Below, piece by piece: positions 1 through 64,000 of a DNA stretch of 64,000 nt. Below the pieces are notes generated by a model. That model saw only the letters and a list, made by a program, of their open reading frames with translations, ran no database searches and had not been told where the DNA came from. A program made the translations under genes and the position numbers. Each line of letters begins with the position of its first letter. Position 1 is the first letter of the stretch. Origin of the DNA: Gammaproteobacteria bacterium (GTDB lineage: Bacteria > Pseudomonadota > Gammaproteobacteria > Pseudomonadales > Azotimanducaceae); NCBI GenBank assembly GCA_026707945.1, contig JAPOVV010000045.1, positions 62,001-126,000 on the forward strand, in the 5' to 3' direction.

Positions 1-1
1 C

Positions 2-769
2 TCCTTAATCGTGTTTGGCATTCTCGGCATCGCGCTTGTCGCGGGTTCAGCCGCAGTTGTCAATCATGTGGCAGACGCCCAGATTGATCGCACGATGGCG
101 CGCACTGACACTCGACCCATCGCGACAGGTCGTATTCGTATTAGGGAAGGGCTTGTATTTGCCGGTTTGCTTGGTACAGCTGGTCTGGTGATTCTGTTCT
201 TTCTAGTCAATCCTTTGTCTGCGTGGTTGAACTTCGCGTCATGGATTGGTTACGCCGTCATTTACACGATGTACCTGAAGCATGCGACATCACAAAATAT
301 CGTACTTGGTGGATTGTTTGGGGCGGCACCACCGCTCTTGGGGTGGACAGCGGTTACGAACTCGATCTCGTTAGATGCGATCTTGCTCGTCTTGATCATT
401 TTCTTGTGGACGCCCCCACATTTTTGGGCGTTAGCGCTTGATCGTCGCGATGAATATGCGAAAGCTCGCGTACCGATGCTACCCAACACGCACGGCGTGA
501 AACACACGTCAAATCAAATCTTCTGGTATACGTTGGTACTCGTGATCGCTAGCGCAGCGCCAAGTTTTTGGGGTTCAAGTGGATTGGTATACCTATGTTG
601 CGCCGCGCTACTTGGCGGAGCGTTTGTTGCTTACGCCTTAGCGTTGCGAAAACGTCCTTATTCGGGATTGACCCAACGGACGTTTAAGTTCTCCATTGTC
701 TATTTGAATCTTCTGTTCTGCGCCGTCTTGGTAGACCACTATGTGGGTGTCTTTGGTTTGTTGACTTAA
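2..769 (+). CDS. cyoE: Protoheme IX farnesyltransferase (heme O synthase), 5'-truncated by window edge
   Basis: This integral membrane prenyltransferase adds a farnesyl group to protoheme to make heme O for terminal oxidases. The frame is open to the window edge, so about 255 C-terminal residues are visible of a protein usually near 290-300. The first prenyl-diphosphate/Mg motif N-x3-D-x3-D (NHVADAQID) is near visible residues 21-29, and the second conserved motif (LDRRDEYAKARVPMLP) lies mid-protein. Multiple hydrophobic helices alternate through the rest. A GTG at position 11 is only an internal codon. The gene converges on proS across an 86-bp gap. A fragment of UbiA is the main alternative, but the KARVPMLP signature favours CyoE/CtaB. 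Confidence 0.93.
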   Translation, partial: SLIVFGILGIALVAGSAAVVNHVADAQIDRTMARTDTRPIATGRIRIREGLVFAGLLGTAGLVILFFLVNPLSAWLNFASWIGYAVIYTMYLKHATSQNIVLGGLFGAAPPLLGWTAVTNSISLDAILLVLIIFLWTPPHFWALALDRRDEYAKARVPMLPNTHGVKHTSNQIFWYTLVLVIASAAPSFWGSSGLVYLCCAALLGGAFVAYALALRKRPYSGLTQRTFKFSIVYLNLLFCAVLVDHYVGVFGLLT

Positions 770-855
770 GCCGACGATCAATCACCACTACATTCCGCGA
801 TTGCTGGTTTGTGTGAAGCCGCTCGATTAGTTTATTGGCTGATCATATTCGCTTT

Positions 856-2547
856 TTAGCTAGCGACTAACCGGCTGATGACGTCGTCCGGTCGAACATC
901 TATCGATTCGCTTCGTTCGTGTTGAAATTCGAACGTACCTTGTTTTAATCCACGGTCGCCAATGGTCACGCGGTACGGGATTCCTATAAGTTCTGCGTCG
1001 TTGAATTTGACGCCAGGACGTTCTTCTCTGTCATCCCAAAGAACTTCAATTCCCTCGCGTTGGCATTCAATATAGAGATTTGAGGCCGCCTGCTCGACTG
1101 CAGTTGAACGCTGCTGGTTAATCGTAACTATGTGCAGCATTGCTGGTGCAACAGCCTTGGGCCACAAAATCCCTTTCTCATCGTGGCATTGTTCTACTAC
1201 GGCAGCAACGAGCCGCGAAACACCCAAGCCGTAGCACCCCATAGTTGGATACAGGTCGTCGCCGTCGGGCATCTGAACCGTCACGTTCATCGACTCCGTG
1301 TACTTTCTACCTAGCTTGAATATGTGTCCAACTTCGATACCACGAGCGAATGCGAGAGGACCGCTTCCATCTGGCGATTGATCACCTGGTTCGACGTTTC
1401 GCAGATCCTCGACACGTCCCTGTGGCGTGTCGCGCAGCCAATTCACCCCTGTCAAATGGAAGCCATTCTCATTTGCTCCACATACGAAATCTGAGAGTAC
1501 ATCAGCGCTACGATCAACAATGTAAGGTACGCCCAACTCGACAGGTCCGATCGATCCGGGGTCAACGTTCAAAGACTTGCTGATTTCTTCATCCGATGCG
1601 AAGCGAAGTGGGGCAATCACTCCGTCTAGGTGGGCTGCTTTTATTTCATTGAGCTGATGATCGCCACGAAGGATCAAAGCAATCAATGAATCGGTGCCAT
1701 GAACCATCAAGGTTTTTACACATCGCGTTGGAGGGATCCCAAGTAACTTGCTGACTCCCTCGATAGTTTTCGCATTCGGCGTTTCAACCCGAGTAAGCGA
1801 TTCCTTAGGTGCTGGTCGCTCTCCATTACTAAGCGCTTCAGCGCGCTCGACGTTAGCACCGTAACCACTGTTCGGCGAATAGGCGATTAGATCTTCACCT
1901 GAATCAGCCAAGACGTGGAATTCCTCGCTGTCGCTACCACCCATCATGCCAGAATCCGCTTGCACGGAGCGATAGCGAAGACCGATTCGATCAAGGATTG
2001 CCGCGTAAGCATCGTGCATTGCTCGATATGTAACGTCGAGTGATTCATCATCTAGATGAAACGAGTACCCGTCCTTCATGATGAATTCGCGTGCACGCAT
2101 CAATCCGAACCTTGGTCGAATCTCGTCGCGGAATTTGGTGTTGATCTGGTAAACACTTAGTGGCAAATCGCGATAGCTTTCCATTGTTTGGCGAAGTACG
2201 TCAGTTACCACTTCTTCATGTGTGGGACTGAAGCAATAGTCCCTCGCGTGTCGGTCGATGATTCGCAGAAGCTCGGGTCCCATCGCATCCCAACGACCAC
2301 TTTCTTGCCAGATCTCTGCTGGTTGTACAACCGGCATGAGCACTTCTTGGGCACCCGTGCGATTGAGCTCCTCACGCACGATCGCCTCAACGTTTTGTAC
2401 CACGCGAAGGCCGAGTGGTAACCATGTAAACAACCCCGAGCCGAGTTGACGGATGAATCCAGCGCGTAGCAATAGCCTGTGTGAGACTACGTCTGCGTTT
2501 GCTGGGTCATCGCGCAATGTCGGCGCGAGTACTTGCGACGCAAGCAC
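856..2547 (-). CDS. proS: Prolyl-tRNA synthetase, bacterial type with editing domain
   Basis: Class II aminoacyl-tRNA synthetase that charges tRNA-Pro. At 563 residues it matches the bacterial long form of about 570. The N-terminus (LASQVLAPTL, then HRLLLRAGFIRQLGSGLFTW) and the motif 2 region (TKFRDEIRPRFGLMRAREF) are typical. Between motifs 2 and 3, about residues 225-380, sits the inserted deacylase domain that clears alanyl-tRNA-Pro. Motif 3 is recognisable as MGCYGLGVSRLVAAVVEQ, followed by the anticodon-binding domain (LWDDREERPGVKFNDAELIG). The chosen start is a GTG; no better upstream start was seen. It is transcribed toward cyoE and is not obviously in an operon. Confidence 0.97.
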   Translation of the reverse strand: MLASQVLAPTLRDDPANADVVSHRLLLRAGFIRQLGSGLFTWLPLGLRVVQNVEAIVREELNRTGAQEVLMPVVQPAEIWQESGRWDAMGPELLRIIDRHARDYCFSPTHEEVVTDVLRQTMESYRDLPLSVYQINTKFRDEIRPRFGLMRAREFIMKDGYSFHLDDESLDVTYRAMHDAYAAILDRIGLRYRSVQADSGMMGGSDSEEFHVLADSGEDLIAYSPNSGYGANVERAEALSNGERPAPKESLTRVETPNAKTIEGVSKLLGIPPTRCVKTLMVHGTDSLIALILRGDHQLNEIKAAHLDGVIAPLRFASDEEISKSLNVDPGSIGPVELGVPYIVDRSADVLSDFVCGANENGFHLTGVNWLRDTPQGRVEDLRNVEPGDQSPDGSGPLAFARGIEVGHIFKLGRKYTESMNVTVQMPDGDDLYPTMGCYGLGVSRLVAAVVEQCHDEKGILWPKAVAPAMLHIVTINQQRSTAVEQAASNLYIECQREGIEVLWDDREERPGVKFNDAELIGIPYRVTIGDRGLKQGTFEFQHERSESIDVRPDDVISRLVAS

Positions 2548-2646
2548 AACTACCTATCGGGTTTTATCAGATTGCGAAGAGTTTAGATCAGATATGCGTA
2601 CGCTGCTTGCGTGAACATGCCTGCGAAAGATGACTAATCTGCGGGC

Positions 2647-2690
2647 AAAACGAATGCGCCGCCACGCAAGGAGTCCCGCGGCGGCGCACC
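2647..2690 (-). terminator. Terminator hairpin downstream of the HU-type gene
   Basis: Perfect 9-bp inverted repeat: TGCGCCGCC at 2655-2663 and GGCGGCGCA at 2680-2688, loop of 16 bases. Read on the minus strand it follows the HU-type stop codon by about 10 bases and is followed by a short T-rich run (TTCGTTTTG). It fits a rho-independent terminator, although the T tract is interrupted. Confidence 0.65.
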
Positions 2691-2697
2691 AGATGTG

Positions 2698-3141
2698 TTA
2701 ACCGCCAACCATACTCTTGAGTTTAGTGAGTTTCTTCACCTTAACCGCATTTTGCGCAGGTTTGGCAGGAATCTCTATGGGTTCGTTGGTCTTCAAATTA
2801 CGGCCGACGCGTTTCTTGGTTGCTTTTCGACGGTAGCGTTCGAATTTCACTAAGCTACCGTCTTGAAATACACCAATACTTCGAGGTTTTAAGGCTCGCT
2901 CGATAATCTCTTCTCGCTTTTCGAGAACCTTTCGAACCTGGTCTTTTGGTACGTCGGTCTCGCCAGAAATTAGGTTAATCACATCATTCTTGCGGAGTTT
3001 TGTCCGAATGACAGGACCGATGTTCTTAGCCGGTGCGACTTTCTTTGCCTTAGCTCTAGTTCGGGTCTTGGCCGATTTTGCGGGAGCTCTCCTCGAAGCT
3101 GTTTTTTTCGCTGGCGCTTTCGCGCGTGACCTAGCTGCCAT
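2698..3141 (-). CDS. HU-family DNA-binding protein with Lys/Ala/Arg-rich N-terminal tail
   Basis: Nucleoid-associated protein of 147 residues. Residues 1-42 are a low-complexity, strongly basic tail rich in A, K, R, P and S, resembling histone H1 tails. Residues about 45-147 carry an HU/IHF-like domain. The conserved arm and strand region reads RRKATKKRVGRNLKTNEPIEI, close to the family consensus around GRNPxTGxxIxI. HU proteins are about 90 residues, so the tail is an addition. Lysine-rich tails are best known at the C-terminus in actinobacterial HU and in stand-alone H1-like proteins; here the tail precedes the HU fold. Start is ATG with a weak AAGG upstream. It is probably monocistronic because a terminator hairpin follows. 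Confidence 0.88.
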   Translation of the reverse strand: MAARSRAKAPAKKTASRRAPAKSAKTRTRAKAKKVAPAKNIGPVIRTKLRKNDVINLISGETDVPKDQVRKVLEKREEIIERALKPRSIGVFQDGSLVKFERYRRKATKKRVGRNLKTNEPIEIPAKPAQNAVKVKKLTKLKSMVGG

Positions 3142-3384
3142 TTACTTTAACCTTATTGAAAAGTAGAACTGCTCAGATTAACGCGATTTGTTACACCGAG
3201 CCAATCGAGATTTTACGAATATGTTCACTTTGACCAATCAAGTAGCTAGCTTTATTTGTGTCAAGAGTTTTCCGCAGAAACAAGGTTACGTGATTTTGTC
3301 GACGTACACGTGTGCGGGGTCGATTGAAAGGTGAATTCGATGGGTGAATCGCTTCGAACGGAATAAAGGACGTGAGGTCATCAA

Positions 3385-3408
3385 GGCGCGTTTATAAAAT
3401 TCCGCGCC
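3385..3408 (+). promoter_or_regulatory. Candidate -10 region flanked by inverted repeat, upstream of fmdB-like gene
   Basis: TATAAA at about 3393-3398 resembles a sigma-70 -10 box and lies about 40 bases before the GTG at 3437. It is bracketed by GGCGCG (3385-3390) and CGCGCC (3403-3408), a perfect 6-bp inverted repeat with a 12-base AT-rich centre. That layout could hide an operator. No convincing -35 element was found. Confidence 0.35.
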
Positions 3409-3436
3409 ATTCCCTTCAACGTGTACGGAGCAATCT

Positions 3437-3793
3437 GTGCCGATTTACGAATATCAGTGCCAAGCGTGTGGTCACGAATTCGAAACGATGCAGAAGATGA
3501 GCGAGCCTAAGCTCACGGACTGCCCGGAATGTGAAACGGCTTCTTTAGTTAAGAAGATTTCCGCCGTCGCATTTCGGCTTAAGGGTTCTGGTTGGTACGA
3601 GACCGATTTCAAGTCAGGTCAAAAACGCCAGCTACACGAAGATTCAAGCAACGGCGAATCGAAGTCAGGAGACAGCGGCGACGGCGATTCCAAGGGGAAA
3701 GATTCGGCTTCAGAAAAATCTGAGTCGAAATCCTCTAATTCATCCGGATCGTCGAATTCAACATCCTCTTCTGAAACCGCGACTTCCGCTTAA
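3437..3793 (+). CDS. FmdB-family zinc-ribbon regulatory protein
   Basis: Small protein of 118 residues. The N-terminal 60 residues form the FmdB zinc ribbon: MPIYEYQCQACGHEFE, then CPECE, giving two CxxC pairs for one zinc. The family motif FRLKGSGWYETDF follows. Residues about 65-118 are a low-complexity Ser/Gly/Asp/Lys tail, probably disordered. Family members are annotated as putative regulators, but their biochemical role is not established. Start is GTG. It lies upstream of aspS in the same direction with a 57-bp gap; fmdB-aspS-yebC-ruvCAB is a recurrent gammaproteobacterial order. Confidence 0.9.
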   Translation: MPIYEYQCQACGHEFETMQKMSEPKLTDCPECETASLVKKISAVAFRLKGSGWYETDFKSGQKRQLHEDSSNGESKSGDSGDGDSKGKDSASEKSESKSSNSSGSSNSTSSSETATSA

Positions 3794-3805
3794 GTCGCGT
3801 TTCGT

Positions 3806-3830
3806 CGCGTCAAACTTAACGACGCGTTTA
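3806..3830 (+). terminator. Weak hairpin between fmdB-like gene and aspS
   Basis: CGCGTC at 3806-3811 and GACGCG at 3821-3826 form a 6-bp stem with a 9-base loop, followed by only three T. It may be a weak terminator or pause site. The stem is short and could be chance. Confidence 0.25.
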
Positions 3831-3850
3831 CCTCCCAAAATCCTGAAGTA

Positions 3851-5602
3851 ATGCGAACACACTATTGCGGAGTCCTTAGGAAGGACCACATTGATCAACG
3901 CGTCGAGCTTTGTGGCTGGGTGCATCGTCGACGCGACCACGGTGGCGTGATCTTTCTCGATCTACGTGACCATCGAGGGCTTGTTCAAGTCGTGTTTAAC
4001 CCGGACACCGTTGATGCTTTTGAAATAGCTGATGACGTGCGTAGCGAATACGTCGTGCAAATCGAAGGGCGTGTTCGCGCGCGTCTCGACGGTGCCACCA
4101 ATCCAGATCTCGCGACGGGCGAGATAGAAGTCCTTGGTGACTCGATAAAGATTCTTAATCGATCGCGCACGATTCCCTTCCCCTTAAACGAGTATTCGCA
4201 GCCGGGCGAGGATATTCGTCTACGTTACCGCTACGTCGATTTGAGACGTCCGGAAATGCAATCTAAGTTGAGGCTGAGGAGTCGCGTCTCATCGTTCATA
4301 CGGCGGTTTCTCGAGGCTGAAGACTTCGTAGATGTTGAAACTCCTACGTTAACGAAAGCTACGCCCGAAGGCGCCCGTGATTACATCGTACCAAGTCGCA
4401 CACAGCAAGGTCGATTCTTTGCGTTGCCACAATCTCCCCAACTATTCAAGCAAATGCTGATGATGGCGGGGATGGATCGGTACTACCAGATAGCTCGGTG
4501 CTACCGCGACGAAGACCTCCGGCACGATCGGCAACCAGAGTTTACGCAGATTGATATTGAGGCTTCTTTTGTTGAACCTTCAGACGTTATGTCGATCACC
4601 GAACGCATGCTTGAAGGTTTGTTTCGCGAAACACTTGGTATTGAGTTGGGGCGGTTTCCCGTACTGACATACGCGCAGGCGATGGATCGCTACGGGTCCG
4701 ACAAGCCTGATCTACGCAACCCGCTTGAACTGATCGATGTCGACGAAATCGTGAAGGATTGTGAGTTTGCGATCTTCAGAACCCCTGCGAACGATCCTGA
4801 AGGTCGGGTAGCCGCGATCAATGTACCCGGTGCGATCGAAGCGTTGTCGCGTAAGCAACTCGACGACCTCGTTGATTACGTTCAAGCACATGGTGCCAAA
4901 GGGCTTGCATATGTCAAGGTAAACGACCTTGAGAGTGGTATGGAGGGGCTCCAGTCACCCATACTAAAGTTTCTCGACCAGAAAACGATCTTCCAGATCC
5001 TTGAAAAGGTTGAGGCGCAACGAGGTGATATCGTGTTTTTTGGCGCTGACCGTAGCGAGATCGTGAATGACTCGCTAGGTCGGTTTCGAAACCACGTCGC
5101 GGATTTAGTCGGCATTGAACGAGCGGGCTTTAAACCTTGTTGGGTCGTTGAGTGGCCTATGTTCGAAAAGGACGGAAATGGTTTATCCCCCGCGCACCAC
5201 CCATTCACACAACCGGCTTGTGATATAGAAAAATTACGTGAAAAGCCGGCAGAGCAACTCGCACACGCTTACGATATCGTGGTAAACGGTTACGAGCTGG
5301 GGGGAGGATCAATTCGAATCCACGATCCCGAGATGCAAAACGCAGTATTCGACGTGCTTGAGATGGGTCAGGAAGCGTCGGCTAAATTCGGTTTTCTGCT
5401 AGAAGCTCTAGAACTAGGTTGTCCGCCGCACGGAGGTATTGCGTTAGGCCTTGATCGTTTAATCATGATCATGATTGGGACTGACTCGATCCGAGATGTC
5501 GTAGCGTTCCCGAAGACTCAGTCTGCAGCATGTCTGTTAACGAGCGCACCTAGCGAAGTCGATCGGCTTCAACTTCGCGAACTAGGACTACAAACAAGGT
5601 AA
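3851..5602 (+). CDS. aspS: Aspartyl-tRNA synthetase
   Basis: Class II synthetase charging tRNA-Asp, 583 residues (E. coli 590). An OB-fold anticodon domain is at residues about 1-105 ([25 protein letters not shown]). Motif 1 is near residues 145-175, motif 2 is [19 protein letters not shown], and the bacterial GAD insertion spans about 290-415. Motif 3 is [14 protein letters not shown] near the C-terminus. Start is ATG, placing the first residues MRTHYCGVL as in known AspRS. The gene is followed by yebC after 5 bp, so the two are probably cotranscribed. Whether it also charges tRNA-Asn cannot be decided here. Confidence 0.98.
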
Positions 5603-5607
5603 TCACG

Positions 5608-6342
5608 GTGGCGGGTCACTCAAAGTGGGCGAACATCAAGCACCGCAAGGCTCGGCAGGATGCGAAGCGCGCGAAAATCTGGACCAAGCTGATTCGCGAA
5701 TTGACCGTCGCCGCGCGGTTGGGTGGCGGCTCCCCTGAGGACAACCCACGCTTACGTGCGGCAGTCGATGGTGCGTTGGGTGCAAATATGCCGCGGGATA
5801 CGATCGATCGAGCGATTGCGCGCGGTGCCGGAGGTGGCGAAGAAGGCCATCTCGATGAAGTGACCTACGAGGGATATGGTCCTGGCGGCGTTGCTTTTCT
5901 CGTTGAAGTCATGACAGACAATCGAAATCGGACCGTCGCTGAAGTAAGGCATGCGTTTAGCAAGTACAACGGTAATCTTGGAACAGATGGTTCCGTCGCG
6001 TACATGTTTGAGAGACGCGGTGTCTTGCAGTTTGAACCTGGGACGGATGAAGATACCGTTATGGAAGTCGCGCTCGATGCGGGAGCGGACGACATCGAGA
6101 CGGAAGACGACGGAAGCATTACAGTGTTAACGTCATTTGAGCAGTTCGGTTCGGTTCTCGATGTGTTTAGAGCGAGTGAATTGGAACCACACCACAACGA
6201 GGTCGCAATGGTTCCGGACAATTCTGTGACGTGTGATGGTGAGCTCACAGAAAAAGTTCATGCGCTGATGGAAGCTTTGGAAGATCTTGACGACGTTCAA
6301 AACGTGTTTACAAATGGAACGTTCGTAATAGACGAAAGCTAG
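5608..6342 (+). CDS. yebC: YebC/PmpR-family translation/transcription factor
   Basis: Protein of 244 residues of the YebC family (E. coli 246). The signature [21 protein letters not shown] opens the protein; the central [26 protein letters not shown] and [11 protein letters not shown] motifs are intact. The family has been described both as DNA-binding regulators and, more recently, as factors relieving ribosome stalling. Start is GTG, 5 bp after aspS. The gene ends 2 bp before ruvC, the classic yebC-ruvC arrangement. Confidence 0.96.
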
Positions 6343-6344
6343 AT

Positions 6345-6848
6345 ATGGCAACCGTGCTCGGCATTGATCCCGGTTCGAGATTTACGGGATGGGGAATTGT
6401 CAGAGCTAACGACAATGAATTGCACCATATTGCACACGGTGTGATCAAACTTGGCGATAAGGCCATGGAATTGCGCTTACGGGAAATCTATATCGGTGTA
6501 TCGGATCTGATTAGCGACAATGAGATCGATCGGTTTGCAATCGAAACGTCGTTCGTTTCGGACAATCCGCAGACCGCTATCAAGCTCGGTCAAGCTCGGG
6601 GTGTAGCGATCGCCGCTGCCGCGGTGCTTGATTTACCAGTAGCGGAATATGCTCCGCGCGAGATCAAGCTGGCAACGGTAGGATCCGGTCGTGCGACGAA
6701 AGAGCAAATACAGTACATGGTCAAAGTCCTCTTGAATCTGAAGGACGCGCCAAATACAGACAGTGCAGACGCTTTAGCCGTGGCCATTTGCGATCTGCAT
6801 GCAAAACGGTATCAGTCGTCCATCGACCGCGGATTACGACCTCGATAA
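6345..6848 (+). CDS. ruvC: Holliday junction resolvase RuvC
   Basis: Endodeoxyribonuclease that cleaves Holliday junctions after RuvAB branch migration. It is 167 residues long (E. coli 173). Acidic residues of the RNase H-like active site are visible: Asp in GIDPGSRFTGWG near residue 7, Glu in AIETSFV near residue 66, and the Asp pair in DSADALAVAIC near residues 139-142. It starts 2 bp after yebC with ATG and precedes ruvA by 9 bp. Cotranscription with yebC and ruvAB is likely. Confidence 0.97.
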   Translation: MATVLGIDPGSRFTGWGIVRANDNELHHIAHGVIKLGDKAMELRLREIYIGVSDLISDNEIDRFAIETSFVSDNPQTAIKLGQARGVAIAAAAVLDLPVAEYAPREIKLATVGSGRATKEQIQYMVKVLLNLKDAPNTDSADALAVAICDLHAKRYQSSIDRGLRPR

Positions 6849-6857
6849 TTCGTTAGC

Positions 6858-7466
6858 ATGATCGGAAGACTAAGTGGCGTTTTGGCGGCGCTTGATGACA
6901 ACTTAGCGTTGGTGGACGTCAATGGCGTCGGTTATGACGTCGTAATTCCGGCGCGTCTTCGCAATCGAGTCTCGGTTGGTGATCCCATAGTTCTTCATAC
7001 CCATTTATCGGTCGTGAACGACGTTCAGCAGCTCTATGGTTTTGAATCCATCGTTGATCGAATGGTCTTTCGAAAGCTACTAGGCGTAAACAGACTTGGA
7101 CCGAAGTCAGCGGCAGCGCTATGTTCGGAATTAAGCGGTCATGAGATTGCACGAGCGATCGACGCAAGAGATCACCGGACGCTGACGGTCGCACAAGGCA
7201 TTGGTGCGAAAGCTGCGGAGTCAATTGTGTTTGCCCTGCGAGAAGATGTGTCGAAATGGGGTCTTTCGAGCGATGGAACTGATAGTAAGTCAGATGCAGG
7301 ATCGCTGTCGAACGCATCGGCCGCCTCACAAGCTATCGCTGCACTTCGACAACTTGGCTTCCAGCGTCATGAAGCCGAGGACGCGATTGCTCAGGCATTC
7401 GAGGATGGACTAGGAGTAGGCGATCTCATCCAACGTGCACTTCGATTGATAGGAACAAAGGTTTGA
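6858..7466 (+). CDS. ruvA: Holliday junction branch migration protein RuvA
   Basis: Tetrameric Holliday-junction binding subunit, 202 residues (E. coli 203). Domain I OB fold is at 1-64 (MIGRLSGVLAALDDNLALVDVNGVGYDV). Domain II has tandem helix-hairpin-helix motifs (LGVNRLGPKSAAAL, AQGIGAKAAESIV). A linker of about 20 residues rich in S, D and A leads to domain III (about 155-202), which contacts RuvB. It overlaps ruvB by TTGA (7463-7466), suggesting translational coupling. Confidence 0.97.
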   Translation: MIGRLSGVLAALDDNLALVDVNGVGYDVVIPARLRNRVSVGDPIVLHTHLSVVNDVQQLYGFESIVDRMVFRKLLGVNRLGPKSAAALCSELSGHEIARAIDARDHRTLTVAQGIGAKAAESIVFALREDVSKWGLSSDGTDSKSDAGSLSNASAASQAIAALRQLGFQRHEAEDAIAQAFEDGLGVGDLIQRALRLIGTKV

Positions 7467-8500
7467 GTCGAAGGGACGACGCCGATTCTCCGGTGAGTGG
7501 TGTTGGCAGTGATGAGGATAGACGATATGAAGTAATGCTTCGCCCCTCGTCTTTCAAGGAGTTCATTGGACAAGACCATGTAAAAGAACAGCTGACGATT
7601 GCCATCAAAGCAGCGGATATGCGTGACGAGGCGCTAGAGCATGTCCTAATTTATGGTCCACCCGGCTTAGGGAAGACCACGATCGCGAGAATCATTGCAA
7701 ATGAACGAGGTGTACCGTTTCGCCAAACTTCGGGTCCGGTCATTGAACGACGCGGTGACGTCGCTGCGCTACTGTCACAACTTGAACCATATTCGGTCTT
7801 ATTCATTGATGAGATTCATCGCTTACCGTCTCATATCGAGGAGATCCTTTATCCTGCGATGGAGGATCTGATGTTCGATATATTGATCGGAGAGGGTCCA
7901 GGTGCGAATGCTGTGCGTATCGGGTTACAACCTTTTACCTTGATTGGTGCAACCACGAGGGCGGGCATGCTGACGTCCCCACTTCGTGATCGATTTGGTC
8001 ATCAGATCAAGCTGGCGTACTACGACGACGAGGCATTAACGCAGATCGTGGGCGTCTCTGCTTCGAAGCTCAACTTTGAGATTGACGATACCGCAGCTCA
8101 GGAAGTCGCACATCGTGCACGTGGAACACCGCGGATCGCGAATCGGCTGTTGAGGCGAGTACGCGACTTCGCCGAAGTGGAAGGAGATGGACGTGGCAAA
8201 ATCGAAACCGCACGTGACGCATTGGCGATGCTTGGTGTGGACTCGATCGGCCTTGACGCGCTCGACACGCAATACCTAACTGTGCTGATCGAGAAATTTG
8301 GTGGTACTGCAGGTCTTGAAACGATGGCTGCCGCACTTGGTGAAGAAACGAGTACGTTGGAGGACGTCGTAGAACCATTCCTCATTCAACGCGGCTTCAT
8401 CATGAAGACGTCGCGTGGTCGTTCCGTCACCGACCTCGGAATTCGTCATCTGAATATAGATTTACCACCAACCGACGGAAATTTGTTTCAGAACAAGTGA
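7463..8500 (+). CDS. ruvB: Holliday junction branch migration ATPase RuvB
   Basis: AAA+ motor that drives branch migration with RuvA, 345 residues (E. coli 336). Walker A is GPPGLGKTT near residues 65-73, Walker B is LFIDEIHR near 113, and sensor/arginine finger regions are TTRAGMLTSPLRDRFG. The C-terminal winged helix ends with GFIMKTSRGRSVTDLG. Start is TTG, sharing TTGA with the ruvA stop; the first 20 residues are variable in the family. It is followed 24 bp later by tolQ, with no ybgC between. Confidence 0.97.
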   Translation: MSRRDDADSPVSGVGSDEDRRYEVMLRPSSFKEFIGQDHVKEQLTIAIKAADMRDEALEHVLIYGPPGLGKTTIARIIANERGVPFRQTSGPVIERRGDVAALLSQLEPYSVLFIDEIHRLPSHIEEILYPAMEDLMFDILIGEGPGANAVRIGLQPFTLIGATTRAGMLTSPLRDRFGHQIKLAYYDDEALTQIVGVSASKLNFEIDDTAAQEVAHRARGTPRIANRLLRRVRDFAEVEGDGRGKIETARDALAMLGVDSIGLDALDTQYLTVLIEKFGGTAGLETMAAALGEETSTLEDVVEPFLIQRGFIMKTSRGRSVTDLGIRHLNIDLPPTDGNLFQNK

Positions 8501-8524
8501 AATGGACACGTAGAATCGCTCCGC

Positions 8525-9202
8525 ATGAATGAACCACTATCCGTCTATTCTCTGATTGCGAACGCATCGTGGCCGGTCCTCGTGATCATCATCGGTCTTA
8601 TGTTGGCGTCGCTCGTCTCCTGGACCATGATCGTGCAGCGTTGGTTAGCACTTAGTAGAGCCCTACGCGATCTGCAATCGTTTGAGGATTTCTTCTGGAG
8701 CGGACGAAATCTACGAGATATCTACACCGATATTTCGAGCGAGGAAGATCCAACTGGGATTGAATCCGTATTCCTCGCTGGATTTAGCGAATTCGAACGA
8801 TTGAGCGAACAAAACGCAGACGCTGATGCCATCATGACTGGCGTACAAAGGGCGACGAGAGTTGCAGTAACCAGGGAGGAAATTAGCCTCGAATTGCATC
8901 TAGGGTTTTTAGCTACATTGGGCTCAACAGCACCGTACATCGGTTTGTTTGGAACTGTAATCGGGATCATCAATTCATTTCGGTCGCTCGTCAATCTCAG
9001 TCAAGCTACGCTGGCATCAGTCGCGCCGGGTATCTCCGAAGCACTAATTGCGACAGCGATCGGCTTGTTCGTAGCGATTCCTGCGGTCATCGCCTTTAAT
9101 CGCTTCTCCGCACGGGTTGAAGTGTTGACAAAAGGTTACGAGTCTTTTGTCGACGAACTTATTTCGATACTCTTTCGAGCATCTCAAGCTAGGAGTACAT
9201 AA
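8525..9202 (+). CDS. tolQ: Tol-Pal system proton channel subunit TolQ
   Basis: Inner-membrane subunit of the TolQR motor, 225 residues (E. coli 230), homologous to ExbB and MotA. TM1 is near residues 17-38 (VLVIIIGLMLASLVSWTMIVQRW). TM2 and TM3 are the conserved pair LGSTAPYIGLFGTVIGI and ALIATAIGLFVAIPAVIAFN, which carry the Thr and Ala/Gly positions lining the proton path. It starts with ATG 24 bp after ruvB, and tolR begins immediately after its stop codon. Together with tolR, tolA, tolB, pal and cpoB it maintains outer-membrane constriction at division. Confidence 0.96.
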   Translation: MNEPLSVYSLIANASWPVLVIIIGLMLASLVSWTMIVQRWLALSRALRDLQSFEDFFWSGRNLRDIYTDISSEEDPTGIESVFLAGFSEFERLSEQNADADAIMTGVQRATRVAVTREEISLELHLGFLATLGSTAPYIGLFGTVIGIINSFRSLVNLSQATLASVAPGISEALIATAIGLFVAIPAVIAFNRFSARVEVLTKGYESFVDELISILFRASQARST

Positions 9203-9628
9203 ATGCCTGCGGCGAGACGTCGGCCGATGTCTGAAATCAACGTCGTGCCCTATATCGATGTGATGTTAGTTTTGCTGGTCATATTTATGGCGGCGGCACC
9301 TATGCTTGCGCAGGGAATCCAGCTCGATCTACCAAAGGAGCCATCCGAGCCGCTAGAGCGGAGTGAGCAGGATCCATTGATTGTGAGCATTCAGCGAGAT
9401 GGCTCAATGTACTTGAACGTGGGTGGCGACGAAGGAGAGCCCATAAGCATCTCACAGACCGAGCTGCAAGATCGTGCGATGCGAGTACTAAGAGCGCGAC
9501 CGGATGTACCAGTATTCGTGCGTGGTGATACTGAACTCCCGTACGGCACCATCGTCAACGTCATGACGATATTGCAGCAAGCAGGTGCACAAAGTGTGGG
9601 ATTGTTGACCGAGCCTCCGTCTCTGTGA
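9203..9628 (+). CDS. tolR: Tol-Pal system proton channel subunit TolR
   Basis: ExbD/TolR family protein, 141 residues (E. coli 142). The single TM at about 17-36 contains the proton-carrying Asp in VVPYIDVMLVLLVIFMA (Asp near residue 19). The periplasmic domain ends with the conserved block RGDTELPYGTIVNVM. ATG follows directly on the tolQ stop; its own stop shares GTGA with the tolA start, so the three are probably coupled. Confidence 0.96.
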   Translation: MPAARRRPMSEINVVPYIDVMLVLLVIFMAAAPMLAQGIQLDLPKEPSEPLERSEQDPLIVSIQRDGSMYLNVGGDEGEPISISQTELQDRAMRVLRARPDVPVFVRGDTELPYGTIVNVMTILQQAGAQSVGLLTEPPSL

Positions 9629-10317
9629 ACAGAGCGGCTCTCTATATAAGACGCTATGCGATCGCGTTCGCGGTGGCATTGGTACTGCATATAACCCTCT
9701 TCGTATCACTACAAGCGGCAATAGAGACGTTAACGCCAGAAGCAAATAAAACGATCTTCGAACCGAGACCACTGAAGGCTCGCTTAATCCGAATGCGACC
9801 CCAAGTCGCGATTCCAGATACGACGAGCAACGTGATATCGCCCGATTCGTCCAAGACGGAAGACGAGAAGGCGCCTACGGATCAGTCTGATCGGGAGGAT
9901 GAGTTAACACAACTTGAACGATTGAAGAAAGAGCGTGAGGCGCGTTTAGCAGAACTTCGAAATCGAGCATTTAGGGATGCCGTTGGTGAGGAACTTACAG
10001 CTGAGACATTGGAAGCGATCGAAGATATAACGCAGGTATATATCACAGAGATTTACCTGGCAGTCGTACAAAATTGGTCACGCCCTCCAAGTGCTCGTAA
10101 CGACATGTCAACGATCGTGCTGGTTGAACTTTTCCCATCGGGTGACTTGAATACGGTTGGCGTGATCGAATCGAGCGGTAACGATGCGTTCGACCGCTCG
10201 GCACTGAATGCGGTCAAACGCGCAGCACCGTTCACCGTCCCGGATGACCTAGCGCTCTTTGAGTCGAGTTTTAGGTCATTCACTTTGAACTTTAAACCTC
10301 AGGATTTACTACGTTGA
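9625..10317 (+). CDS. tolA: TolA-like envelope-spanning protein (short)
   Basis: TolA links the TolQR motor to TolB-Pal across the periplasm. This one is only 230 residues (E. coli 421). The N-terminal TM is at about 11-31 (AIAFAVALVLHITLFVSLQA). A charged helical segment at about 75-120 (TQLERLKKEREARLAELRN) replaces the long Ala/Lys coiled coil of domain II. The C-terminal TolA/TonB-like domain is about 130-230 (VVQNWSRPPSARND, IESSGNDAFDRSALNAVKRAAPF). It starts with GTG overlapping tolR by GTGA and shares TTGA with tolB. Identity rests on position plus fold; sequence similarity to E. coli TolA is low. Confidence 0.9.
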   Translation: MNRAALYIRRYAIAFAVALVLHITLFVSLQAAIETLTPEANKTIFEPRPLKARLIRMRPQVAIPDTTSNVISPDSSKTEDEKAPTDQSDREDELTQLERLKKEREARLAELRNRAFRDAVGEELTAETLEAIEDITQVYITEIYLAVVQNWSRPPSARNDMSTIVLVELFPSGDLNTVGVIESSGNDAFDRSALNAVKRAAPFTVPDDLALFESSFRSFTLNFKPQDLLR

Positions 10318-11615
10318 AGCGTGTGTTGGTTGCAGCGTCCTTAATAGCTGCAAGCATGTCTTATTCATTTGAAATCGTCATTGACCGTGGCGTTGATACG
10401 CTTACACCGATTGCGATCGTGCCGTTTCGAATCTATGAGAACGCGATTGATATCACTCCCATCGTCAATTCCGATTTGAGTAGCAGCGGTCAGTTTCGCC
10501 CGATCGATGAAGCGAACATGCTCTCGCTGCCAAGCAGCGCCGAAGAAGTCGCATACCACGACTGGCGTGTTCTTGGTACGGACTACGTCGTGGTTGGCTC
10601 AGTTTTCATTGATGGTTTGGGGTTATTGGTTGCGGAATTCGAGGTGATAGATGTCAACCAAGAGCGAGTTTTGCAATCGGCCCAAGTGAAAGGTAACGTT
10701 GAGGATTCTCGCTCACTTGCTCACCATGTATCAGACGAAGTGTTCCGAGCCATGACGGGAGTTCCGGGAGCGTTTTCGACACGTGTCGCGTACGTTTTAG
10801 TCGAGAACAGAACATTTGTGGATGAACGACATACGTTGATGATCGCAGATTTTGACGGTGAACGTGAGCGACCTATGTTGATTTCAGAGCAACCGATTCT
10901 CTCACCGGCTTGGTCATCAGACGGTAAGCAACTAGCGTACGTTTCGTTCGAGGCAGGATCATCGGCCATTCACATCATCAATCTCGAGACAGGCCAATCG
11001 CGTTTACTTGCGAATTTCGAGGGTATCAATAGCGCACCGTCATTTTCGCCCGACGGGGCTCACATCGCGATGGTCTTATCGCGTGACGGAAATCCGGATA
11101 TCTACACGATCGAAGTTGCATCGAACGTCATACGTCGAATCACAAATCACCGTGCGATTGATACGGAGCCGGTATGGGAGTTGAACGGTGAGAATTTGAT
11201 ATTCACGTCTGATCGAGGAGGTTCACCGCAGATTTATCGCGTGAACGTAGACTCGCTTCGGGTTACGCGCTTGACATTTGAAGGTACGTACAACGCACGA
11301 CCTCGCGTCATGCCAGACAATACCAACTTTATTTTTGTACACCGTTCTGGATCTGGATTTCATATTGCATGGCGAGATTTGGAAGGAAATCGTGCGGCAC
11401 GAATCCTCTCATCAAACGTTCTTGATGAGTCGCCATCAGTTGCACCGAACGGTGTAATGATGATGTATTCAACTAAATCAAATAGAAAAGGTATACTATC
11501 CATCGTATCGGTCAGCGGTGAAGTTGAGTACAAGCTGACGTCCCCGACCGGTGATGTGATTGAACCTGCGTGGTCGCCTTACTTGCCGCTAACTACAACC
11601 TTCGTCGAGCGCTAG
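10314..11615 (+). CDS. tolB: Tol-Pal system beta-propeller protein TolB
   Basis: Periplasmic protein of 433 residues (E. coli 430). A signal peptide occupies about 1-18 (RVLVAASLIAASMSYS). The N-terminal alpha/beta domain (TPIAIVPF, YVVVGSV) is followed by a six-bladed propeller at about 170-430 with repeating WSSDGKQLAYVSFE, FSPDGAHIAMVLS and SPSVAPNGVMMMYST blades. It binds Pal and the C-terminus of TolA. Start is TTG within the TTGA shared with tolA. Pal follows after 26 bp. Confidence 0.97.
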   Translation: MKRVLVAASLIAASMSYSFEIVIDRGVDTLTPIAIVPFRIYENAIDITPIVNSDLSSSGQFRPIDEANMLSLPSSAEEVAYHDWRVLGTDYVVVGSVFIDGLGLLVAEFEVIDVNQERVLQSAQVKGNVEDSRSLAHHVSDEVFRAMTGVPGAFSTRVAYVLVENRTFVDERHTLMIADFDGERERPMLISEQPILSPAWSSDGKQLAYVSFEAGSSAIHIINLETGQSRLLANFEGINSAPSFSPDGAHIAMVLSRDGNPDIYTIEVASNVIRRITNHRAIDTEPVWELNGENLIFTSDRGGSPQIYRVNVDSLRVTRLTFEGTYNARPRVMPDNTNFIFVHRSGSGFHIAWRDLEGNRAARILSSNVLDESPSVAPNGVMMMYSTKSNRKGILSIVSVSGEVEYKLTSPTGDVIEPAWSPYLPLTTTFVER

Positions 11616-11641
11616 GCGAGTTGAAATACGGAGAGACATAG

Positions 11642-12205
11642 ATGTCCCACTTGAAGAACGGCGCATGGATCGCCTTGTTGCTTGTGTGTGGTTTATTAAC
11701 CGCGTGTGCTAGCCAAACTGGTTGCGGTACGCCAGTAGAAGAAGAACCGGTAGTCGTAATTGAAAGACCCCCAGCGCCGGAGCCAGAGCCAGTCCCAGAA
11801 CCAGAAGTCGAGGAAATACCTGACTTTATGGAATTACCTGATGGGACGACGGTAGCTGTTGACTCGGAAGGCAGCGTGATTCGATCAGTCTTTAATTTCG
11901 AATTTGATGAGTCGGAAATCGGGAGTGGTGATTTCCGCGTATTGCAACAGCACGCTGCACGACTTAACCGTAACCGCGATCAGTCTGTGACCATCGACGG
12001 ACACTGTGACGAACGTGGAACACGGGAATACAATCTTGCTCTTGGCGAGCGTCGCGCCATGGCAGTCCAAGATTTTCTCCTTGCGAATGGTGTAAGGCCT
12101 TCACAGATGTCAGCGCGGAGTTTTGGAGAAGAACGCCCGGTTGACACTGGCTCGGATGAAGCAGCTTGGGCGAAAAACCGACGCGTAGAGCTGAAGTACG
12201 AGTGA
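11642..12205 (+). CDS. pal: Peptidoglycan-associated lipoprotein Pal
   Basis: Outer-membrane lipoprotein that tethers the membrane to peptidoglycan, 187 residues. Lipobox LTAC places the lipidated Cys at about residue 22. A Pro/Glu-rich linker covers about 30-60. The OmpA-like peptidoglycan-binding domain at about 75-187 has VTIDGHCDERGTREYNLALGERRA, whose Asp and Arg contact diaminopimelate. ATG is preceded by GGAGAG at a normal distance. It closes the core tol operon before cpoB. Confidence 0.97.
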   Translation: MSHLKNGAWIALLLVCGLLTACASQTGCGTPVEEEPVVVIERPPAPEPEPVPEPEVEEIPDFMELPDGTTVAVDSEGSVIRSVFNFEFDESEIGSGDFRVLQQHAARLNRNRDQSVTIDGHCDERGTREYNLALGERRAMAVQDFLLANGVRPSQMSARSFGEERPVDTGSDEAAWAKNRRVELKYE

Positions 12206-12274
12206 AGCGCACCGGAAACGGATAACGATCTAGTGAGGTTGACGTAAGCCGCTTCCAGTCAGCTTTAGCAGCAT

Positions 12275-12317
12275 TCGTGGTTCTCGCCGGACTTGCTTCG
12301 TCCGGCGAGAATCATGA
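12275..12317 (+). promoter_or_regulatory. Strong hairpin overlapping the apparent cpoB start
   Basis: Perfect 12-bp stem TTCTCGCCGGAC (12281-12292) with GTCCGGCGAGAA (12300-12311), loop TTGCTTC. It extends outward by six more pairs, two of them G-U, to 18 bp (12275-12317). The first canonical start codon of the downstream frame, GTG at 12277, lies inside the stem. There is no T tract, so a simple terminator is unlikely. Control of cpoB translation or mRNA processing after pal is plausible, or the repeat may only reflect the encoded protein sequence. Confidence 0.6.
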
Positions 12318-13041
12318 TTCCGAAATTACCGAGCCATTCGAGTCTCCGACTGATGAGACTCAGTCTCAACCTATCAACGCGCTTGAGATTCTTGAGACTG
12401 ATGCGGGTCGTGCGAATGACCTTGACGTTCAGACCCCTACAGCCCAAACCGACGATGAACGCCTGCTGACGTTATTCACACGTATTCAAACACTGGAACG
12501 TGAATATTCGATCCTCCATGGTAGGGTCGAAGAACTGGAACACTTGTACCAGGAAGAGCGGCATATGAATCGTCGGCGATTCTTAGACCTAGACCGAAGG
12601 TTGCGAGAACAATTTGGTGGTCAGCTCGCACCTGAAGATGCGTTAACTACTGAAGACGTCAACTCCGAAATAGGGATGTATCGTCGCGGTATGGCATTCG
12701 TTGACGCGGAGGACTTTGCTCAAGCGGCGGCGCTCTTTCAGCAGGTCGTCGACACATTTCCGAATGGGGAACGCGTACCGGATGCGATGTACTGGTTAGC
12801 CGAAATATACAGAATCGTTGATCCTAAAGATCTTGAGAAATCTCGTCAGTTTTTCGTGCAAATGGTGACGTTGTATTCAGATCATGCGCGCATCCCTGAA
12901 GCGCTCGCAAAGCTCGGCATGGTTTACCACGAGTTGGGTAACGTTACGCGTGCGCTCGAATATTTAGATCGCGTTGTCGCTGAGTATCCGGATCATGACG
13001 CCGCACGTCTTGCGGAAACGTACGCACAAGAACTGAGGTAG
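12277..13041 (+). CDS. cpoB: Cell division coordinator CpoB (YbgF), TPR protein; start uncertain
   Basis: Periplasmic partner of the Tol-Pal system that links peptidoglycan synthesis to outer-membrane constriction. The N-terminal coiled coil (about 55-105, LFTRIQTLEREYSILHGRVE) is followed by TPR motifs at about 125-254 (YRRGMAFVDAEDFAQAAALF, MYWLAEIY). From GTG 12277 the protein has 254 residues but only half a signal peptide. The frame stays open upstream to a TAA at 12223 and encodes SRFQSALAAF just before, which would complete a signal peptide, yet no ATG/GTG/TTG exists there. GTA at 12244, with GTGAGG five bases before it, would give 265 residues. An indel error is the alternative. Confidence 0.9.
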   Translation: MVLAGLASSGENHDSEITEPFESPTDETQSQPINALEILETDAGRANDLDVQTPTAQTDDERLLTLFTRIQTLEREYSILHGRVEELEHLYQEERHMNRRRFLDLDRRLREQFGGQLAPEDALTTEDVNSEIGMYRRGMAFVDAEDFAQAAALFQQVVDTFPNGERVPDAMYWLAEIYRIVDPKDLEKSRQFFVQMVTLYSDHARIPEALAKLGMVYHELGNVTRALEYLDRVVAEYPDHDAARLAETYAQELR

Positions 13042-13109
13042 TAGTCGTTCTCTCGCGGCCGAATCCAGTGTTTCGGAGGCGGTTGGCGGAAAACGATGCT
13101 CGTGGGAAA

Positions 13110-13185
13110 TGGTGGGTCGTCTGGGATTCGAACCCAGGACCAACAGGTTAAAAGCCTGGTGCTCTACCAACTGAGCTAACGACCC
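13110..13185 (-). tRNA. tRNA-Lys (anticodon TTT)
   Basis: The minus strand folds as a 76-base tRNA with acceptor GGGTCGT/ACGACCC, D arm AGCTCAGTTGGTAGAGC, anticodon arm with CTTTTAA in the loop (anticodon TTT) and T loop GGTTCGAATCC. Discriminator A is at 13113 and CCA is encoded at 13110-13112. It lies convergent to the cpoB transcript. Confidence 0.98.
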
Positions 13186-13186
13186 C

Positions 13187-13220
13187 GAATTTGAGGTGCG
13201 GATTTTAAGTTCTCAAATTC
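13187..13220 (-). promoter_or_regulatory. Inverted repeat in the tRNA-Lys promoter region
   Basis: GAATTTGAG (13187-13195) and CTCAAATTC (13212-13220) are perfect 9-bp arms with a 16-base spacer, abutting the 5' end of tRNA-Lys. The spacer on the minus strand contains TTAAAAT, a possible -10 element. It could be an operator or chance in AT-rich sequence. Confidence 0.3.
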
Positions 13221-13305
13221 AAATTTGCGATCTTTTGTTGCTTAACATCATCAGCGTTAAATTCACTGAACCAATGCACGTTCAAATCTCTGAGATTCAA
13301 AGTTC

Positions 13306-14082
13306 ATGTCACTGACCACATTAAGTCGATCCATTGAGGGTAAAGTCGCGTTGATTACTGGTGCGGCGAGCGGAATGGGACAAGCGACGGCTGAATTGTT
13401 TGCGGAACAAGGAGCAAAGGTTGCACTGACAGATGTATCCATCGAAGCGCAGGAGCAAGTAGTCGAACGGATCACCAACGCTGGCTATGTTGCGAGAGGG
13501 TGGCATTTGGACGTGATGGATGCATCCCAAATCGAAGCGCGCGTGGTTGAGATAGCAGAACACTTTGGCGGGTTGGACATCCTAGTAAATAACGCTGGGA
13601 TAGGCGCAGGAGCTCCCATTGATTCTGATGACTATGAGGCTGTTTGGGAACGCGGTATCAGCACCATGCTAACCGCGCATGTTCGGACGATTCGCGCCGC
13701 CTTGCCGTATTTAAGACAATCCGACAGCGCCCGTATCGTCAATATCGCATCGACTGAGGGCCTGGGTGCGACAAAGCGAATTAGTGCATACACCACTGCG
13801 AAAACCGGTGTCATCGGCTTGACACGGTCGCTTGCGGTTGAATTCGGTGCGGAGGGGATCACAGTAAATTGCATTTGCCCTGGTCCGATTCGGACGGGAA
13901 TGACGGCAAGCATCGATGAAGCGGACAAACGTGAATACGCTCGTCGACGCGTGGCGCTAAAGCGCTATGCGATACCCGAAGAGGTAGCACACATGACGCT
14001 GAGTTTGGTGTTACCGGCCGCTTCGTTCGTGACAGGCGTGACGCTTCCAGTAGACGGTGGGTTGACCATCAAGAACGCGTAG
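13306..14082 (+). CDS. SDR-family NAD(P)-dependent oxidoreductase
   Basis: Classical short-chain dehydrogenase of 258 residues. The Rossmann cofactor motif TGAASGMGQ is near residues 18-26 and NNAG near residue 95. The catalytic Ser lies in NIASTEG, and YTTAK supplies the catalytic Tyr and Lys near 165-169. The C-terminus has the usual CPGPIRTGM and VDGG elements. The substrate cannot be told from sequence. ATG start. The MBL-fold hydrolase starts 8 bp after its stop, so the pair is probably one transcription unit, perhaps acting on a lactone or ester and its alcohol. Confidence 0.92.
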   Translation: MSLTTLSRSIEGKVALITGAASGMGQATAELFAEQGAKVALTDVSIEAQEQVVERITNAGYVARGWHLDVMDASQIEARVVEIAEHFGGLDILVNNAGIGAGAPIDSDDYEAVWERGISTMLTAHVRTIRAALPYLRQSDSARIVNIASTEGLGATKRISAYTTAKTGVIGLTRSLAVEFGAEGITVNCICPGPIRTGMTASIDEADKREYARRRVALKRYAIPEEVAHMTLSLVLPAASFVTGVTLPVDGGLTIKNA

Positions 14083-14090
14083 TTTTTCGC

Positions 14091-14933
14091 ATGAAATGGC
14101 AAATCGGTGACGTATCCGTCACAAAAATCGTCGAACTAACGTCGGCAAGTCTAGGCGAGTACATTCTGCCGGACGCAACCGCTGATGAATTGCGGAAAAT
14201 CCAGTGGATTGGCCCGTTCCTTGATTCAGATGCACGGATGGTGTTGTCGTTTCACAGCTTGATCGTTCAAACGGCGAGTCGCTTCGTGATCGTCGACACT
14301 TGTATTGGTAACAAAAAGACACGAAATTACCCGCGCTGGAATCAAATGCACACGAATTTTCTCGAGGATCTTCAGGACGCGGGATTTCAAGAAGACGCTT
14401 TCGATACGGTTTTGTGCACACACATGCACGTAGATCATGTAGGTTGGAACACGTACCGTCACGAAGACCGATGGCTGCCTACATTCAAGAATGCGCGATA
14501 TCTATACGCTCGTGAGGAGTGGGATCACTGGAAAGTTGAGAGTCAGGATGACTACGGTCCTGTTATCGAGGATTCGGTACAACCGATTTTTGACTTAGGT
14601 TTAGCCGATCTTGTCGAGTCTACGCATCAAGTTAGTGACGAAATCCAGCTAGTTCCTACAGCTGGTCACACGCCCGGTCATGTGAGCGTCTACATCAAAT
14701 CGCGGGGCGAGGAAGCGATCATCACGGGCGATATCTTTCACCATCCTTGCCAAATCGCACGCCCGAAATGGTGTGCAACCGCTGACAGCGATCAAGCAGC
14801 CGCATTACGCACTCGGCAGGCTTTTCTGGAGGAATATTCCGACCGCCCGATCCTTTGCATTGGTACGCACTTTGCAGGCGTGACGGCCGGTAAACTGGTT
14901 CGCGACGGCGATACGTATCGCCTAGATTATTAG
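14091..14933 (+). CDS. Metallo-beta-lactamase-fold hydrolase
   Basis: MBL superfamily protein of 280 residues. The metal-binding motif THMHVDHVGW (HxHxDH) is near residues 109-118. Further ligands are in TAGHTPGHVSVYI (about 195) and GDIFHHP (about 220), and a terminal His in GTHFAG. The TAGHTPGH element and the extended N-terminus resemble lactonase-like members such as N-acyl homoserine lactonases, but esterase or other hydrolase roles are equally possible. Downstream of the SDR gene by 8 bp. Its stop abuts, with no gap, the stop of the convergent alpha/beta hydrolase. Confidence 0.88.
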   Translation: MKWQIGDVSVTKIVELTSASLGEYILPDATADELRKIQWIGPFLDSDARMVLSFHSLIVQTASRFVIVDTCIGNKKTRNYPRWNQMHTNFLEDLQDAGFQEDAFDTVLCTHMHVDHVGWNTYRHEDRWLPTFKNARYLYAREEWDHWKVESQDDYGPVIEDSVQPIFDLGLADLVESTHQVSDEIQLVPTAGHTPGHVSVYIKSRGEEAIITGDIFHHPCQIARPKWCATADSDQAAALRTRQAFLEEYSDRPILCIGTHFAGVTAGKLVRDGDTYRLDY

Positions 14934-15521
14934 CTAACTTGCCAAGACGCGTGTAAGCACGTCGACTAGGTCTGGTCCAAATGCACCTAGGAAATGGTCA
15001 GCATCTTCAATCACGTGTAAAGTTCTGTCGGTGTTCGCGTACGTCCATTCCGAAAGGACATCGATGGAGCTAATCGGGTCGTTGTCACCGACAACCAAGT
15101 CGACCTTAGCCTCCAGGTCAGGAAAAACGGACTGCGTCGGAGGTGCAAACAGCACCAGATCACGATTTTCTGCCGATTGCGCTGCGTAGTTCAATACGAC
15201 CCCTGCGCCGAAAGAATAGCCTCCCAGGATTAGCCGTTCGAAACGAGACCCGAACTCGTTTACGATAGTCGTAAGGTCGGCGACCTCACCAATCCCTTCA
15301 TCATAGGAACCAGCGCTCGCACCGACGCCTCGAAAGTTGAATCGAATCGTCGAAATATCGAGTGACTTAGCGACGCGTGACGTAACTTCTAAGACGCCGT
15401 CCAGCATTGAGCCGCCATACAGTGGATGGGGATGACATAAAACCATCGCACGAGTAGACGGCGAGGGTTCGAACATCCATTCAAGATCACCGATCTCACC
15501 CTGTGTTTTACCGTACTCCAC
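14934..15521 (-). CDS. Alpha/beta hydrolase (COG2945-like)
   Basis: Compact hydrolase of 195 residues. The oxyanion region is LCHPHPLYGGSM (about 32-43). RFNFRGVGASAG follows, the nucleophile Ser is in GGYSFGAGV (about 97-105), Asp is in VVGDNDPIS and the catalytic His is in EDADHFLG (about 172). This arrangement is typical of short predicted hydrolases related to serine aminopeptidases and dienelactone hydrolases. The substrate is unknown. The ATG start overlaps no neighbour; 183 bp separate it from the divergent phosphoesterase. Confidence 0.87.
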   Translation of the reverse strand: MEYGKTQGEIGDLEWMFEPSPSTRAMVLCHPHPLYGGSMLDGVLEVTSRVAKSLDISTIRFNFRGVGASAGSYDEGIGEVADLTTIVNEFGSRFERLILGGYSFGAGVVLNYAAQSAENRDLVLFAPPTQSVFPDLEAKVDLVVGDNDPISSIDVLSEWTYANTDRTLHVIEDADHFLGAFGPDLVDVLTRVLAS

Positions 15522-15704
15522 GATTCATTCAACTCCCGACGTAGACGACAACTTTAACGAACTTGCACGACTTGGCCTTGCAGGCTGCTTCTTTAATGTT
15601 CCTGACGTTGGATGGTTTCATGACAGTAAGACCGGAATCTGAAATCGCGCTAATCTAGAATGTCGCACCTTGTTGATGTCGTCGGGTGAAATGGAGACAG
15701 GAGA

Positions 15705-16298
15705 TTGACGACAAGAATTGGATTGGTGTCGGACACCCATATACCTGAGAGCCGAAAAGAACTATGGCCACAGGTATACGACGCGTTTCAAGGTGTGGAT
15801 TGCATCTTTCATGGGGGTGATATTCACGACGTCGCGTTACTGGATACGTTTGAGCAGATCGCGCCGATCTACTGCGCAAGAGGTAATGGTGAAGACGGTA
15901 GTGGCGGTCGTCCGATACAACCTGAAGATCCGCGCGTTAAGTACTCCTGGACACTAGATATCGAAGATTTGACTGTCGGACTAACTCACTACATTTCGTT
16001 ATTACCAGGCGAAGATACATTTTCGTTTAAAAAGTCGATCGAGCGTTATTTCCCTGACAAGCGACCGGATGTCATCGTGTTCGGCGATACGCACACGGAA
16101 TTGATCGAAGAAGTCGAAGGTGTGTTATGTGTTAATCCCGGTTCACCGACGTATCCTCACAATTACGACACCCAATACGGCACCATCGGATTTTTAGAAA
16201 TAGATGGTCGTGATTCCCAAGCATCCGTTTGGTTGATTAACGACGACGGGATTGAACCGTTTCAATGGGATGAAGCGCCGCCTTGGAAGCGACGCTAG
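15705..16298 (+). CDS. Metallophosphoesterase, YfcE/MJ0936 family
   Basis: Calcineurin-like phosphoesterase of 197 residues. Metal motifs are SDTHIP (about 9-14), HGGDIHD (about 39), RGNGE (about 61) and GDTHTE near 126, where the usual GHTH reads GDTHT. NPGSPTYPHN completes the YfcE-type signature. The family hydrolyses phosphodiesters or phosphoproteins in vitro; the natural substrate here is unknown. TTG start with GGAG eight bases upstream. A convergent SDR gene follows after a hairpin. Confidence 0.88.
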   Translation: MTTRIGLVSDTHIPESRKELWPQVYDAFQGVDCIFHGGDIHDVALLDTFEQIAPIYCARGNGEDGSGGRPIQPEDPRVKYSWTLDIEDLTVGLTHYISLLPGEDTFSFKKSIERYFPDKRPDVIVFGDTHTELIEEVEGVLCVNPGSPTYPHNYDTQYGTIGFLEIDGRDSQASVWLINDDGIEPFQWDEAPPWKRR

Positions 16299-16307
16299 AA
16301 CGATACC

Positions 16308-16328
16308 GCCGCACGTGATGCGTGCGGC
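16308..16328. terminator. Symmetric hairpin between convergent genes
   Basis: GCCGCACG (16308-16315), loop TGATG, CGTGCGGC (16321-16328): perfect 8-bp GC-rich stem between the convergent stops at 16298 and 16344. It can end transcription from either side, although neither flank has a clean T run. Confidence 0.55.
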
Positions 16329-16343
16329 AACTACCAGAATTTT

Positions 16344-17222
16344 CTAAATCATTCCTCCCGTGGGATTAATTGCGGGCCAGGATTCCTTCGTTGCAAGGAT
16401 GGCTTCACCGACTTCCGCTACGTCCCAGGGACCTTCGGATTCGTCTTGGCGAGCAATCTCTTGAAGTTGCCAGGAGAGCATCGATACCCGATTGCCAGCC
16501 ACCAACCAAGTCCTGCCGGTCACTTCTTTCGCTTCGTCGGAGCACAGCCAAACGACCATTGGCGATACGCGCTCTGGAGGGAAGTTGTCCTTTACCTGAT
16601 CAGGGAAAATGTCGTCCGTCAAGCGCGATAAGGCGGTTGGTGCCAGTATGTTGACCGTGATACCGTACTTCATGCCCTCGAGGTAGAGGCAACGCGCCAT
16701 TCCCGCGATACCAGCTTTGGCTGCGCCATAGTTGGTTTGTCCGAAGTTGCCCAACAATCCGGATGTCGAACTCGTAACGACGATTCGACCGCCGGTTTCC
16801 TGCGCCAGCATCTGATCATAGGCGGCTTTTGTTGTTAAGTAGGTCCCTTTGAGGTGAACGTTTACGACGACATCCCACATGTCGTCCGTCATGTTCTTGA
16901 ACGACTTGTCACGCAGAATACCCGCGTTCGCAATGCAGATATCGAGCTTTCCGAAGTTGTCTACCGCTGTTTTCACCATTGCTTTCGTGTCTTCAGGTAC
17001 AGCCACATTACCGTAATCAGCTGCAGCGCTTCCGCCTGCAGCCTTGATCTCGTTCACGACTTCGTCAGCCATACTGTGACCGGACCCAGTACCATCGCGA
17101 GCGCCACCTAAATCGTTAACTACAACACTTGCACCTTCTTCTGCAAGCAGCAAAGCGTGTGTTCGACCCAAGCCGCCACCGGCGCCGGTGACTAAGGCGA
17201 CCTTTCCGTCAAGTAGTCCCAT
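16344..17222 (-). CDS. SDR-family oxidoreductase, (3R)-hydroxyacyl-CoA dehydrogenase-like
   Basis: Short-chain dehydrogenase of 292 residues. Cofactor motif TGAGGGLGRTHA is at about 13-24, followed by VVNDLGG with a longer loop (GARDGTGSGHSMADEV). That insertion is characteristic of the SDR module of peroxisomal multifunctional enzyme type 2 and bacterial relatives. NAGILRDKSF is near 97-106, catalytic Ser in TSSTSGLLG, and YGAAKAG provides Tyr and Lys. About 50 C-terminal residues extend beyond the core. It probably oxidises 3-hydroxyacyl-CoA thioesters; this is inferred from the family. Minus strand, alone. Confidence 0.9.
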   Translation of the reverse strand: MGLLDGKVALVTGAGGGLGRTHALLLAEEGASVVVNDLGGARDGTGSGHSMADEVVNEIKAAGGSAAADYGNVAVPEDTKAMVKTAVDNFGKLDICIANAGILRDKSFKNMTDDMWDVVVNVHLKGTYLTTKAAYDQMLAQETGGRIVVTSSTSGLLGNFGQTNYGAAKAGIAGMARCLYLEGMKYGITVNILAPTALSRLTDDIFPDQVKDNFPPERVSPMVVWLCSDEAKEVTGRTWLVAGNRVSMLSWQLQEIARQDESEGPWDVAEVGEAILATKESWPAINPTGGMI

Positions 17223-17383
17223 GAGTTATTCCTGATTGCGAATGGACAATGAAATTTAGGCGGACGATTTTAGTTTTGGGTCAGGCGTAGAAATGGCTAT
17301 CGATTTGCAATGCGTGCAAAACTCAATAGGAACTAGAAGTTCACCCACGCTTGATAATCCGCACTGCAGTTATGGAGGACGTT

Positions 17384-18142
17384 ATGGACGAGCTGTTTCG
17401 CTTCGACGGCAAAGTCGCACTAATTACGGGAGGTAGCCGAGGTTTAGGTAGGGCAATGGCGCTAGCGCTAGCAGAACGTGGCGCTGATCTTGTGATTGCT
17501 AGCAGGAAGTTAGAGAACTGTGAAACGGTTGCAGACGAGATTCGTGCGTTGGGTCAACGCGCATTGGCGAAGGGCTGCCATGTGGGTCGATGGGATGATC
17601 TAGACGAACTAGCCGAAGACGCCTACAGTGAGTTCGGAAAAGTAGACATTCTCATCAACAATGCGGGAATGTCTCCCTTGTACTCCAAGCTCTCGGCGGT
17701 AACTGAGGACCTGTTCGACAAAGTTGTCGGAGTTAATCTAAAGGGGCCATATCGTTTATCCGCACTGATCGGCGAACGCATGATGGAGCAAGAGGACGGT
17801 GGTTGCATCATCAATGTCAGCAGTAATGCCGCAGCGCATCCCTCACCAAACGCAGAGCCCTATGGTGCGTGCAAGGCTGGTATAAACTCATTGACTCTAT
17901 CGCTCGCTCATGCGTTTGCGCCCAAAGTGCGCGTGAACTGCATTCAACCGGGACCGTTTCTCACCGACATATCGAAGGCGTGGGACCTAGAGGCGTTTAA
18001 CCGCGGTGCGAAAACAAATATCGCACTTCAACGTGGTGGCGAGCCGGACGAGATCGTAGGTGCTGCGTTATACCTTGCTGGCCCGACGGGTTCCTATACG
18101 ACGGGCGCGGTGATCCCGATTGACGGCGGAAGTCGAAATTAG
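17384..18142 (+). CDS. SDR-family NAD(P)-dependent oxidoreductase
   Basis: Short-chain dehydrogenase of 252 residues. TGGSRGLGRAMA is the cofactor motif; NNAGMSPLY, NVSSNAAAHPS and YGACKAG give the catalytic Asn, Ser, Tyr and Lys. GAVIPIDGG closes the protein. The frame is open to a TTG at 17351, but ATG 17384 is preceded by GGAGG at a 5-base spacing and gives the canonical short N-terminus, so it is preferred. Its stop shares TTAG with the stop of the convergent ATP-grasp gene (18139-18142). The substrate is unknown; sugar or hydroxyacyl alcohols are typical of the family. Confidence 0.9.
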   Translation: MDELFRFDGKVALITGGSRGLGRAMALALAERGADLVIASRKLENCETVADEIRALGQRALAKGCHVGRWDDLDELAEDAYSEFGKVDILINNAGMSPLYSKLSAVTEDLFDKVVGVNLKGPYRLSALIGERMMEQEDGGCIINVSSNAAAHPSPNAEPYGACKAGINSLTLSLAHAFAPKVRVNCIQPGPFLTDISKAWDLEAFNRGAKTNIALQRGGEPDEIVGAALYLAGPTGSYTTGAVIPIDGGSRN

Positions 18143-19017
18143 AGCGGAGTGGCTTCAAACAGAGTCGGTAATCTCTTAGCGTAGTCGGTGCCAGTCAGGT
18201 GCTCCATAGTCTGGAACCAACCGGGATTTACAAAGTTGACGTCGAGTAGGTAGGGATACGCGATATCAATCGCGCATGCTCGAATGCCCAATTCGAACAG
18301 CTCAAGGGCGATCGAGCGAACCATTTCTCTTTCTTGTGTTTCTGGATCGCAGGTTGCTGCAGATGACGACGCCCTTACATTACCGCGAAGTCCTGACTTT
18401 ACTTTTCGATATGCACCGAGTTCCTTACCCATCGCGACGAACCAGCGTTGTTCTTGCGAGGTCTCTACGCGTTCTTGGAGGATCGCGTAGTCGTTGCGGG
18501 TGAGATGCTCGAGAATCTGGTTTAGATTTGGATCGTTCGCGTGCAACTCAAAGACATCGCGGCCGAAACTACCGGCCGTAGGTTTCGCGATCCAGAGACC
18601 GCCACGACGTACGTGGTTTGCCAATTCTTCAGTATTTGCCGAAACGATCGTAGACGGCGCGTATTTACTCAACGTTGTCATGGCGAGCGTCGCCTTGTTC
18701 TGGAAGAGAAGAAATGCGTTGATCGAATTCACAAATTTGCTTTGGTCTACGGAATGCAGCAGCTGCATACGATCGAGAAAGGTTGATCTTCCGCCGAATC
18801 CAAGCAACCAGACCCAGTCGAATGCGGCGGGATCTGCAACCGGACGTCCGTTTCGCATGTAGCGCAAACGACCATGATCGAATGAAAGTTCATCGTGTGA
18901 GACGGTCACGACGTCCCAGCCGCTAGACAGGAATGCGTTCTGGAGTCGATGCAGGCTATCGGTGTGCGATTCCCGCTCCGTACCGGTGAGAAGCAGTTTA
19001 GCCAATGCAATCAGCAC
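18139..19017 (-). CDS. ATP-grasp protein resembling glutathione synthetase
   Basis: Protein of 292 residues with ATP-grasp features. The N-terminal domain ends at about 100 (KFVNSINAFLLFQNKATLAM). The nucleotide-binding Lys and flexible loop are GLWIAKPTAGSFGRDVFEL (about 138-156), and the Mg-binding end is YLLDVNFVNPGWFQTME (about 260-276). That end resembles the E-V-N-x-x-x-P-G-G ending of prokaryotic GshB. It lacks the strict GshB motifs, so the ligated amino acid or peptide is uncertain. Starts with GTG, divergent from nadA by 143 bp, and overlaps the convergent SDR stop. Confidence 0.75.
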   Translation of the reverse strand: MLIALAKLLLTGTERESHTDSLHRLQNAFLSSGWDVVTVSHDELSFDHGRLRYMRNGRPVADPAAFDWVWLLGFGGRSTFLDRMQLLHSVDQSKFVNSINAFLLFQNKATLAMTTLSKYAPSTIVSANTEELANHVRRGGLWIAKPTAGSFGRDVFELHANDPNLNQILEHLTRNDYAILQERVETSQEQRWFVAMGKELGAYRKVKSGLRGNVRASSSAATCDPETQEREMVRSIALELFELGIRACAIDIAYPYLLDVNFVNPGWFQTMEHLTGTDYAKRLPTLFEATPL

Positions 19018-19160
19018 TACGTGAGATATGGTGCGAAGTCTATTTGTATGTGAAGAGATTTATGGGTCTGTCAGCGTATGGCGTTTCAGTTTGACGCTAC
19101 TTTAGTGCTTTTCGTTAAACTTAGTTTCGTATAGATCACTCGCAAAGGACGGTAGACGCA

Positions 19161-20204
19161 ATTACTACAAGTACAGTTATTGAACGCGATTATGGGTTAA
19201 ACCCGCAGCAAGTCCCGCTTTATCTACCTCGAAAAGTCAGTGATCATGAGCGTGAGCAACTTAAGTCGGAAATCAAAGGATTACTCGCTGAGCTCGACGC
19301 TGTCTTAATTTCTCATTATTACGTCGACTCGGATGTTCAGGATTTAGCGCTGGAAACAGGCGGATGTGTGTCCGATTCCTTAGAGATGGCGCGATTTGGG
19401 CGTGACCACGACGCCTCTACGTTGGTGGTCGCTGGTGTTCGCTTTATGGGTGAGACGGCAAAGATTCTCTCGCCGGAGAAGCGAGTACTGATGCCAACGC
19501 TGAAGGCGGAATGTTCGCTAGATCTTGGCTGTCCACCGGATGAATTCAAGGCGTTTTGCGACGAACACCCGGATCGAACTGTCGTCGTTTACGCGAACAC
19601 CTCGGTGGAAGTTAAAGCACTTGCAGATTGGGTAGTTACCTCAAGCGTAGGCCTACAGATCGCATCCCAACTGGCTGGAAAAGGTCAGAAGCTAATCTGG
19701 GCGCCTGATCGTCATCTAGGTGCGTACATCCAACAACAAACGGGCGCGGACATGATTCTTTGGTCTGGTGCGTGCGTCGTCCATGAGGAGTTCAAGTATC
19801 AAGCGCTGCTTGACATGAAGGCAATCTACCCAGATGCTGGAGTTCTTGTACATCCTGAGTCACCTGCTGCGGTCATCGGCATCGCCGACTGTGTCGGGTC
19901 GACAAGCCAAATACTGCTTGCCGCATCAGAACTGCCGATGGATCGATTCATCGTCGCGACTGATCGTGGTTTATTTCACCAACTTCGTCGCAAGAATCCT
20001 AGAAAGACATTTATCGAAGCGCCGACAGCGGGGGATGGCGCGACATGTCGTAGTTGCGCGCACTGTCCATGGATGGCGATGAATGAACTGCACGTACTGC
20101 GCGATTCGCTTCTTAGTCAGGCAAACGAGATTCTCGTAGATCCTGAGGTGGGCGCACGAGCTATGAAACCGCTTCAGCGGATGTTGGACTTTCCGCGCGC
20201 CTAG
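19161..20204 (+). CDS. nadA: Quinolinate synthase A, probably initiating at ATT
   Basis: NadA condenses iminoaspartate with dihydroxyacetone phosphate to quinolinate for NAD synthesis and carries a [4Fe-4S] cluster. Essential segments are [19 protein letters not shown] (substrate His/Tyr and a cluster Cys), SLDLGCP, and [13 protein letters not shown] with the remaining Cys. The first ATG/GTG/TTG in frame is GTG 19368, which would delete the HYY motif and leave 278 residues. The frame is open back to a TAG near 19122, and ATT 19161, with AAAGGA 11 bases upstream, yields 347 residues, the same as E. coli NadA. I therefore propose ATT initiation. The stop overlaps bepA's stop on CTAG. Confidence 0.93.
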
Positions 20205-21622
20205 CTCTCTTCCGCCCGTTCGGCCTCCGCTCTGATATCTAAAAGTCGCTGGTCGAGGCTTTGGGACAAACGATTTCCTTCTCCAACTTGCTCGCGCGCA
20301 AGACGGAGCTGCGTCATTGCGCTCTTGTAGTTACCCCGTAGTACAAAGAACTCCGCTCGCGCACGGTGTACGTCGACGAGGTTTTTAGCGAGACCAGCGG
20401 TTTCGGCAAGTTGATACCAAATGTCTTGATCCTCGGGGTGGAGTTTGACCTGATCCCAAAGATGTGAAACGGCCTCTTCGTTACGACCGTTCCTAGACAA
20501 AGCGTGAGCAAGAAATAAAGTAAGCGGTTGATTGTTGGGATAGATAACGAGTTTAGAAGTCAAGAGCTCGATCGCTTGATCGGTCCGGTCCGCTTCAACT
20601 AGGATGTCGGCGTAGCTACCGATAACGATGATGTTATCGGGTAGGCGGTCATAGATCGTTTGCATGATCGCAATAGCCTGCTCGTGTTGTGAGCTCATCG
20701 ACAATGCGATTGCTTGCAGATAAGGCTTGTTCTGAGCTTGTGCTTCACGCGCCGCTTCCTTTGCATTCGTAATGAAACGACTCTCTACGCGCTCCCGCAT
20801 CAACTGATAGTCATTTGTGACCGGAAATATTCCGCGAGGCTTTTTTGACGCCTGGCTTCGCATATCCGAAATACGGTTTTGCGTAATCGGGTGCGTACTA
20901 ATGTACTCGGGTATTTCGCGGCGGTAGCGCGCCGATTGCTGCATATGTTCAAACATTCGCGCTGCACCGTGCGGGTCAAATCCAGCTCGGGTTAGCGTGT
21001 TGAGCCCAACGCGGTCTGCTTCGCGTTCTTGCGCTCTTGAGTACCCAAGACTCGCAGCGTCGGCAAGCGCTGTAGAACCTAGCATGGTGGCTAAACCGGC
21101 GTCCGTTGCGCCCGACGCGATGATGGCAACGGATGTGAGATAGCCTACGAGATTTCGAAACGTAGCCATTTTTTCTTTCTCGAGCCGCCGTGCGTAGTGT
21201 CGTTGGCTGAGATGCGCTAATTCGTGAGCAATTACGGATGCGAACTCATGGATGTCCCGAGCCATCGTGAACAGTCCTAGATTGATGCCAATCACGCCTC
21301 CAGGCGCAGCAAAGGCATTGAATTGCTCTGACTTGATGACGATCGGACGAAGGTGGACACTTGTGAGGTCAGAATGTTCGGCAACACGATAGCAGTACTT
21401 TTCTACGAAGTATTTGATAAGTGGATCATTCTCAAGCGGTACGACACTGCGTATCTGTTGGAGAATCATTTTGCCGAGCGCATCTTCTTCGTGTGGCGCG
21501 AGAATCGCGGAGGTGCTATCACCCAGTGTCGGCAGACGCGGAGGTTCTGCAAACGCACACATCGCGAGCACGACGACGAAAATTCGACATAGTGCTCGAA
21601 CGCAATTGCGAAATTGAGTCAT
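20201..21622 (-). CDS. bepA: Periplasmic M48 metalloprotease/chaperone BepA-like with TPRs
   Basis: Protein of 473 residues (E. coli BepA/YfgC 487). A signal peptide occupies about 1-25 ([15 protein letters not shown]). The zinc-protease motif is [17 protein letters not shown] (HExxH near residues 138-142), with the third ligand Glu in [12 protein letters not shown]-type repeats fill about 290-450. The family degrades or assists assembly of outer-membrane proteins such as LptD with BamA. ATG start; divergent from the tusA-like gene by 124 bp, so a shared control region is possible. Confidence 0.92.
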
Positions 21623-21746
21623 CTTGACTTAAGAGGCACGAGATGGACTACAGGATTCAAGATTAGCTTGATGAGGTTGAAAGACTCAACTATGAGACCG
21701 TTATTACACACGACGATTTGCATTCCTTCGTGCGAAAATTGTCTCT

Positions 21747-21989
21747 ATGGCTGATCCCAATGAAACGTTTTTGGACGTAAAAGGTCTGAACTGTCCGATG
21801 CCACTACTAAAGGCAAAGCGGACACTGAATGGCATGGAAGCAGGTGAACGACTACGTGTGGTTTCGACTGACCCGGGTTCGATGAAAGACTTCACGGTTT
21901 TTGCGAAGCAAGCTGGTCACGACCTTGTAGAAGCTTACGAAGACCAGGGTGTTTTTAACTATTTACTTGTAAAACACACGCGCCCCTAA
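21747..21989 (+). CDS. TusA-family sulfurtransferase-like protein
   Basis: Protein of 80 residues with the TusA/SirA/YeeD signature LDVKGLNCPMPLLKAKRTL. The active Cys sits in NCPMP near residue 18. TusA relays sulfur for tRNA 2-thiouridine or molybdopterin synthesis; paralogues have other sulfur-relay roles. The C-terminus GVFNYLLVKH fits the small alpha/beta sandwich. Its TAA overlaps the ATG of the next gene by one base (TAATG), so the two are coupled. A neighbouring permease of the AI-2E family beside a TusA paralogue is a known association whose meaning is unclear. Confidence 0.88.
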   Translation: MADPNETFLDVKGLNCPMPLLKAKRTLNGMEAGERLRVVSTDPGSMKDFTVFAKQAGHDLVEAYEDQGVFNYLLVKHTRP

Positions 21990-23098
21990 TGTCGATCATC
22001 GACATCCTCCGAGACTGGGCGGATAGTGTCTTTGGACATACAGAAGGTCTCGTTTTACTCGCCTTGACAGCGATCTGTCTGGTGGTACTGCTGACCGTAG
22101 GGTTCTATCTTGCACCGGTGATCGCAGGGTTAGTCGTTGCGTTCGCGTTGCACGGCATTGTGAAGAAACTCACCCTGTGGCAAATTCCAAGGCTTGTCGC
22201 GATTATCGGGGTCCTAGTTCTTTTTACCGGCGCGATCATTGCGCTATTTATCGTAATCCTGCCACTCGTATGGGCACAACTACAGAACTTGGTTACGCAA
22301 TTACCGCAACTAGTAACCGCTTTGCAAGCCATCCTTAGCGAGTTCGCGCGCGACTACCCTCAGCTAGTTCCAGATGCATTCCTTGAATCACTGAGCGTTA
22401 CCGCACAGGCACAACTGACCAATCTTGGTGGCCAGATTGTTCAGCAAATTGTGCAGCAGCTTCCCAATCTCGTATGGCTCCTCATTTTCGTAATTCTCGT
22501 GCCGATTTCATTGTTTTTCTTCTTGAAAGACCACCAACAAATGCTCGATTACTTGCGACGCGCTTTACCCACGGATCGACCGTTATTAGATGAAGTTGGA
22601 CGTGAGACGATCGCCCAAATGGGCAGCTATGTAAGAGGCAAGCTGCTAGAGATACTGATTGTTGGCTGCGTTTGCTATGTCGTATTTTCGTTCTTCGGCT
22701 TGCAGTTTGCGGCTCTCTTGAGTCTGCTAGTCGGCTTATCTGTGATCATTCCATTCGTAGGTGCAGCGGTGGTCACCGTCCCGGTCGTGATCGTCGCCTT
22801 GGTGCAATTCGGTTGGACTTGGGATTTTTTCTTCGTCGTTCTAGCGTACGCGGTCATTCAAGTACTCGACGGTAACGTACTCGTGCCGCTCTTGTTTACG
22901 AAAGCAAACGATCTCCACCCAGTCGTCATCATCGTTGCCGTCCTAGTCTTTGGCGGTCTATGGGGATTATGGGGTGTTTTCTTTGCCATCCCGCTAGCGA
23001 CGTTCATTCGGGCAGTCATAAATGCATGGCCAACTAAAATTTCGGACGATGGTGATGATCCGGAATCACCACGTCAATCTGGAACGGAGAGCGCTTAA
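21989..23098 (+). CDS. AI-2E/PerM-family membrane permease
   Basis: Integral membrane protein of 369 residues with about eight helices. The hallmarks are the N-terminal pair LVVLLTVGFYLAPVIAGLVVAF, the long amphipathic segment at about 90-155 (QLPQLVTALQAIL), and the C-terminal DGNVLVPLLFTKANDLHP with VFGGLWGLWGVFFAIPL. The family includes PerM, the AI-2 exporter TqsA and Na/H antiporters; substrate prediction is not possible. ATG overlaps the tusA-like stop. dapA follows after 3 bp, so all three and bamC may be one operon. Confidence 0.9.
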   Translation: MSIIDILRDWADSVFGHTEGLVLLALTAICLVVLLTVGFYLAPVIAGLVVAFALHGIVKKLTLWQIPRLVAIIGVLVLFTGAIIALFIVILPLVWAQLQNLVTQLPQLVTALQAILSEFARDYPQLVPDAFLESLSVTAQAQLTNLGGQIVQQIVQQLPNLVWLLIFVILVPISLFFFLKDHQQMLDYLRRALPTDRPLLDEVGRETIAQMGSYVRGKLLEILIVGCVCYVVFSFFGLQFAALLSLLVGLSVIIPFVGAAVVTVPVVIVALVQFGWTWDFFFVVLAYAVIQVLDGNVLVPLLFTKANDLHPVVIIVAVLVFGGLWGLWGVFFAIPLATFIRAVINAWPTKISDDGDDPESPRQSGTESA

Positions 23099-23101
23099 TT
23101 A

Positions 23102-23989
23102 ATGAGTCAGGTCGACCTCAAAGGTAGTTTGGTCGCATTAGTGACGCCCATGAGATCCACAGGAGAGGTTGATGACGGCGCCCTGGACGCATTGATCGAT
23201 TGGCACCTTGAATCGGGTACGCACGGTGTGGTACCGGTAGGAACAACGGGGGAATCCGCGACACTAAATGTGCGGGAGCACCTGCACGTGATCGAACACA
23301 CCTTGCGGCGTGTGGATGGGCGTGTTCCTGTTGTCGCGGGCACTGGCGCGAATGCGACCGCAGAAGCGATCGATCTAACACGAGATGCGAAAGTTGTTGG
23401 AGCCGATGCGTGTCTACTGGTTACGCCGTACTACAACAAGCCGACTCAGGAAGGTTTGTACCAACACTATTGCGCGATCGCCGAAAGCGTCGATATTGCA
23501 ATGGTGCTATACAACGTACCGCCTCGAACTGCGTGCGATATGTCCGCTGAAACGGTCGCTCGTTTAGCGTCTGTACCTCAGATAGTGGGTATTAAGGAGG
23601 CATGCGGGGATGCCGATCGCGTACGTGAAATACGTGCGTTAGTCCCAGACGATTTCATCATTCTCTCTGGTGAAGATGCGCAAACGCTGACGATGTTCGG
23701 CTTTGGCGCTGTCGGCACCATTTCCGTCACTGCGAACGTCTTACCTGAAATGATGTCGAAATTCTGCGAGAGCTATCTCGACGGAAATATCGAAACCGCG
23801 GAAGAACTTGATGAGCAACTTCAACCCATTCACGAGATTCTTTTCTGTGAAACAAGCCCCATTCCTACGAAATGGGCGTTAAATCAGATGGGTCGTATTC
23901 CGGAAGGGATTCGACTACCGCTTGTGCCACTATCGGAACCTCATCACGCGGAGATGTGCAAGCGATTGCGCGCTATTGGCGCACTATGA
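23102..23989 (+). CDS. dapA: 4-Hydroxy-tetrahydrodipicolinate synthase
   Basis: First committed enzyme of lysine and diaminopimelate synthesis, condensing pyruvate with aspartate semialdehyde. It is 295 residues (E. coli 292), a TIM barrel. GTTGES (about 45-50) holds the catalytic Thr pair; YYNKPTQEGLYQH and YNVPPRTACD supply the Tyr; the Schiff-base Lys is in GIKEACGD near 163. Its stop shares ATGA with the bamC start, the dapA-bamC order found in enteric bacteria. Confidence 0.97.
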   Translation: MSQVDLKGSLVALVTPMRSTGEVDDGALDALIDWHLESGTHGVVPVGTTGESATLNVREHLHVIEHTLRRVDGRVPVVAGTGANATAEAIDLTRDAKVVGADACLLVTPYYNKPTQEGLYQHYCAIAESVDIAMVLYNVPPRTACDMSAETVARLASVPQIVGIKEACGDADRVREIRALVPDDFIILSGEDAQTLTMFGFGAVGTISVTANVLPEMMSKFCESYLDGNIETAEELDEQLQPIHEILFCETSPIPTKWALNQMGRIPEGIRLPLVPLSEPHHAEMCKRLRAIGAL

Positions 23990-25095
23990 AACGATTTACG
24001 CTTGCGGTGCTTGGCGTCGTCGGCTGTTCAGTTGTGCTGATGGGTTGCGGCCTACTTCGGCAATCTGTCGGGCTCATGGTGAATGAGCGTGATAACTATC
24101 TCGAAGCGCCGGAAGCGGAAATGATTAGTGTGCCTTCTGATTTAGAAGGCGGGCGGATCGCGGATATTTGGGAGATCCCAGAGATTGAGGAGATTCCCGC
24201 GGCGAAGTACTACGCAAACGCCACACCAAGGCCGATTTCGATCGTCGGCGATGCTGATCCGAACCTGATTCGAATCCAAAAGTTGGGCGAACGGAGCTGG
24301 ATGGTTGTCCAACGAAAACCAGATACGGTTTGGCCCTTAGTTCGTCAGTTCCTCACCTTCAATGGCGCTGAGGTAGCGACAGAAGACGCGACTGAAGGCG
24401 TCATCGTTACGAAGCCACTCGCGGTCACCTCAGCCCAAAGCACGAGCATGTTGCATACGATGATTCGGGCGGAGAATCCAGAAGCTTCAGATAATGATTT
24501 CTTGATTTTCCGTGTCGAGCAGGGGATGCGTCGCGGATCATCGGAAGTACATTTGAAATACCTCGATGATTCGAATCAATTGAAGTACGTAGACTGGAGT
24601 TTGCCTTCTGCACATAGCGAAGTAACGAACGCGATTCTGCGCCAAATCGCGCAGTTCGAAGTGGACGATGTAAGTGATGAAGCCGTTTCCAGGGTGGGAC
24701 AGGAAGTCGCGGTTGTGCCCAAAATCGAACTCATTCGAAATAATGTGGGTTTTCCGTCCTTACGGTTTAATGTTGACTTCGAGCGCACCTGGGCGACGGT
24801 ACTTTCGGCGATCGAACGAAGTCCCTACGACGTTGCGGCCAGGGAACGTGACTCCCGATTAATAGAGTTAGTAATTGACGAAGCCAAGCTCGACCGGAGC
24901 CAACGCGAAGCGATAAGCCAACTCTTGCTAGATATTAGAAAAAGACGCGATACAGAGGATCCGCTCGCGATTCAGCTTCGCGTGAGTCCATATCAGCAGG
25001 TTAATGACATCGAGCCGCAACGATCAGATGGAAACGAATTGACGCTCGAATTGGCTGAACATTTTCTCGTGATGATTCAGCAATTCGCCTCCTAG
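23986..25095 (+). CDS. bamC: Outer-membrane assembly lipoprotein BamC
   Basis: Component of the BAM complex, 369 residues (E. coli 344). The lipobox VLMGC places the lipidated Cys near residue 20. An unstructured segment follows (NYLEAPEAEMISVPSDL), as in BamC, which binds BamD with this part. Two helix-grip domains occupy about 100-220 and 250-369 (RSWMVVQRKPDTVWPLVRQFL; VDFERTWATVLSAIERSPYDV). The start ATG overlaps the dapA stop (ATGA, 23986-23989). The frame extends further upstream inside dapA, but the lipobox fixes this start. Confidence 0.93.
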   Translation: MKRFTLAVLGVVGCSVVLMGCGLLRQSVGLMVNERDNYLEAPEAEMISVPSDLEGGRIADIWEIPEIEEIPAAKYYANATPRPISIVGDADPNLIRIQKLGERSWMVVQRKPDTVWPLVRQFLTFNGAEVATEDATEGVIVTKPLAVTSAQSTSMLHTMIRAENPEASDNDFLIFRVEQGMRRGSSEVHLKYLDDSNQLKYVDWSLPSAHSEVTNAILRQIAQFEVDDVSDEAVSRVGQEVAVVPKIELIRNNVGFPSLRFNVDFERTWATVLSAIERSPYDVAARERDSRLIELVIDEAKLDRSQREAISQLLLDIRKRRDTEDPLAIQLRVSPYQQVNDIEPQRSDGNELTLELAEHFLVMIQQFAS

Positions 25096-25111
25096 CGACG
25101 AGGCGCCTAGC

Positions 25112-25906
25112 GTGTCGAGAATGGAGTTCACGTCCCTCGGGAGCGGTAGTGGAGGCAACTGCACTGTTATTCGTGCTGGTACCACGACGTTACTGATTGA
25201 TTGTGGATTTTCTAGAAAGGAACTGAAAGACCGACTAAGCCGACGACGCCTAGATATCGATCAGCTCGACGCGATTTTGGTGACACATGAACATGGTGAT
25301 CATCTCAAAGGCGTGCCGATCGTCGCAAGGATGCATCAGATTCCTGTGTATGCATCTCGAGGCACGATTGACGCTATGAGGCACCGTGTTTCGACATTCG
25401 AGTCGGTCGAGAAATTGCTACATGAAATCGAGCCGGACAAGACATTTCGGGTGAAGGAAATGGATGTCTGTCCGGTTGACGTACCTCACGACGTTAGAGA
25501 ACCAATTCAGTTCGTCTGCCGATATAAGGGCGTCGGCGTTGGAGTCTTAACCGATTGCGGCAGCTATACTGAACAGATGGTGGCACATTACTCGCGGTTG
25601 AACGGCCTCCTTCTTGAGACGAATCACGACTCGCAAATGCTTGCAACGGGACCTTATCCTGAACGACTGAAGCGACGCGTCGGAGGCGACTTCGGGCACT
25701 TGAACAATCGCCAGTCGCGTGAATTTGCGCAGCGTATTCACCATGTCGATCTGCAACAATTGGTTCTAGGACACATTAGTCAACACAACAACGAGCGTTC
25801 GCTCATTGAGCGCGAATTTGATGACTTTCCAAGTGGCACTTCTGTTACGTACGCGTCCCAAACAGATGGAACCGAATGGCTGAGTGTGACCTCTGGAAAT
25901 GAGTAA
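25112..25906 (+). CDS. MBL-fold hydrolase, WalJ/YycJ-like exonuclease family
   Basis: Protein of 264 residues. It opens with the family signature SLGSGSGGNCTVIRAG and LLIDCGFSRKEL. Metal motif THEHGDHLKGV (about 57-67) is followed by DCGSYTEQ, LLETNHD and GHISQHNN, the ligands expected in WalJ/YycJ proteins, which act as DNA exonucleases in Firmicutes. GTG 25112 and ATG 25121 are both possible starts. The start lies 16 bp after bamC. The next gene overlaps by 8 bp. Confidence 0.87.
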   Translation: MSRMEFTSLGSGSGGNCTVIRAGTTTLLIDCGFSRKELKDRLSRRRLDIDQLDAILVTHEHGDHLKGVPIVARMHQIPVYASRGTIDAMRHRVSTFESVEKLLHEIEPDKTFRVKEMDVCPVDVPHDVREPIQFVCRYKGVGVGVLTDCGSYTEQMVAHYSRLNGLLLETNHDSQMLATGPYPERLKRRVGGDFGHLNNRQSREFAQRIHHVDLQQLVLGHISQHNNERSLIEREFDDFPSGTSVTYASQTDGTEWLSVTSGNE

Positions 25907-26741
25907 CTTGACTTCGATGTTGTTGAATCGAACGATGCCTATTCGTGCGGGTTTGCTATTTGTGATCGCCTGTGTCTGGAGCGCTTCAATCGCTGCCCAA
26001 GAATGCGACGAACTTGAAGGTGAAGATCTAACGGTTTGCCTGACACTCATGGTCTGCATGGCGCTCGACGAAGACAGGGCGAGAAATCAGTGTTTGGAGG
26101 TCGCTCGCCAGGTACTTGATCAGCACGATGCACAAAAAGAACCGAGTAAACAGGAAGAAACCGTTACTGATGAGATGGCTGAATCTTCTTCAGAAAAGGA
26201 TGTCGTCGAAGAGATACCGAGTTTAGTCGAAGAACCGGTGCAGGATCAAGTATCCGAAGAGGAACGTGTGAGTGCGACGTCCGGTATTTCTCAATCTGTG
26301 CAGCCTAACGGGTCTCCGGACACGACGGCATCTCGCGGCAGTCGGGCAGGTCGGTGGTTTTCGTGGATAAGACGTGGGGGAGGTAAGTCGGACACTGAGC
26401 TAGAAGAAGAAGATATCGGTGTTACAAAAGACGGCGTACCGAAGCAATTTGCTGCTACAGTCGTGACCGTTACCAAAGCGGGTTACAACGATGCGCTGGT
26501 AGTGCTGAGCAATCGTTACGTCTTCATCGTAAGTCGAGCTCGAGAAAGTCGCATTGAACCGGGGGATGTTATTGTCGCTCGTAAAAAGGAAGGTTTAAGT
26601 GGACGGTTGAGCTTCCTGTTTTACGGACGCGGTGCGAGCGTAGATGCACATCGTGTAGATTGTGGACACGTCGATGCATCGCGCCAAACAAGGCGACGAT
26701 GTGAGTTTGCATCGCGACAGTTGGGTACTGAAGCGCTTTAG
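25899..26741 (+). CDS. Unknown secreted protein with acidic linker
   Basis: I do not recognise this 280-residue protein. A signal peptide is at about 12-34 (MPIRAGLLFVIACVWSAS, then AAQ). A short Cys-containing segment follows (ECDELEGEDLTVC, VCMAL, RARNQC), four Cys that could form two disulfides. Residues about 70-150 are acidic and Ser/Thr/Pro-rich, probably disordered. A basic patch RRGGGK is near 165. The C-terminal domain (about 180-280) has GVPKQFAATVVTVTKAGYN and NRYVFIVSRARESRIEPGD, beta-rich in appearance. It overlaps the WalJ-like gene by 8 bp (ATGAGTAA), so it is probably cotranscribed. Confidence 0.7.
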   Translation: MSNLTSMLLNRTMPIRAGLLFVIACVWSASIAAQECDELEGEDLTVCLTLMVCMALDEDRARNQCLEVARQVLDQHDAQKEPSKQEETVTDEMAESSSEKDVVEEIPSLVEEPVQDQVSEEERVSATSGISQSVQPNGSPDTTASRGSRAGRWFSWIRRGGGKSDTELEEEDIGVTKDGVPKQFAATVVTVTKAGYNDALVVLSNRYVFIVSRARESRIEPGDVIVARKKEGLSGRLSFLFYGRGASVDAHRVDCGHVDASRQTRRRCEFASRQLGTEAL

Positions 26742-26762
26742 TCAAACTAGAATTCGAGGCGC

Positions 26763-26853
26763 GGAGAGGTGCCAGAGTTGGTCGAATGGGCTTGACTCGA
26801 AATCAAGAGTGTCCTTTTGGGCACCCAGGGTTCGAATCCCTGCCTCTCCGCCA
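26763..26853 (+). tRNA. tRNA-Ser (anticodon CGA)
   Basis: Class II tRNA of 91 bases with acceptor GGAGAGG/CCTCTCC, discriminator G, an encoded CCA at 26851-26853, anticodon loop CTCGAAA (CGA), a long variable arm (GTGTCCTTTTGGGCAC) and T loop GGTTCGAATCC. The long variable arm marks it as tRNA-Ser. Confidence 0.98.
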
Positions 26854-26880
26854 GCATTTCAAAGGTCCATACCGGTTACT

Positions 26881-26914
26881 TGGTTTACAGTTGATACGGG
26901 AAACATGGTTTACA
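26881..26914 (+). repeat. Direct repeat TGGTTTACA downstream of tRNA-Ser
   Basis: TGGTTTACA occurs at 26881-26889 and 26906-26914, period 25 bp, in a 215-bp gap between tRNA-Ser and the ilvA stop. The surrounding sequence codes for nothing recognisable. It may be the end of a decayed insertion sequence; no transposase fragment is seen. Confidence 0.3.
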
Positions 26915-27068
26915 CTTTTTCGAGATATCAATGAACCGTAATGAGGTTCGTTCAAAAATCGCTTCAATCTGCATAGAAAACACCAGACCTGTGTAAATGC
27001 GCCGGTCGGTGGAGTGAGTGAGCGTCACAGCGAGTCACTATTCACGTAGCTCCGAATCTAGACGATGC

Positions 27069-28586
27069 TCAGCGAAGGAACAGATTCACCGCAGGATTGC
27101 CGGTTTCTTCCCAATAGCGGTAACCGATGCGTTCAAGATACGTCGTGAGAGTCAAGCGATCAGCGGAGTTTGCCTCAAAGCCGACGAGCACACGTCCCCA
27201 AGCGGCGCCGTGATTGCGATAGTGGAACATGGTGATATTCCAATGACTCCCGAGTCCATTAAGGAAGCGCAAGAGCGCTCCCGGTCTTTCAGGAAATTCG
27301 AAGCGGTAAAGTAGTTCTGGTTTTCTGCCGAATGCACGTCCGCCGACCATATGTCTCACATGCATTTTTGCCGCTTCGTTGTCGGTCATGTCAGTTACTT
27401 GATAGCCGGCATTCTTTAGATTCTGTGCAACGTCACTTCGGGATTCATTCGAGCCGATTTGCAAACCTACGTACACGTGGGCTTCGTCGTCGGAGGCATA
27501 TCGATAGTTGAATTCTGTCACGGCGCGTTTCCCACACGCACGGCAGAACTGTCGAAAGCTGCCTTTCTTTTCGTCAATGGTGACACCGAAGATAGCTTCA
27601 CGATGCTCACCGAGTTCTGCGCGCTCGGAGATATGACGAAGACGGTCGAAATCGACGTTAGCGCCACTTACGATCGCGACGTAGCGTTTACCTGCGACAC
27701 GAGGGTTCTTTTCGACGAAATTCTTCAGTCCTGCTACAGCGAGAGCGCCTGCGGGTTCCGCGATCGAACGAGTGTCATCAAATACATCCTTAACTGCGGC
27801 ACAAATTTCGTCCGTTGACGCGGTTACGACTTCGTCCACACAGTCTTTCGCGACCATAAACGGTAACTTTCCGACTTGAGATACCGAGACACCGTCTGCG
27901 AAAACGTCCAGCTCGTCGACCGGTAATCGCACTCGACGTCTTGCCTCAAGCGCGGCTGCGAGGCAAGCCGACCCTTCTGCTTCGACGCCTATGATCTTGG
28001 TTTTAGGCCGCAGATTTTTCACGTAAGCCGAGATCCCTGCAATCAAACCTCCTCCGCCCACAGGTACGAATATCGCGTCCCAATCTGGATCGTGATTCAT
28101 GATTTCCATCCCGACCGTTCCCTGACCCGCGATAACGTCTAAGTCGTCATATGGATGAATGAGGGTGTAGCCGCGTTTCTTTGAGAGCTCTACGGCATAG
28201 TCGGCGGCTTGCTGGTACGTGTCGCCTCGGAAAACAATGCGTGCGCCTAGCTTACGGACCGCTTCGATCTTGATACTGGGCGTGTTGCGACCCATTACGA
28301 TGTGAGCTTTGATCCCCAATTTCCGCGCCGCTAGCGCCACGCCTTGTGCGTGGTTTCCGGCGGAAGCAGCGACTACATTTGCGGCGCGTTCTTTCGCTGA
28401 CAATAGAGCCATTTTGTTGTATGCGCCCCGTATCTTGAACGAAAATACTGGCTGCAGATCCTCACGCTTTAGTACGACCTCATGATTCAGTCGAGCGGAT
28501 AGATTCGGTGCGTCCTGCAATGGCGTCTCGATAGCGATATCGTGGACTCGGGAAGTCAGGATTTTTTTGACGACTTGATCAAGCAT
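27069..28586 (-). CDS. ilvA: Threonine ammonia-lyase, biosynthetic (IlvA)
   Basis: PLP enzyme converting threonine to 2-oxobutanoate for isoleucine synthesis, 505 residues (E. coli 514). The PLP Lys is in SFKIRGAYNK near 50; the phosphate-binding Gly run is VPVGGGGLIAG; ASAGNHAQG is the substrate loop. Two ACT-like regulatory domains occupy about 325-505 (IFGVTIDEKKGSFRQFC; YRFEFPERPGALLRFLNGLG), so isoleucine inhibition is expected. ATG start. It lies downstream of the arsC-type gene on the same strand with a 91-bp gap containing an inverted repeat. Confidence 0.97.
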   Translation of the reverse strand: MLDQVVKKILTSRVHDIAIETPLQDAPNLSARLNHEVVLKREDLQPVFSFKIRGAYNKMALLSAKERAANVVAASAGNHAQGVALAARKLGIKAHIVMGRNTPSIKIEAVRKLGARIVFRGDTYQQAADYAVELSKKRGYTLIHPYDDLDVIAGQGTVGMEIMNHDPDWDAIFVPVGGGGLIAGISAYVKNLRPKTKIIGVEAEGSACLAAALEARRRVRLPVDELDVFADGVSVSQVGKLPFMVAKDCVDEVVTASTDEICAAVKDVFDDTRSIAEPAGALAVAGLKNFVEKNPRVAGKRYVAIVSGANVDFDRLRHISERAELGEHREAIFGVTIDEKKGSFRQFCRACGKRAVTEFNYRYASDDEAHVYVGLQIGSNESRSDVAQNLKNAGYQVTDMTDNEAAKMHVRHMVGGRAFGRKPELLYRFEFPERPGALLRFLNGLGSHWNITMFHYRNHGAAWGRVLVGFEANSADRLTLTTYLERIGYRYWEETGNPAVNLFLR

Positions 28587-28613
28587 GGGCTAAATTCGTT
28601 CTCTTACGCGACG

Positions 28614-28633
28614 CTTGTTACGAGCGTAACAAG
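28614..28633. promoter_or_regulatory. Near-perfect palindrome between arsC-type gene and ilvA
   Basis: CTTGTTACG (28614-28622) and CGTAACAAG (28625-28633) are perfect 9-bp arms separated by two bases. The position is 28 bases upstream of the ilvA ATG on the minus strand. No T tract follows, so an operator is more likely than a terminator. Confidence 0.4.
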
Positions 28634-28677
28634 CCTTGTTGTCGACAGATTGAATCTTTCATCGCTCTTCGCGTGAG

Positions 28678-29109
28678 CTACCTCGGTGGGAGCTCACAGA
28701 GTAACGTACGGCAGAATACTCCAATTTCATCGCGTATGCGACGGAATACGTCGCGAAATTCCTTCTCGGACATGTCCGGGTAGTCGGGATCTTCGAACGC
28801 ATGATGGATTGTTCGGCTCGCACGCGGAAAGACAGGGCAAGATGCCTTCGCAGTATCACAGACTGTAAGGACTATGTCATACTCATTGTCGACGTATTGA
28901 TCGACGGGATCTGAGGTGTGCTCTGAGATGTCGATGCCAACCTCTGCCATAACACCTATCGCTATCGGATGTACGCCTTTAGGCTCCGTACCAGCGCTAT
29001 CGACCTTTACGCCTCTCTCACCTAAGTGGCGGAACCAGCCGTGCGCCATTTGTGAGCGTGCTCGATTTCCGGTGCAGATGACTAGGATGCGGTAGGGTTG
29101 TTCCGACAT
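28678..29109 (-). CDS. ArsC-type low-molecular-weight phosphatase/arsenate reductase (thioredoxin class)
   Basis: Protein of 143 residues in the LMW tyrosine phosphatase fold. The P-loop is VICTGNRARSQMA (nucleophile Cys near 11). Two further Cys in LTVCDTAKASCPVF, about seven residues apart, match the redox pair of thioredoxin-coupled ArsC. The extra P-loop Cys of staphylococcal ArsC (CTGNSCRS) is Ala here. HHAFEDP supplies the general-acid Asp. Arsenate reduction is likely, but no other ars genes are near. ATG start. Confidence 0.85.
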   Translation of the reverse strand: MSEQPYRILVICTGNRARSQMAHGWFRHLGERGVKVDSAGTEPKGVHPIAIGVMAEVGIDISEHTSDPVDQYVDNEYDIVLTVCDTAKASCPVFPRASRTIHHAFEDPDYPDMSEKEFRDVFRRIRDEIGVFCRTLLCELPPR

Positions 29110-29479
29110 GCGATTCTGGTTTCCAGCAGATATGCGGTAGCGCGGATTATTCTTAAATCGAGTTGTCAGACAAAGACTTCGATGCTTTACCGTCGTTGTC
29201 AGATATCGAATCTAGCGACGGTCTACAGCATGGTGCACCTGTTTACTCGACGCGCGAAATTGACCTTAAGCCACCAATCAATATAGAGAACGAGATATTG
29301 GCCATCGAAAGTCGGCTTACCTCCTCTTAAATCAGGCACTCAATTGACGTCTAAACTGGGCAATCGTGTTACCCGGGAATAACCAAAGTCAAGAAACGAG
29401 ATTGTCGTCGAGGTCTTGTCTTGCGGACCGGCACCGCAGTTGATATGCTATCGGTTCATTCGATGTAGGTACGGGTACG
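29110..29479. other. Intergenic region, 370 bp, nothing clear
   Basis: No convincing gene. Short open frames have no start signals or family resemblance. It must contain the divergent promoters of the arsC-type gene and the VOC gene, but no consensus -10/-35 pair stands out. Confidence 0.5.
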
Positions 29480-29857
29480 GTGTCTGAGGTTCAAACTGCA
29501 AATGGGCAAGTTCAGTTGTGCGGTACGAAATTCCTAATTTCGGCTCAAGATATGGATCGAGCGATTATTTTCTATCGCGACACGATTGGGTTAGAAGTCA
29601 AGGTATCTTCTCCTTACTGGAGCGAACTTTCGTTCGGTAGTGCGGTAGTTGCTCTTCATGGCGGGGGAACTGGCGAGTTTAGAGCAACAGGTCTTTCTTT
29701 CACAGTTAATGACATTGATCACGCATGCGAGGCAGTCATTGCGGGTGGAGGTAGCGTTCGTAGTGGTCCCGAAGACCGTGGCGACGAAGGAATCTATCTG
29801 GCCGATCTCACGGACACTGAAGGAAATGGGTTCATGATGAGTCAAGACAAGGTTTGA
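29480..29857 (+). CDS. VOC-superfamily (glyoxalase/bleomycin-resistance-like) protein
   Basis: Protein of 125 residues with one vicinal-oxygen-chelate module: FLISAQDMDRAIIFYRDTIGL at about 13-33, LSFGSAVVALHGGG, then LSFTVNDIDHACEAVIAGGG and DLTDTEGNGFMM with the terminal Glu ligand. The first metal ligand position (usually His) is not obvious, so metal binding is uncertain. Substrate unknown. Start is GTG. It stands alone; the next 296 bp hold no supported gene. Confidence 0.8.
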   Translation: MSEVQTANGQVQLCGTKFLISAQDMDRAIIFYRDTIGLEVKVSSPYWSELSFGSAVVALHGGGTGEFRATGLSFTVNDIDHACEAVIAGGGSVRSGPEDRGDEGIYLADLTDTEGNGFMMSQDKV

Positions 29858-30153
29858 CTCGATCCTCTAGTCGCTTCGATAGCTGACGAGGACCTGAATT
29901 AGAGAGCCGCCTGAAACCCGCTTTTCGTTCTTCAGCCGGTTAACTGGCATCAATTCTCTGTCCAATGTTGGGATACACTGCTTCAATAGCTTGCGGAAAT
30001 TTGCAGCGTTGCGAAGGAGAAGATTCCGGGCAGTTTGGTTGATCGGTCGTGAAGCGAAGCGCATGTACTTGTGGTGCCAACGCATGACGTTGCGCGAGAC
30101 TGAGTGAGTAATTTCAACTCAACGCCGCACGAGAGTTGCTGCTTCCTACTTCT

Positions 30154-31041
30154 TCATTGGGTTTGGTCGGTGGGTTCTACTTCATAAGCCTCAAGGTCAC
30201 TGTTAAGTATCGCATCGATTAACTGTCGAGGACCGGCAATATACGAGGAAAAACCACTGTAGAGGATCGCTAGAAACCAACTTCTATCCTCCGGCCAGAC
30301 TACATGCGGCATTTCAGAATGGCGCTCGTACGACTCTGGCTGTTTCAGCCAATCGACAAGGTCGCGAAAGCGACACGACCAGACGTAGTAAGTCCAATGT
30401 GCGAAAGCAATGCGGTTGTCAGTGTCCCAGCTCGATCCTCCTTCCCATTTGCCACTCAGACATCTGTCAGTGGGTGAAGTCCATTGCGACAGCAACCGGG
30501 CGAGAACATCAACGGTGGATTGCGTGATATCCTGTTCGCGAGGACCCCACGTCCAATTCTGGCTCGGCGATACCGCTCTACTCCAGTCGTCCGTGCAAGG
30601 TCCGCAGATTTCGCCCCAGCGAGCACTTTTGTGCATGTGCTTTCCGTTTGCTGCGGCAACTTCGGACCATTTGATCGGTAGCGCCATGAGGGTTTCTTCG
30701 GTGTTCGATTCGTACGCTACGGCAGCCTCGTCGTTGGGTTCTACCCACTTCCACGCTGGATTTGGCAACCAGGCATATGCCTCGTAACCGAGAGGAACGT
30801 GTCCATCAATACCTCGGCCCACCGGACCGATCTCAAATCCTTCGACATCGCTTGGTTGTGCTGGTGAATAGAACGCCGGAGGACGCGGCTCATGCATCAC
30901 AAACGGTCCGTACTTTCCGTAACGCCATCTCTCATAAAGCAATCGCAGCGCGAGTCTAAATGGAATCCGATCGCCGGAAAGTCTCGATACGGCGAAATGA
31001 GCACTTCCACGAATCGGACGCTTTGCTCTTGAAAATCTCAA
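30154..31041 (-). CDS. Unknown tryptophan-rich protein
   Basis: I do not recognise this 295-residue protein. It has 17 Trp (about 6 percent), many in Trp-Lys/Arg/Thr contexts such as PAWKWVEPND, NWTWGPREQD and HWTYYVWSCRF. It begins with a basic stretch (MRFSRAKRPIRG). No signal peptide or clear membrane segment is seen. A Cys pair, EICGPCTDDW, lies near 148. Codon use looks like its neighbours. It is flanked by two gaps of about 230-300 bp, so it is an isolated gene in an accessory stretch. Aromatic-rich surfaces of this kind occur in carbohydrate-binding or monooxygenase-type folds, but nothing here proves a function. Confidence 0.65.
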   Translation of the reverse strand: MRFSRAKRPIRGSAHFAVSRLSGDRIPFRLALRLLYERWRYGKYGPFVMHEPRPPAFYSPAQPSDVEGFEIGPVGRGIDGHVPLGYEAYAWLPNPAWKWVEPNDEAAVAYESNTEETLMALPIKWSEVAAANGKHMHKSARWGEICGPCTDDWSRAVSPSQNWTWGPREQDITQSTVDVLARLLSQWTSPTDRCLSGKWEGGSSWDTDNRIAFAHWTYYVWSCRFRDLVDWLKQPESYERHSEMPHVVWPEDRSWFLAILYSGFSSYIAGPRQLIDAILNSDLEAYEVEPTDQTQ

Positions 31042-31273
31042 TGTAGTCGGTGTCCTAATGGCATTGGGTCTAGACGAATCTCGTAGCAGATGTGTTGTCG
31101 ACCATGATTGTCTGCCTTTGATGAGCTTTTGATGCCGTTGAATGTAAGGCGAGACGCGTTGTGTATGGACGAACTTTCCTTGCCAGTGCTAAATTTAAGC
31201 TTCGACTGCTTCATCAATGACGGGTTTTCTGTTGCTCGATTAGCGGCGTTGACCTGGTGAGAGGATTTACTCG

Positions 31274-32671
31274 GTGAATAGACGCGAAATGCTTACATCG
31301 GCGGTCGCTGCCGCGATCGCATCCCCGCACTCTTCGATTCGACCTAGTTCACCAACCAAAGTCGTTAAGGACTATTCGGGAATAACCAGCATCTCAGTCG
31401 CTGAAGAAATACGCCCCCAATCCACGTTGGCAGTAAGTGAAGCAATACGCGACTGGTCAGGTCCAGTATCAGTCGGAGGCGGCCGATTCAGTATGGGCGG
31501 ACAGGTGGCGTTGCCAGATTCTCTTCACTTGGACATGCGTGGGATGAATCGTGTACTCGCTGTGGCTCCCGAAAGACGCGTCGTCAGGTTACAAGCTGGA
31601 GCCACTTGGCGCGATTTACAGGAAGCGATCGACGAGCATGACCTAGCCGTCAGCATCATGCAGAGCTTTAGCAACTTTACGGTGGGTGGCTCTGTATCCG
31701 TGAATTGTCACGGACGATACGTCAACAAGGGTCCACTTGTAAATTCAGTTCGTGCGCTACAGGTGGTTGGTGCGGATGGACGAGTGCAAGAGCTAACCCC
31801 GGAATCAAATTTATTCAGAGGCGTGATTGGTGGATACGGTGGGCTTGGCGTCGTGACGGAAGTCGAGCTCGAGCTTGACCAAAACAGTCGATTGCTCCGC
31901 ATTGTCGAGAAAGCCGACATTGAATCCTATCCTGACTACTTTAATGCGAAGATCGCGGGAGACTCCGAGGTTGTTTTTCACAACGCTGATCTCAGACCGC
32001 CTCGATTCGACGAACCACGGCTGATTAGTTGGATTACAACAGACGAACACGTGACGGTCCCAGAACGCTTGATACCACGGGATAGGGATTACACCCGCAA
32101 TAGAAATCTGATTTGGGCGGTGTCAGAACTGCCGGGTGGTAAACGTTTACGTCGACGTGTTGAAGACAGACTCTTCGCGCAGAAAGCGGTCGTATGGCGT
32201 AACTATGAGGCTAGTCTCGACACCGAATCGCTAGAACCCCGAACCCGGCTGTTTTCGACCTATTTACTTCAGGAGTATTTCATACCTGTCGGTAATTTCG
32301 TACCGTTCGTTCGTTCGATGGTACGTGTGTTACGCCGAAATGAAGTGAACGCGCTCAACGTATCGATCCGTCATTCCCCACCTGATCAAACGTCGTTGAT
32401 GACTTGGGCTCCGACTGAAGTTTTTTCGTTTGTGTTGTATTACAAGCAGCGCAATACGCAACGGGCGCGCAGAGAAGCCGAGCTATGGACACGAGAATTA
32501 ATTGATGCGGCGCTTGATAATGACGGGCGTTACTACCTGCCGTATCGACTTCATGCGACGGATGCTCAATTTGAGCACGCTTACCCTGAAGTACGCGAAT
32601 TCATCAAACTCAAAAAGAAAGTCGACCCCAAAGGGAAATTTCAAAACCTACTCTGGGAAAAGTACCTCTAA
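31274..32671 (+). CDS. FAD-binding oxidoreductase with Tat-type leader, sugar-lactone oxidase-like
   Basis: Protein of 465 residues. The N-terminus NRREMLTSAVAAAIAS looks like a twin-arginine signal. A PCMH-type FAD domain spans about 45-230: GPVSVGGGRFSMGGQ, LDMRGMNRVLAV, VRLQAGATWRDLQEAI, FTVGGSVSVNCHGR and GGYGGLGVVTEVELEL. The C-terminal half resembles sugar-1,4-lactone oxidases (FVLYYKQRN; VREFIKLKKKVDPKGKFQN). The CHGR motif lies where covalent-FAD members carry His. Probable periplasmic oxidation of a sugar or alditol; the exact substrate is unknown. GTG start. A TonB-dependent receptor starts 35 bp downstream. Confidence 0.85.
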   Translation: MNRREMLTSAVAAAIASPHSSIRPSSPTKVVKDYSGITSISVAEEIRPQSTLAVSEAIRDWSGPVSVGGGRFSMGGQVALPDSLHLDMRGMNRVLAVAPERRVVRLQAGATWRDLQEAIDEHDLAVSIMQSFSNFTVGGSVSVNCHGRYVNKGPLVNSVRALQVVGADGRVQELTPESNLFRGVIGGYGGLGVVTEVELELDQNSRLLRIVEKADIESYPDYFNAKIAGDSEVVFHNADLRPPRFDEPRLISWITTDEHVTVPERLIPRDRDYTRNRNLIWAVSELPGGKRLRRRVEDRLFAQKAVVWRNYEASLDTESLEPRTRLFSTYLLQEYFIPVGNFVPFVRSMVRVLRRNEVNALNVSIRHSPPDQTSLMTWAPTEVFSFVLYYKQRNTQRARREAELWTRELIDAALDNDGRYYLPYRLHATDAQFEHAYPEVREFIKLKKKVDPKGKFQNLLWEKYL

Positions 32672-32705
32672 TCTCTACGTTGGAAATTACGCCATCGCGT
32701 TAGAT

Positions 32706-35630
32706 ATGCAATTGTTGAGGCGCTTAGTCTTTATCGTCATTGTCGCCCAGTTGTTTTGTGGCTTTTGTGTTACTGGTCAGCAAACAGGTGATATCGAAGG
32801 GGTCGTGACCGCGACTGGCGGTGCTGCAATACAAGATATCCGAGTCACGGCAAATAGCGAAGCCATGCCGAGGATTCGCGAAGCGTGGACGGATTCAAAA
32901 GGTCGTTTCGCAATTTCAGGCTTGATTCCAGGAACGTATCAGCTTGTCATTGAATCCAGAGGCGGTGTAAATCACACAACCCAAGCAAGTGTGGTACTGA
33001 ATCAGTTGACAGTATTGCGAATTGAGTTTCCGCGTGACGCCTCATCCGATCTAGAGGAGTTGGTTGTCGTAGGCCAACGAGTAAGCGAGAGAGGACGTGG
33101 GGGTATAGCTAACGGACTTGACGGTTTAACGGTTCGAGGCGTACCTTCCGGCCGCGATTACCGTGATCTCGTAAAGCTCGCGCCGGGAGTTCAATATTCC
33201 CAAGATGCGGTTCGAGGACCATCGAGTGGCGGGAGCGGTCAGGATAACGTTTATCGGTTCGACGGCGTTGACGTAACGCTGCCGATGTTTGGAACGCTCG
33301 CAGCGGAACCTTCTAGCCACGACATCGAGCAAGTGACTTTCGAACGGGGGGCAGCTGGCGCCGTCGGTTTTAATCGAAGCGGCGGCTTCGTCATGGATTC
33401 GAACGCACGGTCCGGTACGGACGAATTTGAGGCTAATCTCGAGTATGTTACGGTGCCGACGAACGTCCTATCAGCAACGAAGACTGATACCCGTTCAAAC
33501 GAAACAGACCAACGTTGGGCAACTGTGAGTGGAGGCGGTCCTATCGTACCTGGGTTACTGTACTTCTATGGGTCTTTCTTCTCGCCCTACGAGGAGCGTT
33601 CGAATCAGGCGACCGCATATGGCAACGTCAAGAATTTCACGAATTCCCGCCAAGAGTACTTCGGAAAACTCACGTACACGCCATCCGATGGCTTATTAAT
33701 AAATGCGAGCTATCGGACGTCCGCTCGGCGAGAAAAGGGCGTGTCCATTGGACCTCTTGACGCTGATTCAGTCTCAGTAGGCGGTCGTGCCGAGCAAGAT
33801 GTCAAGAGTATTTCAGGCTCGTGGTCGGTCAGACCCAACACAACGATCGGAATTCAGTACGACGCGTATTTCTTACGCGGTTCGTCTGTCCCGGACTCTC
33901 TACTTGATGTAGTTCCATCTCTTGACGACGTACTCGATGTTTCACGCCTCGACCAAATGGGCTATTTGAAAGTCCCAGCGCACATGCCAGGCGCGGATGA
34001 ATTCAACGCTGCTATCGCTTCGATCATTCAACGTTACGGTTCAGTTGACTCATCGGGAGATCGACAAGGCGGCGGGGGCGTTGGCGCTCATCCGGAGATA
34101 AACGAACAAGCTTTTCGTCGTCGCGGATTCGAGTTGACGTTCGATCATAGAATCGATTGGGGCAAGACTCGGCACGTTCTACACGCGGGCTTCCGTCGCA
34201 CCGACGCTCAGGAGACGCTCCTTCGAACTTCCAACGGGTGGGGTACCATCGAAGTGCCAGGAGGAGTAGACAAAGCAGCGGAGGGAACACCTGTTTTCTA
34301 CGTCGCGAGTGTGCAACAAATGAGCATTCGGAAACCAGACGGCTCTTTAGTTGGTCCGTTAGATTCTTATACAAGGTCCATTTCGTTAGAGCTCAACGAT
34401 ACGTTGAGCTTGGGCATACTCAGCTTCGATCTTGGGGTGCTAATTAGTGAGGATGTCCTTTATGGACAGGGTCTACGTAGTGCACCAGGTACGTTCTCAG
34501 GATTTGTCGTCGCACCCGGTACGAAATACAGGATGTACACGATTCATTGGCGGGACATGATTCAGCCGAGGGTTGGTGCGCAGATCGATCTGAACGGGGA
34601 GACGACCTTGTTTACCAATTTCGCTCGGTACAACCCAGAAGCGAGCTCGCTTGCGAGAGCCGCGTCGTGGGACCGGAACACGCGTGCCCAGATACGTGTG
34701 TTATTCGACGAAGACGGGAACATCATCGAACATGAACCTTACCCAGGTTCATCGGGCAAGATATTTCAGCAAGACTTGACCCCTCGCCGAATCGATGAAT
34801 GGGTCGTCGGCGTGAGACATGGGTTCGCGCGTGGCTTGGTTTTGAAAGCTCATCTGCGCCAACGAAACGGGTCTCATTACTGGGAAGATACGTGGAACGG
34901 TTCTCGCGGTTTCGACAATGCGCCGTCACACATAACTTCTAAAGGTCCGTACGTTCCTGACCTCGCTACGATCAGAGCTGAGATTGGCGGTTCGAGTTAC
35001 GTCATTGCCGAACTAGACGACGCGAACACTCTATATCGCGAAGCAGCGATAGAACTCGAGTGGCGAAATGAGCGTGCCTATCTAGATGCGTCGTATGTCC
35101 GCAGCAGATATACCGGCAATTTCGATCAAGACAACACCAGTAGTGTAAATGATGCGAACCGGTTTATCGGCTCATCGAATGTAGCGGATGGATACGGACG
35201 GCAGCTATGGGACAACAAGGACGGCGTGTTACGCGGCGACCGACCTCACATACTCAAGGCTTTCGGCTATCTCGATCTCAGGTGGCAAGGACGCGTAGGT
35301 GCGTATGTCGTTTATCAATCGGGTCAACCTTGGGAAGCGTGGGACTCATTGGCATATGGACTCCCGTCGTATTTCTCCTCGACGATCCGATTTGCTGAAG
35401 CCGCAGGAAGTCGCCGGAGCGCGAATCATTGGCAGCTGGATCTTAGCTACGAACAATCGTTTCACCTCACACCGTCACTTGATGCGAGCGTGCGATTCGA
35501 CCTTTTCAATGTATTTGATCGGCAGACGGGCTACAACATCGATCCCTATGTGCGAAATACGACATTTGGTCAGCCTCGAAGCTACTTCGAACCACGTCGC
35601 TTGCAGCTTTCGGTCGGTATTCAGATCTAA
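32706..35630 (+). CDS. TonB-dependent receptor with carboxypeptidase-regulatory-like domain (Oar-like)
   Basis: Outer-membrane protein of about 974 residues. Signal peptide at about 1-24 (RRLVFIVIVAQLFCGF). Residues about 28-105 are a CarboxypepD_reg-like beta sandwich (GDIEGVVTATGGAAIQDIRV, GLIPGTYQLVIESRG). The TonB-box-like stretch LEELVVVGQR is near 115. A plug domain (RDLVKLAPGVQYSQDAVRG, VYRFDGVDVT) and a 22-strand-type barrel follow. It ends LQLSVGIQI rather than with the usual terminal Phe. The frame opens inside the FAD oxidase gene, but ATG 32706 starts the signal peptide. Oar-like proteins are linked to peptide or protease export and large-substrate uptake. Confidence 0.9.
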   Translation: MQLLRRLVFIVIVAQLFCGFCVTGQQTGDIEGVVTATGGAAIQDIRVTANSEAMPRIREAWTDSKGRFAISGLIPGTYQLVIESRGGVNHTTQASVVLNQLTVLRIEFPRDASSDLEELVVVGQRVSERGRGGIANGLDGLTVRGVPSGRDYRDLVKLAPGVQYSQDAVRGPSSGGSGQDNVYRFDGVDVTLPMFGTLAAEPSSHDIEQVTFERGAAGAVGFNRSGGFVMDSNARSGTDEFEANLEYVTVPTNVLSATKTDTRSNETDQRWATVSGGGPIVPGLLYFYGSFFSPYEERSNQATAYGNVKNFTNSRQEYFGKLTYTPSDGLLINASYRTSARREKGVSIGPLDADSVSVGGRAEQDVKSISGSWSVRPNTTIGIQYDAYFLRGSSVPDSLLDVVPSLDDVLDVSRLDQMGYLKVPAHMPGADEFNAAIASIIQRYGSVDSSGDRQGGGGVGAHPEINEQAFRRRGFELTFDHRIDWGKTRHVLHAGFRRTDAQETLLRTSNGWGTIEVPGGVDKAAEGTPVFYVASVQQMSIRKPDGSLVGPLDSYTRSISLELNDTLSLGILSFDLGVLISEDVLYGQGLRSAPGTFSGFVVAPGTKYRMYTIHWRDMIQPRVGAQIDLNGETTLFTNFARYNPEASSLARAASWDRNTRAQIRVLFDEDGNIIEHEPYPGSSGKIFQQDLTPRRIDEWVVGVRHGFARGLVLKAHLRQRNGSHYWEDTWNGSRGFDNAPSHITSKGPYVPDLATIRAEIGGSSYVIAELDDANTLYREAAIELEWRNERAYLDASYVRSRYTGNFDQDNTSSVNDANRFIGSSNVADGYGRQLWDNKDGVLRGDRPHILKAFGYLDLRWQGRVGAYVVYQSGQPWEAWDSLAYGLPSYFSSTIRFAEAAGSRRSANHWQLDLSYEQSFHLTPSLDASVRFDLFNVFDRQTGYNIDPYVRNTTFGQPRSYFEPRRLQLSVGIQI

Positions 35631-35635
35631 CCTTG

Positions 35636-36895
35636 CTATCTCTTTTTGTGTGGAACACGAGATTCAGCAATTATTGGAACTAGCTCTAACTGGTTATCTA
35701 TCGAAGTTGCGACTCGTTTCGAGATCGGTAGATGGTTCTTTTCGATTTGCCATACGTCTTGAAATCTTTCAATTGTTTCCTTAACTGGGCGGAGGAGTCC
35801 AGCACGGTGTACGCCGACGCGTGAAGCAAACGATTCGAACGCGGCCATCGTCATCTCACGCCATCGTTTAACACCCGGAGCTAATCGCAGAGCCATGGAG
35901 TCATCGTTTACGTAACTAACTGTACTTACGAGGTCGTAGGCAGGGGACAGTTCCGGGCTTTTTCGATTCTCGTAAATTACGGACCAGTTTTTTAGGTGCA
36001 TGTCCTCGTTTCCGATCATGGCGCAAAAAATCAATCGTCTCGCGAACTGATCAATTGACTGATCATTCGTATACGCTGCCAAAGTCCGTCCTATTGCCAC
36101 ATAACCGTATCGTTCGTACTTTCGCTCCGGATACAGCTTGAACACCTGTGCGAAATCCTCGGTATGAGTCTTGGTACCTTGTTTTGGACGATCGAAACGT
36201 TTTACTGCCAGTGCTACGTCTTCTTGTAGGTCGCTATTCGGAAAATCGCTTGGAATCCCCTCAATTTGGTTCAATTTGACCAAGCGTGCTTCAGGTACTT
36301 CGATGCCTACCATTGAAGCGAGTCTTAGCATCGAGAACTCATTTTGAGGCAGCGCTTGAAATGTTGAAGATGGGAACTTGACTATCCATTCTCCATCCAA
36401 TCCACTTGTCGGAACGGTCAAGCCGCCAGCTGGAGCCAATATAGCGGAGATCTTTAGTTGAACTCCTGCAAGCGAGAATCGGAGTGCGTTTGGTTCCATC
36501 GGGGTTTGAGATTCATTGGTTATTGATATACGAGACGGGCTAGCGGAGCTTGAGGTTTCGTCCAACATTTCGATCGCGCCGGGTAAATCACGACCGAGGA
36601 GTGTTAATAACGGATAGTCTCTCGACTCCTTGACGCGTGCTTTTGATGCGAGATAAGAACGTAGATGACCTTCTGGTAAGAGATTTGAGAAGAAGGGAGG
36701 CGCGCGCCGCAACGTTGTACGGGAATCGTCGATAAGATCGCCGTTACTGTCCGTATACGCGAGACTGAGCACGTCGCGGTTCACTCGTTCCGCATAAGAT
36801 GCATCGAATACGAACAGCATTCGGTCGTCGTCAAAGCGAACAAGCGCACCGATGCGTTCTCTGTGGAGATAGGTACCTAATTCTTGGATGATCAT
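35636..36895 (-). CDS. hipA: HipA-family Ser/Thr kinase toxin
   Basis: Type II toxin kinase of 419 residues (E. coli HipA 440). The N-terminal subdomain holds PPFFSNLLPEGHLR near 67-80. The ATP-binding Lys is in EWIVKFPSS near 169. The catalytic loop reads MIGNEDMHLKNWSV (N-x-D-x-H-x3-N, about 293-306), and the metal-binding Asp is in SPAYDLVST. E. coli HipA phosphorylates glutamyl-tRNA synthetase; targets vary in the family. ATG overlaps the hipB stop by one base (TAATG). The stop lies 5 bp from the convergent TonB receptor. Confidence 0.93.
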   Translation of the reverse strand: MIIQELGTYLHRERIGALVRFDDDRMLFVFDASYAERVNRDVLSLAYTDSNGDLIDDSRTTLRRAPPFFSNLLPEGHLRSYLASKARVKESRDYPLLTLLGRDLPGAIEMLDETSSSASPSRISITNESQTPMEPNALRFSLAGVQLKISAILAPAGGLTVPTSGLDGEWIVKFPSSTFQALPQNEFSMLRLASMVGIEVPEARLVKLNQIEGIPSDFPNSDLQEDVALAVKRFDRPKQGTKTHTEDFAQVFKLYPERKYERYGYVAIGRTLAAYTNDQSIDQFARRLIFCAMIGNEDMHLKNWSVIYENRKSPELSPAYDLVSTVSYVNDDSMALRLAPGVKRWREMTMAAFESFASRVGVHRAGLLRPVKETIERFQDVWQIEKNHLPISKRVATSIDNQLELVPIIAESRVPHKKR

Positions 36896-37227
36896 TACTC
36901 GGAATCGATCCTGTCATCGGCAACTAGTATTTCGACGGCAGATAGACCGTTATCTGTCTCGTCGGTTCGCTCGAAGTTCCTCAGAACGGCAAGAACCGCA
37001 GCTTGCGCGCGACGTGGGATTAACATTGGCGTTAACCCGAGCGCGTACGCCATTTCGGTTACGGTTGATATCCTTGGGTCGATCAAACCGCGCTCGATTC
37101 GGGAGATATGTCCTTGTGGTACTCCCAGTTGATCCGCTAATCCGCGCTGTGTAATTTTCGCGCTAACTCGTGCGTTTAACAGCTTCTCGTACCAGCGTAA
37201 ATTGTGATTGAGTCTAGACATAGTCAA
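36895..37227 (-). CDS. hipB: HipB-type antitoxin, Xre-family HTH regulator
   Basis: DNA-binding antitoxin of 110 residues. The helix-turn-helix is at about 20-75: KITQRGLADQLGVPQGHISRIERGLIDPRISTV, a standard Xre fold. The tail (about 80-110) is acidic and may be the degradable or HipA-contacting part. It should repress its own operon through the upstream AT-rich operator region. One-base overlap with hipA enforces coupling. ATG start. Confidence 0.9.
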   Translation of the reverse strand: MTMSRLNHNLRWYEKLLNARVSAKITQRGLADQLGVPQGHISRIERGLIDPRISTVTEMAYALGLTPMLIPRRAQAAVLAVLRNFERTDETDNGLSAVEILVADDRIDSE

Positions 37228-37250
37228 ACCTTCTAACTGACGTTTGATAC

Positions 37251-37313
37251 ACTATACTATATTTTAGATAATTGAATATATATTATGGTATATATTTAGC
37301 GGCGTACTATACT
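37251..37313 (-). promoter_or_regulatory. hipBA control region with repeats
   Basis: Very AT-rich. AATATATA (37275-37282) and TATATATT (37289-37296) form a perfect 8-bp inverted repeat with spacer TTATGG. The octamer ACTATACT occurs at 37251-37258 and 37306-37313, flanking it 55 bp apart. Such spaced repeats suit cooperative HipB binding. AT-richness makes chance matches possible. Confidence 0.45.
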
Positions 37314-37497
37314 GTTATTGTAGACCTTGGTTGCGCCAGCGCTACGATACTAACTCCTCTGAAGTACCAAACGAAGGTCTATTAATATCGACGCGGTTTA
37401 TGACATTAGGTAGCTCTCTGCCTTACGTTCATCGGTCGGATGGTGGCTCATTTTTTCACTAGGTACAATCCATCGCCCTTCGCCGTATCCCCTAGAA

Positions 37498-38349
37498 ATG
37501 GACGACCAACCGTCGGTAGTAGACGTTTCTGTCGAGAACTTCCGAGAAGTTATAGACCGATCTAACGACCAGTTGGTGGTCTTACTCTTCTGGGCGGAGC
37601 AGATTGAGCCTTCGGCCGTCACTAAAGACTATCTCGTGGGAGTTGCACCCTCCTACGCTGGTAAGGTCGTTTTCGGATTGGTCGATGTTGCGGCAAATCC
37701 GCAGATCGCGCAACAACTTCAAATTCAAGCGCTTCCGAGCATTCAAGCGATTCAGGAAGGTCAGATCGCCGGACGTCTTGATGGTCCACAAACCGAACAA
37801 GCGCTGCGTGAGTTCCTGGATCCTTTCACGTTGTCTAGTGCGGATGTGCTCAAACAGAGCATTGCCAGCAGCATCGCTAATGAAGACTGGGAAACTGCGC
37901 TCCAAATCCTGCAGGAAGCAATCACTGAAGAACCTACCAATCATTCGTTTCGAGTTGAATGTGCGGATGTCATGATTCTCAAGGGTGATCTGGAGGCTGC
38001 CAAACAGATACTCGCCACGATCCCAGAGGATTTTGTTGATCGTGCCCGACCTGCGACGCGTATCGAGATTGCGCAGGAAGCTGCGGCGATGGGTTCGCTT
38101 TCGGATATAGAAAACACAATTGAAAGCGATGCTAACGATCTATCAAATCGCTATGCTTACAGCATCGTTTTAGCGTCGCTAAGACGATATGAAGAAGCGC
38201 TTGAGCAGGCGATGTTTATTTTGCGTCAAGACCGTAGCTTTCGTGACGACATCGGTCGTGAAACGATGGTTCGGATTCTCAATTTGCTAGGATCCGACTC
38301 GGCTCTCGCAAAACGATATCGTCGTCAGATGTTCGCATTTATGCATTGA
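37498..38349 (+). CDS. CnoX/YbbN-like thioredoxin-fold co-chaperone with TPRs, no active cysteine
   Basis: Protein of 283 residues (E. coli CnoX 284). Thioredoxin-like domain at about 1-112 (VSVENFREVIDRSNDQLVVLLFWAE, LVDVAANPQIAQQLQIQALPSI). TPR repeats at about 115-280. The redox motif position reads WAEQIEPSAVT: neither CxxC nor the single Cys of E. coli CnoX is present. The role as a holdase that hands clients to GroEL or DnaK can persist, but cysteine protection is unlikely. ATG start; a lipoprotein gene follows after 7 bp. Confidence 0.87.
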   Translation: MDDQPSVVDVSVENFREVIDRSNDQLVVLLFWAEQIEPSAVTKDYLVGVAPSYAGKVVFGLVDVAANPQIAQQLQIQALPSIQAIQEGQIAGRLDGPQTEQALREFLDPFTLSSADVLKQSIASSIANEDWETALQILQEAITEEPTNHSFRVECADVMILKGDLEAAKQILATIPEDFVDRARPATRIEIAQEAAAMGSLSDIENTIESDANDLSNRYAYSIVLASLRRYEEALEQAMFILRQDRSFRDDIGRETMVRILNLLGSDSALAKRYRRQMFAFMH

Positions 38350-38356
38350 GAAATAG

Positions 38357-38803
38357 ATGTACGCAGTTCCTATTAGGATATTGGTGATACTGGCTTTTGT
38401 CGGCATTACGACAAGCGGATGTACGGTTGCTGAATCGAAGGCGACAACAACTACCATGACGTTCGCGCCAGGAAAGTATGAGGCGACGATATCCGGCTCG
38501 CGAAAAGCAACAATTGATATCGACGAAGATCTAGCGTATGTCTATATCGAAGATAGCACACGGAACGGTCTTATTCGGCAAGTCCAGCGAAAAGGGAATC
38601 TCTTGTTTTCGACGTGGCGAAAAGCGAAAGCTGGAAACGTCAAACTGGAGTGGGTTAGCCAGAACACGATACGCGTCGTTTCACCGTATAGTTCAACGAT
38701 TGGTAATGGCAACAACGAAGGCAACATGGCATACTCAAGTGGTCCGTTCTTAACAGGAATGCCGAGCCACACCTTTTACATGAACCGAATAGAAACAGAA
38801 TAG
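38357..38803 (+). CDS. Small predicted lipoprotein, function unknown
   Basis: Protein of 148 residues. Signal peptide with lipobox TSGC places the lipidated Cys near residue 22. The mature part looks beta-rich (KYEATISGSRKATIDID, AYVYIEDSTRNGLIRQVQ). A Gly/Asn-rich patch (TIGNGNNEGN) is near 115. No family recognised. The +2 residue is Thr, consistent with outer-membrane sorting by usual rules. Downstream of the cnoX-like gene by 7 bp and upstream of the amidotransferase by 21 bp. Confidence 0.72.
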   Translation: MYAVPIRILVILAFVGITTSGCTVAESKATTTTMTFAPGKYEATISGSRKATIDIDEDLAYVYIEDSTRNGLIRQVQRKGNLLFSTWRKAKAGNVKLEWVSQNTIRVVSPYSSTIGNGNNEGNMAYSSGPFLTGMPSHTFYMNRIETE

Positions 38804-38824
38804 CAGCAATACACTCTCAATTTG

Positions 38825-39556
38825 ATGCGAATAGCCATCCTTCAGACGGATGAAGTAGAGAACGTTTTTCAGCCTCAATTTGGTACGCTTGCGTCGATGA
38901 TGCATTCGATGCTTGAATCATCGGGACGTTTCGGATTTCAAACAACCGCGTTCGAAGTCCACAAAGGAGTTGAACCGACCAAACTAGATGAGTTTGACGG
39001 ATATCTACTCACGGGAAGTCGACGAGGTGTATACGACGACGACCCTTGGATCGAACGGCTGTTCAATTTGGTAAGACGTATTCACGCAGCACAGATCAAG
39101 ACGGTGGGGATTTGCTTCGGCCATCAAGCGATTGCGCAAGCACTAGGCGGTCGAGTCGTTAACTGGCCGGAAGGGTGGGGCGTAGGCGTACATACCTACG
39201 ACATATCGTGGCCACAACGAGGTGATGAAGAGGCGAGCGGTGAAAAGGTCGCTTTACCCTGTTGCCATCAAGACCAAGTAATTGAATTACCACCTGGCGC
39301 ACACCGGATCTTGACGAGCGACTTTTGCGTGAACGCAGGATTCACGATCGGCGACCACGTGCTCGCATTACAGCCTCACCCGGAATTTTCCGTGCGTTAC
39401 CTTGAGTGCGTATTGCGGGTCATCGAGGATCGAATTGGTGAGAGGTCCAGGCAAGCGTTCGAGAGCTTGAAAAGAGATACTGACAACGCACAAATTGCCG
39501 AGTTAATTGCTCAGTTCTTCGTAGGCTTCGATGGGTTAACCCAAGCAGTGGCGTAA
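38825..39556 (+). CDS. Class I glutamine amidotransferase-like protein
   Basis: Stand-alone GATase of 243 residues. The nucleophile Cys is in GICFGHQAIAQALGG (about 94-108) and the His/Glu pair in LQPHPEFSVRYLE near 188-200. It resembles E. coli YfeJ and GMP-synthase-like GATases without a synthase partner, so the acceptor reaction is unknown; gamma-glutamyl hydrolase activity is another option. TTG 38822 precedes ATG 38825; the ATG is preferred. Confidence 0.85.
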   Translation: MRIAILQTDEVENVFQPQFGTLASMMHSMLESSGRFGFQTTAFEVHKGVEPTKLDEFDGYLLTGSRRGVYDDDPWIERLFNLVRRIHAAQIKTVGICFGHQAIAQALGGRVVNWPEGWGVGVHTYDISWPQRGDEEASGEKVALPCCHQDQVIELPPGAHRILTSDFCVNAGFTIGDHVLALQPHPEFSVRYLECVLRVIEDRIGERSRQAFESLKRDTDNAQIAELIAQFFVGFDGLTQAVA

Positions 39557-39578
39557 CGTTCAGTTACCCAACCTATGT

Positions 39579-39592
39579 CGATCGTACGATCG
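39579..39592. repeat. 14-bp perfect palindrome between convergent genes
   Basis: CGATCGTACGATCG lies between the stops at 39556 and 39600. With no loop it is a poor terminator hairpin unless the centre opens. A protein-binding or restriction-type site, or chance, are alternatives. Confidence 0.4.
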
Positions 39593-39599
39593 CCGGAAT

Positions 39600-39833
39600 T
39601 TAGACGGGTTCTTCGTCGGCGTCAATGAAGAATCGTGCGACGATATAGACAACCACCGTGATCAAAGGCCAGAAATAAGCGCATGCGATCACTGCGATGC
39701 GTATCACCGCGACCGGGATGCCTAGTCTGTTTGCCAAATACGCGCAGACGCCTAGAAAGACTGCATCCGGAGTTGTAAATCGTTCTTGAGTGGCTTGCCA
39801 CAGGCTTTGCAGCCGATCTTCCCAATTGAACAT
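39600..39833 (-). CDS. PspC-domain small membrane protein
   Basis: Protein of 77 residues with the PspC core LGVCAYLANRLGIPVAVIRI followed by a TM segment AVIACAYFWPLITVVVYIVARFFI (about 45-68). PspC proteins sense envelope stress and act with PspB/PspA. The N-terminal amphipathic part (WEDRLQSLWQATQERF) is upstream of the domain. No pspA, pspB or pspF is seen here. ATG start. Confidence 0.85.
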   Translation of the reverse strand: MFNWEDRLQSLWQATQERFTTPDAVFLGVCAYLANRLGIPVAVIRIAVIACAYFWPLITVVVYIVARFFIDADEEPV

Positions 39834-39850
39834 GTTCGCTAGCCCTTCGA

Positions 39851-40060
39851 TCAGATTGTTAGCATATCAAACAGCGATGTTGCTTGTACGTGCGCGTTTA
39901 GTGGTTCAACTGACTCACTTGGTGCACCCCACAAGCTTAATAGAAAGCAAATGGACAGCATCACGATACTGAGCAGCAGGATGCTGCGTTCGCTAAATCT
40001 ATGAACTGAAAACCTTCGCATTGTTCGCCAAAGTTGATGTGTTTCTATTAAGTGCGACAA
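39851..40060 (-). CDS. Possible small single-TM protein
   Basis: Open frame of 69 codons, 17 bp upstream of the PspC-like gene on the same strand. One hydrophobic stretch, SILLLSIVMLSICFLLSLWGA, with a basic N-side (MRRFSVHRFSER), gives a plausible small inner-membrane protein. The start could be the second ATG at about residue 14. No homologue recognised. It may be spurious. Confidence 0.35.
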   Translation of the reverse strand: MSHLIETHQLWRTMRRFSVHRFSERSILLLSIVMLSICFLLSLWGAPSESVEPLNAHVQATSLFDMLTI

Positions 40061-40281
40061 AATTCATGCCAAAGGTATCGAATTGGGCTATCGATATAAA
40101 GTATTGAAATAAAACAGTTTATTTTGAGTTTCTTCATCTCATTTGACTAGAGTCAGAAGCTAGGATGTGAAAATCACCATATCGTGGTGAAATTGACTAT
40201 TCGCTGACCAATCATGTGCCCGATGCTGGCTTAGCGGGGTTATCTCGAATTAGATAATCCGCTTCATTTAAGGGGGGTGTC
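40061..40281 (+). promoter_or_regulatory. Leader of acyl-CoA ligase operon with three inverted repeats
   Basis: AAATAAA/TTTATTT (40107-40124, loop ACAG), TCACCA/TGGTGA (40174-40190, centre TATCG) and the hairpin GGGTTATCT/AGATAATCC (40237-40260, loop CGAATT, one G-U pair). The last sits just upstream of a very G-rich ribosome site (AAGGGGGG) and ATG 40282. The TCACCA dyad could be an operator for a fatty-acid-responsive repressor; this is inference. Confidence 0.4.
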
Positions 40282-41913
40282 ATGGCTCTGCATTTCGCGA
40301 ACGCATGGGAAGCTGTCGCTCGAGAACAACCAAACCACACCGCACTAATCTGTGGCGACAGAGAAGTCACGTGGGGTGAGTACGACAGGCGTGCCGCATG
40401 CCTCGCAGATCTGCTAACCGCACACGGCTTAGGTCATGACTCCAAGGTCGGTATCTACGCACATAACTCGAACGAGTACGTCGAAGCACAGTATGGCGTA
40501 TTCAAGATCGGTGGCTGTCCGGTCAACGTGAACTACCGATACAAAGCGGAAGAATTGATCTACCTCCTCGACAACGCAGATGCTGAAGCCGTGTTCTTTC
40601 AAGGGTGCTACGCAGCGCGTATCTGGGAGATTCGGCGAGACCTCCCTAAGGTCAAGCTATTCGTGCAGATCGATGACGGTACGGAATCTCTCTTAGACGA
40701 CTCAATTGAGTACGAGAGAGGTATTCGAGAAGCGTCCCCCTTAAAGGAAAGCGATCACTCGCCCGATGACGTTTACATGCTCTATACGGGCGGCACCACG
40801 GGTATGCCCAAAGGTGTCATGTACAGTCACGGCCAGTTTATTGGCGCCATGCTCGCGAGTCTGAGAGCTCTAGATTTGCCCAATCCTTCAACGACCGATG
40901 AATTGCTCGAGGTTAACAGAGTATTGCGTGATCGTGACCTATCGCCGATCTGCCTTCCCGCGTGCCCATTGATGCATGGTACGGGTATGTGGCTAGGTAC
41001 GATGGTGCCTCTACTTCAAGGTGGCACCGTCGTCACGATTTCAAAACTCGGCTTGGATCCACATGTACTTTGGAGTGAAGTCGAGCAAAACAAGGTGTCA
41101 TCGTTGGTCATCGTCGGCGATGCATTCGCACGACCAATGCTAGAAGCGCTAAACGATGCTAAAGCTGCGGATCGCGCTTACGACATCTCATCTTTAAAAC
41201 AGATTACGTCGAGTGGTGTTATGTGGAGTCGGGAGGTCAAGCAAGGGATGCTCGAGCATCACGATATGACGCTACTTGATGCGATGGGATCGACGGAAGG
41301 GGGTATGGGGTCGTCGGTCGCGACGCGTGACGAACCTGCAGATACAGCGAAATTCAAGCTCCAACCCGGAGTTAAGGTATTCGACGATCACGACCATGAA
41401 ATCGAGCCTGGTAGTGGTGACGTAGGAAAATTGGCGACCAGCGGTTTGGTGCCGCTCGGGTACTACAAGGATCCCGAAAAATCTGCAGCAACTTTTCGGA
41501 CCGTGAACGGCGTTCGGTACAGTTTTCCCGGTGACTTCGCGACGGTTGAAGCTGACGGATCGATCACATTACTCGGACGCGGTAGCAACTGCATCAACAC
41601 TGCGGGTGAAAAGGTCTATCCAGAGGAAGTCGAGGAAGCGCTTAAAAAACACCCGGCTGTCGATGATTGCCTTGTTGTAGGAGTGGCCGATCCTCGGTTC
41701 GGGCAACGCATCGTTGCATTAGCTTCATTGCGCGAAGGTGAACAGATAGATGAGGCTGCTTTGATCGACTTTTCACGTGAGCATTTGGCCGGCTACAAAC
41801 TACCCAAGCAACTTCTGCTATTGGATGAAGTCAGGCGCGCACCAAACGGTAAAGCCGACTACAAGTGGGCTCGACAGACGGCCGAATCGCAGCTCAACGC
41901 ACCGAGCAACTAG
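40282..41913 (+). CDS. Acyl-CoA synthetase (AMP-forming)
   Basis: ANL-superfamily ligase of 543 residues. Core motifs: YTGGTTGMPKGVMYSH (P-loop, about 171-186), MGSTEGGMGSS (A5-like), PGDFATVEADG with the adenylate Asp, GRGSNCINTAGEKVYPEEVE (hinge) and the catalytic Lys in PNGKADYKW near the C-terminus. It activates a fatty or related carboxylic acid to its CoA ester; chain length cannot be predicted. A second ligase starts 25 bp downstream, suggesting a degradative or uptake operon. Confidence 0.92.
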   Translation: MALHFANAWEAVAREQPNHTALICGDREVTWGEYDRRAACLADLLTAHGLGHDSKVGIYAHNSNEYVEAQYGVFKIGGCPVNVNYRYKAEELIYLLDNADAEAVFFQGCYAARIWEIRRDLPKVKLFVQIDDGTESLLDDSIEYERGIREASPLKESDHSPDDVYMLYTGGTTGMPKGVMYSHGQFIGAMLASLRALDLPNPSTTDELLEVNRVLRDRDLSPICLPACPLMHGTGMWLGTMVPLLQGGTVVTISKLGLDPHVLWSEVEQNKVSSLVIVGDAFARPMLEALNDAKAADRAYDISSLKQITSSGVMWSREVKQGMLEHHDMTLLDAMGSTEGGMGSSVATRDEPADTAKFKLQPGVKVFDDHDHEIEPGSGDVGKLATSGLVPLGYYKDPEKSAATFRTVNGVRYSFPGDFATVEADGSITLLGRGSNCINTAGEKVYPEEVEEALKKHPAVDDCLVVGVADPRFGQRIVALASLREGEQIDEAALIDFSREHLAGYKLPKQLLLLDEVRRAPNGKADYKWARQTAESQLNAPSN

Positions 41914-41938
41914 ACCCTTCAAAAGGCGAGTTCTAACT

Positions 41939-43597
41939 ATGGGTATGCAACGTACTCCGCTCCTCATGTCCCGCCTCATCGAACGCGGCGCAACGATTTC
42001 TCCGAATAGCGAGATCGTGACCGCGACTGAATCGGGCACACGACGACAAACGTATGCGGAAACAAGCGCGCGAGCGCATCAATTGGCAGGCGCCTTAAAG
42101 AATGCAGGTATCGGTATTGGCGATCGTATCGGCACCTTTATGTGGAATAGCTCTCAGCACGTTGAGGCATACCACGCGACAGCGGGGATGGGCGTCGTAC
42201 TTCACACGTTAAACACGCGGTTGTCCGAGAAGGACTTGGAATACATAGTGAATCACGCGGCGGATCGGCTCATCCTAGTTGATGAAGACGTGGTTCCGAT
42301 CATGGAATCACTTCAGCCAAAGTTACCAAGCGTTCAACAGTTTGTCATCGTCGAGGAATCCGGATTCGATATCACAACCACGACATTGCCAAACGCCGTG
42401 ACCTACGAAGATTTCATTCGCGGCTACCCGACCGATATCGAATGGCCAGAACTTGACGAGTATGCGCCTCTTGGCTTGTGCTACACGAGTGGAACGACGG
42501 GAAACCCTAAAGGTGTTGAGTACGAACATCGCGCCCAGTATCTGCACACCATGACGATTGGATTGACCGATTCGATGAATCTATCAGCGACCGACACCTT
42601 GTGTGGCATCGTGCCGATGTTTCATGCGATGGGTTGGGGCTTACCTTGGGCGGCGCTTATGCTCGGGTGCAAGCAGGTGCTTCCGCATCGGTTCATGCAA
42701 CCCGAACGTGTACTCCAGTTGATGGCAGACGAAGGGGTAACGCTATCGGCAGGCGTCCCCACTATTTGGCAAGGACTACGAGCAGCGATTGAAGCCAATC
42801 CCGAGAAGTTTGATCTTTCAAACCTTCAACGACTCACGTGCGGTGGCTCGGCGCCACCGGTCTCGCTCATTCAGTGGTATTGGGAGACGCTTGGAGTTGA
42901 AATCATCCAAGGTTGGGGTATGACAGAGATGAGTCCACTAGGTACGTTGTCACGTCGTATCGCCAAGCACGGTGACGAGAACCGCTCGATGGACGATCGC
43001 TATGTTGACATGGCGAAAGCGGGATTGCTCATGCCGGGATTGGAATTAGACGTGTTCAACGAGAACCATGAACCGCTACCGCACGACGGCGAACAGATTG
43101 GTGAAATCTATGTAAGAGGACCGTGGATTTGCCACGAGTACTTTCACGATCCGCAACCGGATAAGTTCTATGAGGATTGGCTCATAACCGGCGACGTTGG
43201 GAAGATCGACGCGGATGAATACCTGATCATTGCGGATCGATCAAAGGATTTGGTGAAGAGCGGCGGTGAATGGATTTCTTCGGTTGACCTTGAAAACACG
43301 ATTGTTTCGATCGATGGTATTCAGCAGGCGTGCGTCGTCGCGCAACCGCATCCGCGTTGGGATGAACGACCTGTCGCACTAGTGATATTAGGCCCAGACG
43401 CCGACGTCACTAGCCAAGAGATTATTGACCATTGTGCGAGTTCGTTTGCTAGATGGCAGCTACCCGACGAAGTCCTGTTCGTTGACGAAATTCCTCTCAC
43501 GTCAACTGGCAAGATGGATAAGAAGACGGTACGAGCTAACCTTCAGGCGGAAGGATATGTCCTGCCTGAGCTAAGAGACACAGAAAGCGCCGCATAG
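41939..43597 (+). CDS. Long-chain fatty acid--CoA ligase-like AMP-binding enzyme
   Basis: ANL-family ligase of 552 residues. YTSGTTGNPKGVEYEHR (about 187-203), GWGMTEMSPLG (about 324), DWLITGDVGKID, DRSKDLVKSGGEWISSVDLE and PLTSTGKMDKKTVR are complete. The N-terminal MGMQRTPLLMSRLIERG and the NTRLSEKDLEYIVNHA element are typical of medium/long-chain ligases of the dimethyl-sulfoniopropionate/medium-chain type. The frame opens earlier, inside the previous gene, but ATG 41939 follows AAGGCGAG and gives the family N-terminus. Confidence 0.92.
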   Translation: MGMQRTPLLMSRLIERGATISPNSEIVTATESGTRRQTYAETSARAHQLAGALKNAGIGIGDRIGTFMWNSSQHVEAYHATAGMGVVLHTLNTRLSEKDLEYIVNHAADRLILVDEDVVPIMESLQPKLPSVQQFVIVEESGFDITTTTLPNAVTYEDFIRGYPTDIEWPELDEYAPLGLCYTSGTTGNPKGVEYEHRAQYLHTMTIGLTDSMNLSATDTLCGIVPMFHAMGWGLPWAALMLGCKQVLPHRFMQPERVLQLMADEGVTLSAGVPTIWQGLRAAIEANPEKFDLSNLQRLTCGGSAPPVSLIQWYWETLGVEIIQGWGMTEMSPLGTLSRRIAKHGDENRSMDDRYVDMAKAGLLMPGLELDVFNENHEPLPHDGEQIGEIYVRGPWICHEYFHDPQPDKFYEDWLITGDVGKIDADEYLIIADRSKDLVKSGGEWISSVDLENTIVSIDGIQQACVVAQPHPRWDERPVALVILGPDADVTSQEIIDHCASSFARWQLPDEVLFVDEIPLTSTGKMDKKTVRANLQAEGYVLPELRDTESAA

Positions 43598-43642
43598 CCG
43601 TTGGTACGGTGAATGTTTGATTCTCCAAACTGAGTTTTACCA

Positions 43643-44623
43643 ATGCCACAGATTCTGGTTGAAGGAATAAGCAAGACATTTCGTGTTGCTGAACGGAATC
43701 CGGGTTTCTTAGGGGCGTTTGGAGGGTTGTTTCATCGTCGGCACCGCTCGATAGATGCATTGCGCGACGTTTCCTTTAGTATCGATGAAGGCGAATTGGT
43801 CGGATACATCGGTCCTAACGGCGCAGGAAAATCCACAACCATCAAGATCCTATCCGGGATTCTCGTACCCAGTTCAGGCCGATGTGAAGTAGATGGTCGT
43901 GTTCCGTGGAAGGAACGGCGGGAGCACGTCGCCTCCATCGGGGTGGTATTCGGACAGAGGACACAGCTATGGTGGGATCTCCCTGTCATTGAGTCTTACG
44001 ACCTATTGCGCGATATCTATCGTGTGCCTCACTCGAGATACGAACACACGCGGGATGAATTGATCGAAATGCTGGATCTCGGGTCTTTGTTGGATATCCC
44101 GGTTCGGCAACTTAGTCTCGGACAGAGGGTCCGCTGTGACATCGCCGCCGCATTACTTCATGAACCAAGCATCTTGTTTCTTGACGAGCCGACGATCGGG
44201 CTAGACGCAGTGTCGCAGCTGAGTGTACGTGCATTCATCAAGCAATTGAGTCGTGACCACAAAGTGACGGTACTACTCACTACGCATAACCTCGACGACA
44301 TTGAAGCGCTTTGTGATCGGATACTCGTGCTTAGCGACGGTCAGTTACTCATGGATGGTTCGATTGCCGAGCTCCGCGATCGCTACGGGGACGGAAGGTA
44401 CGTTGCAGTCGAACTCGAATCGTTTGCAGCCGTCGCACCGGAACACGAAGAGCGAATTGTCGAGCGATCGGATTCCCATATCCTGTTCAGTGTGGCGTCG
44501 GATGTGCCGAAGTTCATCGACGATGTACTCAGCAATTATCCCGTGAAGGATCTCCTAGTCACGCATCCTCCCATCGAGCGTGTTGTCGCGACGATGTATC
44601 AGGCTGAACGCATCGAACACTAG
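43643..44623 (+). CDS. ABC transporter ATP-binding protein (ABC-2 type)
   Basis: ATPase of 326 residues. Walker A GPNGAGKSTT (about 58-67), Q-loop VFGQRTQLWWD, signature LSLGQRVRCD, Walker B ILFLDEPTIGLD and H-loop TTHN are intact. The C-terminal 80 residues form the extra domain common in ABC-2 export ATPases. The FGQRTQLWWDLP region is characteristic of the ATPase that partners paired DUF990-type permeases. It heads a three-gene operon with the two permeases that follow. Confidence 0.93.
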   Translation: MPQILVEGISKTFRVAERNPGFLGAFGGLFHRRHRSIDALRDVSFSIDEGELVGYIGPNGAGKSTTIKILSGILVPSSGRCEVDGRVPWKERREHVASIGVVFGQRTQLWWDLPVIESYDLLRDIYRVPHSRYEHTRDELIEMLDLGSLLDIPVRQLSLGQRVRCDIAAALLHEPSILFLDEPTIGLDAVSQLSVRAFIKQLSRDHKVTVLLTTHNLDDIEALCDRILVLSDGQLLMDGSIAELRDRYGDGRYVAVELESFAAVAPEHEERIVERSDSHILFSVASDVPKFIDDVLSNYPVKDLLVTHPPIERVVATMYQAERIEH

Positions 44624-44660
44624 CGCGATCGCCATTTACGAACTCTAGATAAGTCAAAAG

Positions 44661-45500
44661 ATGCCCTCGTTAACTACTGCGCTTCTTCGTAGCTACACGG
44701 CAGTGGTCGCAGCTCGTTTTCGCTTGCTCCTGCAGTACCGCGCTGCCGCTCTCGCCGGTGTCGCGACGCAGATTTTTTGGGGCTGCATCAAGCTCATGGT
44801 GCTGGGCGCGTTTTACGCAGCCGCGGTAACGACTCCCCCGATGACGTTTACTGCAATCGTTGCTTATGTGTGGTTAGGTCAGGTCTTGATCGGTTTATTA
44901 CCCTGGAATCATGACCCGGAACTACAGGAGCTGTTCACGAGCGGTGGCGTTGCGTACGAGTTACTTCGACCATTGGACCTATATTGGTTCTGGTTTGCTC
45001 GCACACTTGCGTTTAGAACCGCACCGACTTTATTGAGGATGGTTCCGGGGATCATCTTCGCGACCTTGATTTTGCCATTGATTGGCTTACCCGAGTGGGC
45101 GTTACCGGCGCCCGCAAGCATGACACACGGCTTGATGTTCGCTTTGTCGTTTACCGTCACCGTGATGTTGTCTTGCGCGATCACGATCTTGATCACGATT
45201 TCGATGTTCTGGTTAATCGAAGCTCGTGGTCTGTCGACTTTCATGTACGGGGTCGTGCCCGTTTTCTCTGGCATGATCGTTCCGTTACCGCTATTCCCAG
45301 ATTGGATGCAGCCGTTCCTGCAGTACCAACCGTTTCGTGGATTGTGTGACGTGCCGTTTCGGATTTACTCTGGCGATATCCCCCTATCGATGGCCGGACA
45401 AGAAATTGCATTTCAATTTGTGTGGGTCGTCATCTTGATCTTGTTCGGTTACGGTCTGATCGCACGTGCGCGTGTGCGTTTGGTGGTGCAAGGCGGATGA
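44661..45500 (+). CDS. ABC-2 type permease subunit (DUF990-like)
   Basis: Membrane protein of 279 residues with about six helices. FRLLLQYRAAALAGVATQIFWG opens it, then IVAYVWLGQVLIGLLPWNHDPEL with the conserved polar loop, and ELLRPLDLYWFWFARTLAFR. It resembles PF06182-type permeases, always found as a pair. It ends in an ATGA overlap with the second permease. Substrate unknown; relatives export drugs or lipids. Confidence 0.87.
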   Translation: MPSLTTALLRSYTAVVAARFRLLLQYRAAALAGVATQIFWGCIKLMVLGAFYAAAVTTPPMTFTAIVAYVWLGQVLIGLLPWNHDPELQELFTSGGVAYELLRPLDLYWFWFARTLAFRTAPTLLRMVPGIIFATLILPLIGLPEWALPAPASMTHGLMFALSFTVTVMLSCAITILITISMFWLIEARGLSTFMYGVVPVFSGMIVPLPLFPDWMQPFLQYQPFRGLCDVPFRIYSGDIPLSMAGQEIAFQFVWVVILILFGYGLIARARVRLVVQGG

Positions 45501-46303
45501 TCGCGGCGATAAGACTCTTTGGTCGGCTGATGATGATCGCCATCCGAAGTCAGATGCAATATCGCAATGCGTTCTTATTAATGGTTTTAGGCACGTTTTT
45601 AACGAGTATGGTGCAAGCGATTGGCATCTGGGCACTATTTGACCGGTTCGGGAATCTCGGGGTGTGGTCGGTCGCCCATGTCGCCTTTCTTTATGGGACA
45701 ATCAACATTGTTTTCGCAACCGTAGACATTACGGCACGTGGATTCGACACGTTCGGTTCTTCTCTTATTCGTACTGGTCAATTCGATCGAGTCTTGGTGA
45801 GACCAGCCAGTCCCGTGATTCTCGTAGCCGCTCGTGAAGTCGCACTACATAAGTTAGGTCAATTGCTGCAGGGCATACTCGTATTGATCTATGCGTTTGT
45901 AACGCTAGACATCGATTGGACAATAGGTCGAATTGCACTGTACGTGTTCGCGGTTTCTAGCATGTACGCGTTCTTCTATGCAATTCAAATCGTACGTGCG
46001 ACGATGAGTTTTTGGACGATTGAAACCTTAGAAATACTCAATACGATCTCTCACGGGGGTATGGAAACAGCGCAGTATCCGATGTCGATTTACAAGGAAT
46101 CGTTTACGAATTTTTTCACTTATGTCGTTCCGCTTGCATGTGTTGCTTACTTTCCGATGGTGGGCGTCCTGAATATGCCTGATCCGCTTGGCAGTACACT
46201 GCTAACTCAATCACTCGCGCCGTTGGCTGGATACGTCTTCTTCGCTGTCTGCCTCTCATTCTGGATCTTCGGCATGAAGCGCTATCAATCGACCGGATCG
46301 TGA
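45497..46303 (+). CDS. ABC-2 type permease subunit (DUF990-like), second of pair
   Basis: Membrane protein of 268 residues, about six helices, paralogous in layout to the preceding permease: RSQMQYRNAFLLMVLGTFLTSM, then DITARGFDTFGSSLIRTGQFDRVLVRPASP. The frame is open to 45422 inside the previous gene, but ATG 45497 overlaps the stop as ATGA and is the natural start. The two permeases would form a heterodimeric exporter with the upstream ATPase. Confidence 0.87.
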   Translation: MIAAIRLFGRLMMIAIRSQMQYRNAFLLMVLGTFLTSMVQAIGIWALFDRFGNLGVWSVAHVAFLYGTINIVFATVDITARGFDTFGSSLIRTGQFDRVLVRPASPVILVAAREVALHKLGQLLQGILVLIYAFVTLDIDWTIGRIALYVFAVSSMYAFFYAIQIVRATMSFWTIETLEILNTISHGGMETAQYPMSIYKESFTNFFTYVVPLACVAYFPMVGVLNMPDPLGSTLLTQSLAPLAGYVFFAVCLSFWIFGMKRYQSTGS

Positions 46304-46345
46304 ATACGTACTAGCTATCTCAACAGATGTAAGAGGACCACGTTG

Positions 46346-47290
46346 ATGCTTCCTAAAGAGACAGATTTCGATCACCTAAGGTTTGATCCGACACAAGGCG
46401 TTGTTATCCGCGATCCTCCTGGACAGGGGTATGGCTACTGGGCGGGTGGGCATAAGGTCTCATTTGATGAACGTACAAACCAGTTTGTACTTTTCTATCG
46501 AGAACGAACGCCATTAGAAAAGGGGCGAGGCGCGCGCTGTGCGCTTGCTACGAGTTCCAACGGTATCGAATTCGCGGATGTATGGTCCGCAACCAAAGAG
46601 GAATTCGCGGCATCGTCAATCGAGGTAGGACATTGCGTACGAGGATTAGATGGCCGCTGGAAGTTCTATGTCTCATACGAAGTTGAAGGTGCGAGGTATT
46701 GGCGCGTTGATTTGCTCGAAGGAGACGAACTAAATTCGATTCAAGCGCAAGCCAGACGTACCGTCTTTCAACCGCAGGCGTTTGGCCAAGGCTCACTTAA
46801 AGATCCGGTCGTATATGTACGCGATGGGTGCTACTCCGTTTTTCTCGCGGGGGCAAGCACCAATGCGCCGCGTAGAGACGGCGATATTTTCCACGTAGGC
46901 GGCGGCGACGCGACTTTCTTAGCAACGTCGACTGACGGTAAGTACTTCACGTCAATTCGTCGCGTCTTCGAGCCACCGAATAGCGATACGTGGCATGGTC
47001 GCAGGGCGAGAATCAACTCGATCATCAAAGAGAACGACGGGTGGCTCGCGTTCTACGATGGCGGTCGAAATTTCTACGACACGTACGAAGAGTGGTGTGG
47101 ACTTGCGTGGAGTGCGGATGGGATCAAGTACGAACGGTTGGACCAAGTACAACCGTGGATTCAATCGCCTTTCGGTTGTGTTCGTTACGTCTATGCTCAC
47201 GATGCGGGCGAGCAAGTGTTCTTCTACTACGAATATACGCGTGAGGATGGATCACATGATCTACGCGTAAGTGTCGTTAAGCGTCGCTAG
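46346..47290 (+). CDS. Predicted five-bladed beta-propeller protein (glycosidase-like)
   Basis: Protein of 314 residues without a signal peptide. Repeated blade patterns are visible: GGHKVSFDERTNQFVLFYRE, ALATSSNGIEFADVW, GRWKFYVSYEVEGARYWRVD, LKDPVVYVRDGCYSVFLAG, FLATSTDGKYFTSI, NDGWLAFYDGGRNF and GLAWSADGIKYERLD. The KDPVVYVRDG and SSNG/STDG motifs recall GH43/GH32/GH130-type propellers, with acidic residues suitable for sugar binding, but catalytic assignments are not secure. ATG 46346 follows AGAGGA; TTG 46343 is an alternative. The stop shares CTAG with the convergent dihydroorotase. Confidence 0.7.
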   Translation: MLPKETDFDHLRFDPTQGVVIRDPPGQGYGYWAGGHKVSFDERTNQFVLFYRERTPLEKGRGARCALATSSNGIEFADVWSATKEEFAASSIEVGHCVRGLDGRWKFYVSYEVEGARYWRVDLLEGDELNSIQAQARRTVFQPQAFGQGSLKDPVVYVRDGCYSVFLAGASTNAPRRDGDIFHVGGGDATFLATSTDGKYFTSIRRVFEPPNSDTWHGRRARINSIIKENDGWLAFYDGGRNFYDTYEEWCGLAWSADGIKYERLDQVQPWIQSPFGCVRYVYAHDAGEQVFFYYEYTREDGSHDLRVSVVKRR

Positions 47291-48621
47291 TTTGATCGAT
47301 CGTACGTCAGCGCTTGACCCTGTGGCGCGTCGATGATGTCAGTGGCGTCGTACACCAACGTTCCGTTCACAAACGTATGAGTAATTCTGGAAGCAAAAGT
47401 GATTCCGCCGAACGGCGACCATCCGCACTTCGCAAAGATCGGTTCATCATCGATGGACGTGCTTTGAGCGCTGTCGATGACCGCGATGTCCGCGAAGTAA
47501 CCCTCGCGTAGATAGCCACGGCTTGACACGTCATATAGCTGGGCGGGTGCGTGTGACGTTTTGCGTACCAACGTGGTTACATCAAAGATACCTTCGATGA
47601 CATGCTCGAATAACGCGAGTAAGGCGTGTTGCACCAAGGGTAGTCCAGCAGGAGCTAACGCGAAAGGTTGCTGCTTTTCGGCCATCGTGTGCGGCGCGTG
47701 ATCCGTCGCGATGACATCAATGCGATCCTCGAGCAGCGCTTTGCGTAACGCGAGCTGATCGGCACGTCGTTTGATCGCAGGATTGCACTTGATCAATGAC
47801 CCCTTGGACTCGTACCACGCATCATTGAAGTACAAGTGATGGACACATACCTCTGCCGTAATACGTTTAGACTCGATCGGACCGGTTTCGAATAAGACCA
47901 TCTCGTCAGCGGTGGTGAGATGCAATATATGCAGTTTCGATCCATGTTCCTTTGCTAGCGAAACGGCTAGCTCGGAGGACTTAAAGCAAGCTTCCCGGGA
48001 GCGAATGAGCGGATGCTGGCTTGGCGGCATGTCCTCGCCGAATTCGGACAACGCGGCGCGCTCATTCTCAACGATCGTAGGCGTGTGCTCACAGTGCGTG
48101 GCGATAAGAATCGGGCAGGACGCAAAAATGCCGTGCAACGTTTCTTCGTTGTCGACGAGCATGTTGCCGGTCGAAGCGCCCATGAACACCTTAACCCCAC
48201 AAGCGAGGTTTGGATCGACCGACTTAATCGCCTCAAGATTGTCGTTCGTTGCGCCTAGGTAAAAGCCGTAGTTAGCGTGTGAAACATCCTGCGCCCTCGC
48301 GATTTTTGCGCGTAATCTGTCTTCGTTGATTGTTTGCGGAACGCAGTTGGGCATTTCCATATAACTGGTGATCCCGCCCGCGACTGCGGCTCGCGATTCC
48401 GTAGCGATTTCACCTTTATGCTCAAAACCTGGCTCACGGAAATGAACCTGATCATCGATCATGCCTGGAATAACCCACGCGCCGTTGACATCAATTTCAA
48501 TCTGACCAGAAGCGGTGCCTCCGACTTGAGAGATTCGTTCTCCGTCCATTGCCAGGTCACCTTCAAGCGTGCGACCTTCATTGACGAGAGTGCCGTTTTT
48601 TAAGACTACGGAGTGCGGCAA
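47287..48621 (-). CDS. Dihydroorotase-type amidohydrolase, DDQVH variant
   Basis: Amidohydrolase of 444 residues with class I dihydroorotase features: PGMIDDQVHFREPGFEHKG (about 51-69), the carbamylated-Lys segment GVKVFMGAST (about 147), ATHCEH, HILHLTT and the catalytic Asp in ATDHAPHT (about 300). In most class I enzymes the first zinc motif is DxHxH; here it is DDQVH, so one His is Gln. This variant occurs in a recognised subgroup of bacterial dihydroorotases. Pyrimidine synthesis is likely, though another cyclic-amide substrate is possible. TTG start; divergent from the selenoprotein by 70 bp. Confidence 0.88.
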   Translation of the reverse strand: MPHSVVLKNGTLVNEGRTLEGDLAMDGERISQVGGTASGQIEIDVNGAWVIPGMIDDQVHFREPGFEHKGEIATESRAAVAGGITSYMEMPNCVPQTINEDRLRAKIARAQDVSHANYGFYLGATNDNLEAIKSVDPNLACGVKVFMGASTGNMLVDNEETLHGIFASCPILIATHCEHTPTIVENERAALSEFGEDMPPSQHPLIRSREACFKSSELAVSLAKEHGSKLHILHLTTADEMVLFETGPIESKRITAEVCVHHLYFNDAWYESKGSLIKCNPAIKRRADQLALRKALLEDRIDVIATDHAPHTMAEKQQPFALAPAGLPLVQHALLALFEHVIEGIFDVTTLVRKTSHAPAQLYDVSSRGYLREGYFADIAVIDSAQSTSIDDEPIFAKCGWSPFGGITFASRITHTFVNGTLVYDATDIIDAPQGQALTYDRSN

Positions 48622-48691
48622 GAATTAATCCTTGTATCTACGGCTTAGCAACCAGTGACGTCGGCACAATGAAATGCGCTGATTCGACCCT

Positions 48692-49573
48692 ATGTATGAT
48701 ATTTCGATGCATAAAGCCCAACCAGTTCAATACATGGAACGCACGCGTCTCTATTACGAGGCGCAAGGATTCGAGCGCGCTTATCAATGGGCGCAGCACG
48801 ATGAAGTGCCGTTCACCCCGCTCAACAAACCACTGAAAGAGTCGCGGGTTGCAATCGTCACAACGGGTGCGCGGTATGACAGATTACTTACGGATCCACG
48901 TTTCGTTGACTCCGGGGACATCAGTGAATTGCCCTCGCATTTGTTCGCTCGCGATCTCGCGTGGGATAAAGAAGCGACACACCTCAACGACTTGGGGTCA
49001 TACCTGCCTGTGCGAGTTCTGCAAAAGTTAGCAGCAGATGGGCACATCCATAGTGTCACGCCACGTTTTCATTGCCTCCCAACTGAGTACAGTCAACGTC
49101 GTACACGCGAAACGGACGCGCCCGAGATTCTCGAACGCTGTCAGGAGGATCGAGCAGATCTCGCTTTGCTGGTGCCGTTGTGACCGGTTTGCCATCAGTC
49201 CGTTGGACTGACAGCACGTCATCTTGAAGCCAATGGTATTCCGACCGTGGTACTTGGGTCGGCGACCGACATCATCGAACACTGTGGTGTTCCGCGTTTT
49301 TATTTCGTCGACTTTCCATTGGGAAACCCTTGTGGGAAGCCGTACGATTTAGAGATGCAGCGAAACATTGTGGGAGCTGCCTTAGATCTGTTAGAAACGG
49401 CCTCGCGACCGCGAACGGTGGTTAAGGACCCCAATAATTGGGGAAGCGACGAATGGCGGCAACGCTACATGGAGATCAAGCCGGAAGATCGTGAGCGAAT
49501 GCTGCAGCAAGGTGAGGAGCGACGTCGTAAGCGCCAACACTTGCGAGAGATCGGTCACACGCGTCAAGATTAG
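48692..49573 (+). CDS. GrdB-family selenoprotein (in-frame TGA read as selenocysteine)
   Basis: I read this as one gene of 293 codons interrupted by TGA at 49181-49183 (codon 164). Both halves are in the same frame. The junction reads LALLVPL-U-PVCHQSVGL, a U-x-x-C redox motif. The following ARHLEANGIPTVVLGSATDI and VPRFYFVDFPLGNPCGKP match the C-terminal part of glycine/sarcosine/betaine reductase selenoprotein B, including the PLGNP element after the second strand. The N-terminal half has YMERTRLYYEAQGFERAYQW and KPLKESRVAIVTTGARYD. A hairpin suited as SECIS follows the TGA. The length is shorter than clostridial GrdB. Catalysed reaction unknown; a thiol/selenol reductase role is inferred. 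A second possible start is ATG 48707. Confidence 0.88.
49181..49213 (+). promoter_or_regulatory. Bacterial SECIS element downstream of the Sec TGA
   Basis: Perfect 7-bp stem TCAGTCC (49195-49201) with GGACTGA (49205-49211) and a three-base loop GTT. The loop starts with G, and 18 bases separate the TGA from that G, inside the usual range for bacterial SECIS elements bound by SelB. The stem is also coding (HQSVGLT). Confidence 0.82.
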
Positions 49574-49623
49574 TTTGCCGCGTATTGCGTGGCTTTAAAG
49601 CAGCACGAGTAGGTCGATGAACG

Positions 49624-51078
49624 ATGTCGCTTGAGTTTGCGATTGAACTCATCAAATCGACGTTACCTAGGGAATGCGTACTCACTGACGCCACAGCGAC
49701 TGCACCGTTCGAAACGGACGGACTGACCGCATACCGTCAACGACCCCCGGTCGTCACGTTGCCGCGTGATACGAACGAAGTTCGCCAAATCTTGCGGATC
49801 TGCCACGAAACCGGCGTCCCGGTCGTAACGAGAGGCGCAGGAACGGGGTTATCAGGTGGTGCACTGCCTCTAAAAAACGGCGTACTGCTTGTTCTCACAA
49901 AGATGAACCGTATTCTGGAAATCGATGAGGTGGGTTGTACAGCGACGGTTCAACCAGGTGTCACCAATCTTTCGATTTCGCAAGCGGTTGAGGACAAGGG
50001 ACTCTACTACGCGCCAGATCCGTCATCACAAATTGCATGCAGCATCGGCGGAAACGTTGCAGAAAACGCAGGTGGTGTGCATTGCTTGAAGTATGGACTG
50101 ACGCTTCATAACGTGCTGGGCTTAAAAGTGCAGACGATTGAAGGGGACGAGCTCGAGTTAGGCGGAAATGGCTACGAAAGCTCGGGCGTCGAGCTAACTC
50201 CTCTATTCGTTGGTTCTGAAGGCATGTTGGGGGTTGTTACGGAGATAACCGTCAAGTTGCTTCCGACACCGCCGAGTAAAGAAGTACTGCTCGGCGCCTT
50301 CAATGACGTGGAATCTGCTGGTGAGTGCGTGGCTGCGATCATCGCACGAGGCGTCGTTCCCGCTGGACTCGAGATGATGGACGCACTAGCGATTCAAGCA
50401 GCGGAGGATTTTGTCCACGCGGGCTATCCCCGTGACGCAGCAACGATTCTCTTGTGCGAAGTCGATGGCACGAGCGAGCAGGTACGTAGTGAAGCGACAC
50501 TAATACGCCAGCTGATGGAAGCGCATGGAGCAGTCAATATCCGTAGCGCATCAGAACCAGCGGAACGCGACCTTCTATGGCAAGGTCGCAAAGCGGCGTT
50601 CCCCGCAGTAGGTCGGATTTCACCGGATTACTACTGCATGGATGGCACGATTCCGCGACGACATCTAGGCAAGATTCTGTCAGCTATTTCGACATTGGCG
50701 ACTAAACACGAACTGCGTGTCGCGAATGTGTTCCATGCGGGAGACGGAAATCTGCACCCGCTGATTCTTTACGACGCGAGCGACGATGAGCAACTTCATC
50801 GCGCAGAACGCCTTGGCGTCGAGATCCTTGAACTTTGCGTAGAAGTTGGTGGGACCGTAACTGGCGAACATGGCGTTGGTGTCGAGAAGCTGGACCCGAT
50901 GTGTTCTCAGTTTTCAACGCCTGAACTTGAGCAGTTCTTCCGACTTAAGGAAGTGTTCGATGCTAGTGGGCTAATGAATCCGGGGAAAGCGATACCAACG
51001 CTTGCGCATTGTTCCGAGATTAAAGGCATGCACGTCCACGGTGGCAAACTTCCATTTCCGGAACTCGATCGGTTTTGA
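49624..51078 (+). CDS. glcD: Glycolate oxidase subunit GlcD
   Basis: FAD-linked oxidase of 484 residues (E. coli GlcD 499). The PCMH FAD-binding domain is at about 35-215: PVVTRGAGTGLSGGALPLKNGVLLVL, ATVQPGVTNL, YYAPDPSSQIACSIGGNVAENAGG, LFVGSEGMLGVVTEI. The C-terminal substrate domain ends NVFHAGDGNLHPLILYD and GTVTGEHGVGVEK. It oxidises glycolate to glyoxylate with GlcE and GlcF, donating electrons to the respiratory chain. ATG start 50 bp after the selenoprotein; its stop overlaps glcE as TTGA. Confidence 0.95.
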   Translation: MSLEFAIELIKSTLPRECVLTDATATAPFETDGLTAYRQRPPVVTLPRDTNEVRQILRICHETGVPVVTRGAGTGLSGGALPLKNGVLLVLTKMNRILEIDEVGCTATVQPGVTNLSISQAVEDKGLYYAPDPSSQIACSIGGNVAENAGGVHCLKYGLTLHNVLGLKVQTIEGDELELGGNGYESSGVELTPLFVGSEGMLGVVTEITVKLLPTPPSKEVLLGAFNDVESAGECVAAIIARGVVPAGLEMMDALAIQAAEDFVHAGYPRDAATILLCEVDGTSEQVRSEATLIRQLMEAHGAVNIRSASEPAERDLLWQGRKAAFPAVGRISPDYYCMDGTIPRRHLGKILSAISTLATKHELRVANVFHAGDGNLHPLILYDASDDEQLHRAERLGVEILELCVEVGGTVTGEHGVGVEKLDPMCSQFSTPELEQFFRLKEVFDASGLMNPGKAIPTLAHCSEIKGMHVHGGKLPFPELDRF

Positions 51079-52100
51079 CGCAATCTACCGACGACTCAGT
51101 GCGACTGATTGATTCAGTCAATCATGCCGTTGCGCACAAAAAACAACTGTCCATCATGGGGCATGGTTCGAAGACCTACTATGCACGGTCGACCGAAGGG
51201 GATGCACTACAGTCTGCTGATCACGTAGGCGTTATTGAATATCAACCGGAAGAGTTGGTTATTTCGGTACGAGCGGGTACGTCTTTGCGAGATATTGAAG
51301 AAACGCTCGATCAGCATAACCAAATGCTCGCGTGTGATCCACCGCAGTTTTTGGGTAGGGGCACGATTGGTGGAGCGGTTGCCGCCGGTCTGTGCGGACC
51401 TGGTAGACCATGGTACGGCAATCTTCGCGATGCGGTGCTTGGCGTCGAAATAGTTAATGGACTCGGCGAACGATTAAGGTTCGGCGGCTCAGTCATGAAA
51501 AACGTCGCTGGGTTTGACGTATCACGCCTGATGGTTGGGTCGCTTGGGGTATTTGGATTGATTCTGAGCGTCAATTTGCGTGTGCATCCCAAACCTGAAA
51601 CCGAGTGTACGATCGCGCTCGATATGGACTGGAATGATGCGTGGCAAGTCTTAGGTCGAACGATTGCTAAACCTTCAGCCGTTACGGCTACGTGCTATTT
51701 ATCGGGTACGCTCTTCCTTCGACTGAGCGGTAATCGTGTAAGCGTTAAGGCAGCTTGTGCAAGTTTTCCGGGCGCGAAAGAGATGGAGAACGACCTATGG
51801 GTGCAGCTGCGCGATCACAAGCATCCGTTCTTCCTTGAACGCGAGGAGCTGAGACGAACATGGCTCGCTCGTGGTCGCCAAGTGCAGATTTCGGCAGATG
51901 AGCCCTCCCTTATTGAGTGGGCTGGCGCTCAGGTTTGGGCTCACGGGACGGGTGGAACGTCGCCTACGATCGACGAGAGTGATTGCAGTGAACCATTTGA
52001 TCGATCACGCGTAAGTCCAAATGAGGAAACGAAATACGTAAAGCGATTAAGGCGCGCTTTTGATCCTGCTTTACTCTTTAACAGTGATATACGTCTCTAA
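51075..52100 (+). CDS. glcE: Glycolate oxidase FAD-binding subunit GlcE
   Basis: Second FAD-binding subunit, 341 residues (E. coli 350). HKKQLSIMGHGSKTYY, VISVRAGTSLRDIEETL, DPPQFLGRGTIGGAVAAGLCG and VMKNVAGFDVSRLMVGSLG are the GlcE hallmarks. TTG start in a TTGA overlap with glcD; glcF begins 2 bp after its stop. All three genes should be cotranscribed. Confidence 0.94.
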   Translation: MTQSTDDSVRLIDSVNHAVAHKKQLSIMGHGSKTYYARSTEGDALQSADHVGVIEYQPEELVISVRAGTSLRDIEETLDQHNQMLACDPPQFLGRGTIGGAVAAGLCGPGRPWYGNLRDAVLGVEIVNGLGERLRFGGSVMKNVAGFDVSRLMVGSLGVFGLILSVNLRVHPKPETECTIALDMDWNDAWQVLGRTIAKPSAVTATCYLSGTLFLRLSGNRVSVKAACASFPGAKEMENDLWVQLRDHKHPFFLEREELRRTWLARGRQVQISADEPSLIEWAGAQVWAHGTGGTSPTIDESDCSEPFDRSRVSPNEETKYVKRLRRAFDPALLFNSDIRL

Positions 52101-52102
52101 CA

Positions 52103-53263
52103 ATGCGGGTTGAACTTGCGCAAGACCTCATCGCGACTGAAGATGGTCGACGAGCAGAGGAAATTCTGCGCAAATGTGTCCATTGTGGATTCTGCAACGC
52201 AACCTGTCCGACATACAACCTTCTCGGCGATGAACTCGACGGTCCTCGAGGGCGAATCTATTTGATCAAAGGAATGTTCGAGTCGGACGAGGTTGATGAG
52301 AACGCACGGTTACATCTGGATCGGTGCCTAACGTGCCGGAACTGTGAGACCACTTGTCCTTCGGGGGTTGAATACGGCGAGCTCTTAGAACTAGGGCGAA
52401 ACTACATCCAAAAAAGTTCCCCAATTTCGTCGTTACTTGAACGTCTCCTGCTGTGGATCGTTCCTTTCCATCGTCGTCTTCGATTCATGGTGAGACTTGG
52501 GTTCTTGGTTCGGTGGTTGGTACCGGCACCTTTGAAGCGCATGCTTCAGCCAGTTCGGTCAATTCGAATCGAGCAGGACGGTACAGATGCTTCGGTCACG
52601 TTATTGCAAGGCTGTGCTCAACGTGCGATGACGCCGGAAGTCAATCAACACATCGTAGCCTTATTGCAAGAGCGAAATGTTCGGGTGAACCTACGATCGT
52701 CCGAACAATGTTGCGGTGGATTGCATTTACATCTAGGTCGTCACGATCAAGCCATGCGGCATATGACAGCAAACGTTAAGACGCTGTATGCGGAGTCAAC
52801 TAAGACCTACCTCTCGTCGGCGTCAGGCTGCGGCGTAACGGTTAAGGACTATGGTCGGCTACTTGGCACACCAGAAGCGATCGAACTAGCTGCGCGTACG
52901 CGAGACATCTCAGAGTATTTACAGGAATACTCTTTTCAGCGCCACCCGAATATTCAGCGTGTAGCTTTACACATACCTTGCACTCTTCAACACGGTCAAC
53001 GGATTCAAGGACTAATTGAGCAGATTCTCGAACGTACAGGATACGAGCTTGTAAAAGTACGTGACGCTCACCTATGCTGTGGCTCGGCTGGGTCATACTC
53101 GTTGTTACAACCCGAACTGTCCGAGCAGTTGTTAGATCGGAAGCTAGCCTGTCTAGAAGAACATACGCCGGACGTGATCGCCACAGCGAATGTAGGATGT
53201 CATCTTCATCTCAGATCCGGCGCAAATACGCGCGTTGTGCATTGGGTAACGCTCTTGCGCTAG
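52103..53263 (+). CDS. glcF: Glycolate oxidase iron-sulfur subunit GlcF
   Basis: Iron-sulfur subunit of 386 residues (E. coli 407). Two [4Fe-4S] motifs at the N-terminus: CVHCGFCNATCP (about 26-37) and CLTCRNCETTCP (about 76-87). Two CCG-type domains (SEQCCGGLHLHLG near 200; HLCCGSAGSYS near 325) bind a further cluster or heterodisulfide-type site. It relays electrons from GlcD to quinone. Stop shares CTAG with the convergent dsbA-like gene. Confidence 0.95.
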   Translation: MRVELAQDLIATEDGRRAEEILRKCVHCGFCNATCPTYNLLGDELDGPRGRIYLIKGMFESDEVDENARLHLDRCLTCRNCETTCPSGVEYGELLELGRNYIQKSSPISSLLERLLLWIVPFHRRLRFMVRLGFLVRWLVPAPLKRMLQPVRSIRIEQDGTDASVTLLQGCAQRAMTPEVNQHIVALLQERNVRVNLRSSEQCCGGLHLHLGRHDQAMRHMTANVKTLYAESTKTYLSSASGCGVTVKDYGRLLGTPEAIELAARTRDISEYLQEYSFQRHPNIQRVALHIPCTLQHGQRIQGLIEQILERTGYELVKVRDAHLCCGSAGSYSLLQPELSEQLLDRKLACLEEHTPDVIATANVGCHLHLRSGANTRVVHWVTLLR

Positions 53264-53991
53264 CTCGCGTCTTCAGCGATAGGTGTGTCTGTTTCAATCT
53301 CAGCTGCGCTTGGATCGTCAGGCACGATGCTTGGATCGCGGCCCGCCTGAATTTCATCAACTAGCCATTGCGCGGTAGATAGGATTTGACGATTGCCTCC
53401 CCGTGCCGTAATTTGGAATTTATTTGCGATCAATAACGCTGGCACGCCGATGTTTCGCGTATCCACAGCAAGTTGACGACTTGATTCAATTGAACGTGTG
53501 ATGTACCTACCGTTGAAGGCAGATAAAAAGCGATCGCTTTCAATTCCACGATCATGCATGAACTCAGCAATTTGTTCGTCATTAAGGAACGTGATGTTTC
53601 GTTCATGAATGGCATCAAATATTCGCCTATGGTTCTGCTCGAGCAAGCCTTGCGACTCGAGCACGAGATAGGTCTTTGCGAGCCGCGTCGTCAATGTGTC
53701 GACAGCGACGTGGACTCGCTTGAATTCGACGTCCTCCCCTAATCCATCAATCCACCCCGCTAGCATCGGGTCCAAGTTCGAGCAATGAGGACACGCGTAG
53801 CTAAAAAACTCGATGATTTCAATCGGATCATCTCTTAGAGGTCGATCAAGTGTGTTGTAGGTACGTTCGGTACTTGTACCCCACCCAGGAACTAGATTGA
53901 GTGCGTAGAGCGTGCTGTATCCGATCACTAAGACGAGGATCGCGCCGAGCGCGCTTAACAAAACTATGCGAACTCGTTCTACTTTGGTCAT
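53260..53991 (-). CDS. DsbA-like membrane-anchored thiol-disulfide oxidoreductase
   Basis: Protein of 243 residues. The N-terminal TM at about 9-32 (VLLSALGAILVLVIGYSTLYAL) anchors it, possibly without cleavage. The thioredoxin-fold redox motif is YACPHCSNLDP near 71-75 (C-P-H-C as in DsbA). The cis-Pro loop is NIGVPALLIANKF. An acidic tail (SAAEIETDTPIAEDAS) ends it. Probable periplasmic disulfide donor. Its ATG lies 16 bp from a divergent glutaredoxin-like start. Confidence 0.9.
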   Translation of the reverse strand: MTKVERVRIVLLSALGAILVLVIGYSTLYALNLVPGWGTSTERTYNTLDRPLRDDPIEIIEFFSYACPHCSNLDPMLAGWIDGLGEDVEFKRVHVAVDTLTTRLAKTYLVLESQGLLEQNHRRIFDAIHERNITFLNDEQIAEFMHDRGIESDRFLSAFNGRYITRSIESSRQLAVDTRNIGVPALLIANKFQITARGGNRQILSTAQWLVDEIQAGRDPSIVPDDPSAAEIETDTPIAEDAS

Positions 53992-54007
53992 CGTTTAAAA
54001 ACCTCTA

Positions 54008-54328
54008 TTGCCACAATATACTAGCAAGCAGATTCCAAACAATTTGAAACAGACCTGGCTACAGACATTGAATCTCACGCTCTATCAAGATCCTATTTGT
54101 CCGTTTTGCATGCGTGTAAAGAGTTTTCTCTCGACGCACGGAATTGAGATTCCGATGCGAAATACCATCAATGACATCTCAGCTTACAAAGAGTTGGTAA
54201 CCGGTGGCGGCCGTGCGATGGTTCCGTGCCTGCGGATAGAACGAGACAATGGACAGATCGAATGGATGTACGAGTCCGCGGACATCATTCGATTTATCAA
54301 TGACGTTGCGGATCAACTGTCTAGTTAG
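54008..54328 (+). CDS. Glutaredoxin-like protein
   Basis: Protein of 106 residues. The redox motif is LTLYQDPICPFCMRVKSFL (CPFC near 36-39), GGGRAMVPCLRIE holds the cis-Pro, and YESADIIRFIND completes the glutaredoxin/GST-N fold. Start is TTG in the given frame; an internal TTG closer to the fold is also possible because no good ribosome site is seen. Its 3' end overlaps the convergent phosphotransferase by 8 bp. Confidence 0.85.
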   Translation: MPQYTSKQIPNNLKQTWLQTLNLTLYQDPICPFCMRVKSFLSTHGIEIPMRNTINDISAYKELVTGGGRAMVPCLRIERDNGQIEWMYESADIIRFINDVADQLSS

Positions 54329-55376
54329 CAGAGAATTCCTCTACAAGCTGCCAAGCCAGTTCTGACCGCTTTCGTGCGACACCTTCGTATTCAAGCGCCA
54401 TATCTGAACTCGCATTGCCATTTAAACCTCTCTTGTAAACGCCTTGAATAATGCCTGCAGAACGGAACAGGTTATAGATCACGTAGAAAAGCCAGTTCTC
54501 GATTTTGTCGCGGCCGTAATAGTGGCAGTACGACTTGATGAGATCTTGCTCATTGGGAATCCCAATCGAGTCCAAGTCCATACCGGCAATACCACCGGGT
54601 TTCTCGCTTCGTTCACCGTAATACTCTTGGCACCAGTAGCCTAAATCAGCTAGACCATCCCCAAGCGTTGAGAGCTCCCAGTCAAGAACGGCTACTACGG
54701 TTGGTTCCGTCTCGTGAAGGAGGACATTACCAAGACGAAAGTCACCATGCACGATAACTGGTGGTGTCTCGTCCGGAAGGTGGGCTGGCAGCCACTCGAT
54801 CAAGTGATTCATTGCATTGATTGTCTCTGTCTCTGATGCCTGATACTGACGACTCCAGCGTGATACCTGCCGGGCATAGTAATTGCCGGGTCGACCGAAT
54901 GACTCTAACCCGACTGCAGTTGGATCGACACGATGGAGGCTAGCGAGAATCCGTGCCATATCGTGATATACGAGTGAGCGTTGGTCTTTAGGTAGGTCAG
55001 GTAGCGCAGTTTTGGTGTACAGACGTCCTTCCACCATTGACATGATGTAGAACTTGGTACCAACAACGTTCGTGTCTTCGCATAGTGCAAGCATCTCCGG
55101 GACGGGTACGTCGGTATCGTGTAGCGCCGCCATAACGCGGAATTCGCGATCTACGGCGTGTGCGGAGGGAAGAAGATTGCCTGGCGGTTGCTTTCGCATG
55201 ACATAGTGCCGGGTTGATGTTTCTAGGAGAAACGTTGGGTTGCTCTGACCGCCCTCAAATTGTTGGACTGCAAATGGTCCACGATAGCCAGACACGTGCT
55301 CGCGCATATAGCGATCGACCTGATCCACATCAAACTCGTGGCCTGGTCGGATGGGAGTTAGTTCAACCTCACTCAT
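54321..55376 (-). CDS. Aminoglycoside-phosphotransferase-like kinase (ACAD10/11 N-terminal type)
   Basis: APH/choline-kinase-fold protein of 351 residues. QFEGGQSNPTFLLETSTRHYVMRKQPPG (about 40-67) carries the ATP Lys. The catalytic loop is IVHGDFRLGNVLLHE (H-G-D-x6-N, about 207-221) and the metal Asp is in VAVLDWELSTLGD. This subtype is associated with 4-hydroxyacyl-CoA phosphorylation in ACAD10/11-like pathways rather than antibiotic resistance. ATG start, minus strand, no operon partner seen. Confidence 0.88.
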   Translation of the reverse strand: MSEVELTPIRPGHEFDVDQVDRYMREHVSGYRGPFAVQQFEGGQSNPTFLLETSTRHYVMRKQPPGNLLPSAHAVDREFRVMAALHDTDVPVPEMLALCEDTNVVGTKFYIMSMVEGRLYTKTALPDLPKDQRSLVYHDMARILASLHRVDPTAVGLESFGRPGNYYARQVSRWSRQYQASETETINAMNHLIEWLPAHLPDETPPVIVHGDFRLGNVLLHETEPTVVAVLDWELSTLGDGLADLGYWCQEYYGERSEKPGGIAGMDLDSIGIPNEQDLIKSYCHYYGRDKIENWLFYVIYNLFRSAGIIQGVYKRGLNGNASSDMALEYEGVARKRSELAWQLVEEFSAN

Positions 55377-55471
55377 GTCCTAGATCAATCGAGAATGCGG
55401 TTTCATTCTAGCTGTCGATCTATCCGCGAATCGCGAAAGACTGAGGCAACGAAAGATTCGTTCATAACGCG

Positions 55472-55499
55472 TTGAATGTCGAAGCCGTTTTCTTATCAT
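55472..55499 (+). promoter_or_regulatory. Candidate sigma-70 promoter for rplM-rpsI
   Basis: TTGAAT (55472-55477) and TATCAT (55494-55499) with a 16-base spacer. Transcription would start near 55506, leaving a leader of about 25 bases before the rplM GTG. Confidence 0.5.
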
Positions 55500-55531
55500 T
55501 CGCACCTCCAAAAATCTGGTACGGAAGACTC

Positions 55532-55960
55532 GTGAGGACGGAAAGCGCGCGGCAAGAGGATGTTGTGCGTGATTGGCTCGTTGTTGACGCCTCAGAACAT
55601 AATCTCGGTCGCCTTGCGTCGGTTATCGCACAACGATTGCGCGGTAAGCACAAAGCGATGTATACGCCCCATGTCGACATGGGCGACTACGTTGTTGTGA
55701 TCAACGCAGAGCGCATCCGAGTGACGGGTCGAAAGGAGACAGACAAGCTCTATCATCGACACACGGGTTATCCTGGTGGAATCAAGACAACTTCGCTTGG
55801 TGAGATGAGAGCGCGTCGACCAGAGGAGGTCATACGACTTGCGGTCAAGCGGATGTTGCCACGCAATCCACTCGGTCGGAGTATGTTGAGGAAGCTCAAG
55901 GTGTATCGAGGACCTGAGCATCCACACGGCGCACAGCTGCCAAAAGAACTCGAAATATAG
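55532..55960 (+). CDS. rplM: 50S ribosomal protein L13
   Basis: Large-subunit protein of 142 residues, the same length as in E. coli. [43 protein letters not shown] and [18 protein letters not shown] are diagnostic. The frame is open to a TTG at 55472, but that codon overlaps the -35 element. GTG 55532 with GGAAG upstream aligns exactly with the E. coli N-terminus, so it is chosen. rpsI follows 61 bp later. Confidence 0.97.
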
Positions 55961-55980
55961 TTCGATTGGTCATGTGCGTA

Positions 55981-55998
55981 CCATCCGTTCGCGGATGG
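55981..55998 (+). promoter_or_regulatory. TTCG-capped hairpin between rplM and rpsI
   Basis: CCATCCG (55981-55987), tetraloop TTCG, CGGATGG (55992-55998): perfect 7-bp stem. No T tract follows. It may protect or process the dicistronic mRNA or modulate rpsI; the AGGAG ribosome site of rpsI lies 12 bases downstream. Confidence 0.55.
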
Positions 55999-56021
55999 AT
56001 TCACTTGTTTAGGAGCAATAG

Positions 56022-56414
56022 GTGGTAGGCGATTACAGCTACGGCACTGGACGGCGAAAGGTGTCGACAGCGCGAGTGTTTTTAAGTACCGGTGTGGGCC
56101 AGATCATCGTTAACGGCAAGTCGCTGGACGAGTATTTCGGTCGCGAAACTGCACGCATGGTGGTCCGTCAACCGCTCGAAACGACGGGCATGACGGAACG
56201 GGTGAACTTGAAGGTTTCCGTTCGAGGAGGAGGTGGCTCGGGTCAAGCCGGCGCGATTCGACACGGAATCGCACGGGCGTTAGTAGATTTCGACGAGTCG
56301 CTCAAACCGCAACTACGCGCAGCAGGTTTCCTAACTCGAGACGCACGCAGAGTAGAACGCAAGAAAGTGGGATTGCGCAAAGCGCGCAAACGCCCGCAAT
56401 ACTCAAAGCGATAG
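56022..56414 (+). CDS. rpsI: 30S ribosomal protein S9
   Basis: Small-subunit protein of 130 residues, as in E. coli. [15 protein letters not shown], the [19 protein letters not shown] loop and the conserved basic tail [15 protein letters not shown] that reaches the P-site tRNA are present. GTG start with AGGAG six bases upstream. petA follows at 67 bp, an order common in proteobacteria. Confidence 0.98.
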
Positions 56415-56481
56415 CTACAAGCCATTCCGAAACCCTGACTGCACGACGCAGTTAAAGTAGAGCTACACAGGCAGAGAACAT

Positions 56482-57078
56482 TTGAGCGAGGACACTCTAA
56501 ATACGAATCGTCGGTACTTACTTTTAGCGACGACAGGTGTTGCTGCTGTGGGTGTCGTTGGTGCAACGATTCCTTTCGTGCAATCTTGGCAACCGAGCGC
56601 ACGCGCCCGTGCACTTGGTGCGCCAATCAAGGTAAATATTGGAAAACTAAAACCAGGTGAAATCCTAGGACCACTTCCGGCATGGCGTGGTCAACCGATT
56701 TTCATTGTAAATCGAACACCTGCTGCCATCGAGATTCTTGAGAACGAACTGGCGAACTTGGCAGATCCCGATTCGATTGAAAGTGTGCAACCTGAATACA
56801 CCGAGAATCCATATCGTTCACGTAGACCGGAAATTGGGGTATACCTTGGGCTGTGCACACACCTGGGATGCTCACCGAAGTATTACGGCGCGGTACAACC
56901 AGAGGATTTTGAAAGTGACTGGAAAGGCGGCTTCTTTTGTCCGTGTCACGGCTCAAAGTTTGATCTTGCCGGACGTGTTGAAAGGAATCTACCAGCACCG
57001 ACGAATTTAACGGTTCCGCCGCACTACTACGAGTCGGATGAGGTTCTGGTTATTGGTTTAGATGGGCAGAGCGCATAG
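56482..57078 (+). CDS. petA: Ubiquinol-cytochrome c reductase Rieske iron-sulfur subunit
   Basis: Rieske protein of 198 residues. A Tat-like N-terminus NRRYLLLATTGVAAVGVVGA provides the retained TM anchor. The [2Fe-2S] motifs CTHLGCSP (about 131-138) and CPCHGSKFD (about 153-161) contain both Cys, both His and the bridging Cys. It transfers electrons from ubiquinol to cytochrome c1. TTG start; the TAG stop overlaps petB's GTG by one base. Confidence 0.96.
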   Translation: MSEDTLNTNRRYLLLATTGVAAVGVVGATIPFVQSWQPSARARALGAPIKVNIGKLKPGEILGPLPAWRGQPIFIVNRTPAAIEILENELANLADPDSIESVQPEYTENPYRSRRPEIGVYLGLCTHLGCSPKYYGAVQPEDFESDWKGGFFCPCHGSKFDLAGRVERNLPAPTNLTVPPHYYESDEVLVIGLDGQSA

Positions 57079-58340
57079 TGTCTGAAGTCACCGAGAAAGG
57101 TCGTTGGGTGTCGCGCTCGATGCAATGGGTAGACGATCGAATCCCGATAACCGCAACGTTTAAACAACACGCTTCCGAGTATTACGCACCGAAAAACTTC
57201 AACGTCTGGTATGCGATGGGCGCATTAGCGCTCGTCGTATTGGTCATTCAGGTTCTGACCGGTATTTGGCTAACGATGGCGTACGTTCCAACAGGCGAGG
57301 GCGCGTTTGCCAGTGTTGAGTACATCATGCGGGATGTGGATTTTGGATATCTGATCCGCTACATGCACTCGACTGGCGCCTCTGCTTTCTTCGTAGTCGT
57401 TTACTTGCACATGTTTCGAGGTTTCGCATACGGGTCGTATCGCAAGCCGCGCGAACTCCTGTGGTTGATCGGCATGGCGATCTACCTCGTTCTGATGGCT
57501 GAAGGGTTTTTCGGTTATCTCTTGCCATGGGGCAACATGTCATATTGGGGTGCACAGGTGATCGTATCGCTGATTGGTGCGATCCCGTACTTCGGTCCCG
57601 AGCTAATGGAGTGGGTACGCGGAGACTTTGTAATGTCGGGAATCACCCTTAATAGATTCTTCGCATTGCACGTTGTCGCTTTACCACTAATGTTGGTGGG
57701 ATTGGTGTTCTTACACATCGTTGCACTTCATCACGTCGGTTCAAGTAACCCAGACGGGATTGAAATCAAAGCGAAGAAAGACGAAAACGGCGTTCCGCTT
57801 GACGGTATCCCGTTCCATCCGTACTACTCGACAAAAGACTTCGTCGCGATCGTTGTGTTCTTGATCCTGTTCTGCGCGGTAGTCTTCTACGCGCCCGAAA
57901 TGGGTGGTTACTTTATTGAGAAACCAAACTTTGAGGAGGCGAATCCGCTAAAAACGCCTGAACACATCGCTCCTGTGTGGTACTACACCCCGTTCTATGC
58001 GATGCTACGTGCGGCTACGTTCCCATTTCTAGGGATTGATGCCAAGTTTTGGGGTCTGATCATCATGGCGGGTGCGATTTTGATTCCAGCCGCATTGCCA
58101 TGGCTGGATCGAAGTAAAGTCAAGTCCATGCGCTACAAAGGTTGGTTCTCAAAGATTGCGTTAATGAACTTTGTCGCATGTTTCCTGGTTCTCGGTTACC
58201 TCGGAACGATTCCGCCGTCGCCGATCGCCACAGCAACAGCACAAATCATGACAATCGTGTACTTTGCTTATTTCATTCTGATGCCTTGGTACACGACAAT
58301 CGAGCAAACTAAACCTGAGCCCGAGCGGGTCTCGCATTGA
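57078..58340 (+). CDS. petB: Cytochrome b subunit of the bc1 complex
   Basis: Eight-helix cytochrome b of 420 residues. The heme ligands are the His pairs in RYMHSTGASAFFVVVYLHMFRG and RFFALHVVALPLMLVGLVFLHIV. The Qo-site ef loop reads PVWYYTPFYAM near 300, where the textbook motif is PEWY. The Glu therefore is Val, a known variation in some proteobacteria. GTG start overlapping petA's stop (TAGTG); stop overlaps petC's TTG (TTGA). Confidence 0.97.
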   Translation: MSEVTEKGRWVSRSMQWVDDRIPITATFKQHASEYYAPKNFNVWYAMGALALVVLVIQVLTGIWLTMAYVPTGEGAFASVEYIMRDVDFGYLIRYMHSTGASAFFVVVYLHMFRGFAYGSYRKPRELLWLIGMAIYLVLMAEGFFGYLLPWGNMSYWGAQVIVSLIGAIPYFGPELMEWVRGDFVMSGITLNRFFALHVVALPLMLVGLVFLHIVALHHVGSSNPDGIEIKAKKDENGVPLDGIPFHPYYSTKDFVAIVVFLILFCAVVFYAPEMGGYFIEKPNFEEANPLKTPEHIAPVWYYTPFYAMLRAATFPFLGIDAKFWGLIIMAGAILIPAALPWLDRSKVKSMRYKGWFSKIALMNFVACFLVLGYLGTIPPSPIATATAQIMTIVYFAYFILMPWYTTIEQTKPEPERVSH

Positions 58341-59182
58341 GGCGCGGTGAATCAATGAGCGAACCAATTCTCAGTATGACCCGAGCTGTTGCGATCGGAC
58401 TGTTAACCATTGGAATTGGAACACACACACTCGCGGCTGATTCAGATTGGATCATGCAATCGATGTCACCCGACTTAGACGACATTCCATCGTTGCAGCG
58501 TGGCGCGAATCTATATGTAAATTTCTGCCTGGGCTGCCATTCGCTTGAGCATCAACGCTACGAGCGCACTGCTGACGATCTTGGAGAAATTCCGCACGAA
58601 TTGATGGTGGCGAACGTCATTCACACAGGTCAGAAGATCGGTGAGCACATCCAGACAGCAATGTCCAAAGAGGACGCAAAAGGTTGGTTTGGCGCTGCAC
58701 CACCTGATTTGACCATGGTGACGCGGGTGCGCAGTCCTGAATGGGTCTACAACTTTCTACTGACGTTCTACGAGGATTCATCTCGACCACTTGGCGTCAA
58801 CAACAAAGTATTTCCCAATGTAGCGATGCCACACGCTATGCTCTCGTTACAGGGAATTCAGGAAGAGGTCTGCATTGGTAATCGCCCGATTGATCTTCTC
58901 GACGTTCAAACGGCACTTGAACAAGATCGTGTTGAATCGATCAAGGAAGGTGGTGTCGAGAATTGTGGTGAACTGTCACTAATTCCTGGGTCGGGAATGT
59001 TCAGCGTTGAAGAGTACGAACAGGCTGCTTTCGACATCGCCAATTTCCTTCACTATGTTGGCGATCCAACACGTGCGGAACGGGAAGCGCTTGGCAAGTA
59101 CGTCATTGGGTTCTTGCTAGTCCTTCTTGTTCTTGCGTATTTCTTAAACCGTAATTACTGGACAGACGTTAAAAAGAATTGA
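58337..59182 (+). CDS. petC: Cytochrome c1
   Basis: Heme c subunit of 281 residues. Signal region about 13-33 (MTRAVAIGLLTIGIGTHTLAA). CLGCH near 64-68 binds heme c, and the Met ligand is probably in VAMPHAML. The C-terminal TM (GKYVIGFLLVLLVLAYFLNRNYW) anchors it. TTG 58337 overlaps petB as TTGA, like other pairs in this window, while ATG 58355 gives a tidier signal peptide; both are credible. Confidence 0.96.
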   Translation: MRRGESMSEPILSMTRAVAIGLLTIGIGTHTLAADSDWIMQSMSPDLDDIPSLQRGANLYVNFCLGCHSLEHQRYERTADDLGEIPHELMVANVIHTGQKIGEHIQTAMSKEDAKGWFGAAPPDLTMVTRVRSPEWVYNFLLTFYEDSSRPLGVNNKVFPNVAMPHAMLSLQGIQEEVCIGNRPIDLLDVQTALEQDRVESIKEGGVENCGELSLIPGSGMFSVEEYEQAAFDIANFLHYVGDPTRAEREALGKYVIGFLLVLLVLAYFLNRNYWTDVKKN

Positions 59183-59246
59183 AGCGGCAATACATCGCCC
59201 CTCAATCGTTTCGTTTGGTGGTTCAATTCCTGTAGGTTAAGGACAC

Positions 59247-59882
59247 ATGAGTCTTTCGTCACGTCACACGCCTTTAAAACTCTATTCTGATCCGGGCTCT
59301 CAGTACAGTCACCGGGTCCGTATCGCACTGGCTGAGAAGGATCTGGATGTTGACATCTATGATGTCCTTGATCCTACCAAGGAAGAGGACTTGCTGTTGA
59401 TCAATCCTTCTCTGTCGCTCCCAACGCTGCAGGATAGAGGTACCGTGCTAAACAATAGTTCGGTAATCATGGAGTATCTCGATGAGAGATATCCCCATCC
59501 TCCGCTGTTTCCGATTTATCCGGTTGATAAAGCCAGGAGTCGATCGATCATGCGTGAAGTCGATGATCATCTTGCCTCCTTCGTCGATGTGGTCAGCGCC
59601 GGTGGCAAACCGAATACGCAACAAAAGAACAGGGCGCGCGAAGCACTAAAAAGTAATCTGATCGCTTTTCAAGCTCATTACTTGCGCGACGGCGAGCACT
59701 TTGGTGGCGAGGAATTCTCCTTAGTTGATTGCACCGTATTGCCGATTTTGTGGCGGCTTGAATTGATGCAGATCAAATTGCCCGACCGTCAAACGCGAAG
59801 CCTACGACGGTACATGAGTCGCCTGTTTGATCGCGAAGGATTTCGCGCTAGTCTCTCGGAAGAAGAAAAAGAGATGAGGTAG
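59247..59882 (+). CDS. sspA: Stringent starvation protein A (GST-like)
   Basis: RNA-polymerase-associated protein of 211 residues (E. coli 212) with a GST fold. KLYSDPGSQYSHRVRIALAEKDLDV at 11-35 replaces the active-site Cys/Ser of true GSTs. NPSLSLPTLQDRG and SSVIMEYLDERYPHPPL follow. SspA binds sigma-70 holoenzyme and alters stationary-phase transcription. sspB starts 9 bp downstream, the standard pair after petABC. Confidence 0.95.
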   Translation: MSLSSRHTPLKLYSDPGSQYSHRVRIALAEKDLDVDIYDVLDPTKEEDLLLINPSLSLPTLQDRGTVLNNSSVIMEYLDERYPHPPLFPIYPVDKARSRSIMREVDDHLASFVDVVSAGGKPNTQQKNRAREALKSNLIAFQAHYLRDGEHFGGEEFSLVDCTVLPILWRLELMQIKLPDRQTRSLRRYMSRLFDREGFRASLSEEEKEMR

Positions 59883-59891
59883 AGTGACGTT

Positions 59892-60287
59892 GTGAACTCG
59901 TCACGCTCATATCTTGTCAACGCATTGATTGACTGGATCATCGATAACGGTTGTACACCGCACATCGTACTAGATACGACCTGTGAAGGGGTCATCGCCC
60001 CTTCTGAATTCGCTCAAGAGAATCGGTTGGTAGTCAACGTTTCGGGGACTGCAGTTCGAAACTTCAAACTTGATCCCGATGGGCTGGAGTTTGATGCGCG
60101 TTTTCACGGTGAGTCACATCACGTCAGTTGTCCAACTGGCGCTATCATCGGGATCTTCGCACGAGAGAACGGCGAAGGGATGGGATTCGCAGCTCAGAAA
60201 GCACAAGAGTCGACTTCAAACGCGGAGCCAGCGGCACACGACGAAACTCCGAATTTACCGCCGCACTTGCGGTTGGTGAAGGATTAA
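59892..60287 (+). CDS. sspB: ClpXP adaptor SspB
   Basis: Protein of 131 residues (E. coli 165). The substrate-binding domain is at about 1-100 (YLVNALIDWIIDNGCTPHI, FDARFHGESHHVSCPTGAIIGIFAREN). A disordered Ser/Glu/Ala linker leads to the ClpX-binding tail PPHLRLVKD, which matches the short XB motif of SspB. It delivers ssrA-tagged proteins to ClpXP. GTG start, 9 bp after sspA. Confidence 0.94.
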   Translation: MNSSRSYLVNALIDWIIDNGCTPHIVLDTTCEGVIAPSEFAQENRLVVNVSGTAVRNFKLDPDGLEFDARFHGESHHVSCPTGAIIGIFARENGEGMGFAAQKAQESTSNAEPAAHDETPNLPPHLRLVKD

Positions 60288-60311
60288 CGCGTACGTTCGA
60301 CTCGTTTTAGT

Positions 60312-60875
60312 TTAATCGAGATAGTCGATCAGCAGCATCACGGTTTGCACACCGCGCACGTACTTAACAATGTCCGCTGCGGCATAACCCACGGAACGCG
60401 GTGTAATGCCGATTAGGTAAACCGTTCCTTTGTGAACGTATAGTTCGAATTCTTGTGCTCGCGTTCTCGGGTCATTTATGAGTTGGAAGCGAGCCGTCGT
60501 CGCGATTCGCCGATCCTGACTCGCCTCTCCGGCGGTTCTAAGGTCGCCGATATGCAGTTCGTTCTGAATGTTCCGAACGTGTCTAAAGTCACCGACGATA
60601 TCTGACACTAGGTCTTTGTGACCTTGGGTTTCTACGGAACCGATCAGGAATACTCGACCGTCGAGCACCACTGTATTGATTTGATAAGGTAGATCGTTAC
60701 GCCTAAATTCGTCTCGAATCGCCGATCGAACCGCCTCTGTCAGCAGCTCGTCATCCAGAATGCGACCGGGCGTAAGGCGCGATTCAATGGTGGGTGCAGT
60801 TGTCGCGCACGCAACTAAGAGCGCGCAAAGTGTTGCGCAAGTAGACACAAAAACAAAACGAAATCGGAGCTTCAT
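60312..60875 (-). CDS. BON-domain outer-membrane lipoprotein (DolP/YraP-like)
   Basis: Lipoprotein of 187 residues. MKLRFRFVFVSTCATLCALLVACA gives a lipobox LVAC near residue 23. Two BON domains lie at about 45-110 (DDELLTEAVRSAIRDEF, VFLIGSVETQGHKDLVSDIV) and about 115-187 (FELYVHKGTVYLIGITPR). DolP localises to division sites and supports outer-membrane integrity. The frame is open further upstream, but ATG 60875 starts the signal and overlaps the lpoA stop as ATGA. Confidence 0.92.
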   Translation of the reverse strand: MKLRFRFVFVSTCATLCALLVACATTAPTIESRLTPGRILDDELLTEAVRSAIRDEFRRNDLPYQINTVVLDGRVFLIGSVETQGHKDLVSDIVGDFRHVRNIQNELHIGDLRTAGEASQDRRIATTARFQLINDPRTRAQEFELYVHKGTVYLIGITPRSVGYAAADIVKYVRGVQTVMLLIDYLD

Positions 60876-62704
60876 AAGTAGGGATTTCTCGTTTCCTGGT
60901 GATCCACATCGCTGAGCGGCGTCAGTGTTCGATTCCTTACAACGCCCCAATAAGGAAGACGCCGGAAATTGCCGGTGGGTTCAAGTCGATATCTGCTGCC
61001 ATGACCTGCAATGGTCTTGGCTACCTTCACTTGTGACCAAAGGTTGCTGAATCGATAGGCGTCGATTCCCATTGCATAGAAAGATGCCATGTTTGGATTC
61101 GAATCAAAATATTCGTTCACAGTGTTTGCGAATTCTGAATTGAAAATTCGCCACGTGTCGGTCGTGAATTGAACGCCGTTCGCCAATTCTGTGAGTTTTC
61201 CTCTGACGGCTGAATCCGTGACATAAATATCAAGCGGGCGATCTGCGTGGAAGCGCAGGGATTCGAGCACCGCCTCCAACTGGCTCGAATCGATGAATGC
61301 GACGATGCTGTTAATCTCCTGATTCATACGAGGCTGAAACTCAAGTGGAAACTGCACTATCGATTCGATGCCTTCGTGCCTTCGTTCGCTCTCTTCAATT
61401 CCGATCGTTGCACCGATATCCTCCGTCAATTGGTCAAATTCATTGATTCGATTCACAGAAATCACACGCGTTGGCGAAGCGATATTGAGTTCAAACTCCG
61501 CGCGAGCACGAATCATCCAAGGCTCATTACCGTAGATCACGACACAGCGCACATGATTGCGTTTCGACAATGACTGTGCCATCTTGAATGCTTCATCCTC
61601 AATCGTCCAAGCTAAATATCGCACTGAACCGGGTCGCGAGCTACCGAAGGTAGTTGGTGCGTTGAGCATCAAGATAGATCCGGGATACGTGCGAGTGGCT
61701 TGAATTGAGTTAACGGCATCCTTGGACAGTGGTCCAACCACATGATCAGCACCGTCCTCAAATGCGTCGAGAATCAACTGCTCTCGGTCTTTTCCTACCG
61801 TGTCGTAAAACGTGAATTCAGGTAATGTGTTCTGTTTTGCGCGACCCTTGTCGACCATATACGCCAGCAACCAACCGTCGCGTATACCGCGTGCGGCCTG
61901 CGCGTACGCGTCGGATCCAGATTGCGGTAGGAGGATGGCGATGCGCTTCGGTCCCGGTGATGTTTGTTGAGTTTGACTTAGCAACCACTCAACGCTTTCA
62001 TGCTGTGGACGCTTGTCGACCCAGTCTTCAATGGAAGCAAGCCAAGCGCCGACACTCAAGCTATCGTTGAATAAACCCGCAATCTCTATCCATCCAATTA
62101 GATCAGGATCGTCGGTTTGATACTGCATCTCAACCAGTCTCTGGGATGGCATCCCAATTAACAGGTCCCACAGTTGGGTATTCAATCGAGACTGACGAGT
62201 TGGATCGACATCCCTGGCTAGTTTTTTCGCTGCCATAAGAGAGGCGATCGACGCTTCGTAACGATCCGTCGCCTGCAGATAACGAGTCCATAGTTCAAGC
62301 GCGTCGAGACGCTGCAACACCGAAACGGGTCTAAGGTCCCTTACAAGCTCGCTTGGGTCACGACCAATATCGAGTTCGAAATGCGCAACTAGCAGTTTTA
62401 GTAAAAACTCGCCATCAGCCGAAAGCAATACACGATCCGTCGCCGCATCGCGAACGACATTCACGATTTCTCGAGCAATGTTGATCCGGTCGGAACGGTA
62501 GTAGTCCAACGCTCGCTCTAAATACAGATCAGGTTCACGCAGAATCGCGCTTATATTGAATTGATCCGATGGCGTCTGTTGCACTTTGATCGCCGGGCGC
62601 TCCGGAACCTCGGGGGCAAGCTCGCTACAGTTCGTCGCACTCAATACAATCAAACCTGCTAGACACAGCCGCAACGAAATGAGCGACCAAGGCACGCTGT
62701 TCAT
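60872..62704 (-). CDS. lpoA: Penicillin-binding protein activator LpoA-like lipoprotein
   Basis: Outer-membrane lipoprotein of about 610 residues (E. coli LpoA 678). Lipobox near SATNC (Cys about residue 27). The N-terminal helical TPR-like part spans about 45-260, and the C-terminal part resembles a periplasmic binding protein (KRIAILLPQSGSDAYAQAARGIRDGW; ADHVVGPLSKDAVNSIQ). It activates PBP1A across the periplasm. ATG 62704 would overlap the divergent rsmI start by 26 bp; GTG 62695 or TTG 62674 are downstream alternatives. Upstream in-frame codons lie inside rsmI. Confidence 0.92.
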   Translation of the reverse strand: MNSVPWSLISLRLCLAGLIVLSATNCSELAPEVPERPAIKVQQTPSDQFNISAILREPDLYLERALDYYRSDRINIAREIVNVVRDAATDRVLLSADGEFLLKLLVAHFELDIGRDPSELVRDLRPVSVLQRLDALELWTRYLQATDRYEASIASLMAAKKLARDVDPTRQSRLNTQLWDLLIGMPSQRLVEMQYQTDDPDLIGWIEIAGLFNDSLSVGAWLASIEDWVDKRPQHESVEWLLSQTQQTSPGPKRIAILLPQSGSDAYAQAARGIRDGWLLAYMVDKGRAKQNTLPEFTFYDTVGKDREQLILDAFEDGADHVVGPLSKDAVNSIQATRTYPGSILMLNAPTTFGSSRPGSVRYLAWTIEDEAFKMAQSLSKRNHVRCVVIYGNEPWMIRARAEFELNIASPTRVISVNRINEFDQLTEDIGATIGIEESERRHEGIESIVQFPLEFQPRMNQEINSIVAFIDSSQLEAVLESLRFHADRPLDIYVTDSAVRGKLTELANGVQFTTDTWRIFNSEFANTVNEYFDSNPNMASFYAMGIDAYRFSNLWSQVKVAKTIAGHGSRYRLEPTGNFRRLPYWGVVRNRTLTPLSDVDHQETRNPYL

Positions 62705-63527
62705 CGTGGCAACCCCGATTGGAAATATCGGAGACATAACTGAGCGAGCACGCGCAGTTTTGGACAAGACGGCTTTCATTGCATGTGAAGACACCCGAAG
62801 GGCGAGTAAGTTACTTCGTCAACTCTCCATAGATTCATCGGGCAAGTCGCTTTGTAGCTTTAACGTACTGAACGAAAACGACCTTGCCGCGAAAATCATA
62901 GCTAGTCTTGAGAACGACGAAGATGTTGCGCTTATTTCTGATGCTGGCACACCAGTACTTTCGGACCCTGGATTGCCTTTGCTCCAGGCGGCTTTCGACC
63001 GAGGAGTGGATGTCGTTCCTATACCTGGTCCCAGCGCGCTCAGCGCATGCCTGTCGATCTGTCCGCTGCCTATGCGTGAATTCCGCTTTGCGGGATTTAT
63101 CGAACGTAAAACAAAACAAAAGAAAGTACATCTTACGGCGTTACTTCAGCAGTCGATTCCCGTGGTTTGTTTTGAGTCGCCAAATCGGTTTCTCGGTACG
63201 TTACGGATGTTGTCCGAGTTGGGTGCTGGTGAGCGCATGATCTTTGTTGCGCGAGAGCTCACAAAACTGCACGAGGAGAAACTCTTCGATTCTGTCGACA
63301 ACCTGATTGCGATCTTTGATGATCGCGAGCGAGTCCTTGGTGAATTTGTGCTAGTCATTGCGCCAACCGAAGAACAAGAACGCATGGACGTAACGTACCT
63401 GATCGAGCTCCTCGCCAAGGAGAACATCCCGACGACCTCGTCTGCGAGATTGATCTCGAAGCTTTGCGGGATATCACGGCAGGAAGCGTATCGAAGATTG
63501 ACCTCAAGCGAAGGGCTAGATGACTAG
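62679..63527 (+). CDS. rsmI: 16S rRNA 2'-O-ribose C1402 methyltransferase RsmI
   Basis: Methyltransferase of 282 residues (E. coli 286). TLFIVATPIGNIGDITERA, CEDTRRASKLL, LISDAGTPVLSDPG, PGPSALSACLS and FAGFIERKTKQKK are the tetrapyrrole-methylase-like signature. ATG 62679 gives MSDQGTLFIVATPIGN, fitting the family N-terminus. The frame is open to 62586 but no better start is evident. It is followed at once by rnpB. Confidence 0.96.
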   Translation: MSDQGTLFIVATPIGNIGDITERARAVLDKTAFIACEDTRRASKLLRQLSIDSSGKSLCSFNVLNENDLAAKIIASLENDEDVALISDAGTPVLSDPGLPLLQAAFDRGVDVVPIPGPSALSACLSICPLPMREFRFAGFIERKTKQKKVHLTALLQQSIPVVCFESPNRFLGTLRMLSELGAGERMIFVARELTKLHEEKLFDSVDNLIAIFDDRERVLGEFVLVIAPTEEQERMDVTYLIELLAKENIPTTSSARLISKLCGISRQEAYRRLTSSEGLDD

Positions 63528-63537
63528 CATTAGCGTC

Positions 63538-63878
63538 GGGAGTCAACCAAGCAATCGCCGGCGCCGAGTGGCGCGGGAGGAAAGTCCGGGCACTACAGGA
63601 CGCGGTGCCAGGTAACCCCTGGGGAGCGTGAGCTCACGGCCAGTGCAACAGAAAAAATACCGCTCGACTTGTTGAGTAAGGGTGAAATGGTGCGGTAAGA
63701 GCGCACCGCGAGACTGGTAACAGGATCGGCAAGGTAAACCCCACCGAGTGCAAGGCTGAATAGGAACCTATGGCGCGGTCCGCGTCGGTTCGGGTAAGCC
63801 GCTAATGGAAGTGTACGGCGACGTGCGCTCTAGATGAATGATTGCTCTCGACAGAACCCGGCTTACCGGTTGACTCTC
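63538..63878 (+). ncRNA. rnpB: RNase P RNA (class A)
   Basis: Ribozyme subunit that matures tRNA 5' ends, about 340 bases. Conserved blocks are GAGGAAAGTCCGGGC (about 63577), GGTGCCAGGTAACCCCTGGG, GCGGTAAGAGCGCACCGCG, GATGAATGATTG and ACAGAACCCGGCTTA (63851-63865). P1 pairs GAGTCAACC (about 63540) with GGTTGACTC (63868-63876). The P3 arm is reduced to GCGCC-GAGT-GGCGC (63561-63574), shorter than in E. coli. It lies just downstream of rsmI. Confidence 0.97.
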
Positions 63879-63960
63879 GATCTAAATCTGCTGTTTCAAA
63901 ACTTGCTATGCGATAGCTCGATTATTTGGAACGTGCTACTCCTCTTAACTACATGATTTA

Positions 63961-63994
63961 GTTAGTTATTTTGGAGTTCGACTCCTCAGCTAAC
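63961..63994 (+). promoter_or_regulatory. Nested hairpin downstream of rnpB
   Basis: GTTAG (63961-63965)/CTAAC (63990-63994) enclose GGAGT (63973-63977)/ACTCC (63981-63985) with loop TCG. It may lie in the leader of a gene beyond the window; in related genomes the dcw cluster starting with mraZ often follows rnpB. No T tract follows, so it is not a standard terminator. Confidence 0.3.
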
Positions 63995-64000
63995 AATCGC

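Follow-up and report, generated by a model that had tools for sequence, protein, structure and literature searches.

Whether the in-frame TGA in the gene studied here ends that gene or is read as selenocysteine, and what the protein would do in the latter case, are the two questions raised by this locus. The gene lies in a window of 64,000 nucleotides (the whole stretch of DNA that was analysed) from a gammaproteobacterium of the Azotimanducaceae (Table 1). Its frame, starting at ATG 48692, contains a single TGA and is then open up to the TAG at 49571-49573. Mechanical ORF calling splits it into a 163-aa ORF (48692-49183) and a 108-aa orphan (49247-49573), exactly as the first-pass annotation had expected of a gene caller, and catalogues may therefore under-count the gene. 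That annotation had also noted two same-phase frames separated by one TGA and followed directly by a U-x-x-C redox motif. Both observations stand: the joined product has 293 residues, and with TGA taken as selenocysteine the context of Sec164 is LLVPLUPVCHQS, in which the motif is present as UPVCH. Among five same-frame TGA junctions in the window (filter: at least 80 and at least 60 aa, with no other ORF over most of the pair), a UxxC motif occurs only at this one, the other four lying, by eye, close to or right at an end of some other predicted ORF; a chance arrangement is excluded by the PrdB profile and by the relatives described below.

Table 1. Positions of the predicted selenoprotein gene, its parts and its neighbours in the window
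Feature	Position	Strand	Remarks
Predicted stand-alone PrdB-like selenoprotein gene	48692..49573	+	293 aa including Sec164; terminator TAG
Conserved N-terminal stretch, residues 9-40, PVQYMERTRLYYEAQGF..YQWA	48716..48811	+	From alignment
Predicted Sec164 codon, in-frame TGA of the UPVC redox motif	49181..49183	+	From codon column; TGA of four PrdB genes aligned
Coding part 3' of TGA	49184..49570	+	Purifying selection equal to that on the 5' part
SECIS-type hairpin TCAGTCC-GTT-GGACTGA	49195..49211	+	Stem 49195-49201 with 49205-49211, loop 49202-49204
C-terminal extension, residues ~253-293	49448..49570	+	Past the end of two full-length PrdB aligned
glcD, glcE, glcF (glycolate oxidase)	49624..53263	+	First gene starts 50 bases past the selenoprotein stop
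bc1 genes: Rieske, cytochrome b, c1	56482-59179		

Reading of the in-frame TGA

When contigs were searched with peptide patterns, none of which crosses the TGA, 19 loci with 48-86% identity to the window protein were found; their metagenome-assembled genomes carry titles of Gamma-, Alpha- and Deltaproteobacteria and of Chloroflexota groups. In each of the 19, the matched stretch is interrupted by a single stop codon, which is a TGA at this very position. Profile searches of two overlapping genome sets, one from the class (369 genomes) and one from the phylum (397 genomes), found the family in 8 and 17 genomes, respectively, its own included. In 26 further loci (L041-L066) the codon is TGA in 6 cases and Cys, mostly within NCPVCHQ, in 20. 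The column and its surroundings are gap-free in the alignment of relatives, and over all 46 genes compared it holds TGA (26) or Cys (20) and no other codon meaning. The first-pass annotation had proposed asking whether homologues extend across the TGA and whether the column is conserved as a true stop; homologues do span it, and the column is filled by Sec or Cys only.

The two parts of the gene were also compared with those of its five nearest relatives. Third-position differences per codon amount to 0.504 before the TGA and 0.491 after it, and silent and residue-changing codon differences stand at 319:141 before and 255:107 after. Purifying selection thus acts with equal strength on either side, and translation evidently continues past the TGA.

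Bacterial SECIS elements, which can be host-specific, are hairpins immediately 3' of the TGA whose loop contains G and U. A potential hairpin of this type is found 12-28 bases after the TGA of the window gene. Codons 169-173 inside it are invariant in the window gene and the five nearest relatives, whereas most codons around them vary; in L013 the closing T-A pair is replaced by C-G. In 24 TGA genes (the divergent genes L047 and L048, which carry UPAC, are left out here and included in the count of 26), 97.2% of cells are paired over the six named pairs, with both-sided changes at three pairs in 18 cells. None of 500 shuffles was as high in paired fraction, in the number of changed cells or in covariation score, whereas in the other two of five measures, pairs with both-sided change and further pair types, the shuffles were not exceeded. 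Slid versions of the hairpin are at most 40.3% paired. The same pairs in the Cys genes (20, of which 18 are distinct) form in 66.7% of cells, no better than in shuffles, and the loop G-T, present in 26/26 TGA genes, is seen in 4/20 Cys genes. The window hairpin alone folds slightly better than shuffled sequences (z -1.20, 31/200 as good), and one TGA gene, L022, keeps 3/6 pairs. As judged from this comparison of genes, the hairpin is a SECIS-type element of the TGA genes.

The genome from which the window was taken (3.80 Mb in 117 contigs, 96.19% complete) was scanned for the selenocysteine machinery, as the first-pass annotation had suggested, and all four components are present. The tRNA-Sec gene scores 71.1 bits (cut-off 47), in agreement with ARAGORN; selA (542.8 bits) is located directly before selB (412.8 bits), and selD scores 259.8 bits, all above their cut-offs. 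By eye, a TnpB-like transposon protein lies just upstream of selA-selB (L037 ~117-1289, minus strand, contig C9). SelD occupies the C-terminal portion of a frame of 745 aa (L038:1501-2397, contig C31) whose N-terminal part has, by eye, the look of an NADH dehydrogenase-type flavoprotein, and its N-terminal motif RCGGCGAK has Cys and not Sec.

By ARAGORN anticodon, tRNA-Sec occurs in 6/6 genomes with a TGA copy and in 1/18 genomes with Cys copies only (Fisher p 5e-5), the rows not being independent in that 10/18 Cys-only genomes belong to one genus (g367). ARAGORN, run on 20 matches, identified the strong ones of G265, G361, G314, G091, G491 and G613 as tRNA-Sec with a UCA anticodon and assigned the best matches of 12 Cys-only genomes, as well as the second match of G491, to tRNA-Ser; the best match of the Cys-only genome G295 falls on a tRNA-Gly, and four Cys-only genomes have no tRNA-Sec match at E 1e-7. 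A line at 59 bits between tRNA-Sec and other matches, which gives the same 6/6 against 1/18, was drawn after the scores were known. At the Rfam tRNA-Sec cut-off of 47 bits, 13/18 Cys-only genomes count too and the association is gone (p 0.28); it is the ARAGORN anticodons alone that settle the matter. The Cys-only exception, G613, presumably uses its tRNA-Sec for Sec elsewhere.

A second, distant PrdB/GrdB-like TGA gene with a UPAC motif was observed in G265 (L079:5142-10332, contig C42), where frames that by eye resemble selA and selB begin slightly more than 1 kb further on, with the tRNA-Sec gene next in line. The same kind of UPAC gene occurs in G361 (L080), with a selA-like frame ~2.8 kb further on; its first part, at 43.1 bits, is above the Pfam GRDB cut-off.

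From these comparisons, TGA 49181-49183 almost certainly encodes selenocysteine. The UGA would be translated by the bacterial Sec system, that is, SelA, SelB, SelD and tRNA-Sec acting with the SECIS-type hairpin, to yield a 293-residue selenoprotein with U-P-V-C-H. A real stop at this codon, leaving either a recent pseudogene or a functional truncated protein of 163 aa, is what the split made by mechanical ORF calling would suggest, but a TGA kept without any other stop in 26 genes over several phyla, a column with Sec or Cys only and equal selection before and after the codon make it extremely improbable. Reading of UGA by some other route, such as reassignment to Trp or near-cognate suppression, for which no supporting evidence was found, is hardly conceivable either in a genome with tRNA-Sec, selA, selB and selD, where TGA terminates 3/9 neighbouring ORFs, glcD among them; besides, the 20 non-TGA homologues have Cys, not Trp, and the hairpin covaries in the TGA genes only.

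Relationship to PrdB and GrdB

The best NCBIfam match of the joined product is TIGR04483, the PrdB subunit of D-proline reductase (residues 41-247, E 2.9e-24, 85.8 bits; equivalog cut-off 300). This match spans the TGA; taken separately, the two halves still match, at profile positions 20-144 and 150-231. The GrdB, GrdF and GrdH models are all weaker than PrdB, with the best likeness in their last ~150 residues, and the protein stays below their cut-offs (12.3 bits against 22 for PF07355 GRDB, 28.3 bits against 65.45 for TIGR01918). The assignment to the GrdB family in the first-pass annotation thus holds in the sense of a distant homology, whereas the best profile is that of PrdB, with which the form UxxCH is shared. 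GrdB is said to bear a UxxCxxC motif (PMC13188914), and the window protein has UPVCHQSV at this place, with no second Cys. Canonical GrdB was rejected as a candidate on the scores below both cut-offs, the lack of UxxCxxC and the absence of a detected GrdE/PrdA-type partner in the genome.

In four Bacillota PrdB genes from plasmid records (three annotated as prdB and one in an unannotated record), TGA is found in UGTCHR and aligns with Sec164, at 25-29% identity. The window protein extends past two full-length PrdB at either end: residues to ~21 and from ~253 have no counterpart in them, and residues 22-40 show no clear similarity. Both terminal extensions are conserved inside the stand-alone branch, and W255 and G274 are invariant in a 20-row alignment. 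The gene is very probably a Sec-read stand-alone relative of PrdB: the homologous region, the Sec column and UxxCH are common to both, but the window gene falls far under the equivalog cut-off and has extended ends, no adjoining prd genes and no PrdA found in its genome.

In a tree of 52 rows (with an arbitrary root and long branches for L023 and L025), the window gene belongs to a clade of 22 rows, 21 Sec and 1 Cys (support 98/98), and the sister clade of 22 rows consists of 21 Cys and 1 Sec (support 99/95); the two are joined at support 98/96. On these alignments, the Sec members of the stand-alone PrdB branch are mainly in the clade of the window gene and the Cys members mainly in its sister. 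Three Sec/Cys state changes are required on the whole tree, and two if well-supported branches alone are counted.

Two individual cases were observed on this tree. The 5.4 Mb genome G491 has two Sec members, L049 and L065, one in each sister clade. In G554, whose best tRNA-Sec-like match is a tRNA-Ser, a Cys member (L050:1816-1869) is located deep inside the Sec clade and keeps 5/6 hairpin pairs and a CGTGA loop; this hairpin resembles a SECIS relic left behind when Sec changed to Cys.

Proteins named by NCBI 'glycine/sarcosine/betaine reductase selenoprotein B family protein' on Roseomonas and Haematobacter plasmids are 41-48% identical to the window protein, are also stand-alone and fall in the same branch, in the Cys sister clade; they contain NCPxCHQ, with Cys where the window protein has Sec. 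The branch also resembles a group already described from the ocean. PrdB-labelled UxxC selenoproteins were reported in 2005 as the third most abundant family of the Sargasso Sea set, with 42 genes, and were assigned a proline reductase role (PMC1088965). The GOS survey of 2008 reported 235 Sec and 110 Cys forms of PrdB (PMC2398784), and in a later GOS study proline reductase made up 6.4% of selenoprotein genes (PMC9402790). Like the branch analysed here, the group is described as PrdB-related, with UxxC, coexisting Sec and Cys forms and high abundance in the surface ocean (PMC1088965, PMC2398784), and from this description we infer that it represents the same stand-alone branch. With these reports and the NCBI-named Cys relatives, the window gene would be one more member of the known PrdB-labelled group. 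The first-pass annotation had called the selenoprotein hidden, which is true of ORF calling, where the gene is split, but not of the literature, where a PrdB-labelled UxxC group was described as early as 2005. Among the titles and abstract starts of the matches listed, a search whose coverage leaves out most subscription journals, no function was seen for stand-alone PrdB/GrdB relatives in aerobes.

Fold, partners and possible function

An AlphaFold2 model built from 20 sequences, with Cys in place of Sec, has a mean pLDDT of 90.9 and a pTM of 0.90 and represents an alpha/beta fold. Sec164 is predicted between strand 157-161 and helix 165-180, at the start of the helix, which is a usual site for a nucleophile of low pKa. 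With this predicted model, Foldseek returned no solved structure at E <= 0.001 (best E 0.02), and the TM-score by query length was at most 0.31 among the best 50 of 899 matches; a sequence search of the PDB gave a best E of 0.35.

No match to PF09338, the pyruvoyl partner family PrdA/GrdE, was detected in the 96.19% complete genome, while the positive control worked: both prd-bearing plasmid records have matches, annotated prdA genes among them. With the partner family not found and the control working, a role of the window protein as proline or glycine reductase is unlikely. PF04723 (GrdA) has no match in this genome, and no control genome matched either. Around two Cys relatives on alphaproteobacterial plasmids, no prd or grd genes were found within 8 kb on each side (in an incomplete gene table); one of them adjoins a SelO gene and the other cobalamin genes.

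The first-pass annotation had placed the gene in a context of bc1 and glycolate oxidase, and both gene sets are confirmed. The selenoprotein gene and glcDEF form a possible operon; the other neighbour is a dihydroorotase on the minus strand. The five nearest relatives retain the glcDEF arrangement, which was not seen in the other 14 of the 19 loci. Neighbours are not conserved beyond these five (394 ORFs, 37 loci and the window), and the widest neighbour cluster, the gene itself and an overlapping frame aside, covers 7/38 loci and includes the ABC-transporter ATPase frame of the window. The glcDEF link and any substrate are thus weakly supported. A domain scan of 20 neighbour frames, one of which is a piece of a relative itself, revealed some carboxylate-related proteins elsewhere, namely FAA hydrolase (two lineages), CoA-transferase III (one genus), acyl-CoA dehydrogenase and an AMP-binding enzyme, and many others unrelated to carboxylates, such as DNA ligase-like, MatE, AraC-type regulator and polyprenyl synthetase proteins. 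Two further genes of the window are also kept in the five nearest relatives. One encodes a 315-aa protein after ABC-transporter-like genes (46343-47287), for which Pfam gave no match at E 0.001. The other, located tail to tail with glcF on the minus strand (53260-53991), encodes what is, by eye, a DsbA-like protein that has a hydrophobic segment at its N-terminus.

By homology to PrdB and GrdB, Sec164 would be the catalytic selenolate and Cys167 the resolving thiol. Tentatively, and with less than even confidence, we suggest an attack by the selenolate on an alpha-substituted carboxylate or carbonyl compound with reductive cleavage of the C-X bond, as in PrdB and GrdB but without a pyruvoyl subunit, after which a general thiol reductant would regenerate the selenolate by way of a Se-S bond. 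The place of the pyruvoyl subunit may perhaps be taken by the protein's own N- and C-terminal extensions. In this lineage, the selenoprotein may feed or protect the oxidation of glycolate or other 2-hydroxy acids by the adjacent glcDEF. A parallel by description is FarB of Synergistota, a GrdB-like selenoprotein for which cleavage of the fluoroacetate C-F bond has been proposed, with a GrdB-type Sec attacking an alpha-substituted carboxylate that is not an amino acid; FarB differs, however, in belonging to an anaerobe and in working with FarE, a GrdE-like second protein-B component (PMC10838667).

The main rival to C-X cleavage is a Sec164-Cys167 pair that serves as a general thiol-disulphide or peroxide-reducing centre, with a thioredoxin- or peroxiredoxin-like function and no C-X chemistry. 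The UxxC motif would suit such a centre, the nearby bc1 genes suggest respiration, and the GOS authors starred PrdB in their table among homologues of known thiol oxidoreductases or of thioredoxin-like fold proteins (PMC2398784, Table 2). Yet the profile homology is to PrdB and weakly to GrdB, with no thioredoxin-type family matched, nor is there a thioredoxin-type protein among the best 50 of 899 Foldseek matches; we regard this function as plausible without being probable. A genuine PrdB subunit of D-proline reductase acting with an unlinked PrdA could be argued from the best profile, TIGR04483, and from UxxCH, which has the same form as the UGTCH of PrdB. It is nevertheless very unlikely in view of a score of 85.8 bits where the equivalog cut-off is 300, only 25-29% identity to the four PrdB, and a PF09338 search that found nothing in the 96%-complete genome while matching in the two prd-bearing plasmids. 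Coming back to reductive C-X cleavage, its extension to the branch as a whole is more speculative and, taken in full, rather improbable. A large PrdB branch, mostly in lineages taken as aerobic, would have dropped the pyruvoyl subunit and become a one-subunit selenol reductase with the terminal extensions as substrate site, cleaving C-X bonds next to carboxylates (of 2-hydroxy, 2-amino or halo acids) in respiring cells, with several Sec/Cys switches that track tRNA-Sec.

PrdB-labelled UxxC genes are reported among the commonest selenoprotein genes of surface-ocean DNA under the name of proline reductase (PMC1088965, PMC2398784). Since no PrdA/GrdE partner, which the reaction needs, was found in the genome, this label probably misleads in the case of the window gene and perhaps across its branch. 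Natural Sec/Cys pairs are another asset of the branch, including the genome with a Sec member in each clade (G491) and the Cys member with hairpin remains (L050), for the question of what Sec buys.
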